Positions 1 through 41,298 of a stretch of DNA of 41,298 nt are shown piece after piece (position 1 is the stretch's first letter; every line of letters starts with the position of its first letter). This stretch comes from an uncultured bacterium. Lineage in GTDB: Bacteria; Bacteroidota; Bacteroidia; Sphingobacteriales; Sphingobacteriaceae. Where the stretch lies: NCBI GenBank assembly GCA_903828245.1, contig CAIKLP010000026.1:1-41298 (forward strand), in the 5' to 3' direction. Below the pieces are notes generated by a model. That model did not search any database. It saw only the letters and a list, made by a program, of their open reading frames with translations, and had not been told where the DNA came from. The translations under genes were made by a program, and so were the position numbers.

Positions 1-519
1 AACAAATTTGTGCTCCGAATTTGCATATCCAAATTAGATTACGGGAGCAGCATTATAGTCGATATGCGAATGGTCATCAGATCTATCAGTAATTGGTTTC
101 TTAGGTTGAACTAATTTGCCTATATATACAGCAGTTGAATTAGTACCAACTTTTAAAAGGTCATTAAGGTTTTAGAGTTAATCAGTTAGATCCTTTGAAT
201 TATCAATAAGAGTGTTAAACATCTCAATTTTGTTATTCCATTCCAAATTTTTATCATCCAGTATTTTTTAAGCCTTCTCCTCATCAGCTAATTTTTTCTA
301 ATGTTTCAACTGATTGGCTCTAACTGTAGATTAGACTTGTTATTCTGTAACGGCTTAACGTTATGTTTAGGAAACGTTAAGCAACCACTTTCCGAGGAAA
401 TCTACTGGGTTTTATGGGTTTGTTTTATACAAAAATGCCATTCCTTTTGCAATTACTTTGCCGATTTCATCAGACTTTAAGTATTCTGCATCTGAAGTGT
501 CGTGGTCTATATTTGCCAT
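1..519 (-). CDS. Ciliate nuclear gene (TAA/TAG = Gln): Dpy-30 motif, radial spoke protein 2-like, 3' end off the left edge
   Basis: Read with TAA and TAG as glutamine, the minus strand is open for 173 codons from the ATG at 519-517 to the window edge. Ten TAA and one TAG fall in frame, there is no TGA, and only three Gln codons are CAA or CAG. Residues ~17-50 form a Dpy-30 dimerisation/docking motif (NPQNPVDFLGKWLL at 34-47). Residues ~51-115 are rich in Q, K, E and N and look like a coiled coil. From ~118 (STAVYIGKLVQPKKPI) a globular domain begins and is cut by the edge. Dpy-30 followed by GAF is the known arrangement of flagellar radial spoke protein 2, so an axonemal role is inferred. With the standard code the region is riddled with stops and looks like noise. 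No intron is needed. Dpy-30 and the code are quite certain; the RSP2 identity is tentative. Confidence 0.88.
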
Positions 520-561
520 TTGAATTTTATTATTATTACAAAAATTTGAATAAAATAATAT
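520..561 (-). promoter_or_regulatory. Ciliate subtelomeric 5' leader between telomere and ATG
   Basis: These 42 bases are almost pure A/T (TATTATTTTATT next to the telomere on the minus strand, then AATAATAATAAAATTCAA before the ATG). Hypotrich ciliate nanochromosomes are known to have very short, AT-rich untranslated ends between telomere and gene, so this stretch must hold both promoter and leader. No other gene signal is visible. Confidence 0.75.
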
Positions 562-585
562 GGGGTTTTGGGGTTTTGGGGTTTT
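562..585 (+). repeat. Hypotrich ciliate telomere, (G4T4)x3
   Basis: The plus strand reads GGGGTTTT three times without a mismatch. The first 20 bases (562-581, G4T4G4T4G4) equal the known double-stranded telomere length of Oxytricha- and Stylonychia-type macronuclear chromosomes. The following TTTT (582-585) is either the first bases of the 3' G-strand overhang or shared with the bacterial lolA sequence. Polarity is correct for a chromosome end: the G-rich strand runs 5' to 3' out of the ciliate gene. Euplotes has the same repeat, but it does not read TAA/TAG as Gln and its duplex telomere is longer, so a stichotrich-type ciliate fits best. Confidence 0.93.
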
Positions 586-755
586 GCAGCAGGATTTTCA
601 AGTGTATAGGCAAAATCTACGGTAATAGATTTATAACTTTTATATTTCACACTTACGCCAGCTAAAATAGCATTGGCTTTTTTATCTACTTGTGCAAAAC
701 CAAAATTTACTTGTAAAAAAATTAAAGCGATTATTATAAGACTACACTTTCTCAT
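586..755 (-). CDS. lolA: LolA-family outer-membrane lipoprotein carrier, truncated at the ciliate junction
   Basis: Only the first ~57 residues remain: a signal peptide (MRKCSLIIIALIFLQVNFGFA, cut before Gln) and the LolA N-terminus (AILAGVSVKYKSYKSI, then DFAYTLENPAA). LolA is a periplasmic chaperone that carries lipoproteins to the outer membrane; family members are about 200 residues, so three quarters of the gene is missing. The frame stays open to 507, but after Ala the codons AAA CCC CAA AAC CCC are just the telomere repeat translated. The start at 755 gives a clean signal peptide; an ATG at 773 would add six residues. It lies 24 bp behind ftsK, a gene order common in Bacteroidota, which supports the family call despite the short remnant. 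Confidence 0.75.
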
Positions 756-779
756 GATATTTTTAAACAGCATTAAGCT

Positions 780-3383
780 TTAAGATTTGTTGTTATTAAT
801 AATGGTATTGATATGCTGCTCCAAAGAATACTCGTCTTTAATGAGCACCTCTCTGGCTTTAGAGCCTTCGAACGGACCCACAATACCAAAGGCCTCTAGT
901 TGATCAATAATTCGACCCGCACGGTTATAACCTAATTTTAATTTTCTTTGAATTAGTGAAGTGGATCCTTGTTGGTGCATCACAATTAATCTTGCAGCAT
1001 CTTCAAATAAACTATCTCTTTCGTCAGGATTAAAATCTTTTGAACTTCCTTCGGCAGTTTCATCTACATATTCTGGCAAAATATGCGCACTGGCATAGGC
1101 CCTTTGTGAGCCAATAAACTCCGTAATTTTTTCTACTTCTGGTGTATCTACAAATGCGCATTGCAATCGAATAATATCACTGCCTGTAGATAAAAGCATA
1201 TCGCCTCGACCAATTAATTGCTCCGCTCCTCCTGCATCTAAAATAGTTCTCGAATCAATTTTAGAACTTACCCTAAATGCCAAACGACCCGGAAAGTTTG
1301 CTTTGATGGTTCCAGTAATTACATTCACAGAGGGCCTTTGCGTAGCAATTACCAAATGAATACCAATAGCTCTTGCTAATTGGGCTAACCTTGCAATTGG
1401 CGTTTCAATTTCTTTACCAGCAGTCATCATTAAATCGGCAAACTCATCTATTACCAAAATAATATAAGGTAAATAACGATGTCCTTCTTGTGGATTTAAT
1501 TTACGGCCAATAAATTTAACATTGTATTCTTTTAAATTTCTTACATGTGCGTCTTTTAATAACTCGTAACGCTGATCCATTTCTATACACAATGAATTTA
1601 AAGTATGCACTACTTTTTTCGTGTCGGTAATAATTGCATCACCATCACCTGGCAATTTTGCCAAGAAATGTCTTTCAATTTTTCTAAATAAAGTTAATTC
1701 TACTTTTTTAGGATCGACCATCACAAACTTAATTTGCGATGGATGTTTTTTGTATAAAAGAGAAATCAATAAAGCGTTTATACCAACCGATTTACCTTGA
1801 CCCGTTGCCCCAGCCATTAATAAATGGGGCATCTTAGCCAAATCCACAATATATACTTCGTTTGAAATGGTTTTACCTAAAGCAATGGGTAAGTCCATGG
1901 TAGTGGTTTGGTATTTCTCGGAAGCCAATACCGAACGCATCGAAACCATTTCTGGATTTTGATTCGGTACTTCTATACCAATAGTTCCTTTACCCGGAAT
2001 TGGTGCAATAATACGAATACCCAAAGCAGATAAACTCAAGGCAATGTCGTCTTCTAAATTTTTAATTTTAGAAATACGCACACCAGCTGCAGGAACTATT
2101 TCGTAAAGCGTAACTGTTGGACCAATCGTCGCTTTAATTTTTGCAATGTCAATATTATAATGTCCAAGTGTTTCTACAATCCTATTTTTATTGCGCTCTA
2201 ATTCTTCTGTGTTTACGGCAATTTTACTGCTCCCATAATTTTCTAATAAATCGAGGGTTGGGTATTGATAAGAAGATAAATCGAGGGTTGGATCGTACTC
2301 GCCTAATTCTTTTACCAAGTTTGCCGCTAATAAATCGGTATCGGTCGGGCTTCCAATTTCTGGAGTAGCTTCGGGTGCTACAATAGCCATTTCTAAAGGA
2401 ACTTCTTCCGCTTCAATTGGGTTTGGTTTTTTATACGAAACTGTTTCGAAAGCCTCTTCTTCCGATTCGGTTTCGGGTTCAGAATCCATTTCGCTCATTA
2501 GCTCCATGCTATCTTCTGCCTGTTTTAAAACCGGCATTTGTGCTTCGTTCAATGGTTTATTTAAAATTGGAAACTCCACCGAGGTAGGTTTTGCTTCAAA
2601 TTCTGGCTTAATTAATTCTGCTTTACGATTGGCTTCTACAGGCAATAGGGCTTCTTCATCTAGTGTATCAATAATTTTCTTTTCAAGCTTTTTGATAGGC
2701 GATTTAAATTCAAAATTATAAGCGATGACTAAACAACTTATTCCAGCAAATATCAATAAACCTGCAGTTCCAATTTTACCTAATATGGCATTTAAAAAAG
2801 CATTGATGGAAATGCCATAACCACCGGCCAAAAAGTAATAATCTGTTTGAATAAAACTAATGATGAAACCAATAGTGGCAGAGATGAAAACCAATAGGAA
2901 TAAGGAATAGGCGATACTTTTAGAAATATTTAATAAAGCAACTTTAAATAAAATTCTAAAGCCTAATAGAAAAAAAGTAAATACAAATATAAAAGAAGCG
3001 ATGCCAAACCATCTGTGAATAAAAATATGCGAAATTAATGCACCTGTTATGCCAAGCCAATTTTCTACTTTATTGTTTTGGGCATCAAAAAGAATATTAA
3101 GGCCAGCATTGGCAACCACACTTTGGTCATCTTGCCAGGTTAATAAAAAAGCACAGAAAGCAACAAAGAAATAAAGTGAACATAGTAATAAAAGTAAACC
3201 CGATATTTTAACAGCGCGTCCGTCGGTAAAGAAATCTAAAAAAGAAAAAGACTTTTCTGTTTGCTTTGCTTTTGCCGCATTTACCTTCTCCGATTTTTTA
3301 GGCGCAGAATTTGCAATCGAAACGGGTTCCGATTCTTGCTCCTGTATCTCTGTTGGTAATGGTGATTTTAATTTATTAGCCAT
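780..3383 (-). CDS. ftsK: DNA translocase FtsK
   Basis: 867-aa septal DNA pump that clears chromosome ends through the closing division septum and directs dimer resolution. The N-terminal ~60 residues are charged and cytoplasmic. About four membrane helices lie in residues ~60-226. An acidic, Glu/Pro-rich linker (~230-380) is followed by the RecA-like motor with Walker A (GATGQGKSVG, near 525-535) and Walker B (ILVIDEFADLM, near 640-648). The last ~65 residues are a winged-helix gamma domain that reads KOPS-type orienting sequences. Length and layout are normal for the FtsK/SpoIIIE family. A TATATTTG element lies 17 bases upstream of the start; lolA follows after 24 bp and is probably co-transcribed. 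Confidence 0.96.
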   Translation of the reverse strand: MANKLKSPLPTEIQEQESEPVSIANSAPKKSEKVNAAKAKQTEKSFSFLDFFTDGRAVKISGLLLLLCSLYFFVAFCAFLLTWQDDQSVVANAGLNILFDAQNNKVENWLGITGALISHIFIHRWFGIASFIFVFTFFLLGFRILFKVALLNISKSIAYSLFLLVFISATIGFIISFIQTDYYFLAGGYGISINAFLNAILGKIGTAGLLIFAGISCLVIAYNFEFKSPIKKLEKKIIDTLDEEALLPVEANRKAELIKPEFEAKPTSVEFPILNKPLNEAQMPVLKQAEDSMELMSEMDSEPETESEEEAFETVSYKKPNPIEAEEVPLEMAIVAPEATPEIGSPTDTDLLAANLVKELGEYDPTLDLSSYQYPTLDLLENYGSSKIAVNTEELERNKNRIVETLGHYNIDIAKIKATIGPTVTLYEIVPAAGVRISKIKNLEDDIALSLSALGIRIIAPIPGKGTIGIEVPNQNPEMVSMRSVLASEKYQTTTMDLPIALGKTISNEVYIVDLAKMPHLLMAGATGQGKSVGINALLISLLYKKHPSQIKFVMVDPKKVELTLFRKIERHFLAKLPGDGDAIITDTKKVVHTLNSLCIEMDQRYELLKDAHVRNLKEYNVKFIGRKLNPQEGHRYLPYIILVIDEFADLMMTAGKEIETPIARLAQLARAIGIHLVIATQRPSVNVITGTIKANFPGRLAFRVSSKIDSRTILDAGGAEQLIGRGDMLLSTGSDIIRLQCAFVDTPEVEKITEFIGSQRAYASAHILPEYVDETAEGSSKDFNPDERDSLFEDAARLIVMHQQGSTSLIQRKLKLGYNRAGRIIDQLEAFGIVGPFEGSKAREVLIKDEYSLEQHINTIINNNKS

Positions 3384-3399
3384 TATTTTGCTTTAAATG

Positions 3400-3407
3400 C
3401 AAATATA
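3400..3407 (-). promoter_or_regulatory. Candidate Bacteroidota -7 element for ftsK
   Basis: On the minus strand this reads TATATTTG, a perfect TAnnTTTG. It ends 16 bases before the ftsK ATG. The nearest TTTG upstream (3426-3423) is 15 bases away, shorter than the usual ~19-22, so the -33 half is weak. The rest of the 175-bp gap up to mpl shows no gene and no convincing terminator. Confidence 0.4.
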
Positions 3408-3558
3408 AATTTATAAAAATTGCAAAATGTGTATGTGAAGAAGTTTTTCTGATTTATCAAGATATCCACAATACGCTTATTATCTTCAGTAAATCAAGAG
3501 TTTACGCAAAGTATAAAATCTTTAAAATCGCGCTTTTGTAGCGATTTAAGCTTAAAAG

Positions 3559-4923
3559 TTATTCGGATAGCAATTCTTCAGCAAAACTTTCCATGTGTAT
3601 GCCATCAAAATTACCCGAGCTCATTAAAAGTAAATTGCAGTTTTCCCATCTTTTTGACTTCAAATAAGCTTGCAATTTATCCGATTCGGTAAAGACCATT
3701 AAATCTTCGCGCGCAAAAGCAGCGGTTACTTGTTCGATGCTAATGGGTGCTAATTTTTTATGTGCAATGGTATGTGGATTGAAATATACAATCGCTTCGT
3801 CTGCGGTATTCATGCAACCATGGTATTCTTTTAAAAACTCCGCGGTTAAACTACTAAAGGTATGCAACTCCATACAAGCAATTAATTTTCTGTTTTCAAA
3901 TTGATTTTTAACAGCGGCCGTTGTTGCCATTAATTTAGAAGGAGAATGTGCAAAATCTTTATAGGCATTACACGATTTATTTTTTGCAATGAGTTCTAAT
4001 CGTTTAGAGGCACCATTAAAAGTTTGCATATGTTGGTAGAAATCGGATTCGGCTAAACCCAATTCCATACACACCAATTTAGCAGCATTGATATTTTGTA
4101 AATTATGATCTCCAAAAATACGCAAAGGCACTGCTCCTGCTGCTGTTGTTAAATAGGTGATGCCTTCTGTGGTGCTGGCATCATGCGCTAAATAAGGAAT
4201 TTTGCGGATGTCTGTTCTGGGATGTTGGATCACTAAATTGGATAATACCGCATCCTTTGCCGAATAAATTAAGACTGCATTGGGCTCCAAAGTATCGATG
4301 AATTGCGCAAATTGTTGCAAATAAATTTCGAAGGTTGGAAAGACATTGATGTGATCCCAGGCAATGCCACTGAGCACCGCAACATGACCTTTGTATAAAT
4401 GAAACTTTGGTCTGCGATCTATGGGTGATGATAAATATTCGTCTCCTTCTAAAATAATTGTTTTTGCATCGTCGGTAATTTTAACCATGGTATCGAAGCC
4501 ACGCAATTGCGCACCAACCATATAATCTATTGGAAAATGATTGGCTTGAAGTACATGCAAAATCATGGCGGTAATAGAAGTTTTTCCATGGCTACCTCCT
4601 ATGACTACGCGTTTTTTATCTTTCGATTGTTCGTATAAATATTCGGGATAAGAAAATATTGGCAAGCCCAATTCCTTTGCTTTCAATAGCTCTGGGTTGT
4701 CTGCTCGGGCATGCATTCCTAAAATTACCGCATGTAAATCGGGCGTAATAGCTGCTTCGTTCCAACCTTCTTTTGCGGGCAATAATTGATAAGATGCCAA
4801 ACGCGATTTAGATGGTTCTACAATTTCATCGTCGGAACCAGTTACTTGATAACCTTTTTTATGCAGCGCAATGGCTAAATTATGCATGGCACTTCCGCCA
4901 ATAGCAATAAAATGTATTTTCAT
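3559..4923 (-). CDS. mpl: Mur ligase family, UDP-MurNAc:tripeptide ligase Mpl-like
   Basis: 454-aa ATP-dependent Mur ligase. The start (MKIHFIAIGGSAMHNLAIAL) is the Rossmann-like UDP-MurNAc-binding domain of the MurC/Mpl group. The P-loop GGSHGKTSIT lies near residues 107-116. The central domain carries ILEGDEYLSS and the C-terminal domain the NAYKDFAHSPSKL segment, equivalent to the family's Tyr-Asp-Asp-x-Ala-His-Pro motif. Mpl attaches recycled murein tripeptide to UDP-MurNAc. MurC is the alternative, but MurC normally sits in the mur/fts cluster, which is absent here, and the sequence matches what is usually called peptidoglycan synthetase (Mpl) in Bacteroidota. It follows the 1454-aa gene by 9 bp, so the two are likely co-transcribed. 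Confidence 0.8.
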   Translation of the reverse strand: MKIHFIAIGGSAMHNLAIALHKKGYQVTGSDDEIVEPSKSRLASYQLLPAKEGWNEAAITPDLHAVILGMHARADNPELLKAKELGLPIFSYPEYLYEQSKDKKRVVIGGSHGKTSITAMILHVLQANHFPIDYMVGAQLRGFDTMVKITDDAKTIILEGDEYLSSPIDRRPKFHLYKGHVAVLSGIAWDHINVFPTFEIYLQQFAQFIDTLEPNAVLIYSAKDAVLSNLVIQHPRTDIRKIPYLAHDASTTEGITYLTTAAGAVPLRIFGDHNLQNINAAKLVCMELGLAESDFYQHMQTFNGASKRLELIAKNKSCNAYKDFAHSPSKLMATTAAVKNQFENRKLIACMELHTFSSLTAEFLKEYHGCMNTADEAIVYFNPHTIAHKKLAPISIEQVTAAFAREDLMVFTESDKLQAYLKSKRWENCNLLLMSSGNFDGIHMESFAEELLSE

Positions 4924-4932
4924 TTATTTAAT

Positions 4933-7900
4933 TTAAAAAGACCTTACAAAATCTAACTTTCTTTTCATTGCAGAAATACTAAAAGGAGAATCTCCTTTGG
5001 TTTTTTCTGTTAATATTTTATTGAAATCGGCATTCGAAGAAATAGCTTCCATTTGACCTTGGCGGAAAGTATATAAATACCATACATCTGGTGTTATTTC
5101 AAAATAAATATTCAGCACGTTTCCACTTCTCTTTCTCACAATTTCCACATAGCCTTTGAATGTTTTATTAATTGTTTTATCATAACTACTCATGATGCCA
5201 ATTTTATCGGTAGTAGAGCGCCACGACCTGCGTGTTTGATCCCATGCCATTTGTGCGTCTGAAATAACCAAACCGCTGTTAAATAACTTAGGTAAATTAT
5301 AAGGACCACCTTGATGTAAAGCATTTAAAAATTTATTACTTTCTTTATCTGGTAAAAGTTCTGCGATGGCCTTATCAAAAGCGGGTCTATCTTTACGGTC
5401 TTGATCGGCTTCATAGCCATTTAAATCGATGTCTTTGTGCATCAATAGGGTCGCCTCTTTTAGAAACTCAAAATCTAATGCAATCACTAAATCTACCGTA
5501 GATAAATTCTCAGTAACTTTACTGCTCACATTTCCGGCACTCACTATTTTTAATTTAGATCCAAAATCTACTCCTAAATTTATTGGTCCTTCTGCAAAAA
5601 CGGTTTCGTTTTCCTCATCAAAAGTATAATATGCTCCTTTTAATACCGAATCGTAGAGCTTATCGGCTTGTGCAATTTTAAATAACTTTTGCTCTTCGTC
5701 GTATATCAAACTGCCTTCTACATTGAGCACATCCACATCGTTTGGTTCAATTTTCTTGCTCAAGAAGGTGCCATATGATTCGTAATTGGTAATGCCGATA
5801 TGCACCCCAGATGCAATTTTATTTTTATTCTCATCACGCGGATCGTTGATGGCTAGTTGAACCGTATCTGGATTAATGAATCCTTTATACCTAAAATATT
5901 GCGATTGAATGACCGTACTTTTAGTATTTACTTTTACAAAACCATCGTAAGCTAGGTAAGGATTTGCAGCGCGTAAATACACATCGCCTTTATATTTTAA
6001 TTTCGCATTCAATAAAAATTGCATGCTATCTGCAATTTGTCCTTTACCTAAAGTGGCAAAACCAGAATCTACTTTAATTTCGTTGAAATGAATAATTTGC
6101 CCAAGCGTATCTTTCTTTGTTTTATAGGCATAATAGGCATTGGCATTGTATTTCCTTCTGGCATATATATCCACTTTGGCATCAAATAATTCGTGGTATT
6201 TGGTTTCTACGTTTGCTATAATTACAGCAGAATCTAATCGCCTAATAATTGCATCACCAAATATTTCTACATGCGCATCGTGTGGTCTAATTTCGGCATC
6301 CGCCACCCTAATTTTTTCAGCCCCATCAATTTTTAAATCGACCGATCGTAAATTATATAAAGCATGATCTACTTCGAAATGTAAAGAATCTTGTAATGGA
6401 TGGGTAGAAATAAATGAATAGGCATCTGCTGGTGTATTGCCTTTAGCAAAAGTAATTTGTTGTAAATCGAAATACCAAACAAACTCGGGTAAAGTGGTTG
6501 CGTAATTATTCGCAGGAAACTTCACCAAACCATTACGCTCATTGGTTTTAAAGCTGCCTAGTTTAGCAATAAAATCAATTTTTGACTGTACGTTACCGGC
6601 TTCTAATGCCAGCTTGGTGGTATCTATTGCATTAATTTTGGCAATACTTTGTGCCGCTGTAAAATCATCTGGATTAAATACAAAATCGCGAGAAAAAATA
6701 GCAGCGCCTTTAATATTCGACCAACCATTTCCATTCAGGGCCGTAGGCGTATAACAAATCGTTCCATTAAAATTATTTTTACCCACATACAAATCTGTTG
6801 GAAAAGCTAAACTTTTCACAAACATACTGTCTTCGTAAGGTTCCCAATGCATATAAGATTGAATGGATTTAGCCAATGGATGCGTTGCTTTTCTTTTTAA
6901 ATCAAATCGATCAATGGCCGCATTCATCGAATCCAATAAAAACAAAAATTGATCCGAAATAGTAACTGAAGCTAAATAATCTATTTTACCTTTTCCATAT
7001 AAGCCTTTATCACTTAAACGAATTTGATTCTCGTAAGTGCCTTTGCCTTTATACAAAGGATAACCGCCTTGAGGCGCATAGGTAACAAAACCCAGCGAAG
7101 TATCGGGTTGATAGGTTAAAGTCTCGTCAAAGTCGGGAAATATACCTCCTGAATGAAAATTTCCAGGGAAGGTTAAACCAGCCGTCGAACTAATGTCGTC
7201 CAAGCTGTCTATCATGAAAGGATTAATTTTAAAATAAAAATCGGCTCGCCTATATACGCCCTTTTGAACATATGGGTAATCGTAATACACGTAAGAAACA
7301 CTGTTTGCTTGAAACAAAGGATATTGAGAATATTTTTTTAGGCCAGATTTATTGTCCATATCATCGATGTATAACACACCATCGATATCTCTCAATACGG
7401 TTTTTAAACTAATTAATTCTTTTTGTCCATTAAAATTTTCTTTACCCAATACTTTAATTTTCATCGAATCAACTTTTGGCATATCGATGGTAAAGCGATT
7501 ATAATTAAAAGTAAAATTGGTGCCATAAAAATCGAGCGTTCCGGCATGTACCTTTCCGCTAAACTCCATGTCTCTATTGGCTTTCACCTTTAAAACACCT
7601 GCGGCTGGACGAATATTTACACTTTGCGAATCGCTTAAAAATATTTGCGACACCCCTACTATATCTAAATCTTTGTTGAGTAAATTTAACCTTGCATTGA
7701 TACTTTGATCCGACAAAGAAGCAAAACGAATCACATCATAATCCAATTTACCGGCTTCATTTTTTATATAATTGAACGTTTTTTCTTTCACATAAATCCA
7801 ACCACGGTTTTCGTTCAAACCTATATAACCCTCTGCAAGTAATGATCGTAGCAAACCAATCACATCTTGCTCTCTTAATTTTACAGCAGCAGCATAACTA

Positions 7901-9297
7901 GCAATACTAATTTCATTTGTTTGTTGTTGTGTAGCAATTCTTTTTAAAATTGTTAAAGGATTTACTTCTGCAATGCCCGAAACTTTTCTAAAATTGGCAA
8001 GCTTATAAAAATTCTTCGACTCGAAATAAGACTCTTGCTGAAAGTTTCCTTTTATCATGCCCATCTCTATCTCTGTTTTGTCTATATCCCACTGCATGCG
8101 CTCTACTTCAAAGGTCATTTGATGATAGGAATCGAAAAATGAGGCAGCAGCAATACCCTCTTTTTTACGCAACAATACCACTTGCCTTTGCTTTGCATTG
8201 AATCTAAATTCGATACCGGGATGATAAATAGAATCTTCGGCTAAGTAAATAGACACCTCGGCAGGCAAGGCAATAATTTCTTCTTTTTGTAAAATAAAAG
8301 CATTCGAAAAAGTTTTCAGCGCTACTTTATTGTTTACAAAAATAGCTATCGATGCTTTTTGATCATCGGTACCAATGCCGTAAAGCTTACTACCAGCCAT
8401 ACTAAAGCCACCGTGATAATCTACATTTTTAAAAAAATCTTTGATATCGTAATTTCTTTCGTATGCCGTAAATTTTGGATAAGTGGCATTTTCTGGCGAG
8501 TTATTGGTACTTAAACGATCTTCGAATCGGCCAATCAAAGGTGCTTTAAATAATTGTTTGTGAAAAAAAGAAACCGAATCGGCTGTAAAATCGGCCTTGG
8601 TACAATCAATGGTATAATTTTTCAATGTGGCATAAACCACCAAAGAATCTAATCCACCTCTCGTCCAATTTACCAAGCCTGCGCTTGCTTTCCAGGTTTT
8701 GCTTAAAGGATAATAAACGCCTTCTGTTTGGTAAATAACCGAACGATCTCCTCTAGAAATAGTCATTAAATTAATTTTTCCAATGGTTTTAATTTTAGGA
8801 ATCGAATCAAAAACCATTTCATAATTTGTGCTATTAAAAAACCATTGCACACTTTTAGATTTGTGCAACATTTGGCCTTTAAAAAAATCTGCCGTAAAAT
8901 TTAAAAAACGACTTGCATTTTTATTTTTTTGAGGGATTAATGCATTTAGAATTTCACTTGTCTTCGCAAATGCAGGTTTGTATTCGCTTAGCGCAATATC
9001 ATTGTAGGTTAACATCCAATCCAGGTATTCTGGTTCGGCTTTCATTTTTCGAGCAGCCATTTTGCTAGCCAAAGAAAGCAATTGCTTTTGCTGAGCTGCG
9101 TCGAATACTAATTCGTAATTTTTTTTAAATATTTGAAATGCATTTTTTGTTTCTTCGTTTACTTTTGCATCTTTAAAATACTCATTTAATTCTGAAATAA
9201 ATTTTGCAGGGTCGTCCGAAAAGCTTTTAGGCTGTGCAATAGCGCGAAAAGTAAAAAAGAATAAAACACAAACTAGTAGCAATAACTTCTGCTTCAT
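4933..9297 (-). CDS. Very large secreted protein of unknown function (1454 aa)
   Basis: A clear signal peptide (MKQKLLLLVCVLFFFTFRAIA, cut before Gln) sends this 1454-residue protein through the inner membrane. No membrane helix follows, and no catalytic motif or lipobox is visible. The body is rich in aromatic residues and beta-prone stretches. Residues ~570-1400 repeatedly alternate short strands (for example FSGKVHAGTLDFYGTNF, FNGTICYTPTALNGNGW, LRAANPYLAYDGFV), suggesting a long beta-rich periplasmic or surface protein. Residues ~450-520 (ILKRIATQQQ, EQDVIGLLRSLLAEGYIG) look like a small helical, winged-helix-like region. It sits between prmA (12-bp gap) and mpl (9-bp gap), so it is in their operon and may serve the envelope. 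I do not recognise a named family. Confidence 0.85.
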   Translation of the reverse strand: MKQKLLLLVCVLFFFTFRAIAQPKSFSDDPAKFISELNEYFKDAKVNEETKNAFQIFKKNYELVFDAAQQKQLLSLASKMAARKMKAEPEYLDWMLTYNDIALSEYKPAFAKTSEILNALIPQKNKNASRFLNFTADFFKGQMLHKSKSVQWFFNSTNYEMVFDSIPKIKTIGKINLMTISRGDRSVIYQTEGVYYPLSKTWKASAGLVNWTRGGLDSLVVYATLKNYTIDCTKADFTADSVSFFHKQLFKAPLIGRFEDRLSTNNSPENATYPKFTAYERNYDIKDFFKNVDYHGGFSMAGSKLYGIGTDDQKASIAIFVNNKVALKTFSNAFILQKEEIIALPAEVSIYLAEDSIYHPGIEFRFNAKQRQVVLLRKKEGIAAASFFDSYHQMTFEVERMQWDIDKTEIEMGMIKGNFQQESYFESKNFYKLANFRKVSGIAEVNPLTILKRIATQQQTNEISIASYAAAVKLREQDVIGLLRSLLAEGYIGLNENRGWIYVKEKTFNYIKNEAGKLDYDVIRFASLSDQSINARLNLLNKDLDIVGVSQIFLSDSQSVNIRPAAGVLKVKANRDMEFSGKVHAGTLDFYGTNFTFNYNRFTIDMPKVDSMKIKVLGKENFNGQKELISLKTVLRDIDGVLYIDDMDNKSGLKKYSQYPLFQANSVSYVYYDYPYVQKGVYRRADFYFKINPFMIDSLDDISSTAGLTFPGNFHSGGIFPDFDETLTYQPDTSLGFVTYAPQGGYPLYKGKGTYENQIRLSDKGLYGKGKIDYLASVTISDQFLFLLDSMNAAIDRFDLKRKATHPLAKSIQSYMHWEPYEDSMFVKSLAFPTDLYVGKNNFNGTICYTPTALNGNGWSNIKGAAIFSRDFVFNPDDFTAAQSIAKINAIDTTKLALEAGNVQSKIDFIAKLGSFKTNERNGLVKFPANNYATTLPEFVWYFDLQQITFAKGNTPADAYSFISTHPLQDSLHFEVDHALYNLRSVDLKIDGAEKIRVADAEIRPHDAHVEIFGDAIIRRLDSAVIIANVETKYHELFDAKVDIYARRKYNANAYYAYKTKKDTLGQIIHFNEIKVDSGFATLGKGQIADSMQFLLNAKLKYKGDVYLRAANPYLAYDGFVKVNTKSTVIQSQYFRYKGFINPDTVQLAINDPRDENKNKIASGVHIGITNYESYGTFLSKKIEPNDVDVLNVEGSLIYDEEQKLFKIAQADKLYDSVLKGAYYTFDEENETVFAEGPINLGVDFGSKLKIVSAGNVSSKVTENLSTVDLVIALDFEFLKEATLLMHKDIDLNGYEADQDRKDRPAFDKAIAELLPDKESNKFLNALHQGGPYNLPKLFNSGLVISDAQMAWDQTRRSWRSTTDKIGIMSSYDKTINKTFKGYVEIVRKRSGNVLNIYFEITPDVWYLYTFRQGQMEAISSNADFNKILTEKTKGDSPFSISAMKRKLDFVRSF

Positions 9298-9309
9298 TGA
9301 TCTATTAAT

Positions 9310-10152
9310 TTAATTTGCTTTGTTAAATTTTGCTACCACCCAATTATTTTTAGCCGAATGCATTTGATAAATCAAGCCATTTTCGCTTGCCGCTTGTTTT
9401 ATAAAAATCAAATCTTCTTCGTAAAATCCACTAAACAAAATAATGCCGCCGGCTACTAAAGAAGCTGCGTATGCCGCCATGTCGTTGATTAAAATATTGC
9501 GGTTAATATTGGCTAAGATTAAATCAAAACTTAATCCTTGTATATCTTTGGCATCGCCACAAATTACTTTTGCAGCTAGCTGATTGATTTCGAAGTTTTC
9601 TGTTGCACTGTTACTGGCAATGGGGTCGTTGTCTATCGCAAGTATGCTTTTGGCGCCTTTGAGGCCAGCGAGGATGGCCAGCACTCCGGTGCCACAACCC
9701 ATATCTAATACCGACAAACCTTCGACAGATAAGTCGAGTAATTGTTCGGCCATTTGCAAAGTGGTTTCGTGATGACCCGTACCAAAGGCCATTTTAGGAT
9801 GCATTTTAATTTGATATGGATACTGCGGCTGAGCTGGATGAAAGTTAGCGTAGATATATACTTGTTCACTTACAATTACTGGCGGAAAATTACTTTCCCA
9901 TACTTCATTCCAATTTTGATAGGGAATAATTTGCATGGTATAGGTAAATTCAAAATCTGCAGCATAGCCCGCTAATTGCTCCTGCATTATTTCTTCTTTA
10001 AATAAATGTTCGGGAATAAATGCACTAAAGCCTGTTTCGTTGGCATCAAAAGAATCAAAGCCAATAGCAGCTAATTCGTTCATTAATAAATCCGATAAAA
10101 ATTCTTGCGCTGCTCCAACCGTAAAATTGACTGCTATAAAATTACCATTCAT
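9310..10152 (-). CDS. prmA: Ribosomal protein L11 methyltransferase
   Basis: 280-aa SAM-dependent enzyme that trimethylates ribosomal protein L11 in the cytoplasm. The N-terminal ~100 residues are the L11-recognition domain. The linker FGTGHHETT (123-131) is the PrmA signature, followed by SAM motif I (VLDMGCGTGVLAI, 148-160), the acidic residue AIDNDP (~172-177), and LILANINRNI (~211-220) in the place of the substrate motif. Length is normal. It is 2 bp downstream of tpiA and 12 bp upstream of the large secreted protein gene. Confidence 0.93.
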   Translation of the reverse strand: MNGNFIAVNFTVGAAQEFLSDLLMNELAAIGFDSFDANETGFSAFIPEHLFKEEIMQEQLAGYAADFEFTYTMQIIPYQNWNEVWESNFPPVIVSEQVYIYANFHPAQPQYPYQIKMHPKMAFGTGHHETTLQMAEQLLDLSVEGLSVLDMGCGTGVLAILAGLKGAKSILAIDNDPIASNSATENFEINQLAAKVICGDAKDIQGLSFDLILANINRNILINDMAAYAASLVAGGIILFSGFYEEDLIFIKQAASENGLIYQMHSAKNNWVVAKFNKAN

Positions 10153-10154
10153 CG

Positions 10155-10925
10155 TTAAATGGAATTAAATGAAGTAACAATATCTGTAAAATCTCGCGAT
10201 TTTAAAGAGGCCCCACCAATTAATCCACCGTCTATATCGGCTTGACTAAAAAGTGTTTTTGCATTTTGAGGATTACAACTACCGCCATATAAAATGCTAC
10301 AATCTGCCGCCGCATCGGCACCAAATTGATTAGCAATGCTTGCCCTAATAAAAGCATGCATTTCTTGCGCTTGCTCAGGACTTGCCGTTAAGCCTGTTCC
10401 TATTGCCCAAACTGGCTCATAAGCCAAAACAATTTTTGCAAAATCTGAAACAGTTAAATGAAATAAAGATTCTTTTAGTTGTTGCGCAACCACTTCAAAA
10501 TGTTTGCCTGCTTCGCGTTCTTCTTTTAATTCTCCAAAACAAAAAATTGGATGCAAATGATTGGCCAAAGCGGTATTCACTTTTTTAGCTAATAATTCGT
10601 TTGTTTCTTTAAAATATTGACGACGCTCCGAATGCCCTATTAGCACATAACTTGCGCCAACAGAATGAATCATACTGGCCGCAATTTCGCCTGTAAATGC
10701 ACCTGCGTTTTCTTGATGACAATTTTGTGCAGCACTTGCAAAATTTGCATGTCCATTAATTAACTTTTGCACACTGGCTAAATGTATAGCCGGGCTTGCA
10801 AAAATGGTAAGCACTTTTGCATTTAATTCATCGTTAATCATGTGCATGGCTTCGGCCACTAATTCCATTCCTTCTTGGTAATTTTTATTCATCTTCCAAT
10901 TACCCGCCACTATTTTTTTTCTCAT
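10155..10925 (-). CDS. tpiA: Triosephosphate isomerase
   Basis: 256-aa TIM barrel interconverting dihydroxyacetone phosphate and glyceraldehyde 3-phosphate in glycolysis and gluconeogenesis. The catalytic set is complete: Asn9 and Lys11 in GNWKMN, His98 in IGHSERR, Glu170 in AYEPVWAIGTG, and the phosphate-binding ILYGGS (211-216) and GLIGGASL near the end. Length is standard. It sits 3 bp after the nucleotidyltransferase gene and 2 bp before prmA, so translation of the three is probably coupled. Confidence 0.97.
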   Translation of the reverse strand: MRKKIVAGNWKMNKNYQEGMELVAEAMHMINDELNAKVLTIFASPAIHLASVQKLINGHANFASAAQNCHQENAGAFTGEIAASMIHSVGASYVLIGHSERRQYFKETNELLAKKVNTALANHLHPIFCFGELKEEREAGKHFEVVAQQLKESLFHLTVSDFAKIVLAYEPVWAIGTGLTASPEQAQEMHAFIRASIANQFGADAAADCSILYGGSCNPQNAKTLFSQADIDGGLIGGASLKSRDFTDIVTSFNSI

Positions 10926-10928
10926 GAT

Positions 10929-12095
10929 TTAGTATTTACGAAAGCTTTCTGTCTGCTCAAACACAGCGGTTAAAATATCTTTTTCTACTTGATTAAAATC
11001 CATTCCTCTACGCTCAAATACTTTTTCTGCTACTTCAAAGGCTTTGTTTAAACCATAAGTTTCGAAACCATGTGCCCCACCCCAAGAAAAATCTGGTACA
11101 AAATTGCGTGGAAAACCAGCGCCAAAAATATTACAAGAAACGCCAACTACCGTACCTGTATTAAACATGGTATTGATGCCGCATTTAGCATGATCGGCCA
11201 TAATTAATCCACAAAATTGCAAACCTGTTTTTTGAAAGTTTTTTGTTCCATAATGCCAGAGCTTAACTTCGGCATAATTATTTTTTAAATTTGAGTTATT
11301 GCTATCGGCACCAATATTACACCACTCGCCCAAAACTGCATTACCTAAATAACCATCGTGGCCTTTGTTACTATAACCAAAAATAACGGCGTTATGAATT
11401 TCGCCACCCACTTTAGAATGTGGACCAACGGTGGTTGCGCCATATATTTTTGCAGCCATTTTTACAATTGAATGTTCGCCTAAAGCAAAGGGCCCTCTAA
11501 TAATGGCGCCTTCTAATACCTCTGCCTCTTTGCCAATATAAATTGGACCCGTTTCGGTATTGAAAATAGCACAGCTTACTTTTGCACCTGGTTCAATAAA
11601 TAATTGATTGCCTATAAGCGTAGAGTTTGCATCTAAGGCTTGTGAAGTGCGACCTGCAGTTAAGATTTCGTAATCGGCTCTTAAAGCTTGATCGTTATAT
11701 GAAAAAATATCGGATGCATTTTTAAGATGAATAAATTCTGAATCAAAATTTATTTGTTTAGCATTTGCGATTTGAAAATTTGCTGCTTGGGTATTTACCG
11801 CTAGGATTAAATTTCCATGCACCAAGGCTTCGTTCTCTTTTAAATTTTCGATGGCCATTTTTAATGCTGGATTTGGTAAAACAGCGCCATTGATAAATAA
11901 ATTTTGTGCAGCAAGCACTTGCGGATATTTTACTTGTAAATAAGTAGCAGTGGCATAAGAATAAGTTGCGGCGAAATAATGCGCCCATTTTTCTTTAATA
12001 GTTAATATGCCTATTCTGAAATCGGCTATGGGTCGAGTAAAAGCCATGGGCAATAAGTTTACCCTATGTTCGTCGTCAAATAAGATAATATTCAT
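10929..12095 (-). CDS. GlmU-like putative sugar nucleotidyltransferase
   Basis: 388-aa two-domain protein. The start (MNIILFDDEHRVNLLPMAFT) opens a nucleotidyltransferase-like domain in which TRPIADFRIG replaces the usual GxGTRM loop. From ~190 on, hexapeptide repeats (IGKEAEVLEGAIIRGP, VGPHSKVGGEIHNAVIFG, LGNAVLGEWCNIGADS) build a left-handed beta-helix as in GlmU and other acyl/nucleotidyl transferases. This is the form known in Bacteroidota as putative sugar nucleotidyl transferase. The sugar is unknown, and the loop is so unlike true GlmU that classical GlmU activity should not be assumed. It is the first gene of the leftward run with tpiA and prmA. Confidence 0.82.
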   Translation of the reverse strand: MNIILFDDEHRVNLLPMAFTRPIADFRIGILTIKEKWAHYFAATYSYATATYLQVKYPQVLAAQNLFINGAVLPNPALKMAIENLKENEALVHGNLILAVNTQAANFQIANAKQINFDSEFIHLKNASDIFSYNDQALRADYEILTAGRTSQALDANSTLIGNQLFIEPGAKVSCAIFNTETGPIYIGKEAEVLEGAIIRGPFALGEHSIVKMAAKIYGATTVGPHSKVGGEIHNAVIFGYSNKGHDGYLGNAVLGEWCNIGADSNNSNLKNNYAEVKLWHYGTKNFQKTGLQFCGLIMADHAKCGINTMFNTGTVVGVSCNIFGAGFPRNFVPDFSWGGAHGFETYGLNKAFEVAEKVFERRGMDFNQVEKDILTAVFEQTESFRKY

Positions 12096-12099
12096 AGAA

Positions 12100-12107
12100 C
12101 AAATATA
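12100..12107 (-). promoter_or_regulatory. -7 element almost touching the GlmU-like start codon
   Basis: Minus strand reads TATATTTG, then TTCT, then ATG. In Bacteroidota transcription begins roughly 5-7 bases after TAnnTTTG, which would place the mRNA 5' end at or next to the start codon. No good TTTG is found 19-22 bases upstream, so the element is a candidate only. Confidence 0.45.
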
Positions 12108-12137
12108 ATTGAATAATTATCCTCTTGGGAGTAAAAC

Positions 12138-12171
12138 AAAAAAAGTCCGAGTAAAACCCGGACTTTTTTTT
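12138..12171 (-). terminator. Rho-independent terminator after rpmE2
   Basis: Stem GTCCG (12145-12149) pairs with CGGAC (12159-12163), extended by a run of A on the left and of T on the right, which also pair. On the minus strand the hairpin ends in a U tract just past rpmE2. It lies upstream of the GlmU-like start and so separates the two transcripts. The sequence is symmetrical enough to work on either strand. Confidence 0.85.
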
Positions 12172-12195
12172 AACAAAACAATCATTTTTGGATGA

Positions 12196-12447
12196 TTAGT
12201 CTTTTTTAGCGTATCTAGTTTTGAATTTATCGATACGACCTGCCGTATCTACTAATTTCAATTTACCTGTGTAAAAAGGATGCGATTTATGCGAAATCTC
12301 TAATTTTACAAGAGGATATTCGTTACCATCTTCCCAAACTACTGTATCTTTAGTTTCAATGGAAGATTTAGTTAAAAATGAGTAATCACAAGATAAATCT
12401 TTGAATACTACCATTCTATAATTTTTTGGATGAATTTCTGCTTTCAT
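12196..12447 (-). CDS. rpmE2: 50S ribosomal protein L31 type B
   Basis: 83-aa ribosomal protein. [20 protein letters not shown] and the end [20 protein letters not shown] are characteristic of L31. It is the zinc-free type B form: only one Cys is present, whereas the zinc type has a four-Cys set. The start at 12447 is chosen because the frame upstream to 12474 is AT-rich leader overlapping the promoter, and the known N-terminus begins MKAEIHP. It has its own promoter (12472-12503) and terminator (12138-12171), so it is a single-gene transcript. Confidence 0.95.
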
Positions 12448-12471
12448 TACTATTCTACTAATTTTGGATTG

Positions 12472-12503
12472 CAAATGTATGATATTCTTTCAAAAAATGC
12501 AAA
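12472..12503 (-). promoter_or_regulatory. Bacteroidota promoter of rpmE2
   Basis: On the minus strand TTTG (12503-12500), 20 bases, then TACATTTG (12479-12472), a full match to TTTG-N19-22-TAnnTTTG. It ends 24 bases before the rpmE2 ATG. Confidence 0.75.
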
Positions 12504-12542
12504 GAATATTGAATTTTTAAATAAAATCTAAAAAAAATAAGC

Positions 12543-12941
12543 CTATTTGCTTTGGCACAACTCAATTAAAACGCCATTGGTTGATTTAGGATGTAAAAAA
12601 CAAACCCATTTATTATCGGCGCCATTTTTAGGCTCCTCAGACAATAATTGAAAGCCTTCTTCCTTCAATCTTTTCATTTCGGCCACAATATCGCTTACTT
12701 CAAAGGCAATATGATGGATCCCTTCGCCCTTTTTTTCAATAAACTTAGCAATGGGGCTTTCGGCATGCGTGGCCTCTAAAAGCTCTATTTTATTATCTCC
12801 CAGCTGAAAAAACTCGGTAATTACCCCTTCCGACAAAACTTCTTCTCTTTTATAAGCGTTTTTGGCAAACAATTTAGCAAAAAGGCTTGTTGATGAATCG
12901 ATGCTTTTAACGGCAATTCCGATGTGTTCTATTTTGTTCAT
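12543..12941 (-). CDS. mce: Methylmalonyl-CoA epimerase
   Basis: 132-aa vicinal-oxygen-chelate enzyme that interconverts the R and S forms of methylmalonyl-CoA, between propionyl-CoA carboxylase and methylmalonyl-CoA mutase. It shows the expected start MNKIEHIGIAV with metal ligand His6, the central GEGIHHIAFEV with His76/77, and the terminal LIELCQ with Glu127. FFQLGDNKIELLE is the family's repeat-half motif. Length is normal. It is a lone gene between rpmE2 (95-bp gap) and the divergent isc operon; the mutase is not in the window. Confidence 0.93.
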   Translation of the reverse strand: MNKIEHIGIAVKSIDSSTSLFAKLFAKNAYKREEVLSEGVITEFFQLGDNKIELLEATHAESPIAKFIEKKGEGIHHIAFEVSDIVAEMKRLKEEGFQLLSEEPKNGADNKWVCFLHPKSTNGVLIELCQSK

Positions 12942-13017
12942 ATACTCGGTAATTTATTGGCAAGCTAGCTAATTAATTGTCAGGAATAAAAAAAAATGAA
13001 AATTATAACCGGCGAAA

Positions 13018-13051
13018 TTTGGCTTTAAAGATATTAAATTCCCTATATTTG
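13018..13051 (+). promoter_or_regulatory. Promoter of the isc operon
   Basis: TTTG (13018-13021), 22 bases, then TATATTTG (13044-13051): a clear Bacteroidota -33/-7 pair. The leader to the iscS ATG would be about 25 bases. No IscR-type operator is apparent and no iscR gene precedes the operon. Confidence 0.8.
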
Positions 13052-13080
13052 TACACAATTTATATAAAGTCTAAATAAAC

Positions 13081-14295
13081 ATGATTCAATTACCGATATA
13101 CCTAGATAACAACGCAACCACTCCAATGGACCCTCGTGTATTGGAAGCGATGTTGCCTTATTTCAACGAAAAGTTTGGAAATGCCGCTAGCAGAAACCAT
13201 CCATTTGGCTGGGCTGCAGAAGAAGGCGTAGATTATGCAAGAGAGCAAATCTCCAAATTGATTAATTGTTCTGAAAAAGAAATCATATTTACCTCTGGCG
13301 CAACAGAATCGAATAACTTAGCCATTAAAGGTGTTTTCGAAATGTATGCTGCAAAAGGCAATCATATTATTACCGCTACTACAGAGCACAAAGCGGTATT
13401 AGATACTTGTGCACATTTAGAAAAATTAGGTGCAACTATCACTTACCTAGAAGTAAAAGCAGATGGTTTAATTGACCTTAACGAATTAAGCAATGCCATT
13501 ACCGATAAAACTATTTTAGTTTCTATCATGTATGGTAATAATGAAATTGGTGTTATTCAACCAATGAAAGAAATTGCTGCTATTACCAGAAGTAAAGGTG
13601 TTTTATTACATACCGATGCTACGCAAACAGTTGGAAAAATTCCAGTTGATGTAGAAGCAGATGGCATCGATTTATTATCTTTTACTGCGCATAAAATGTA
13701 CGGCCCTAAAGGCGTTGGTGCATTATATGTAAGAAGAAAAAATCCTAGGGTAAAGGTTACTGCACAAATGGATGGTGGCGGACACGAAAGAGGCATGCGC
13801 TCTGGAACATTAAATGTACCGGGCATTGTAGGCTTTGGTAAAGCTTGCGAAATTGCGATGCAAGACATGGAAAAAGATACGATTCGTCTTTCTGCTATGC
13901 GTGATCGTTTAGAAAAATCTTTAGTAGAATTAGAAGAAGCATACATCAATGGTAATACCGAACATCGTTTACCACATGTAACTAATATTTCATTCAAATA
14001 TGTAGAAGGTGAAGGCTTAATGATGGCCATGAAAGACTTAGCAGTATCTTCTGGGTCGGCTTGTACTTCGGCATCTTTAGAGCCTTCTTATGTATTAAAA
14101 AGCTTAGGCTTAAATGATGACTTAGCCCATTCATCAATTCGTTTTGGATTAGGCAGATTTACTACCGACGAGGAAATTGATTACGCAATTGAATGCACTA
14201 AAAAAGCAGTCACCAAATTAAGAGACATGAGCCCATTATGGGAAATGTTTAAAGATGGCATCGATTTAGATGCAGTAGAATGGGCAGAACACTAA
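13081..14295 (+). CDS. iscS: Cysteine desulfurase IscS
   Basis: 404-aa pyridoxal-phosphate enzyme that takes sulfur from cysteine and passes it as persulfide to IscU and other acceptors. [13 protein letters not shown] is the N-terminal signature. TEH (His103) stacks on [15 protein letters not shown] holds the Schiff-base Lys205, and [10 protein letters not shown] holds the active Cys328 on the long mobile loop typical of IscS rather than SufS. First gene of an iscS-iscU-iscA operon; iscU follows after 25 bp. Sequence and length are typical of the family. Confidence 0.97.
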
Positions 14296-14320
14296 TTTAA
14301 AATTTTAAAAAAAGAAAAAA

Positions 14321-14734
14321 ATGGCATACTCAGAAAAAGTAATTGATCATTACAATAACCCAAGAAACGTAGGTACACTAGACAAAGCGAAAAGCAATGT
14401 AGGTACAGGTTTGGTAGGTGCTCCAGAATGTGGCGATGTAATGCGTTTGCAAATTGAAGTGGATCAAAACAATGTAATCACCGATGCAAAATTTAAAACT
14501 TTTGGTTGTGGTTCTGCAATTGCTTCCTCTTCCCTAGCAACCGAATGGTTAAAAGGTAAGTCGATAGACCAAGCATTAGAAATTGATAACATGGATATTG
14601 TAGAAGAATTGGCTTTACCTCCAGTTAAAATACATTGTTCTGTATTAGCAGAAGATGCAATTAAATCTGCGATCAACGATTACCGTGTTAAAAACGGAAT
14701 GGATCCAATTGAATTACCAAAAAGTCATCACTAA
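14321..14734 (+). CDS. iscU: Iron-sulfur cluster scaffold IscU
   Basis: 137-aa scaffold on which [2Fe-2S] clusters are assembled from IscS sulfur. The three ligand cysteines are in place: Cys37 in GAPECGDVM with Asp39, Cys63 in FGCGSAIASSS, and Cys106 in KIHCSVLAEDA. LPPVK (about 99-103) is the known HscA chaperone-binding site, so an hscA-like partner may exist elsewhere in the genome. It lies between iscS and iscA, 9 bp before the latter. Confidence 0.97.
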   Translation: MAYSEKVIDHYNNPRNVGTLDKAKSNVGTGLVGAPECGDVMRLQIEVDQNNVITDAKFKTFGCGSAIASSSLATEWLKGKSIDQALEIDNMDIVEELALPPVKIHCSVLAEDAIKSAINDYRVKNGMDPIELPKSHH

Positions 14735-14743
14735 GAAAAACAA

Positions 14744-15070
14744 ATGATTACGGTTACCGAAAAAGCAAAATCAAAAATTGAAGCTTTAAGAAAAGACGCC
14801 AATATTAGCGACGATTTTTTCTTGAGAGTTGCGGTACAAGGTGGCGGATGCTCTGGCTTGTCTTATAAACTCGATTTCGATAACGAAATTAAAAAAGGCG
14901 ATCAAGAATTCGACGAAAGTGGCTATAAAATTGTATTAGACATGAAAAGCTTTTTATACTTAGCCGGCACAGAACTCGATTTTTCAGACGGTTTAAACGG
15001 AAAAGGCTTTAATTTCATTAATCCAAATGCGTCTAGAACATGCGGCTGCGGAGAGAGTTTTTCAGTTTAA
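14744..15070 (+). CDS. iscA: A-type iron-sulfur carrier IscA
   Basis: 108-aa carrier that delivers iron-sulfur clusters to target proteins. The three conserved cysteines are Cys36 (GGGCSGLSY), Cys100 and Cys102 (TCGCGESF). The middle FDESGYKIVLDMKSFLYLAG is typical. Last gene of the isc operon, closed by a hairpin terminator 25 bases on. hscB, hscA and fdx, present in the proteobacterial operon, are not here. Confidence 0.96.
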   Translation: MITVTEKAKSKIEALRKDANISDDFFLRVAVQGGGCSGLSYKLDFDNEIKKGDQEFDESGYKIVLDMKSFLYLAGTELDFSDGLNGKGFNFINPNASRTCGCGESFSV

Positions 15071-15094
15071 ATATTCAAATATTTTTTTTAAATT

Positions 15095-15128
15095 AGGTTT
15101 TTCATTCATTTGAAAAACCTTTTTTTTT
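15095..15128 (+). terminator. Terminator of the isc operon
   Basis: AGGTTTTTC (15095-15103) pairs with GAAAAACCT (15112-15120) around an 8-base loop and is followed by nine T. A standard intrinsic terminator just after iscA. Confidence 0.85.
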
Positions 15129-15144
15129 ACCTAAAAACAAGCTT

Positions 15145-17055
15145 ATGCAATTAACCGATCACACCACCATTCCTCAGTTAATTAGAAATGTAGTTAAATA
15201 CATTCATCCGGTAGAACATACTTTTTTAATTCATAAAGTAAACGATAACTACGAAAACATTTCGTACAAAACAGCCTTAACTAAAATCGATGCAATTTCG
15301 GCATACCTCCTTAGCATTGGGGTACAGAAGACCGATCGATTAGCACTCATGATGGACAATTGTCCAGATTATATATATTTTGATCAAGCATTACAGCAAC
15401 TAGGTGCCACGAATGTATCGATCTATCCAACAGTTTCGGAACAAGATGTTGCCTATATTATCAACGATTCTAGTTCAAAAGTAATCTTGGTTGGCAATCC
15501 TTTTTTATTAAAAAAAGTATTGAAAGTGGCAGGCGAATGTTCCTCGCTAAGCCATATCATACCTGCCTTTGACGACTTTAGTAAAATCACGAAAGATGGA
15601 CAATACAATCAAACCATTCTTTCTTTAAACGATGTTATTGCCGAGGGAAATAATAAGCTAAACAGCTTTGCAAATACCATCGACGAAATGCGAGATGCTG
15701 TTACACCTAATGATATTGCTGCATTAATTTACACTTCGGGTACCACTGGAAAACCTAAAGGGGTAATGTTGACGCATTTAAATTTTGTGCACAATGTAAA
15801 AGTGAGCTTGATACATATTCCGCACATCAATAACGAAGAAACATTTTTATCTTTCTTACCGCTATCGCATGTTTTTGAACGCACTGGTACTTATCATATT
15901 TGCTTAGCGAAAGGTTGTAAAATTGCATTTGCACAAAGCCTCGAATTACTCGGTAAAAATATGATGGAAGTAAAGCCAAGCATTATGGCTTGTGTACCTC
16001 GTTTATTAGAAAAAATTCACGATAAAGCGATGAAAACGGGCTTGTCTTCGGGTGGATTGAAAACTAAAATTTTTGTTTGGGCTATAGCTTTAGGAAGTAA
16101 GTATCGCTTTGCAACCGAAGACGGAAAAAATGCCCCTATCCTTTTAAAATTACAACACCGCATTGCAGACAAATTGGTTTTCTCAAAAATCAAAGCAAAA
16201 ACAGGAGGCAATTTAAAGTTCATGATTTCGGGTGGCGCAGCTTTACCCCAAAACGTGGGAGAATTTTTTGGGAATTTAGGCATTAAAGTGTTAGAAGGTT
16301 ATGGCCTAACCGAAACAGCACCTGTAATGGCAGTGACAGAATTTCATCGTCAGGTTTATGGTACCGTGGGTCGTGTGGTTCCAGAATTAACAATAGGCAT
16401 ACAAAATGCCGATACCAAAGAGATTTATACCGAACAAACTTGGCAAACTTTTGATCCAAATTTTGAAAGTGTTGAAGGCGAAATTATTTTAAAAGGGCCG
16501 AATGTAATGAAAGGCTATTGGAACAAACCCGAAGAAACAGCCGCTGTAATTGATGCAGATGGCTGGTTTCATACAGGTGATGTTGGAAAATTCTACAAAG
16601 GAAATTTAAAAATTACGGATCGTATTAAAAACATGATCGTGAATTCTTTTGGAAAAAATGTGTATCCTACTCCAATCGAAAACACCTATTTAAAGTCAGC
16701 AAAAATTGACCAAATATTTTTAATTGGTGATAAGCAAGAATACATCACTGCCATTATTGTTCCTTCGAAAGAAAGTTTACAAGAACAATTTAATTTAACA
16801 GAATCATTCTTTCAAGAAAAGGAGGCATTTATTAAAAATGCCGAAATGCAGGCTTGGGTTAATGAAGATGTAAAAAAACTATCGAACGAATTGGCAAAGT
16901 ATGAAAGAATTAAAAACTTCATCCTTAAAAGAAATCCATTTACGATTGAAGATGGCGAAATAACCCCAACCCTTAAAACCAAAAGAAAGGTAATTGAAAC
17001 GAAGTTTAGCAGCGAAATTGCTGCCATGTACCAAGACGAAGAAATGCCGGATTAA
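15145..17055 (+). CDS. Long-chain fatty acid-CoA ligase (AMP-forming)
   Basis: 636-aa adenylate-forming enzyme activating long-chain fatty acids to acyl-CoA by way of acyl-AMP. The P-loop LIYTSGTTGKPKGVMLTH lies near residues 192-209. FLPLSHVFERTG, GGAALPQ, the adenylate motif GYGLTETAP (~388-396), and GWFHTGDVGKF followed by ITDRIKNMIVNSFGKNVYP are all present; the last is the fatty-acyl-CoA-synthetase signature. The ATG at 15145 starts 17 bases after the isc terminator. It stands alone between that terminator and the tRNA gene. Membrane association is typical of the family but no helix is obvious. Confidence 0.92.
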   Translation: MQLTDHTTIPQLIRNVVKYIHPVEHTFLIHKVNDNYENISYKTALTKIDAISAYLLSIGVQKTDRLALMMDNCPDYIYFDQALQQLGATNVSIYPTVSEQDVAYIINDSSSKVILVGNPFLLKKVLKVAGECSSLSHIIPAFDDFSKITKDGQYNQTILSLNDVIAEGNNKLNSFANTIDEMRDAVTPNDIAALIYTSGTTGKPKGVMLTHLNFVHNVKVSLIHIPHINNEETFLSFLPLSHVFERTGTYHICLAKGCKIAFAQSLELLGKNMMEVKPSIMACVPRLLEKIHDKAMKTGLSSGGLKTKIFVWAIALGSKYRFATEDGKNAPILLKLQHRIADKLVFSKIKAKTGGNLKFMISGGAALPQNVGEFFGNLGIKVLEGYGLTETAPVMAVTEFHRQVYGTVGRVVPELTIGIQNADTKEIYTEQTWQTFDPNFESVEGEIILKGPNVMKGYWNKPEETAAVIDADGWFHTGDVGKFYKGNLKITDRIKNMIVNSFGKNVYPTPIENTYLKSAKIDQIFLIGDKQEYITAIIVPSKESLQEQFNLTESFFQEKEAFIKNAEMQAWVNEDVKKLSNELAKYERIKNFILKRNPFTIEDGEITPTLKTKRKVIETKFSSEIAAMYQDEEMPD

Positions 17056-17117
17056 TTCCTATTTTTAAATATTGATTGGATTTTTAGACATATTTGCGTA
17101 GAATTGCATCCGATTTA

Positions 17118-17191
17118 GGGCCCATAGCTCAGTTGGTTAGAGTAGGAGACTCATAATCTTTTGGTCGCAGGTTCGAGCCCTGCTGGGCCCA
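17118..17191 (+). tRNA. tRNA-Met (anticodon CAT)
   Basis: Complete 74-nt cloverleaf: acceptor GGGCCCA/TGGGCCC, D arm GCTC-AGTTGGTTA-GAGT, anticodon arm GGAGA-CTCATAA-TCTTT, T arm GCAGG-TTCGAGC-CCTGC, discriminator A, CCA not encoded. The acceptor is fully paired, so this is not an initiator. Elongator Met is the default, but a CAT anticodon may also be a lysidine-modified tRNA-Ile2. Three G-U pairs occur, two at the base of the anticodon stem and one in the D stem, which is more than usual. Confidence 0.9.
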
Positions 17192-17195
17192 CATC

Positions 17196-17223
17196 AAAAA
17201 GCAGGATTTATCCTGCTTTTTTT
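17196..17223 (+). terminator. Terminator after the tRNA gene
   Basis: AAAAAGCAGGA and TCCTGCTTTTT form an 11-bp stem with a TTTA loop, followed by more T. It begins four bases after the tRNA 3' end. Confidence 0.88.
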
Positions 17224-17290
17224 GCTTTAAAAGCTAATCTCAAATTATTATCTTAGCCTTCAGCTTTAAAATTTCTACCCTTTTTTATAA

Positions 17291-17923
17291 ATGATAAAAA
17301 ATATAATTTTCGACTACGGTGCGGTCATCTTTGATATAGACCATCAACTTACCATACAAGCCTTTAAAGACATTGGCTTGCAAGCCGAAAATGATTTTTT
17401 TGGACATTTAGCTCAAAATCCAATTTTTGATTTATTTGAAAAAGGGGAAATAACTGCTATCGAATTTCGTAATGGTATTCGAGCATTAATACCTACACCA
17501 TTAACAGATAATGACATTGACGAGGCATGGAATAAAATGTTACTAGGCATTCCCTCTGGCAATCTAGAAATCCTCCTACTCGCAAAAAATAATTACCGTA
17601 CTTTTTTATTAAGCAATAACAACGTTATCCATTACGAATGGATTTTAAAATATTTATTAGCCGAATTTCAGCTAATCAATGGCATGTCCGATTATTTTGA
17701 AAAAGATTATTATTCTCATTTAATGGGTATGCGTAAACCCAATGCCGATATTTTTGAGTTTGTACTTCAAGCGCATGGGTTAAACAAATCCGAAACCCTA
17801 TTTATAGACGATAGTCCTCAACACATTGCCACGGCTAAACAATTGGGCCTTCATACGCATTTAATGCTTAAAGAAGACCAATTACTCGACATCGTAACAA
17901 ATGCCCATCATTTTAACGCTTAA
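17291..17923 (+). CDS. HAD-superfamily phosphatase, YihX-like
   Basis: 210-aa haloacid-dehalogenase-fold protein. Motif I is FDYGAVIFDID with nucleophile Asp8; the position two residues on is Gly rather than the usual acid/base Asp, the same FDxGxV pattern as in YihX-type sugar-phosphate phosphatases. Motif II is FLLSNNN (~107-113), motif III the Lys in MRKPNADIF (~154), and motif IV LFIDDSPQHIATA (~179-191). A helical cap lies between motifs I and II. The substrate cannot be read from sequence; a small sugar phosphate is likely. Monocistronic, between the tRNA terminator and a possible operator at 17946. Confidence 0.85.
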   Translation: MIKNIIFDYGAVIFDIDHQLTIQAFKDIGLQAENDFFGHLAQNPIFDLFEKGEITAIEFRNGIRALIPTPLTDNDIDEAWNKMLLGIPSGNLEILLLAKNNYRTFLLSNNNVIHYEWILKYLLAEFQLINGMSDYFEKDYYSHLMGMRKPNADIFEFVLQAHGLNKSETLFIDDSPQHIATAKQLGLHTHLMLKEDQLLDIVTNAHHFNA

Positions 17924-17945
17924 AATGTTAAATATTGACAATTAC

Positions 17946-17959
17946 CTGACAAATGTCAG
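17946..17959. promoter_or_regulatory. Perfect short palindrome, possible operator
   Basis: CTGACA-AA-TGTCAG is a 6-bp inverted repeat, 22 bases upstream of a TATTTTTG element and 45 bases before the PD40 start. No T tract follows, so it is unlikely to be a terminator for the HAD gene; a dimeric repressor or activator site is possible. Confidence 0.35.
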
Positions 17960-17981
17960 CTAATGTTAGTGCTGCAAGTGT

Positions 17982-17989
17982 TATTTTTG
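17982..17989 (+). promoter_or_regulatory. Candidate -7 element for the PD40/M28 pair
   Basis: TATTTTTG matches TAnnTTTG and ends 15 bases before the ATG at 18005. No TTTG is found at the right distance upstream, so the promoter may need an activator, or the match may be chance in AT-rich DNA. Confidence 0.4.
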
Positions 17990-18004
17990 ATTCAAATTTA
18001 TAAA

Positions 18005-19054
18005 ATGAAAAGAATCTTATTCCTTGCCTTTGCTTTTACTAGCCAATTGGTTTTTGCACAAGCAAATATTGAACCTCATTTAAAAAACATTCAACAATTA
18101 ACTTATGGCGGAGATAATGCGGAAGCTTATTTTAGTTTTGATGGAAAAAATTTATCTTTTCAATCAAACAATGCCAAGTGGGGATTAAAATGTGACCAGA
18201 TTTTCAATATGAAAATTAAACTTGCAGCTAAAGATACTAGCTATTTGCCTGCCATGATTTCTACTGGAAAAGGCAGGACTACTTGTTCTTTTTTTATGCC
18301 TAATAATAAAGAAATTTTATATGCTTCTACGCATTTAGCCGGAGCCGAATGCCCTGCTCCGCCTGCACCTCGCGCCGATCGTAAATATTTATGGCAAGTT
18401 TCTCCAAGCTACGATATTTTTGTAGCAAATTTAAAAGGAACCATTACCAAGCAATTAACTAATTCGCCTGGCTATGATGCAGAAGCTACGGTATCTCCTA
18501 CTGGCGATAAAATTGTTTTTACCTCTGATCGTTCGGGCGATTTAGAATTATGGACCATGAATATTGATGGAACAGATCAAAAGCAAATTACATTTGGCTT
18601 AGGTTATGATGGCGGTGCATTCTTTTCGCCTGATGGCAAGAAACTTGTTTTTAGAGCTTCTAGACCTACCACAACAGAAGAGGTAGAAGAATATAAAACA
18701 TTACTATCGGAAGGGCTTGTAGCCCCTACCAATATGGAAATATACACTTGCAATGTGGATGGTTCTGCCTTAAACCAAGTAACCAATTTAGGCAAAGCCA
18801 ATTGGGCGCCATTTTTCACACCCGATGGAGAACACATTGTATTTTCTTCTAACCACCATTCTAGTAAAGGATACGATTTTCAATTGTTTTATATTAAAGA
18901 AGATGGCACAGGATTAGAACGCGTCACCAACAAAAGTATGTTTAACGCATTTCCCATGTTTTCGCCAAATGGAAAGAAAATTGTTTTTTCTTCTAACAGA
19001 AATAACCACGGTACCAAAGACACCAATTTGTTTATTGCAGATTGGGTTGAATAA
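18005..19054 (+). CDS. Secreted TolB-like PD40 beta-propeller protein
   Basis: 349-aa exported protein. The start at 18005 gives the signal peptide MKRILFLAFAFTSQLVFA; the longer frame from 17963 would hide it. Repeated blades contain PD40/WD40-like motifs: YFSFDGKNLSFQSN, ATVSPTGDKIVFTSDRSGDL, AFFSPDGKKLVFRASR, PFFTPDGEHIVFSSNHHS and PMFSPNGKKIVFSSNRN, so about six blades. Such propellers bind protein partners or peptides in the periplasm or outside the cell. It lies 6 bp before an M28 peptidase gene, suggesting it helps that enzyme or that the two act together. It is not canonical TolB, since the TolB N-terminal domain is missing. Confidence 0.85.
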   Translation: MKRILFLAFAFTSQLVFAQANIEPHLKNIQQLTYGGDNAEAYFSFDGKNLSFQSNNAKWGLKCDQIFNMKIKLAAKDTSYLPAMISTGKGRTTCSFFMPNNKEILYASTHLAGAECPAPPAPRADRKYLWQVSPSYDIFVANLKGTITKQLTNSPGYDAEATVSPTGDKIVFTSDRSGDLELWTMNIDGTDQKQITFGLGYDGGAFFSPDGKKLVFRASRPTTTEEVEEYKTLLSEGLVAPTNMEIYTCNVDGSALNQVTNLGKANWAPFFTPDGEHIVFSSNHHSSKGYDFQLFYIKEDGTGLERVTNKSMFNAFPMFSPNGKKIVFSSNRNNHGTKDTNLFIADWVE

Positions 19055-19060
19055 TTAATT

Positions 19061-20296
19061 ATGAAAAAAACTACACTTATATTATTTGCATTATTCATTT
19101 TTGTGCAAACAAGTTTTGCGCAAACCGATGCCAAAAGAATTCAAAAAGACATTGAATACCTTAGCCACGATAAGTTACAGGGCAGATACCCTGGCACTAA
19201 ACAAGAATTAGTAGCGGCAAAGTACATCATTCAATCTTTTAAAAAATCAGGCATTGCCCCTAAAGGTACGGTAGGTTACTTGCAAGCCTTTCCTTTAAAA
19301 TCGAGTAGCAACCCACATGCTTCGGATTCTGATATGACCAGCGTTGGTACTGCACATAATGTAATTGGTTATTTAGATAACCAAGCAAAATATACCATCG
19401 TTATTGGTGCGCATTACGATCATTTAGGATTAGGTTTAGCGGGTAATTCTTTAGATCCAAATCCGAAAAATAAAATACACAATGGCGCAGACGATAATGC
19501 TTCGGGTACCGCTGGCGTAATGGAATTGGCCAGAATATTTAGTCAAAATAATTATACAGAAAATGTAAACTTTTTATTCATTTGTTTTTCTGCAGAAGAA
19601 GAAGGTTTATTGGGTTCAAAATATTTCACTAATAATCCTACTATTAATTTAAATTCGATTACTTGTATGCTCAACATGGATATGATTGGTCGATTAAATG
19701 ATTCTACTAAAAAAATTGTTTTATCGGGTGTAGGTACTAGCCCAATGTTTGGCAATATTTTATCGAATGTGGTAGCAAATATTAGCTACAAAGCAGATTC
19801 AGCAGGAATGGGCCCTTCGGACCACGCTTCTTTTTATTTAAAAGATATTCCTGTATTACATTTTTATACTGGCACGCATTACGATTACCATAAACCGAGC
19901 GACGATGCGAATAAAATTAATGCACAAGGCGAAGTTGCCGTGATAGATTTTGTGGCGAGTATTGCCAAACAAATTGCAAAGTATCCCGAAAAACTCACTT
20001 TCCGTCAAACTAAAAACAATATTAGCACAGGCAGTAGTACTTTTAAAGTAACGCTGGGTGTTATACCAGACTACGCTTTCGACGGCGATGGACTTAGATT
20101 AGATGGCGTTTCGGAAGGCAAGCCAGCTTCCAAAGCAGGTTTAAAAACAGGCGATATAATTGTAAAGATGGGTCCACTGGCTATTCACAATATTCAAGAT
20201 TATATGAAAGGCTTGGGTATGTTTAGCAAAGGAGAAATCGTAACAATTAGTATTTTAAGAGCCAAAGAACCCCTAAACATCGCTGTAACTTTTTAA
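19061..20296 (+). CDS. Secreted M28 family zinc aminopeptidase with C-terminal PDZ domain
   Basis: 411-aa exported metallopeptidase. The signal peptide is MKKTTLILFALFIFVQTSFA. The two-zinc centre of the M28 family is complete: His118 in GAHYDHLG, bridging Asp144 in NGADDNASGT, catalytic Glu and ligand in SAEEEGLLG (179-181), Asp207 in NMDMIGR, and His273 in TGTHYDYHKPSDD. Residues ~335-411 are a PDZ domain (GDGLRLDGVSEGKPASKAGL, then GDIIVKMGP), which may pick C-terminal tails of substrates. Likely role: peptide scavenging or periplasmic protein turnover. Its 3' end is only three bases from the convergent rpoN stop. Confidence 0.93.
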   Translation: MKKTTLILFALFIFVQTSFAQTDAKRIQKDIEYLSHDKLQGRYPGTKQELVAAKYIIQSFKKSGIAPKGTVGYLQAFPLKSSSNPHASDSDMTSVGTAHNVIGYLDNQAKYTIVIGAHYDHLGLGLAGNSLDPNPKNKIHNGADDNASGTAGVMELARIFSQNNYTENVNFLFICFSAEEEGLLGSKYFTNNPTINLNSITCMLNMDMIGRLNDSTKKIVLSGVGTSPMFGNILSNVVANISYKADSAGMGPSDHASFYLKDIPVLHFYTGTHYDYHKPSDDANKINAQGEVAVIDFVASIAKQIAKYPEKLTFRQTKNNISTGSSTFKVTLGVIPDYAFDGDGLRLDGVSEGKPASKAGLKTGDIIVKMGPLAIHNIQDYMKGLGMFSKGEIVTISILRAKEPLNIAVTF

Positions 20297-20299
20297 AAT

Positions 20300-21769
20300 T
20301 TACATTTCTCTTCTTAAACGAGCAACCGGTAGGTTGAGCTGTTCGCGGTACTTTGCGATGGTTCGACGGGCAATATTATAGCCTTTTTCTTGAATTATTT
20401 CTGCCAATTTTTCGTCGGGCAATGGATTCTTTTTATCTTCTGCTGCAATGCAATTTGCTAAAATACTTTTCACTTCTCTATTCGAAACCTCTTCTCCATT
20501 ATCGGTTTGAATACCTTCTGAGAAAAAAGACTTCAATAAAAAAGTACCAAATTCTGTTTGCACATATTTACTGTTGGCCACACGCGAAACCGTGGAAATG
20601 TCCATGTCTATTTGCTCTGCAATGTCTTTCAAAATCATGGGATGCAATTTTTTATCATCTCCAGTTAAAAAATAATCATACTGAAAATTCATAATGGCAT
20701 TCATTGTTTTGATTAATGTTTGTTGTCTTTGTTTAATGGCATCAATAAACCATTTAGCCGAATCCAACTTTTGTTTTACAAATTGCACCGCTTCTTTGAG
20801 CTTTTTATCTTTTTGTTGTGCCTTATCGTAAGTCTGAAACATTTCTTGGTAAGACCTGCTCACCCTCAGTTCTGGCGCGTTCTTGGCATTTAAAGTGAGG
20901 GTTAAATATTGATCGGTTTTACGAATAATAAAATCCGGAATAATTTGTAACTGCTTTGAATTATCGGCAAAAGAATTTCCGGGTTTAGGATTTAATTTTA
21001 AAATTTCGGCAATGGCTAATTTTAATTGCGCTTCGGTTATGCCCAATACCTTTTCTAATTTATCGTAATGCTTACGCGTAAATTCTTCGAGGTAATTGGT
21101 TACAATATTTTTGGCAATTTTTACCGATAGCTTTGCAGAAGATTTTCTGTTGAGTTGCAAGAGTAAACATTCTTGTAAGTCTCTGGCACCTACTCCTGCT
21201 GGATCAAAGCCTTGTATTAATTTTAATAAATGTTCAATTTCTTGAACAGTAGTAGTAATATTTTGAGAAAAAGCAAGGTCGTCTACTAATGCAATTAATG
21301 GGCGACGCAAATAACCGTCGTCGTCTAAACTGCCAAGAATGTGTTCGGCCAATAAGTATTCGTGGTCTGCTAAAACATTTAAATTTAATTGTGTTTGTAA
21401 GATTTCGTGAAAAGAAGTGGTAATGGCTACCGGCATTTCTCTTTGCTCTTCGTCGTCCGAATCGTAATCCGACATCGATTTATAACCATCGTCTAGGTCG
21501 TCGTCTTGCAGGTAATCATCGATGTTAAATTCATCTGTTTCGGCATTTTCGACTTTTTCTTCCGGCATTTCGTTGTCATCTTCGAGCGAATATTCTGGAA
21601 TTTCGTCTGCAGAAGACAAACTACCATCTTCTAAAGCAGGGTTCTCTTCTAATTCCTCTTTTATTCTAGAATCGAGCAAAACAGTCGGTATCTGCAACAA
21701 CTTAATAAATTGAATTTGCTGCGGAGATAATTTCTGTAAGAGCTTTAAATGTAAATTCTGCTTTAACAT
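20300..21769 (-). CDS. rpoN: RNA polymerase sigma-54 factor
   Basis: 489-aa alternative sigma factor, active only with an AAA+ activator protein. The N-terminal activator-interacting region I is Gln/Leu-rich (MLKQNLHLKLLQKLSPQQIQ), region II is very acidic (~60-115), then come the core-binding domain and the HTH. The RpoN box is at the end (ARRTIAKYREQLNLP). The start at 21769 fits family region I; a further 15 upstream codons (to 21814) are open but look like promoter DNA. Divergent from asnS, convergent with the M28 gene. No enhancer-binding protein is encoded in this window. Confidence 0.96.
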   Translation of the reverse strand: MLKQNLHLKLLQKLSPQQIQFIKLLQIPTVLLDSRIKEELEENPALEDGSLSSADEIPEYSLEDDNEMPEEKVENAETDEFNIDDYLQDDDLDDGYKSMSDYDSDDEEQREMPVAITTSFHEILQTQLNLNVLADHEYLLAEHILGSLDDDGYLRRPLIALVDDLAFSQNITTTVQEIEHLLKLIQGFDPAGVGARDLQECLLLQLNRKSSAKLSVKIAKNIVTNYLEEFTRKHYDKLEKVLGITEAQLKLAIAEILKLNPKPGNSFADNSKQLQIIPDFIIRKTDQYLTLTLNAKNAPELRVSRSYQEMFQTYDKAQQKDKKLKEAVQFVKQKLDSAKWFIDAIKQRQQTLIKTMNAIMNFQYDYFLTGDDKKLHPMILKDIAEQIDMDISTVSRVANSKYVQTEFGTFLLKSFFSEGIQTDNGEEVSNREVKSILANCIAAEDKKNPLPDEKLAEIIQEKGYNIARRTIAKYREQLNLPVARLRREM

Positions 21770-21814
21770 ACGAGGTAATTCATTCGAAAATACAATAAAA
21801 ATAGGAAAAATCAC

Positions 21815-21822
21815 TATTTTTG
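21815..21822 (+). promoter_or_regulatory. Possible -7 element for asnS
   Basis: TATTTTTG matches TAnnTTTG and ends 31 bases before the asnS ATG, in the 84-bp gap divergent from rpoN. No convincing -33 TTTG accompanies it. Confidence 0.4.
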
Positions 21823-21853
21823 CCTTTCGGAGAAATCCTAAAATTATTCATAC

Positions 21854-23368
21854 ATGCGCTACATAAAAGATTTAAAATCTGCAGAAGGAACTGAGATTAC
21901 TTTAAAAGGTTGGGTTGCGAACAAAAGAACCGGCAAAGGTTTGGTGTTTATTATATTAAGAGATGGTTCTGGAATTTGCCAATGTGTAGTGACCGAAAAT
22001 ACCATCGACCAAGATCAATTTAACCAAGCCGATAAATTAACCATCGAAAGTTCGGTTGAAATTACCGGAATGGTGGTTAAAGATGATCGCCAAGAAGGTG
22101 GTTACGAAATTCAAGTGAGCCATATCCATGTTTACCAAGTTGCAGAAGAATATCCTATTGCTAAAAAAGCACATGGTATCGAATTCTTAATGGACAACCG
22201 TCATTTATGGTTACGCTCTAGGCGCCAATGGGCCATCATGAAAATTAGGAATAGTATTATTTTTGCTATACACGAATTTTTTCAACAAGAAGGTTTTGTG
22301 CAAATGGATGCACCAATATTTACAGGCAATGCTTGCGAAGGCACCACCAATTTATTTGAAACCGAGTTTTACGATATGCCTGCTTATTTGTCGCAATCGG
22401 GCCAATTATATGGCGAAGCGATGGCCATGGCCATGGGCAAAATTTATACTTTCGGTCCAACTTTTAGAGCAGAAAAATCTAAAACACGCCGTCACTTATC
22501 AGAGTTTTGGATGATCGAACCAGAAATGGCTTTCTATGATTTAGATCAAAACATGGATTTAATAGAGTCGTTTTTAAAATTAGTAGTTGGAAAAGTATTG
22601 ACACAATGCGAACTAGAATTAGCCGTAATTGAAAGAGATACTACTGTATTAAAAAATATCGTTCAAACATTCCCTCGTATTCCATATGCCGATGCCGTTA
22701 AAATGATTAAAGGCGAATTAGATGTGAATGGAAAAAATTCGATTAAAACTTTAGAAGAAGATTTAGTAAAAGTAAGCGCTCGCATCGACGAAATCAATGC
22801 AGAAATTATAGATAGAGAAACTAAAATTGCTACCCCTGGATTAAAAAAAGGCGAAGTAAATTTCCATGTTACTAAAGTGGCTAGCCTAAGAGAGGAATTA
22901 AAAGATTGCGAAGAAAACCAAAAAAATATTCCGCAGTGGTTACAGTCTGCACGTAATTTTAAAGATGGAGAAGATTTTGGCGGTTCGGACGAAACGGTGT
23001 TAACCAGACTATTCGATACGCCAATTATGGTTTATGATTGGCCACATGAAGTAAAAGCATTTTACTTAAAACGCTCAAATGATAGTCGTTATGCAAAAGG
23101 AGTAGATGTATTAGCTCCCGAAGGTTATGGCGAAATTGTAGGTGGTGGCGAAAGAGAAACCGACAAAGACCTATTAATTTCTAAAATAAAAGAACATGAT
23201 TTACCTATGGATGCCTTTGAATGGTATTTAGACTTGAGAAGATATGGTTCGGTTCCTCATGCCGGCTTTGGATTGGGTTTAGAAAGATTGGTTGCCTGGG
23301 TTTGTAAACTTCCACATGTGCGCGAATCGATTCCGTTCCCAAGAATGTATGGTCGACTTTTACCATAA
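21854..23368 (+). CDS. asnS: Asparaginyl-tRNA synthetase, with an ~85-residue insertion
   Basis: 504-aa class IIb synthetase charging tRNA-Asn. Residues 1-105 are the OB-fold anticodon domain. The catalytic domain has FLMDNRHLWLRSRRQ (111-125), motif 2 in FGPTFRAEKSKTRRHLSEFW (200-219) and motif 3 in GFGLGLERLVAW (471-482). Compared with the ~466-residue E. coli enzyme, residues ~288-372 are extra: a charged, probably coiled-coil segment (KTLEEDLVKVSARIDEINAE, KVASLREELKDCEENQKNI) between YADAVKMI and the strand before the amino-acid-binding region. The frame is intact on both sides, so it is a true insertion. Asn rather than Asp specificity is supported by close overall agreement with AsnS. 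Confidence 0.95.
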   Translation: MRYIKDLKSAEGTEITLKGWVANKRTGKGLVFIILRDGSGICQCVVTENTIDQDQFNQADKLTIESSVEITGMVVKDDRQEGGYEIQVSHIHVYQVAEEYPIAKKAHGIEFLMDNRHLWLRSRRQWAIMKIRNSIIFAIHEFFQQEGFVQMDAPIFTGNACEGTTNLFETEFYDMPAYLSQSGQLYGEAMAMAMGKIYTFGPTFRAEKSKTRRHLSEFWMIEPEMAFYDLDQNMDLIESFLKLVVGKVLTQCELELAVIERDTTVLKNIVQTFPRIPYADAVKMIKGELDVNGKNSIKTLEEDLVKVSARIDEINAEIIDRETKIATPGLKKGEVNFHVTKVASLREELKDCEENQKNIPQWLQSARNFKDGEDFGGSDETVLTRLFDTPIMVYDWPHEVKAFYLKRSNDSRYAKGVDVLAPEGYGEIVGGGERETDKDLLISKIKEHDLPMDAFEWYLDLRRYGSVPHAGFGLGLERLVAWVCKLPHVRESIPFPRMYGRLLP

Positions 23369-23389
23369 ATGTGAGTTTTTGAGTGAAAA

Positions 23390-23457
23390 TGACCAAAAAA
23401 GGCTCGTTTTTGCTCAAAAATAGGTCAAAATTGGTCAAAAATTGCAAAAATGACCAA
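23390..23457. repeat. Short repeats TGACCAA / TTGGTCA downstream of asnS
   Basis: TGACCAA occurs at 23390-23396 and 23451-23457, with its complement TTGGTCA at 23431-23437 and a partial GGTCAAAA at 23423. The centre copy can pair with either side, giving two exclusive hairpins with 7-bp stems. There is no T tract, so this is not an ordinary terminator. It may be a weak 3' structure of asnS or a site upstream of the rpmH promoter. Confidence 0.45.
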
Positions 23458-23490
23458 ACGCATTTATTCTATTTTAAATGCAAAATAAAA

Positions 23491-23521
23491 TTGCTTAACC
23501 AAAAAAGCTTAGCTATATTTG
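23491..23521 (+). promoter_or_regulatory. Promoter of the rpmH operon
   Basis: TTG (23491-23493), 20 bases, then TATATTTG (23514-23521): a good Bacteroidota pair. The leader to the rpmH ATG would be about 80 bases, long for this window, leaving room for translational control. Confidence 0.7.
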
Positions 23522-23606
23522 CATCCTTGTTTTACATAAGGCTAGCAGCATATTATTAGCAAAAGGCCACAAGTTTAACATCAAAAATTAGATAAAATAC
23601 AAAGAA

Positions 23607-23765
23607 ATGAAACGTACATTCCAACCATCACAAAGAAAAAGAAGAAACAAACACGGTTTCAGAGAAAGAATGTCTTCTGCAAACGGACGTAGAGTTTTAG
23701 CTTCAAGAAGAGCTAAAGGAAGAAAAAGATTAACAGTTTCTGACGAAGGAAAGCATAAGAGATAG
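23607..23765 (+). CDS. rpmH: 50S ribosomal protein L34
   Basis: 52-aa ribosomal protein. [20 protein letters not shown] followed by [20 protein letters not shown] is the near-invariant L34 sequence, very rich in Arg and Lys. A few extra residues follow ([11 protein letters not shown]). It precedes rnpA as in most bacteria, but dnaA, dnaN and oriC features are absent, as is usual for Bacteroidota. Confidence 0.97.
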
Positions 23766-23843
23766 TAAATTTCGGTGAGCAGCAAGATTGTGGCGCTTAA
23801 CATCGATTGATTCGATTATTAAACCCCTATCGTGCATTACCCA

Positions 23844-24245
23844 ATGAAAAAATATACTTTTACAAAAGAAGAACGGTTGTGTAGTCAAAAGCAAATTGAA
23901 TTGCTTTTCAACAACAGTTCTTCTTTTATTTTATACCCTTTTCGATTTGTTTGGACCAGCCAAACACTTGCAGATGCTCCTTATCCTGCAGAAATAGCCA
24001 TTTCGGTTCCCAAAAAAAGATTCAAAAGAGCAGTCGATCGCAATAAAATCAAAAGACACATTCGCGAGGCTTATCGCAAAAACAAAGGCGAATTATTCTA
24101 CCCTTTCTTAAGCCAACAACATATTAAACTTTCTTTTATTCTTATTTATGTAAGTAACGAGCTTTTTACTGCGGTAGATATGGAAAAAAAGTTAAATTTA
24201 TGTTTAAATAAATTCATTAAAGAATATGTTAAAGTTGCTGAGTAG
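23844..24245 (+). CDS. rnpA: Ribonuclease P protein component
   Basis: 133-aa basic protein that assists the RNase P RNA in trimming tRNA 5' leaders. The RNR motif is clear ([19 protein letters not shown], about 62-80), preceded by [10 protein letters not shown], with an [10 protein letters not shown] start that matches the usual F-x-K-xx-RL. The ATG at 23844 (MKKYTF) is preferred; another Met four codons upstream is possible. Its 3' end overlaps yidD by 20 bases in another frame. Confidence 0.93.
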
Positions 24246-24447
24246 TTTAGTGCTTGGTTTTTTCAGATTATACCAAATACTGATCTCCCCTATTTTACCT
24301 AATGCTTGCCGTTACACGCCAACTTGTTCGGAATACGGAATACAAGCAGTAAGAAAATATGGCGCCTTTAAAGGTACTCGTTTAGCTTTAAAAAGAATTG
24401 CCAGTTGTCATCCTTGGGGTGGACATGGGCACGATCCATTAAAATAA
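24226..24447 (+). CDS. yidD: Membrane protein insertion efficiency factor YidD
   Basis: 73-aa protein at the inner membrane that helps YidC insert membrane proteins. An amphipathic N-terminal helix ([20 protein letters not shown]) is followed by the family core [19 protein letters not shown] and [11 protein letters not shown] with its conserved Cys and His. It starts inside rnpA (20-base overlap), implying translational coupling, and the ctp start follows its stop by five bases. yidC itself is not in the window. Confidence 0.95.
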
Positions 24448-24452
24448 ATGCT

Positions 24453-26099
24453 ATGTTAAAAATCAAAAAGAAAATTATCATCCTTTCTATTTCGCTCAGT
24501 GCTATTTTTTCTTTGGCCTTTGTCGATAATTATTTTGAGATTTCTAAAAACTTAGATATCATGACCACTGCATACAGAGAATTAAATATGTATTATGTAG
24601 ATGATATCGATGCCGCAAAGCTCATGAGAACAGGCATTGAAGCAATGGTAGCATCTTTAGACCCTTACACTAATTATATTTCTGAATCCGAAATTGAAGA
24701 CTATAGATTCATGACAACCGGGCAATATGGAGGCGTGGGCGCAAGCATTTTTACTAGAAACAACTATGTAGAAATTAAAGAAGTCTACGAAGGATTTGCA
24801 GCACAAAAAGCAGGCTTAAATGCAGGTGATATTTTAATGGAAATTGATGGTAAATCGCTTAAAGGGAAAAACTCCAGCGAGGTAAGTAAATTTTTAAAAG
24901 GCCAAGCAGGCAGCACGATAAAAATTTTAATCAAAAGACCTAGCGAAACACAATCGAGAACCATTACCTTATCAAGAGAAGAAATACAAATAGACAATGT
25001 GCCATTTTATGGCATGATTAGCCCAAGTATTGGCTACATTCAATTAAAAGGCTTTACGCAAGATGCTACTAAAGAAGTAAAAAATGCACTCCTTGCTTTA
25101 AAACAAAATGTTGGTCTTAAAGGCGTAATACTAGATGTAAGAGGAAACCCAGGTGGGCTATTACACGAAGCCGTAGGTATCGCAAATATATTTGTACCCA
25201 AAGGAGAATTAGTAGTGAATACCAAAGGGAAAGCCAAAGAGGGCGAAAAAAAATATTTTACCATCAATGATGCCATCGATCCAACCATTCCTTTAGCTGT
25301 GTTAATTAATAGTAGTTCTGCTTCTGCCTCCGAAATTGTTTCGGGCGTTATGCAAGACCTAGACAGAGGGGTTATTGTAGGTCAACGCACCTTTGGAAAA
25401 GGCTTAGTGCAAACCACTCGCCCATTAACTTATAATTCCCAATTAAAAATTACCACTGCTAAATATTATATCCCTAGTGGCAGGTGCATTCAAGCATTAG
25501 ATTATACCCATCGAAACGAAGATGGCAGCGTAGGTAAAATTCCAGATTCTTTAATCAAAGCCTATAAAACAAAATCGGGCCGAAAAGTATTTGATGGTGG
25601 TGGCGTTGCACCAGATTTTTCGATGCCAGTAAATAATTATAGTAATATTACCAATAGCCTATTGAGTAAACATTTACTATTTGATTTTGCAAGCGACTAT
25701 ACAAGCAAACACACTGAAATTAAGCCTTCTGGAGAATTTCATCTTTCAAACGAAGATTACCTTGCTTTCGAAAACTTTTTAAAAGACAAAGATTTTGATT
25801 ACAGTACTAGCAGCGAAAAACTATTAGAAGATTATAAAAAAGCAGCAACCAAAGAAAATTATTTTGATGCGGTTGCAGAAGATTATCAAAAATTAAAAAC
25901 TAAACTAAGCCACGATAAAACGGCTGATTTAAAAAGATATCAACAAGAAATTACGACTTTAATTGAACAAGAAATTGCCAGCAGGTATTATTTCCAGAAA
26001 GGTAGAACACAACAACAATTGGCCACCGATCCAGAAGTAATCAAAGCGATGAATATTTTATTAGACAAGGAAACCTATCTAAATACTTTAAAGAATTAA
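24453..26099 (+). CDS. S41 C-terminal processing peptidase (CtpA/Prc family)
   Basis: 548-aa serine protease. The start at 24453 gives MLKIKKKIIILSISLSAIFS, a signal peptide or anchor; the frame further upstream overlaps yidD. A PDZ domain follows (YGGVGASIFTR to about residue 180), then the S41 core with DVRGNPGGLL, the catalytic Ser in SSSASASE (287-294) and the catalytic Lys in FGKGLVQT (~314). The C-terminal ~150 residues are helical. Such enzymes trim the tails of envelope proteins in the periplasm. It belongs to the rpmH-rnpA-yidD-ctp-tauE-tsaB series with gaps of only a few bases. Confidence 0.93.
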   Translation: MLKIKKKIIILSISLSAIFSLAFVDNYFEISKNLDIMTTAYRELNMYYVDDIDAAKLMRTGIEAMVASLDPYTNYISESEIEDYRFMTTGQYGGVGASIFTRNNYVEIKEVYEGFAAQKAGLNAGDILMEIDGKSLKGKNSSEVSKFLKGQAGSTIKILIKRPSETQSRTITLSREEIQIDNVPFYGMISPSIGYIQLKGFTQDATKEVKNALLALKQNVGLKGVILDVRGNPGGLLHEAVGIANIFVPKGELVVNTKGKAKEGEKKYFTINDAIDPTIPLAVLINSSSASASEIVSGVMQDLDRGVIVGQRTFGKGLVQTTRPLTYNSQLKITTAKYYIPSGRCIQALDYTHRNEDGSVGKIPDSLIKAYKTKSGRKVFDGGGVAPDFSMPVNNYSNITNSLLSKHLLFDFASDYTSKHTEIKPSGEFHLSNEDYLAFENFLKDKDFDYSTSSEKLLEDYKKAATKENYFDAVAEDYQKLKTKLSHDKTADLKRYQQEITTLIEQEIASRYYFQKGRTQQQLATDPEVIKAMNILLDKETYLNTLKN

Positions 26100-26102
26100 T
26101 TT

Positions 26103-26918
26103 ATGACAACAGAAATTATTACGCTTTTAATTCTGGGAGGCATAGGCGGCTTACTAGCCGGCATGTTGGGCATTGGCGGCGGTATTATTTATGTTTTGTT
26201 ATTTAGCCATTACTTACCCTTAACCGGTATTCCAAGTCATTTAATTGTTCCGGCAATTGTGGCTAACTCTATGTTTGCTATTTTCTTTGCAGGCATTAGC
26301 GGTAGTTACAAACATTATAAAAATAAAAATTTTCATCCTAAGCAATTTTTAATTATTGGTTCGGCGGCAGCTATTGCTAGTATTTTTTTTAGTCAATTAA
26401 TCATCAATGGCAATTGGTATACCAAAGAAAAATTTACCTACTTTTTTATCCTATTACTCCTCTTTATTGCCTTTAGAATATTGAAAAATAAAAAGGCAGA
26501 CCAAGTATTACTCAACGAAAAATCGAGCACGAAAGGGTTTATCCTAACAGGTCTATTTTCGGGCACAATTGCAGCATTTTCGGGTGTTGGAGGCGGTGTA
26601 CTCATTGTACCCATTCTTACCGACATCATGAAAATTCCCATTAAAAAAGCAACCGCTATTTCTTTAGGAGTGATCAGTATTATGGCATTTTTTAGCAGTG
26701 CCTATGCTATGCTTTTTTCAAAAGTAAGTATCCAAATTACCGCACCTCATTTTGGATTAATTGTTTATAGTTTGGCTTTACCAGTTGCGGCAGGTAGCTT
26801 ACTTATTTCCCCATTTGGCGTACAATTAGCCGCCAAACTCAGCCCTAGTAAATTACGTTTGCTATTTGCGGGCTTTTTATTATTGGTTATTGCTAAAATG
26901 ATTATTGAAATAATATAA
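26103..26918 (+). CDS. TauE/SafE family membrane exporter
   Basis: 271-aa integral membrane protein with about eight hydrophobic helices. The family's internal duplication is visible as two matching re-entrant segments, GLLAGMLGIGGGIIYVLL near the N-terminus and GTIAAFSGVGGGVLIVPIL near residues 153-171. Members export sulfite, sulfoacetate or other sulfur/organic anions; the substrate here is unknown, and no sulfur genes stand nearby. Gap of three bases after ctp; its stop overlaps the tsaB start. Confidence 0.88.
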   Translation: MTTEIITLLILGGIGGLLAGMLGIGGGIIYVLLFSHYLPLTGIPSHLIVPAIVANSMFAIFFAGISGSYKHYKNKNFHPKQFLIIGSAAAIASIFFSQLIINGNWYTKEKFTYFFILLLLFIAFRILKNKKADQVLLNEKSSTKGFILTGLFSGTIAAFSGVGGGVLIVPILTDIMKIPIKKATAISLGVISIMAFFSSAYAMLFSKVSIQITAPHFGLIVYSLALPVAAGSLLISPFGVQLAAKLSPSKLRLLFAGFLLLVIAKMIIEII

Positions 26919-27601
26919 TGCAACTGCTTTTACATATCGAAACAGCAGGACAAAATTGTTCTGTGGCGCTATCTAATGAAAATGGCATAATCGACTGCAT
27001 AGAAAAAAACGAAGCCAATATTCATGGTTCGGCTTTAACCGTTTTTATCGAAACCCTATTGTCAAAAAATAATTTCAAACCAAGCGATTTAAAAGCCGTA
27101 GCGGTAAGCAAAGGACCGGGTTCTTATACTGGCTTGCGAATTGGCGTATCTACCGCTAAGGGGCTTTGTTATGCTTTAAACATTCCCTTAATTGCCACAG
27201 ATACATTAGGAAGTTTAGCCAATATGGCTTTAAGTAACATGGCAGCCAATGCAAATGAAAAATTTTTACTTTGCCCCATGTTAGACGCTAGGCGTATGGA
27301 AGTGTATACTTGTCTATACGATCAAGATTTAAATTTGATCACTGCAGTAAATGCGAGTATAATTGATGAAAATAGTTTTGCCGAATATAGAGCAAGCCAG
27401 CCCATTTATTTTTTTGGAGATGGTGCCGAAAAATGTAAACCTATTTTTGCAAATGATCCACATAGTTTTTTTATCGACAACCTCTACCCTAGTGCAAGCG
27501 CAAGCATTGCAGCGGCTCATGCAAAATTCGAACAAAATATGGTGGAAGATGTGGCCTATTTCGAACCTTTTTATTTAAAAGAATTTCTATTTAATAAATA
27601 A
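26918..27601 (+). CDS. tsaB: tRNA threonylcarbamoyladenosine biosynthesis protein TsaB
   Basis: 227-aa ASKHA-fold protein, partner of TsaD and TsaE in making t6A37 on tRNAs that read ANN codons. LLHIETAGQNCSVAL is the phosphate-1-like start, and KGPGSYTGLRIGVSTAKGL is the TsaB signature. It overlaps the tauE stop by one base (TAATG). It lacks the metal-binding His pair of TsaD, as expected for TsaB. Last gene of the plus-strand series; the hairpin terminator begins at its stop codon. Confidence 0.94.
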   Translation: MQLLLHIETAGQNCSVALSNENGIIDCIEKNEANIHGSALTVFIETLLSKNNFKPSDLKAVAVSKGPGSYTGLRIGVSTAKGLCYALNIPLIATDTLGSLANMALSNMAANANEKFLLCPMLDARRMEVYTCLYDQDLNLITAVNASIIDENSFAEYRASQPIYFFGDGAEKCKPIFANDPHSFFIDNLYPSASASIAAAHAKFEQNMVEDVAYFEPFYLKEFLFNK

Positions 27602-27627
27602 AAAAGGCGCTGTACGGCGCCTTTTTT
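27600..27627. terminator. Bidirectional terminator between tsaB and the OmpA gene
   Basis: A run of A, GGCGC (27606-27610), 6-base loop, GCGCC (27617-27621), then six T. It lies between two convergent stops and can end transcripts from both sides. Confidence 0.9.
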
Positions 27628-27629
27628 AT

Positions 27630-29816
27630 TTATTCTAAACCTTCGTATATATAGGCTTCTACCCGATTATTTTTAGCTCTATCTTCGGGCGTTTTATTTC
27701 CTGCAATAAAATTTTCTGCCCCTACTGGACTTAATTTAATTCTGTCTATGGCAATATTATTATCCATTAAATATTTTTTAATGGCTTCCGATCTGCTTTC
27801 TGCTAATTTTTTACTCAAAGCCGATTTTCTTCCGCCATCTGTATAAACACATATTGAAATTTTATAGCTTGGTTTGGCATTCATCATGTCAACTAGTTTT
27901 CCTAAAGCTGCATAAGAAGTCGTATCTAAATCGGATTTTTCGGCTTCAAAATTTAAACCATTCAAGAAGTTTGCCATCACAATGCGCTCGTCTTTGGTTA
28001 ATTCAATCCCTTGTGGTGCAAGCGGACAACCGCTATTACTCTTAGGTCCAACCACATTCGGACATTTATCATCTTTATCTAAAACGCCATCACCATCAAA
28101 ATCTAAATATGGACAACCAAAGTTTTCGATTGGACCCGCTAAATATTTACACGAATCATCCCTATCGTAAATACCATCACCATCGGCATCTGGACATCCT
28201 TTTGCCAATATTGTACCTGCGTCGTTTGGACATAAATCTTCGGCATCTGGCACACTATCTTTATCGGCATCTGGTAAAGGACAACCATTTAATTCAAGCA
28301 AACCTTTTTCGGTCGGACAAGCATCATCTTTATCTAAAATGCCATCCCCATCGGCATCGTCAAATGGACAACCCCTATTTTCTGCAGGTCCACTTACATA
28401 TGGACAATTATCTAGCGCATCTAAAACACCATCACCATCTGAGTCCAATGGCGCTGGTGGAGGTGGAAGTTTTGGACACCTGCCAAAACCAAAGGCAATG
28501 CCAAAATTAATATCGGCACCTAAACCTAAAGTAGGTTTACTAGTATGGTCTTTAATTAATTGATTATATAATTGAAAAGAATTTAAAATACGCTCCGAAC
28601 CAATATACATTTCAAACACTTTGGAACGGAAAAGTAATTGCGCACCAATGGCATTATTTCCATCCGAATTAAAAGTACCAGATGTAATGATATTTAATCT
28701 TTTAGCCAATCGAATATCGGTTACCAAGGTTAAATCAAAAAAATCATAGGCAAATGGTTTAGAATAAATTATGGTTGCATAAAGCCAGTTTGTTAATTTC
28801 ATATTTCCAGAAACCTCAAATCTTGACAATAGTTTACTAGTATAAGGCCCCTTCGAGCTATCAATTGCAAAGGAGGTTAAATTATTCACTATAGAATCTT
28901 GCGCTAAGCTATCGTCTACAATATCTATACCCGTGAATCGAATTGATTTATCTAATTTATATTGAATGCTTTTATCATTCCATGTTATTTTTCCTATATC
29001 GAGTAAAGCAAAACCCATGGTAAATGTTGGATCTACTTCGTATTGTAAACCTCCAGAAAAAACATATCCTTTATTTGATTTTGCATTGGCAAGTAAAGAA
29101 TCAACACCTAAATTATCTTTATTAGTAGGATCAAGAGAGGCCCTTACGGATCCTTTAATATAAATATCTAAGGTATCACCTAAAGGAGAAGTGGTAAATT
29201 TTGAGCCATTAATATCGACACCTACATTAGCAAGTCCAATAAGGTAACCTAATTTAAATCCACCCGACAATTTCTCATAAATTTGTCTGCGAAAACCAAA
29301 GCCCGTTTCGTTATAAACATTGGTAGAAACACCCATGTCCAAAAAGCCTTCGATGGTTTGACCTTTAAAAGAATTATTTCCTTTAGTGATGAAATTAAAC
29401 ACCCCATTATTTAACGATATGGAGGTTTGTGTTTTTAATTGAGAATAGAAAGATAATTCAGCCGCTTGCTTTTTACCCATGTTAATCTTCATTAAAAATA
29501 TATTATAATTGAATTGATTGGCAATTCGATTAGTATATTTTGAACCATTCTGAAAATTCAATACGGATAAATTTTCACTGGCTAAAAAGGACTTGATAAA
29601 ACTATTGGCGTCGCCAGAAACACTAAAATCGAGGTTAAATGAAGGCAAGAAAAGATTGGTCGCAAAAGCCCTACAATCATCTAAACTACGATGGTGTGGA
29701 TTTTGTATGCCATCAAATAACGTTCTAGAATAATACAAAGAGTAGCGTTGCGCATTGGCCGCATAGCTACTCAGTATTAATAAAAAAGCGATAATATATT
29801 TTGAATTAAATTTCAT
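27630..29816 (-). CDS. Outer-membrane beta-barrel protein with TSP type 3 repeats and OmpA domain
   Basis: 728-aa envelope protein. The start at 29816 gives the signal peptide MKFNSKYIIAFLLILSSYAANA; a TTG at 29825 would add three residues. Residues ~20-440 form a beta-rich region like the DUF5723-type barrels of Bacteroidota. Residues ~450-600 carry five or more calcium-binding thrombospondin type 3 repeats (DSDGDGVLDALDNCP, DADGDGILDKDDACP, DFDGDGVLDKDDKCP). The last ~115 residues are an OmpA peptidoglycan-binding domain (VYTDGGRKSALSKKLAESRS, RIKLSPVGAENFI). It probably links outer membrane and cell wall, with a rigid Ca2+-loaded stalk. It lies 24 bp behind the lipoprotein gene. Confidence 0.92.
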   Translation of the reverse strand: MKFNSKYIIAFLLILSSYAANAQRYSLYYSRTLFDGIQNPHHRSLDDCRAFATNLFLPSFNLDFSVSGDANSFIKSFLASENLSVLNFQNGSKYTNRIANQFNYNIFLMKINMGKKQAAELSFYSQLKTQTSISLNNGVFNFITKGNNSFKGQTIEGFLDMGVSTNVYNETGFGFRRQIYEKLSGGFKLGYLIGLANVGVDINGSKFTTSPLGDTLDIYIKGSVRASLDPTNKDNLGVDSLLANAKSNKGYVFSGGLQYEVDPTFTMGFALLDIGKITWNDKSIQYKLDKSIRFTGIDIVDDSLAQDSIVNNLTSFAIDSSKGPYTSKLLSRFEVSGNMKLTNWLYATIIYSKPFAYDFFDLTLVTDIRLAKRLNIITSGTFNSDGNNAIGAQLLFRSKVFEMYIGSERILNSFQLYNQLIKDHTSKPTLGLGADINFGIAFGFGRCPKLPPPPAPLDSDGDGVLDALDNCPYVSGPAENRGCPFDDADGDGILDKDDACPTEKGLLELNGCPLPDADKDSVPDAEDLCPNDAGTILAKGCPDADGDGIYDRDDSCKYLAGPIENFGCPYLDFDGDGVLDKDDKCPNVVGPKSNSGCPLAPQGIELTKDERIVMANFLNGLNFEAEKSDLDTTSYAALGKLVDMMNAKPSYKISICVYTDGGRKSALSKKLAESRSEAIKKYLMDNNIAIDRIKLSPVGAENFIAGNKTPEDRAKNNRVEAYIYEGLE

Positions 29817-29840
29817 GCTAATCAATGTTCAAAATCAATA

Positions 29841-31457
29841 CTATTTACTTAAAGGATCTATGATTAATTTTAACCTGCCTTTGGCAATAAAATTTAATTG
29901 ATAGTCTGTATAAATTTTAGGACTCACCACACCAACAGGTGTGTTTAATAATGCTTTTATTTGAATATATCGAGCAGATTTTAATCGCTCAAACAATTGC
30001 TGTGTTAAGGTTACCTTCGAAACCGAAACCCTAGGTTCCACTACTTTTTCTTCCCCTCCTATAATCGATGTTGTTGCACCATCAATTTTCAAAGAAGCCA
30101 AATTGGCGATTGGGTCGAAAGCGCCATTCATCGCCAGTAAATCAACATTGATAGTATAGGGAAAACCATTCGATATGGTAAAATCAAGTGATCCAGTATC
30201 GAGTCTAGTTTTACTCGTATCTATTTGTTCCCCTAAAGTACGGAGTAAGGCAAATACCACCGTGTCTTGCAATTTTAAACTATCAAAAGCAATAGAAAAT
30301 GGTATCTCCGCATCGACAAATAATTTTATTGCACTGCGTTTATAAATAAAATGATTTAAAGAATTTGGATCTTGATTAACCCCAACCTTTGCAGCAAAGC
30401 TCATGGTTGTTGGAAAATTAGAAATTGTTTTTCCAAATCCTTTGGAATCATCTAATACAAATCTGTTGACAACAGCAGCCGGTCCAATATCTGCTTTTAA
30501 AATATCAAGATTACCTGTTTTTAATGAATCTATTCGACCAGATAATCCATTTTTAGTGGATACTTTTACATTGATTAAAAATGGTAAACCAGTTGTATTG
30601 TCAAAATCTAAGGTAACCTTAGCTTCTTTCAAATTGATCGAACCCCCTTTAATATTTTTATAAAAAGCAGCAGGCAGAACATCTGCTGTTGTCTTAAATT
30701 CTGGAAAATCGATGGTAAAATATCTTCCTTTAGAAAATCCCACTTTGATATCAGACAAGGATAAAGTGAAAAACCCAATACCAGATTGTGCACCATTATT
30801 AGGGCCCGCTAAAACATTCAGTTTAATATACATTAAACTATTACTATCTAAATCTTTCCCGCGCAAATCCCAATCTGCATTGGTTAAATCGATAATGGTA
30901 GAATCTGATGCCCCCGAAGCGATTGTTTCTATTGTTTGAGAAACATAAGGCAATCCATTAATTTTTAAACCCGGAATTTCCCATTGCAAATTGGTAAATG
31001 CAAACGTTTTATTATTCGTAATTTTTAATTTTAATTCGCCGCTCTCTAAAACTAATTGTGTTAATTTATTTAATTGCAAAGGTAAAGTTAAGTCGTAAGT
31101 AAAGTCTTGTGTTTTAAGCGTGTGTTTACCTCCACTTGGGTCGAATTTTAAAGAAGATGGAAAGGCAGGTATATCTTGAACTGCCGCTAATTGTTCGCCT
31201 AAAACTTGTTCGAAAACAGTATCTCTAAAGCCAACTTTAAAATAATTTGTAGGCGAAGTTTGAATAAAACTGGAATTTTCTTCGGTTAAATTAGCAAGTG
31301 TTACACTACCACGAGCCAATGGTAAAATATAATCTGGAGAAAAAATTGGCTCCGCGATGCCATCATCTAATAAATTACATGAGGATATACTAAAGGATGC
31401 AATCCATACTAAACATACACTTGCAATTAAATTTTTCTTTTTATTAAAATACATCAT
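29841..31457 (-). CDS. Large lipoprotein of unknown function (538 aa)
   Basis: The N-terminus has a lipoprotein signal ending SFSISSC (lipobox SISSC), so the mature protein is lipid-anchored at Cys27. ATGs at 31457 and 31454 are both possible. The rest is beta-prone and rich in Thr, Leu, Asp and Lys, with repeated patterns of the type FTISNGFPYTINVDLLAMNG and LDFDNTTGLPFLINVKVSTK, which suggest repeated beta-sandwich units. No catalytic motif is visible. Context: behind the 892-aa gene (71-bp gap) and before the OmpA/TSP3 gene (24-bp gap), so it may be that protein's outer-membrane partner. Function not known to me. Confidence 0.82.
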   Translation of the reverse strand: MMYFNKKKNLIASVCLVWIASFSISSCNLLDDGIAEPIFSPDYILPLARGSVTLANLTEENSSFIQTSPTNYFKVGFRDTVFEQVLGEQLAAVQDIPAFPSSLKFDPSGGKHTLKTQDFTYDLTLPLQLNKLTQLVLESGELKLKITNNKTFAFTNLQWEIPGLKINGLPYVSQTIETIASGASDSTIIDLTNADWDLRGKDLDSNSLMYIKLNVLAGPNNGAQSGIGFFTLSLSDIKVGFSKGRYFTIDFPEFKTTADVLPAAFYKNIKGGSINLKEAKVTLDFDNTTGLPFLINVKVSTKNGLSGRIDSLKTGNLDILKADIGPAAVVNRFVLDDSKGFGKTISNFPTTMSFAAKVGVNQDPNSLNHFIYKRSAIKLFVDAEIPFSIAFDSLKLQDTVVFALLRTLGEQIDTSKTRLDTGSLDFTISNGFPYTINVDLLAMNGAFDPIANLASLKIDGATTSIIGGEEKVVEPRVSVSKVTLTQQLFERLKSARYIQIKALLNTPVGVVSPKIYTDYQLNFIAKGRLKLIIDPLSK

Positions 31458-31528
31458 GGGTTATTTAAGCCAAAACATTTCTGCTTTAAATATAAGAAAT
31501 TCGGGTGAATGCAAAATAATATAATCTA

Positions 31529-34207
31529 TTAAAATTGTGTTTGGTAGGTAAAAATAACACCATCATTACTTAAAATAACTAAATAGGCTTTATCTGGCGA
31601 TTGATAAACACTGGGCTTTGCATTTCCTGGTATTGGAAAATCTAACATTAATTTACCTCGTCTATCAAACATATAAAATTGGTTGTTTATGTTAGAAACT
31701 ACGCCTAAGCCTTCTGTATTTGGATCAATTTTTAATGGAAATGCGGCTTGGTTTATTTTATTACTAAATTGATAGGTATATAATTTAACTTGTTGGTTAA
31801 AAACCTGCAAGGTATTTTGGTCGAGGTAAATTTGTTCTTGCAGTGAGTCGCCATACACATCTGCTTGTAAAAACAAATGTGATTTTGAATACGGACCAAA
31901 CTTGGCTTGTTGAATGCTGCCATCAAAATAAACACTGGTGATTGCTCCATTTTGATTGGTACTCACAAACCTGTTTTTAGCTTCTGCCGTATCGGAAATA
32001 AAATAGAATGGATTAGTGTAAGTATTGTTGGCGCTGTCTTTTGGACTATTTATTACTTCTCCTTTTCTACTGATCCAATAAAATTTACCCTTGTTTGTAT
32101 GTAAGAAAAAATAATCTTTATTATTGATTCGCACTTGTTGAATGGGCGATTGAATGGAATCAAGGCGCCTGCCTTCCCATCCTATCAGCGCTAAGCCGGT
32201 TAAGTCGTAAGCCCAAATACTTTGATTGCTACAATTTATAAAAACACGGTATTCGTTTGTATTTTGATAATTAATTAAAGATAAAGGTTGATCTGTAGCT
32301 GCAGCCAATTTAATTGGGAAACCTGGCATTGCTTTTCCATTGGCATCCATAAAATAAAGGTAATTAGCCGTATTAAATAAAATGCGGTAAGTGCCTGCTT
32401 GTTTAAGGGTTCGTATTTCGCCAATGAGCGCTTCTTTTATAGCTACTGATTTAATGAGTTTTCCAGCCATATTTAAAAAATGCACTTGATTACTATCATC
32501 TTGAAAAACAATCAAAGGTTCGGATAAAGGCAGTATAACTGGCGCAGTTGATGCGGCAATCGAACTACGGTATTTCCATAAAAACTTTAAAGAATTGGGC
32601 ACTTGTAATTTTTTGGAAAGGTAAAATAGCGTATTAACCTTTTGCTGATCAAATGAAAACTGATAAGCCAAACCATCGTAGGCAGACCAACTCAGCCGTT
32701 TAGTAAAATTGGCTGCCGTAAAATTGTTTAATATTTCAGTACATTTTTTTTCATTACCAACAATTGGAAAATAATATAAATAATTATACTGCGCATCTAA
32801 ATTTGCGTTAAATGTTTTAAAACGATTACTAGATGAAATTAAATTTCCGGTATTATAGGCATCAATGTACCAATATAATTGCTTTACAGAAGGCGCCAAT
32901 AATAAACGATCACCTAACAGACAATAATACTGTGCTTCAAATTTTGCAAAGGGAAGACCCATGGTCATTTGCATAAAATTAGGAATGGGGAATTTTGCAA
33001 TGGCCCTTCCTTTATAGGCCTGATATTTTACTTGATGTGCTAGTGTATTGATGCGTAATATCTTTTTTCGAAAATCTTCTACTTGTGTTAAATGCATCAT
33101 CACTAAATCTATCGCAATTTGCGTAGAATCAATGCCTGTGCTAATCGCAAGATATTCTACCCCAGCACAATTATTGACCAAATCTTCCAAATTTGTTTTT
33201 AATTTTTTTGATTGCCTAGCTATGGTAGCATTAAACGCAAATGTGTGATTCAGTGTATAGTATTTTTTTAGCTTAGTTCTAAAAAGAGCATAATCCGATA
33301 AAATAAAATCTTGGAAGCCCAATGATGCATTGGGTACAAATGAAATTAAGTAAGAGCTAGACGCTTGTTGACCTTCGAAAACAGCAATAAAATTCTTTGC
33401 GTCATAATTTAACTTTCCTTTTAACAACCAATCATCTTTAGAAAAATCTATACTAAAAACGCCAAAATTACCCAGTTGATTAAAATCTGTGAAGGTCGAA
33501 AAATAATTTTCTTTAATAAAAGTATTGACAAACTTCGGAAAGTGTTGGTAGTTTATATAAATGGTTGCAATACCCGTCATCTTTGTATTGTAGCGGTTAA
33601 ACAGATTTACAAATGCTTGTTTTTTCTGAAAATTAGCAATACCTAAATGCGCTCGTATAGCTTGTTGTACATCTTGTTCTTGAAAACTAAAAATTAAATA
33701 ATTACCCACTTTTGCATAGTGTAGTATGGAGTCGGCCTGCATACGCGCATGATAAATTTTAATATCGATAAAATTACTCGGCGCTGGAGACTTTGCTAAG
33801 CTATCGTTTGATGGAATAAAACGAGTAATGTTTTCTAAAGGCCTATTGCTGACATCTAAAATATAAGTTGCAGAAATATTTTCGGCGGTTTGTGGATGAA
33901 AGGCAATCAATAAATTATTATTATAGACTACATCTTTAATTGCTTGGTTATTTTTAGCTAAACGATAAACTGTTTTTATTTCTTGTAAATAGGCGGCTGT
34001 AAATAAATATTGCTGATTATCGGCATTTTCAAATGTTTCGACCAAGCGATCGTCTAAGGTTAATTGTAAAACTATAGGGGTATTACTCGAAACAAAACTA
34101 AATATCGACTCGTTTACTGGCAGCTGTTTTGACCGTTGTTGGTAATACAAACCAATAGCCAATAAAATGGTGAATAAAATTGCCAAGAAGAGTATTATTC
34201 TTTTCAT
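31529..34207 (-). CDS. Membrane-anchored protein with propeller-like C-terminus, unknown function (892 aa)
   Basis: One N-terminal membrane helix (IILFLAILFTILLAIGLYY) anchors a large periplasmic body. Residues ~35-520 resemble the DUF3352 type of protein (SIFSFVSSNTPIVLQLTLDD at the start), but I am not sure of this. Residues ~560-890 hold repeats such as LYFMDANGKAMPGFPIKL, IWAYDLTGLALIGWEGR, FYWISRKGEVI and FYMFDRRGKLMLDFPIPG, which look like beta-propeller blades. No enzyme motif is visible. It heads a leftward run with the lipoprotein and OmpA genes, which hints at an envelope role. The rather short 125-bp gap to DUF423 must contain both divergent promoters. Confidence 0.82.
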   Translation of the reverse strand: MKRIILFLAILFTILLAIGLYYQQRSKQLPVNESIFSFVSSNTPIVLQLTLDDRLVETFENADNQQYLFTAAYLQEIKTVYRLAKNNQAIKDVVYNNNLLIAFHPQTAENISATYILDVSNRPLENITRFIPSNDSLAKSPAPSNFIDIKIYHARMQADSILHYAKVGNYLIFSFQEQDVQQAIRAHLGIANFQKKQAFVNLFNRYNTKMTGIATIYINYQHFPKFVNTFIKENYFSTFTDFNQLGNFGVFSIDFSKDDWLLKGKLNYDAKNFIAVFEGQQASSSYLISFVPNASLGFQDFILSDYALFRTKLKKYYTLNHTFAFNATIARQSKKLKTNLEDLVNNCAGVEYLAISTGIDSTQIAIDLVMMHLTQVEDFRKKILRINTLAHQVKYQAYKGRAIAKFPIPNFMQMTMGLPFAKFEAQYYCLLGDRLLLAPSVKQLYWYIDAYNTGNLISSSNRFKTFNANLDAQYNYLYYFPIVGNEKKCTEILNNFTAANFTKRLSWSAYDGLAYQFSFDQQKVNTLFYLSKKLQVPNSLKFLWKYRSSIAASTAPVILPLSEPLIVFQDDSNQVHFLNMAGKLIKSVAIKEALIGEIRTLKQAGTYRILFNTANYLYFMDANGKAMPGFPIKLAAATDQPLSLINYQNTNEYRVFINCSNQSIWAYDLTGLALIGWEGRRLDSIQSPIQQVRINNKDYFFLHTNKGKFYWISRKGEVINSPKDSANNTYTNPFYFISDTAEAKNRFVSTNQNGAITSVYFDGSIQQAKFGPYSKSHLFLQADVYGDSLQEQIYLDQNTLQVFNQQVKLYTYQFSNKINQAAFPLKIDPNTEGLGVVSNINNQFYMFDRRGKLMLDFPIPGNAKPSVYQSPDKAYLVILSNDGVIFTYQTQF

Positions 34208-34302
34208 GTTTAAATATGACCAAAAATAGCTTGTTTCTGTAAATATGCTGATTATAATTTGATAAGTTAATTTTCAACAATTGTGATAAGCAATTGATCA
34301 GA

Positions 34303-34329
34303 TTTTGTTAATTTTAACTTTTAACAAAA
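34303..34329. repeat. 9-bp inverted repeat directly before the DUF423 start codon
   Basis: TTTTGTTAA (34303-34311), a 9-base spacer, then TTAACAAAA (34321-34329), ending three bases before the ATG at 34333. It could be an operator or, in mRNA, a weak hairpin over the initiation region. It is AT-only apart from one G/C pair, so chance is possible. Confidence 0.4.
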
Positions 34330-34332
34330 TTC

Positions 34333-34728
34333 ATGAAAACACTGCTCAAAATTGCAAGTATAGCTGGCCTCTTAGGTGTAATGATTGGTGCCTTTGGCGC
34401 ACATCTTTTAAAACCTTTTATGAACGAAGAACAATTAGCCACCTTTAATACTGCTAGCAAATATCATTTGATACATTCTTTGAGTATTATCCTTTTAGCT
34501 ATTTTATATCAGCAATTCCACCTTAAACAATTTAAAACTGCCGCCTACTTTCACCTTGTTGGCATTCTATTATTTGCTGGCTCGCTTTATTTAATTGCTT
34601 TAAAAGATTTTTTTCAAATTAACCATTGGACTTTTTTAGGACCTATTACCCCGCTTGGCGGTTTAAGTTTTATGATTGGATGGGCTTTACTATTTATTGG
34701 AAGCACTAAAATAAACCAAACTAATTGA
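34333..34728 (+). CDS. DUF423 family small membrane protein
   Basis: 131-aa inner-membrane protein with four hydrophobic helices. GVMIGAFGAHLLKPFMNEEQ and TASKYHLIHSLSIILLA are the family signature (YgdD/YwdK type), and GPITPLGGLSFMIGWALLFI closes it. The family is widespread, but its function is not established. The last codons overlap the priA TTG start, so translation of priA may depend on this gene. Confidence 0.9.
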   Translation: MKTLLKIASIAGLLGVMIGAFGAHLLKPFMNEEQLATFNTASKYHLIHSLSIILLAILYQQFHLKQFKTAAYFHLVGILLFAGSLYLIALKDFFQINHWTFLGPITPLGGLSFMIGWALLFIGSTKINQTN

Positions 34729-37190
34729 ATCCTTTGGAAACAACACAATTTGTAGAAATTATTTTACCCTTGGCAATTAGCCAAACATTTACCTATCGTG
34801 TTCCTCGAGAAATGAACGGTGTCATTGCCATTGGACAAAGAGTGGTGGTACAATTTGGCAAAAACAAATTAACAACGGGCATTATCCAAAGCATCCATAC
34901 ACAAGCTCCTAAGTTATACGAAGCTAAATACCTTATTGAAATTTTAGATGTCGCAAAACCCAGCATCAATGCCAAACAATTTGCACTTTGGAATTGGGTG
35001 AGCGATTATTACCTGGCTAAGCTTGGAGAGGTAATGAATATAGCACTTCCAGCGGCTTTAAAATTATCATCAGAAACAGCCATTTATTTAAACCCCGCTA
35101 TTACTGTAGATAAATCAACCCTGAATGACCAAGAATATTTAATAGTAGAAGCCTTAGAAATGCAAGAAAAATTAAGCTTAAACGACTTAATTAAAATTGT
35201 GGAGCAACAGCGCATCATGCCTATTATTAAAGACCTCATTGATCAACAAATCATTTTTATTGAAGAAGAAATTGAAGATCGTTACCAAGCCAAAAGGCTT
35301 ACATTTATTAGCTTAAACGAGATTTACCAAAGCCCTAGCGAATTAGCCAAATTATTTGATTCCTTGGTTAAATCGAGTAAACAATTAAGCACCCTGCAAG
35401 CCTATTTAATGCTGCGCAAAAAAGAAAAAGACGTGCTTAAAAAAGAATTAAGTCAATATGCGGGTGTTTCGGTTGCAGCCATTAAGGCTTTAATTGATAA
35501 AAATATTTTTATTCCATCAGAAAAAATAGTGAGTAGGCTAAAAATAGATGACCTTCCTTTAGCTGCAAACTTTGCATTAAGTACTGCTCAACAAGTAGCC
35601 TTTAATGACATCAACGAATCGCTGAAAACTAAGAACTGCGTGCTGTTGAAAGGTGTGACCTCTTCGGGTAAAACATTAATTTATATTCGATTAATAGAAC
35701 AAGCCATTCAACAAAATAAACAAGCATTATTTTTATTACCCGAAATTGGTTTAACCACTCAATTAATTAATCGACTGCGGAAACATTTTGGCAATAAAAT
35801 TGGCGTTTACCATTCTAAATTTAGCGACAACGAAAGAGTAGAATGTTGGAACCATGTGGCCGATGGAAGCTTTCAAGTAATACTTGGCACCCGAAGTAGC
35901 TTATTTTTACCTTTCCAACAATTAGGGGTAATTATTGTAGACGAAGAACACGATGCTTCTTATAAACAAAACGATCCGGCACCTCGCTATAACGGTAGAG
36001 ATACGGCCATTTATTTAGCCAGCCTACACCAAGCAAAAGTAATATTGGGCTCTGCAACCCCATCGCTCGAAAGTTATCACAATGCAAAATCCGAAAAATA
36101 CGGATTAGTAGAAATCAACGAAAGGTACGGCGGCATTGAATTACCAAGTATTGTATTTGCCGACATGGCCGAAGAAACTAAAAAGAAATTAAGCCAGTCG
36201 CATTTTAGTAGTGTATTGATTCAGGCCATTACCCAAAAACTTGAACTTGGCGAACAAGTTATTTTATTGCAAAACCGCAGAGGCTATGCCCCTATTTCGC
36301 TTTGTCATGTATGTGGTTATTCTGCTAAATGCACGCAATGCGATGTGAATTTAACTTATCATAAACAAAGCAATGAATTGCGTTGTCATTATTGCGGAAA
36401 CCATCATAAACCAGTAAGCATCTGTCCTGCATGTGGTTCTAATCATGTAGAATGGAAAGGATTTGGTACCGAAAAAATTGAAGACGAATTACAAGAATTA
36501 TTTCCAAGCGCTCGCATAGCCCGCATGGACCTGGATAGCACGCGTAAGAAAAATGCCTACTCGCAATTACTTGCCGACATTGAAGACCAGAAAATAGATA
36601 TCGTAGTAGGCACACAAATGGTTGCCAAAGGACTCGATTTCGAAAATGTAACCTTAGTGGGTATTTTAAATGCCGATGCGATTTTAAATTTTCCCGATTT
36701 TAGAGCTTACGAAAGAGCCTTTCAATTAATCGAACAAGTAAGCGGCAGAAGTGGCAGAAGAAGCAAAAAAGGAAAAGTAATTATTCAAACTTTTAAAGTT
36801 GATCATCCTATTTTACAATTTGTACATCGACATGCTTACGAGGAAATGGTCAACTATGAATTGTTTGAACGCAATCAATTTCATTATCCGCCAGCTTATC
36901 GTATGATTGAAATAAACATCAAACACAAAGACATGGGTACCACCCAAAGAGCTGCGCAAGAATTAGCTAATTCGCTTAAAAAGACTTTAGAAAAAAGAGT
37001 ATTAGGCCCCGAGTTCCCATTGGTTAGCCGCATTCGCAACCAGTACATCAATACCATTCTAATTAAATTTGAACGCAATGGCATAGATGCGGCCAAATTA
37101 AAACAGTTAATTGTACAAAAAATGGATTGGATAAGAGGTGTTAAAGAATTTAAATCGGTTACGATGGTAATTGATGTAGATCCAATGTAA
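34725..37190 (+). CDS. priA: Primosomal protein N' (replication restart helicase PriA), TTG start
   Basis: 821-aa superfamily 2 helicase that reloads the replisome at stalled forks. The N-terminal 3'-DNA-binding domain begins FVEIILPLAISQTFTYRVP. Walker A is GVTSSGKTLIY (~309-319) and Walker B is VDEEHDASYK (~404-413). Eight zinc-binding Cys lie at ~526-570 (CHVCGY, CTQC, CHYCGN, CPACGS), and motif VI is EQVSGRSGRRSKKG. The start is TTG at 34725, within the DUF423 stop (TTGA, 4-base overlap). The first in-frame ATG is about 28 codons on and would remove the conserved first strands, so TTG is preferred. Its stop is one base from the convergent sugar-transferase stop. Confidence 0.95.
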   Translation: MNPLETTQFVEIILPLAISQTFTYRVPREMNGVIAIGQRVVVQFGKNKLTTGIIQSIHTQAPKLYEAKYLIEILDVAKPSINAKQFALWNWVSDYYLAKLGEVMNIALPAALKLSSETAIYLNPAITVDKSTLNDQEYLIVEALEMQEKLSLNDLIKIVEQQRIMPIIKDLIDQQIIFIEEEIEDRYQAKRLTFISLNEIYQSPSELAKLFDSLVKSSKQLSTLQAYLMLRKKEKDVLKKELSQYAGVSVAAIKALIDKNIFIPSEKIVSRLKIDDLPLAANFALSTAQQVAFNDINESLKTKNCVLLKGVTSSGKTLIYIRLIEQAIQQNKQALFLLPEIGLTTQLINRLRKHFGNKIGVYHSKFSDNERVECWNHVADGSFQVILGTRSSLFLPFQQLGVIIVDEEHDASYKQNDPAPRYNGRDTAIYLASLHQAKVILGSATPSLESYHNAKSEKYGLVEINERYGGIELPSIVFADMAEETKKKLSQSHFSSVLIQAITQKLELGEQVILLQNRRGYAPISLCHVCGYSAKCTQCDVNLTYHKQSNELRCHYCGNHHKPVSICPACGSNHVEWKGFGTEKIEDELQELFPSARIARMDLDSTRKKNAYSQLLADIEDQKIDIVVGTQMVAKGLDFENVTLVGILNADAILNFPDFRAYERAFQLIEQVSGRSGRRSKKGKVIIQTFKVDHPILQFVHRHAYEEMVNYELFERNQFHYPPAYRMIEINIKHKDMGTTQRAAQELANSLKKTLEKRVLGPEFPLVSRIRNQYINTILIKFERNGIDAAKLKQLIVQKMDWIRGVKEFKSVTMVIDVDPM

Positions 37191-37191
37191 T

Positions 37192-38610
37192 TTACTTTCC
37201 TCTGCCTTGTAAAACAGTGGCAATGGTAAAAAATAAAATCTTAAAATCTACGGCAATACTCATGTTCTCGATATAAATAATATCGTATTTTAAACGCGCT
37301 AACATTTGTTCTACATTTTCGGCATAACCATATTTTACTTGACCCCAAGAGGTAATGCCTGGTCTTACTTTTTGTAAGTGTTTGTAATGGGGTGCATGCG
37401 CCATAATTTGATCGATGTAGAATTGTCTTTCGGGACGAGGGCCCACTAAAGACATTTCTCCTAGCAATACATTATAAAATTGAGGAATTTCATCTAAACG
37501 CGTGCGACGCATAAATTTTCCAAAGTTAGTTACCCTTTGATCGTTTTCTTTAGCTAGTTGTGGACCTTTGGTTTCGGCATCTAGGTACATAGAACGAAAT
37601 TTAATAATCTTAAACGCTTTTCCATGAATGCCAATTCGGTCTTGCCTAAAAAGTACCGGACCCGCAGTGCCCAGTTTTACAATTATGGCCGTAATTAAAT
37701 ATAAAGGCAAAAGTACAATCAAAAAGAAAAGAGAAACCACCACATCAATAAACCTTTTTAAATTTATTTGCCAAGTAGGCATCAAATCTGTTTTGATTTG
37801 AATTAAAGGAATACCAAATAAGTGATTCATTTTTACCGAACCGGTAATGATATCGTACATATCTGGAATTATTTTTACATCTGCTTGCGAATTTTCGAGC
37901 TCATCGATAATGGCCTTTAAATGATCGTGCTCACGAGATTCAATGGCTATAATAACTTCGTCGATTTGGTATTGCCTAACAACCGCAGCAATTTCGGCAT
38001 AAGTACCTAATTGTTTTAAGTGTTTTGCTAAATCATTTTGATGATTGATGGTGCCATTCACAAATCCTAAAAACTTATACCCTACCGATTCTTTGGCATC
38101 TTCAATTTCTTTATAAAGCTTATAAGCCTTATCGTTACTACCTACTAATAAAGTATTGAAACCAATTACACGCTGCTTCACTAAATACTTTGTACGCGTG
38201 GTAATAATGAATCTAGGAATATAAGTTAAGAAAAACTGCAGCGTAACCAATGTCAAAAAGGACAAATAATAATCGGTATAATTGGCTACTTGGTCGTCTA
38301 AAATTAATACAAAGAAAATCACCAAAACCCCTAAAAATGTTTGGCTAAAGGTTTGCACCATTTCTTTTAACCTCGACTTTTTATATACATTTTTATAAGT
38401 ACCCGTTAAGTAGTATAAAGTCATCCAATAAATTGGAATAAAAATAATCGCTAAATAAAAATTATTATCTAAATCGAGCGGAATACTATAGCCAAACTTT
38501 AAAGGCTCAACATAAATTTTTCGATAAGCGAAAAAGCATACCCATACCAATACTGCCGAGATATAATCTAGTATAATGTATTTAAATGCTTGAACCCTTT
38601 TATTGATCAT
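37192..38610 (-). CDS. Undecaprenyl-phosphate sugar phosphotransferase (WcaJ/WbaP type)
   Basis: 472-aa polyprenyl-phosphate sugar-1-phosphate transferase, which starts a repeat unit of exopolysaccharide or O-antigen on the lipid carrier at the inner membrane. Four N-terminal membrane helices (residues ~10-135), a Rossmann-like CoA-binding-type domain (~145-270), a fifth hydrophobic segment (VVSLFFLIVLLPLYLITAII, about 290-309), and the catalytic domain with GPVLFRQDRIG, FKIIKFRSM, RTRLDEIPQFYNVLLGEMSL and VGPRPER. Glucose-1-phosphate is the commonest substrate but cannot be read from sequence. No other polysaccharide gene is next to it; a lipoprotein gene overlaps its start by four bases. 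Confidence 0.92.
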   Translation of the reverse strand: MINKRVQAFKYIILDYISAVLVWVCFFAYRKIYVEPLKFGYSIPLDLDNNFYLAIIFIPIYWMTLYYLTGTYKNVYKKSRLKEMVQTFSQTFLGVLVIFFVLILDDQVANYTDYYLSFLTLVTLQFFLTYIPRFIITTRTKYLVKQRVIGFNTLLVGSNDKAYKLYKEIEDAKESVGYKFLGFVNGTINHQNDLAKHLKQLGTYAEIAAVVRQYQIDEVIIAIESREHDHLKAIIDELENSQADVKIIPDMYDIITGSVKMNHLFGIPLIQIKTDLMPTWQINLKRFIDVVVSLFFLIVLLPLYLITAIIVKLGTAGPVLFRQDRIGIHGKAFKIIKFRSMYLDAETKGPQLAKENDQRVTNFGKFMRRTRLDEIPQFYNVLLGEMSLVGPRPERQFYIDQIMAHAPHYKHLQKVRPGITSWGQVKYGYAENVEQMLARLKYDIIYIENMSIAVDFKILFFTIATVLQGRGK

Positions 38611-39521
38611 TGATAAATAAGCTGAAAATTATCGAGTAAAATTTGCGACTGTGTTTGCGTTTTAAGGTGATCTGCTTTTATATAAACCTTGAATTTGGTA
38701 TTCGTAAATGAAGAAACCTCCGAGGCCACATTTAAATAAACTTTACGCCATTCGCCATTACTAGGGTTTAAGTTGATAAAAGGCACATTGGTTACCAAAC
38801 CCGACACAATATTAATACCATATAATCCTACCCTTAAAGTAGTTTGTGTGCGATAAGAAATTTCGATGTAAACAGGCCTGCGATTGGTGGGTAAAGTATA
38901 TGATTTTGACGTTTCCATAATCAGGGTGGAATCGGTTTTGTTTAATATAATTTCGCCCGAATAATTTCCATCGAGTACCAAAGAATCTACACTGGTTTTA
39001 AATATGGTATCGGCGGCACTACCTGCTGCAATTTTAAAAATTGTTCCAGCACCTTCAAAACCCTCCGCTTTATCATCGCCCCACTCTATTGGGTATTTGA
39101 GTACAGCTTTATTATAGGAATATTTAGGTAAAATGGTATCTATTTTACCTTTCTCGAAAATGATATCTTGATTATAGGAAGTAAAAAAAGGAAATATTTC
39201 GCGGTCGTTGGTATTGCCGTTTTTAAGCACCCCTGCATATACTCTTACGCGGTGTGTACCTTCTGTAATTAACAATGGAAAAACAGAAGGGTAATCATAA
39301 ATACCCACTAGTTTTCCATCAACAAACACCCAAGCATCGGTAATCTTTTGGGTATTTCTATTGATGATAATGGGCGTTCCATTTACCGTATCGACAAATA
39401 AAAATGAATCTATTCTAAGATAACATGGTATTTCTTCAGAAGGATTGATAACTTCGCATGATGAGAATAGCTGAGCTGTAAAAAAGGCAAATAATATTAA
39501 AAACAGGGTTTGTTTTCTCAT
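38607..39521 (-). CDS. Lipoprotein of unknown function (304 aa)
   Basis: The N-terminal signal MRKQTLFLILFAFFTAQ ends in the lipobox LFSSC, so it is lipid-anchored. Residues ~30-110 look like a beta-sandwich with an ITDAWVFVDGKLVGIYDYPS segment reminiscent of PEGA-type or carbohydrate-binding surface modules, and the final ~100 residues (YIEISYRTQTTLRVGLYG, KVYIKADHLKTQTQSQILLD) have the strand pattern of a jelly-roll lectin-like domain. Both are guesses from pattern. It overlaps the sugar phosphotransferase start by four bases (ATGA), so it is probably translated together with it and may serve the same surface polysaccharide. Confidence 0.82.
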   Translation of the reverse strand: MRKQTLFLILFAFFTAQLFSSCEVINPSEEIPCYLRIDSFLFVDTVNGTPIIINRNTQKITDAWVFVDGKLVGIYDYPSVFPLLITEGTHRVRVYAGVLKNGNTNDREIFPFFTSYNQDIIFEKGKIDTILPKYSYNKAVLKYPIEWGDDKAEGFEGAGTIFKIAAGSAADTIFKTSVDSLVLDGNYSGEIILNKTDSTLIMETSKSYTLPTNRRPVYIEISYRTQTTLRVGLYGINIVSGLVTNVPFINLNPSNGEWRKVYLNVASEVSSFTNTKFKVYIKADHLKTQTQSQILLDNFQLIYQ

Positions 39522-39609
39522 ACAACAATTTAAATTTGCGCAATTATAGCCATTTATTAGAAAATAACTGAACGTTAAACGCTAAAAAAGGCTTTATAGT
39601 ATATAAAAA

Positions 39610-40269
39610 ATGAATTTTCCAGCATTTACCGATACCTACCGCCAAAAAGGCGAAAGAAAGCTATTAGCTGCACAATTACAGAAAAAAGGCATCAACGACG
39701 AAAAGGTATTGGCGGTTATCGCAGAAGTTCCTCGACATTTTTTCTTTCCTAAAGATTTTTGGGACCATGCTTATGAAGACAAGGCTTTTCAAATTGGTGC
39801 AGGACAAACCATTTCGCATCCACACACAGTAGCATACCAAAGTCAATTATTGGAAATTACAGAAGGCGATGTGGTATTAGAAATTGGCACTGGATCGGGA
39901 TATCAAACAGCTGTTTTGTTAGCCTTAGGTGCCGAAGTTTATTCGATAGAAAGACAAGAAGAATTATACGAAAAAACAAAAGCACTTTTTAATCAATTAA
40001 AATTAGAGGCCTATTTATTTTTTGGCGATGGCTCTAAGGGCCTAGCAGAAAAAGGTCCATTCGATAAAATTATTTGCACCGCAGGTGCACCAACAATTCC
40101 TACCAATTTATTAGCGCAATTAAAAATTAGCGGTAAAATGGTGATTCCAGTTGGCGATGAAAAAAATCAGAAAATGAATTTAGTGACACGTGTAAGCGAA
40201 AAAGAATTTCATACACAAGAGCTAGAAACTTTTAGATTTGTGCCTTTGATAGGCGAGCAAGCATGGTAG
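39610..40269 (+). CDS. pcm: Protein-L-isoaspartate O-methyltransferase
   Basis: 219-aa SAM-dependent enzyme that repairs aged proteins by methylating isoaspartyl residues. VPRHFFFPKDFWDHAYEDKA and QIGAGQTISHPHTVAYQ (Ser in the GxGQTxS motif) match the family. SAM motif I is VLEIGTGSGYQTAVL (~95-109) and the post-I acid is in SIERQEEL. IICTAGAPTIP and LVTRVSEKEF close it. Length is normal. Single gene; a TAAATTTG at 39531-39538 could be its -7 element. The stop is 14 bases from the convergent smpB stop. Confidence 0.95.
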   Translation: MNFPAFTDTYRQKGERKLLAAQLQKKGINDEKVLAVIAEVPRHFFFPKDFWDHAYEDKAFQIGAGQTISHPHTVAYQSQLLEITEGDVVLEIGTGSGYQTAVLLALGAEVYSIERQEELYEKTKALFNQLKLEAYLFFGDGSKGLAEKGPFDKIICTAGAPTIPTNLLAQLKISGKMVIPVGDEKNQKMNLVTRVSEKEFHTQELETFRFVPLIGEQAW

Positions 40270-40283
40270 TTTGTAATTAAAAA

Positions 40284-40730
40284 CTATTTTAAGCGACGAT
40301 CCATTTCTATTTTTGCGTCTTTTTCTTTTAAAGTATCGCGTTTGTCGTGCAATTTTTTTCCTTTAGCCAACCCAATTTCTACTTTAGCAAAACCACGCTC
40401 GTTGATTACAATGGCAAGGGGAATAATGGTCATGCCCACATCTTTTAATTTACCTTGAATTTTTTTGAGCTCTTTTTTATTTAATAATAATTTACGCTCA
40501 CGCTTAGGTGCATGATTATAAAATGAACCAAAAGAATATTCGGCAATGTGGATGTTCATTAAAAATAATTCGTTGCCAATAAAGCTGCAATAACCATCGG
40601 TAATAGTGGCTTTGCCAGCCCTAATAGATTTAATCTCGGTACCCATTAATTGAATACCCGCTTCATATTTTTCAATAATAAAGTATTCAAAATTGGCTTG
40701 TTTATTTTTAATCAGTACCCCGGCAGTCAT
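40284..40730 (-). CDS. smpB: SsrA-binding protein SmpB
   Basis: 148-aa partner of tmRNA in rescuing stalled ribosomes. The OB-fold core includes YEAGIQLMGTEIKSIRAGKA and YCSFIGNELFLMNIHIAEYS, then RERKLLLNKKELKKI, ending in the basic tail DTLKEKDAKIEMDRRLK that enters the mRNA channel. Length is normal. No tmRNA gene is visible in the window. It starts two bases after the stop of the upstream Nramp/USP gene. Confidence 0.96.
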   Translation of the reverse strand: MTAGVLIKNKQANFEYFIIEKYEAGIQLMGTEIKSIRAGKATITDGYCSFIGNELFLMNIHIAEYSFGSFYNHAPKRERKLLLNKKELKKIQGKLKDVGMTIIPLAIVINERGFAKVEIGLAKGKKLHDKRDTLKEKDAKIEMDRRLK

Positions 40731-40732
40731 GT

Positions 40733-41298
40733 TTATCGAATAATTAATACAGGCACTTTTACGCGGTGCCTTAACGAATCTAATGTGGTGCCAAAGATAA
40801 TATCTTTTATTCCTTTATGGCCATGTGCACCCAAAACCAATAAATCTATTTTGGATTGATTCACAATTTGCGCAATGGCTTTGGCTGGATTACCATAGCC
40901 TAAGGCAATTTCCACTTGATAGCCTTGCGCCATTAAATCTTGTTGGTATTTTTCTAAGTTGATGCGATCTGCCCTACTCTCGTGGTCGTCGCTGGCTTGG
41001 CCTGCATAATTGGCATTCACCGTTTCAATACTATGAATTAATAAATAAGTGGCTTCGGTTCCACCTTGCTGAATGGCAGCGGTAATGGTTTGTTTGTCTA
41101 CCGCCGAAAAACCAATGGCTATGGCAATTCTATTGGGTTTAGCAGGAATTTGAATATTAAAGTTTTCTGCAATGCCATGTGGAATTAAATTTTTAGTGAA
41201 TTGAATATTAAAAAAGGGTGCTAGAAAAATATAAATCAATAAAATGGCCGATAGTAGCAAACAAATAATCACTACTATTTCTATTGAATTTAAATTCT
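40733..41298 (-). CDS. C-terminal part of a membrane transporter fused to a universal stress domain (probably Nramp-USP), 5' end off the right edge
   Basis: The frame is open to the window edge with no stop, so the GTG at 41272 is not a trustworthy start. The visible N-terminal part (SIEIVVIICLLLSAILLIYI, then FLAPFF) is a membrane helix. From ~55 residues on it is a UspA domain: IAIAIGFSAVDKQTITAAIQ, an LLIHSIE strand, and the ATP-binding motif GAHGHKGIKDIIFGTT, ending VPVLIIR. A last transporter helix followed by a Usp domain is a known arrangement in Bacteroidota Nramp (MntH-like) metal transporters, which is what I infer here. A membrane-anchored stand-alone USP is the alternative. smpB follows after two bases. 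Confidence 0.72.
   Translation of the reverse strand, partial: NLNSIEIVVIICLLLSAILLIYIFLAPFFNIQFTKNLIPHGIAENFNIQIPAKPNRIAIAIGFSAVDKQTITAAIQQGGTEATYLLIHSIETVNANYAGQASDDHESRADRINLEKYQQDLMAQGYQVEIALGYGNPAKAIAQIVNQSKIDLLVLGAHGHKGIKDIIFGTTLDSLRHRVKVPVLIIR

Follow-up and report, generated by a model that had tools for sequence, protein, structure and literature searches.

The window analysed here, 41,298 nucleotides in length, is the entire contig C26 of a 1.95-Mb bin of 99 contigs (completeness 99.45%, contamination 2.44%), from a bacterial genus that we infer to belong to the Bacteroidota. The following features lie side by side at its left end:

1..519, minus strand: 5′ part of a ciliate gene for a Dpy-30-domain (radial-spoke-RSP2-like) protein, with TAA/TAG read as glutamine, truncated by the contig start (open frame, Pfam, best solved relative and homolog on contig L059)
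520..561: AT-rich leader of 42 bp, the spacer between gene and telomere (direct reading; PMC7858049 for short leaders)
562..581, plus strand: telomere, exactly G4T4G4T4G4, 20 bp, its 3′ end towards the bacterial DNA (direct reading and motif search)
582..585: TTTT common to the telomere repeat and bacterial lolA, with the junction inside it or at its edge (alignment with contig C21 and relatives)
582..755, minus strand: truncated lolA with its start codon at 755; of about 220 codons, the first 57 remain (full-length in relatives and on C21)
780..3383, minus strand: ftsK, intact, upstream of lolA (Pfam)

It is evident that positions 1-561 are ciliate DNA and that positions 562-581 are its telomere, in the correct orientation. 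The minus-strand frame opens with an ATG at 519 and continues through base 1 for 173 codons if TAA and TAG are read as glutamine. It contains 11 in-frame TAA/TAG codons and no TGA, and the bacterial code would close it 11 times. The encoded protein scores 25.5 bits against the Pfam Dpy-30 model (PF05186; cut-off 22), and among solved structures it comes closest to RSP2, an axonemal radial spoke protein. Contig L059, which is telomere-capped and filed in a Dojkabacteria MAG, encodes a homolog that shares 42% identity with the window's protein over 175 aligned columns and has glutamine opposite four TAA codons of the window, two of them being TAA in both sequences. The assignment to a ciliate chromosome with its own telomere follows from the Dpy-30 motif, the code 6 frame and this homolog with glutamine at TAA, which together bear out the earlier claim of a gene readable in the ciliate code alone. 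The 42-bp AT-rich leader noted earlier is confirmed as well. A search of plasmids for a homolog of the ciliate protein found none. A euplotid origin (TGA as cysteine) was rejected, since the 11 TAA/TAG codons require code 6. The glutamine codons, the G4T4 telomere and the very short leader are all as in the nanochromosomes of spirotrichs (Oxytricha, Stylonychia and Halteria; PMC7858049, PMC3558436), in which short leaders are usual (PMC7858049) and of which Halteria has a G4T4 telomere of 20-28 bp (PMC7858049, PMC3558436). The chromosome in the window differs from these in being truncated at base 1.

The telomere motif GGGGTTTTGGGG gives two overlapping matches at 562-581, against 0.01 expected by chance, so a chance G/T repeat was discarded as the source. 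This 20-mer has no other copy in the bin, and among 395 genomes sampled from the phylum the window is the sole match. As on spirotrich nanochromosomes with C4A4/G4T4 ends, the 3′ end of the G-strand points outward, away from the ciliate gene, and here it faces bacterial DNA. In the alignment with the genus relatives, bacterial homology begins at 582, where the relatives read AATTTTTGCAGCAGG and the window reads GGGGTTTTGCAGCAGG. Therefore, the telomere is 20 bp long and the TTTT at 582-585 is common to both sides. The preliminary description had extended the telomere to 585 and started the lolA frame at about 586. Its observation is right and its coordinates are correct within 4 bases: the polarity and an exact G4T4G4T4G4 at 562-581 hold, whereas TTTT at 582-585 is also bacterial, and lolA, on the minus strand, has its start codon at 755 and breaks off at 582-586, with homology reaching 582. 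That an intact nanochromosome tip is followed by broken bacterial DNA beyond its telomere is confirmed by the telomere polarity and the truncated lolA. A random position in bacterial DNA reads TTTT with a frequency of about 0.02; thus template switching, with annealing at TTTT, accounts for the junction as well as blunt ligation does, and the latter is not clearly favoured as the in vitro route. The overlap of k-mers in an assembler requires more than four common bases. Since the four common nucleotides are too few for this, a chimeric molecule is likely to lie behind the junction, rather than a graph error alone.

The bacterial locus reads through in other genomes. The alignments of all five genus relatives with the window begin no earlier than base 582, and in each relative a single contig spans ftsK, lolA and further sequence, with lolA as a full-length open frame (217-223 codons). 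Within the bin, the rest of lolA is found only on C21 (62 kb), which carries an intact lolA and stays colinear with the relatives over more than 11 kb. Its overlap with C26 is 510 bp long and shows 91.4% identity, which indicates two haplotypes there; hence the unjoined locus is present on C21 and in five relatives, but C21, whose haplotype in that region is only 91% identical to C26, is no proof of an intact lolA in the strain of C26. Positions 1-546 of C21 (G000, L029) differ from a species of the genus (G005) at three sites (99.4% identity), and many differences are found further on. We have placed the haplotype switch in the conserved 110 bp at 437-546, and the equivalent of the C26 junction (about 511-514) falls inside it. 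C21 is thus a strain mosaic within one bin. Because the switch on C21 and the departure of C26 from bacterial sequence occur at one conserved stretch, an assembly break among co-occurring close relatives is suggested. The ciliate part of C26 ends at the contig end, with no second junction on the contig; bacterial DNA therefore flanks it on one side. The segment was not found elsewhere in the bin or the genus, and no further ciliate DNA was recognised in the bin by code 6 frames, at the starts of 80 other contigs or at the far ends of 20. Those of the top-scoring contig starts that were inspected resembled clusters of tRNA genes, intergenic sequence or normal bacterial genes.

A scan of 84,980 species genomes, and of viral contigs, with the telomere 20-mer returned at least 131 stretches, many of which are ciliate chromosomes, complete or in part, that had been placed in bacterial bins. 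Among the matches listed, about 17 other contigs consist of a ciliate part, an outward telomere and bacterial DNA beyond it (L030, L033, L035, L046, L049, L053, L066, L075, L093, L095, L110, L124, L130, L131, L134, L139 and L158), so that such joins recur between unrelated partners. The bacterial partners include Planctomycetes, Beijerinckiaceae, Chitinophagaceae, Chloroflexi, Melioribacteraceae and others. Natural bacterial G4T4 repeats (Microcystis, Saprospiraceae, Shewanella) were excluded from the count of joins. In all but one of the joins among the matches listed (L075), the ciliate part runs to the contig end. Six contain complete nanochromosomes with two telomeres (L049, L093, L095, L130, L134 and L158), and in these the other telomere ends the contig, leaving bacterial DNA on one side only. 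Four have short ciliate tips of 131-301 bp (L033, L053, L066 and L030), recognised mainly by the telomere and base composition. Pfam searches of sampled joins supported one or both sides, with Vps26, a papain protease and MRP-L47 on the ciliate side and trigger factor and transketolase on the bacterial side. The exception, L075, holds a ciliate nanochromosome for 5S rRNA at 5281-5743, complete at 463 bp and bearing both telomeres, flanked on one side by DNA of a Chloroflexi bin and on the other by 82 bp that match nothing in the other sequences compared.

Several of these joins closely resemble the window. Those in L035 (Beijerinckiaceae, on a 592-kb contig), L093 (Melioribacteraceae), L130, L134 and L095 likewise comprise a code 6 gene, a telomere and bacterial genes; their ciliate part forms the contig end, and their telomeres measure 20, 28 or 36 bp. 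They differ in having other ciliate genes and other bacteria, and several retain both telomeres of the nanochromosome. Among the matches listed, 59 of 91 telomeric contig ends are exactly 20 bp long, a count from a 20-bp search pattern to which shorter ends are invisible. Telomere length was rejected as proof of blunt ligation: the count fits a double-stranded telomere of 20 bp and is biased by the pattern. Telomere-capped, ciliate-like contigs were also noticed in three species-representative MAGs (Paceibacterota, Chloroherpeton and Dojkabacteria): JARLIC01 (L036, L037, L078, L090, L097, L101, L135 and L136), DYPF01 (L039, L055 and L106) and PWFU01 (L059 and L138). The Anadelfobacter sociabilis assembly has telomere-bearing contigs (L077 and L104) that read best if TGA encodes a residue, as it does in Euplotes. 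Internal G4T4-like repeats in Shewanella, Saprospiraceae and Microcystis (L038, L040, L072, L112, L116 and Microcystis loci) look unrelated to telomeres.

These results could best be explained by a chimera from library preparation, amplification or assembly, to which we give a probability of about 0.96. Under an insertion, bacterial DNA would be expected to flank the ciliate part on either side, whereas the joining of fragment ends predicts the pattern seen. The sample would have contained a spirotrich-type ciliate, whose nanochromosomes would supply very many free DNA ends, together with several closely related species from a single bacterial genus. A nanochromosome end and a sheared bacterial fragment may have been joined in vitro, either through ligation during end repair or through a template switch at the 4-nt TTTT. 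The assembly graph would have branched at the lolA stretch conserved between co-occurring relatives; the true continuation of C26, into lolA as on C21, would then have been assigned to a different haplotype, and the chimeric molecule would have led the extension of C26 into the nanochromosome. Embedded telomeres of this kind have a precedent in PacBio reads of Oxytricha trifallax, in which chimeras with an internal telomere and unrelated DNA beyond it were treated as artefacts and removed by filtering (PMC6937825). Unlike the window, where the partner is bacterial DNA in an assembled contig, those PacBio reads join ciliate chromosomes to one another.

It is very improbable, by contrast, that end joining in vivo placed the nanochromosome of a ciliate, host or neighbour, in lolA of one strain, as a real capture of eukaryotic DNA by a bacterium. 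The clean junction within otherwise normal bacterial sequence would agree with such an event, as would the absence from the assembly of the rest of lolA in the C26 haplotype. However, the second junction is absent, lolA is uninterrupted in the relatives and on C21, and the insertion would cut LolA short at codon 57. In Escherichia coli, LolA is an essential protein, which also counts against in vivo end joining, though E. coli is not this genus. Comparable joins recur in many unrelated bacteria. The preliminary description had named a chimera as the simplest explanation, which the relatives, the read-through on C21 and the recurrent joins strongly support; its other suggestion, natural capture, is without support for the same reasons and because the ciliate part lies at the contig end in all but one join. 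It is just as doubtful that one strain living with a ciliate carries the nanochromosome in lolA and that free ciliate chromosome ends are recurrent DNA donors to bacteria. Less probable still, and indeed refuted by the L059 homolog and the genetic code, is a natural bacterial G/T repeat beside an AT-rich stretch, with no ciliate DNA at all. Internal G4T4-like repeats do exist in some bacteria (Microcystis, Saprospiraceae), but the Dpy-30 motif lies above its cut-off in a frame with 11 TAA/TAG codons, the homolog on a telomere-capped contig has glutamine opposite four TAA codons, and the relatives are without the ciliate segment.

The join is therefore almost certainly without biological importance, having been made in vitro or in silico. 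Its meaning lies in quality control: nanochromosome ends are repeatedly joined to bacterial contigs in public MAGs, GTDB species representatives among them. A search with the G4T4 20-mer flags such joins and would keep them from being taken for gene transfer from eukaryote to bacterium.
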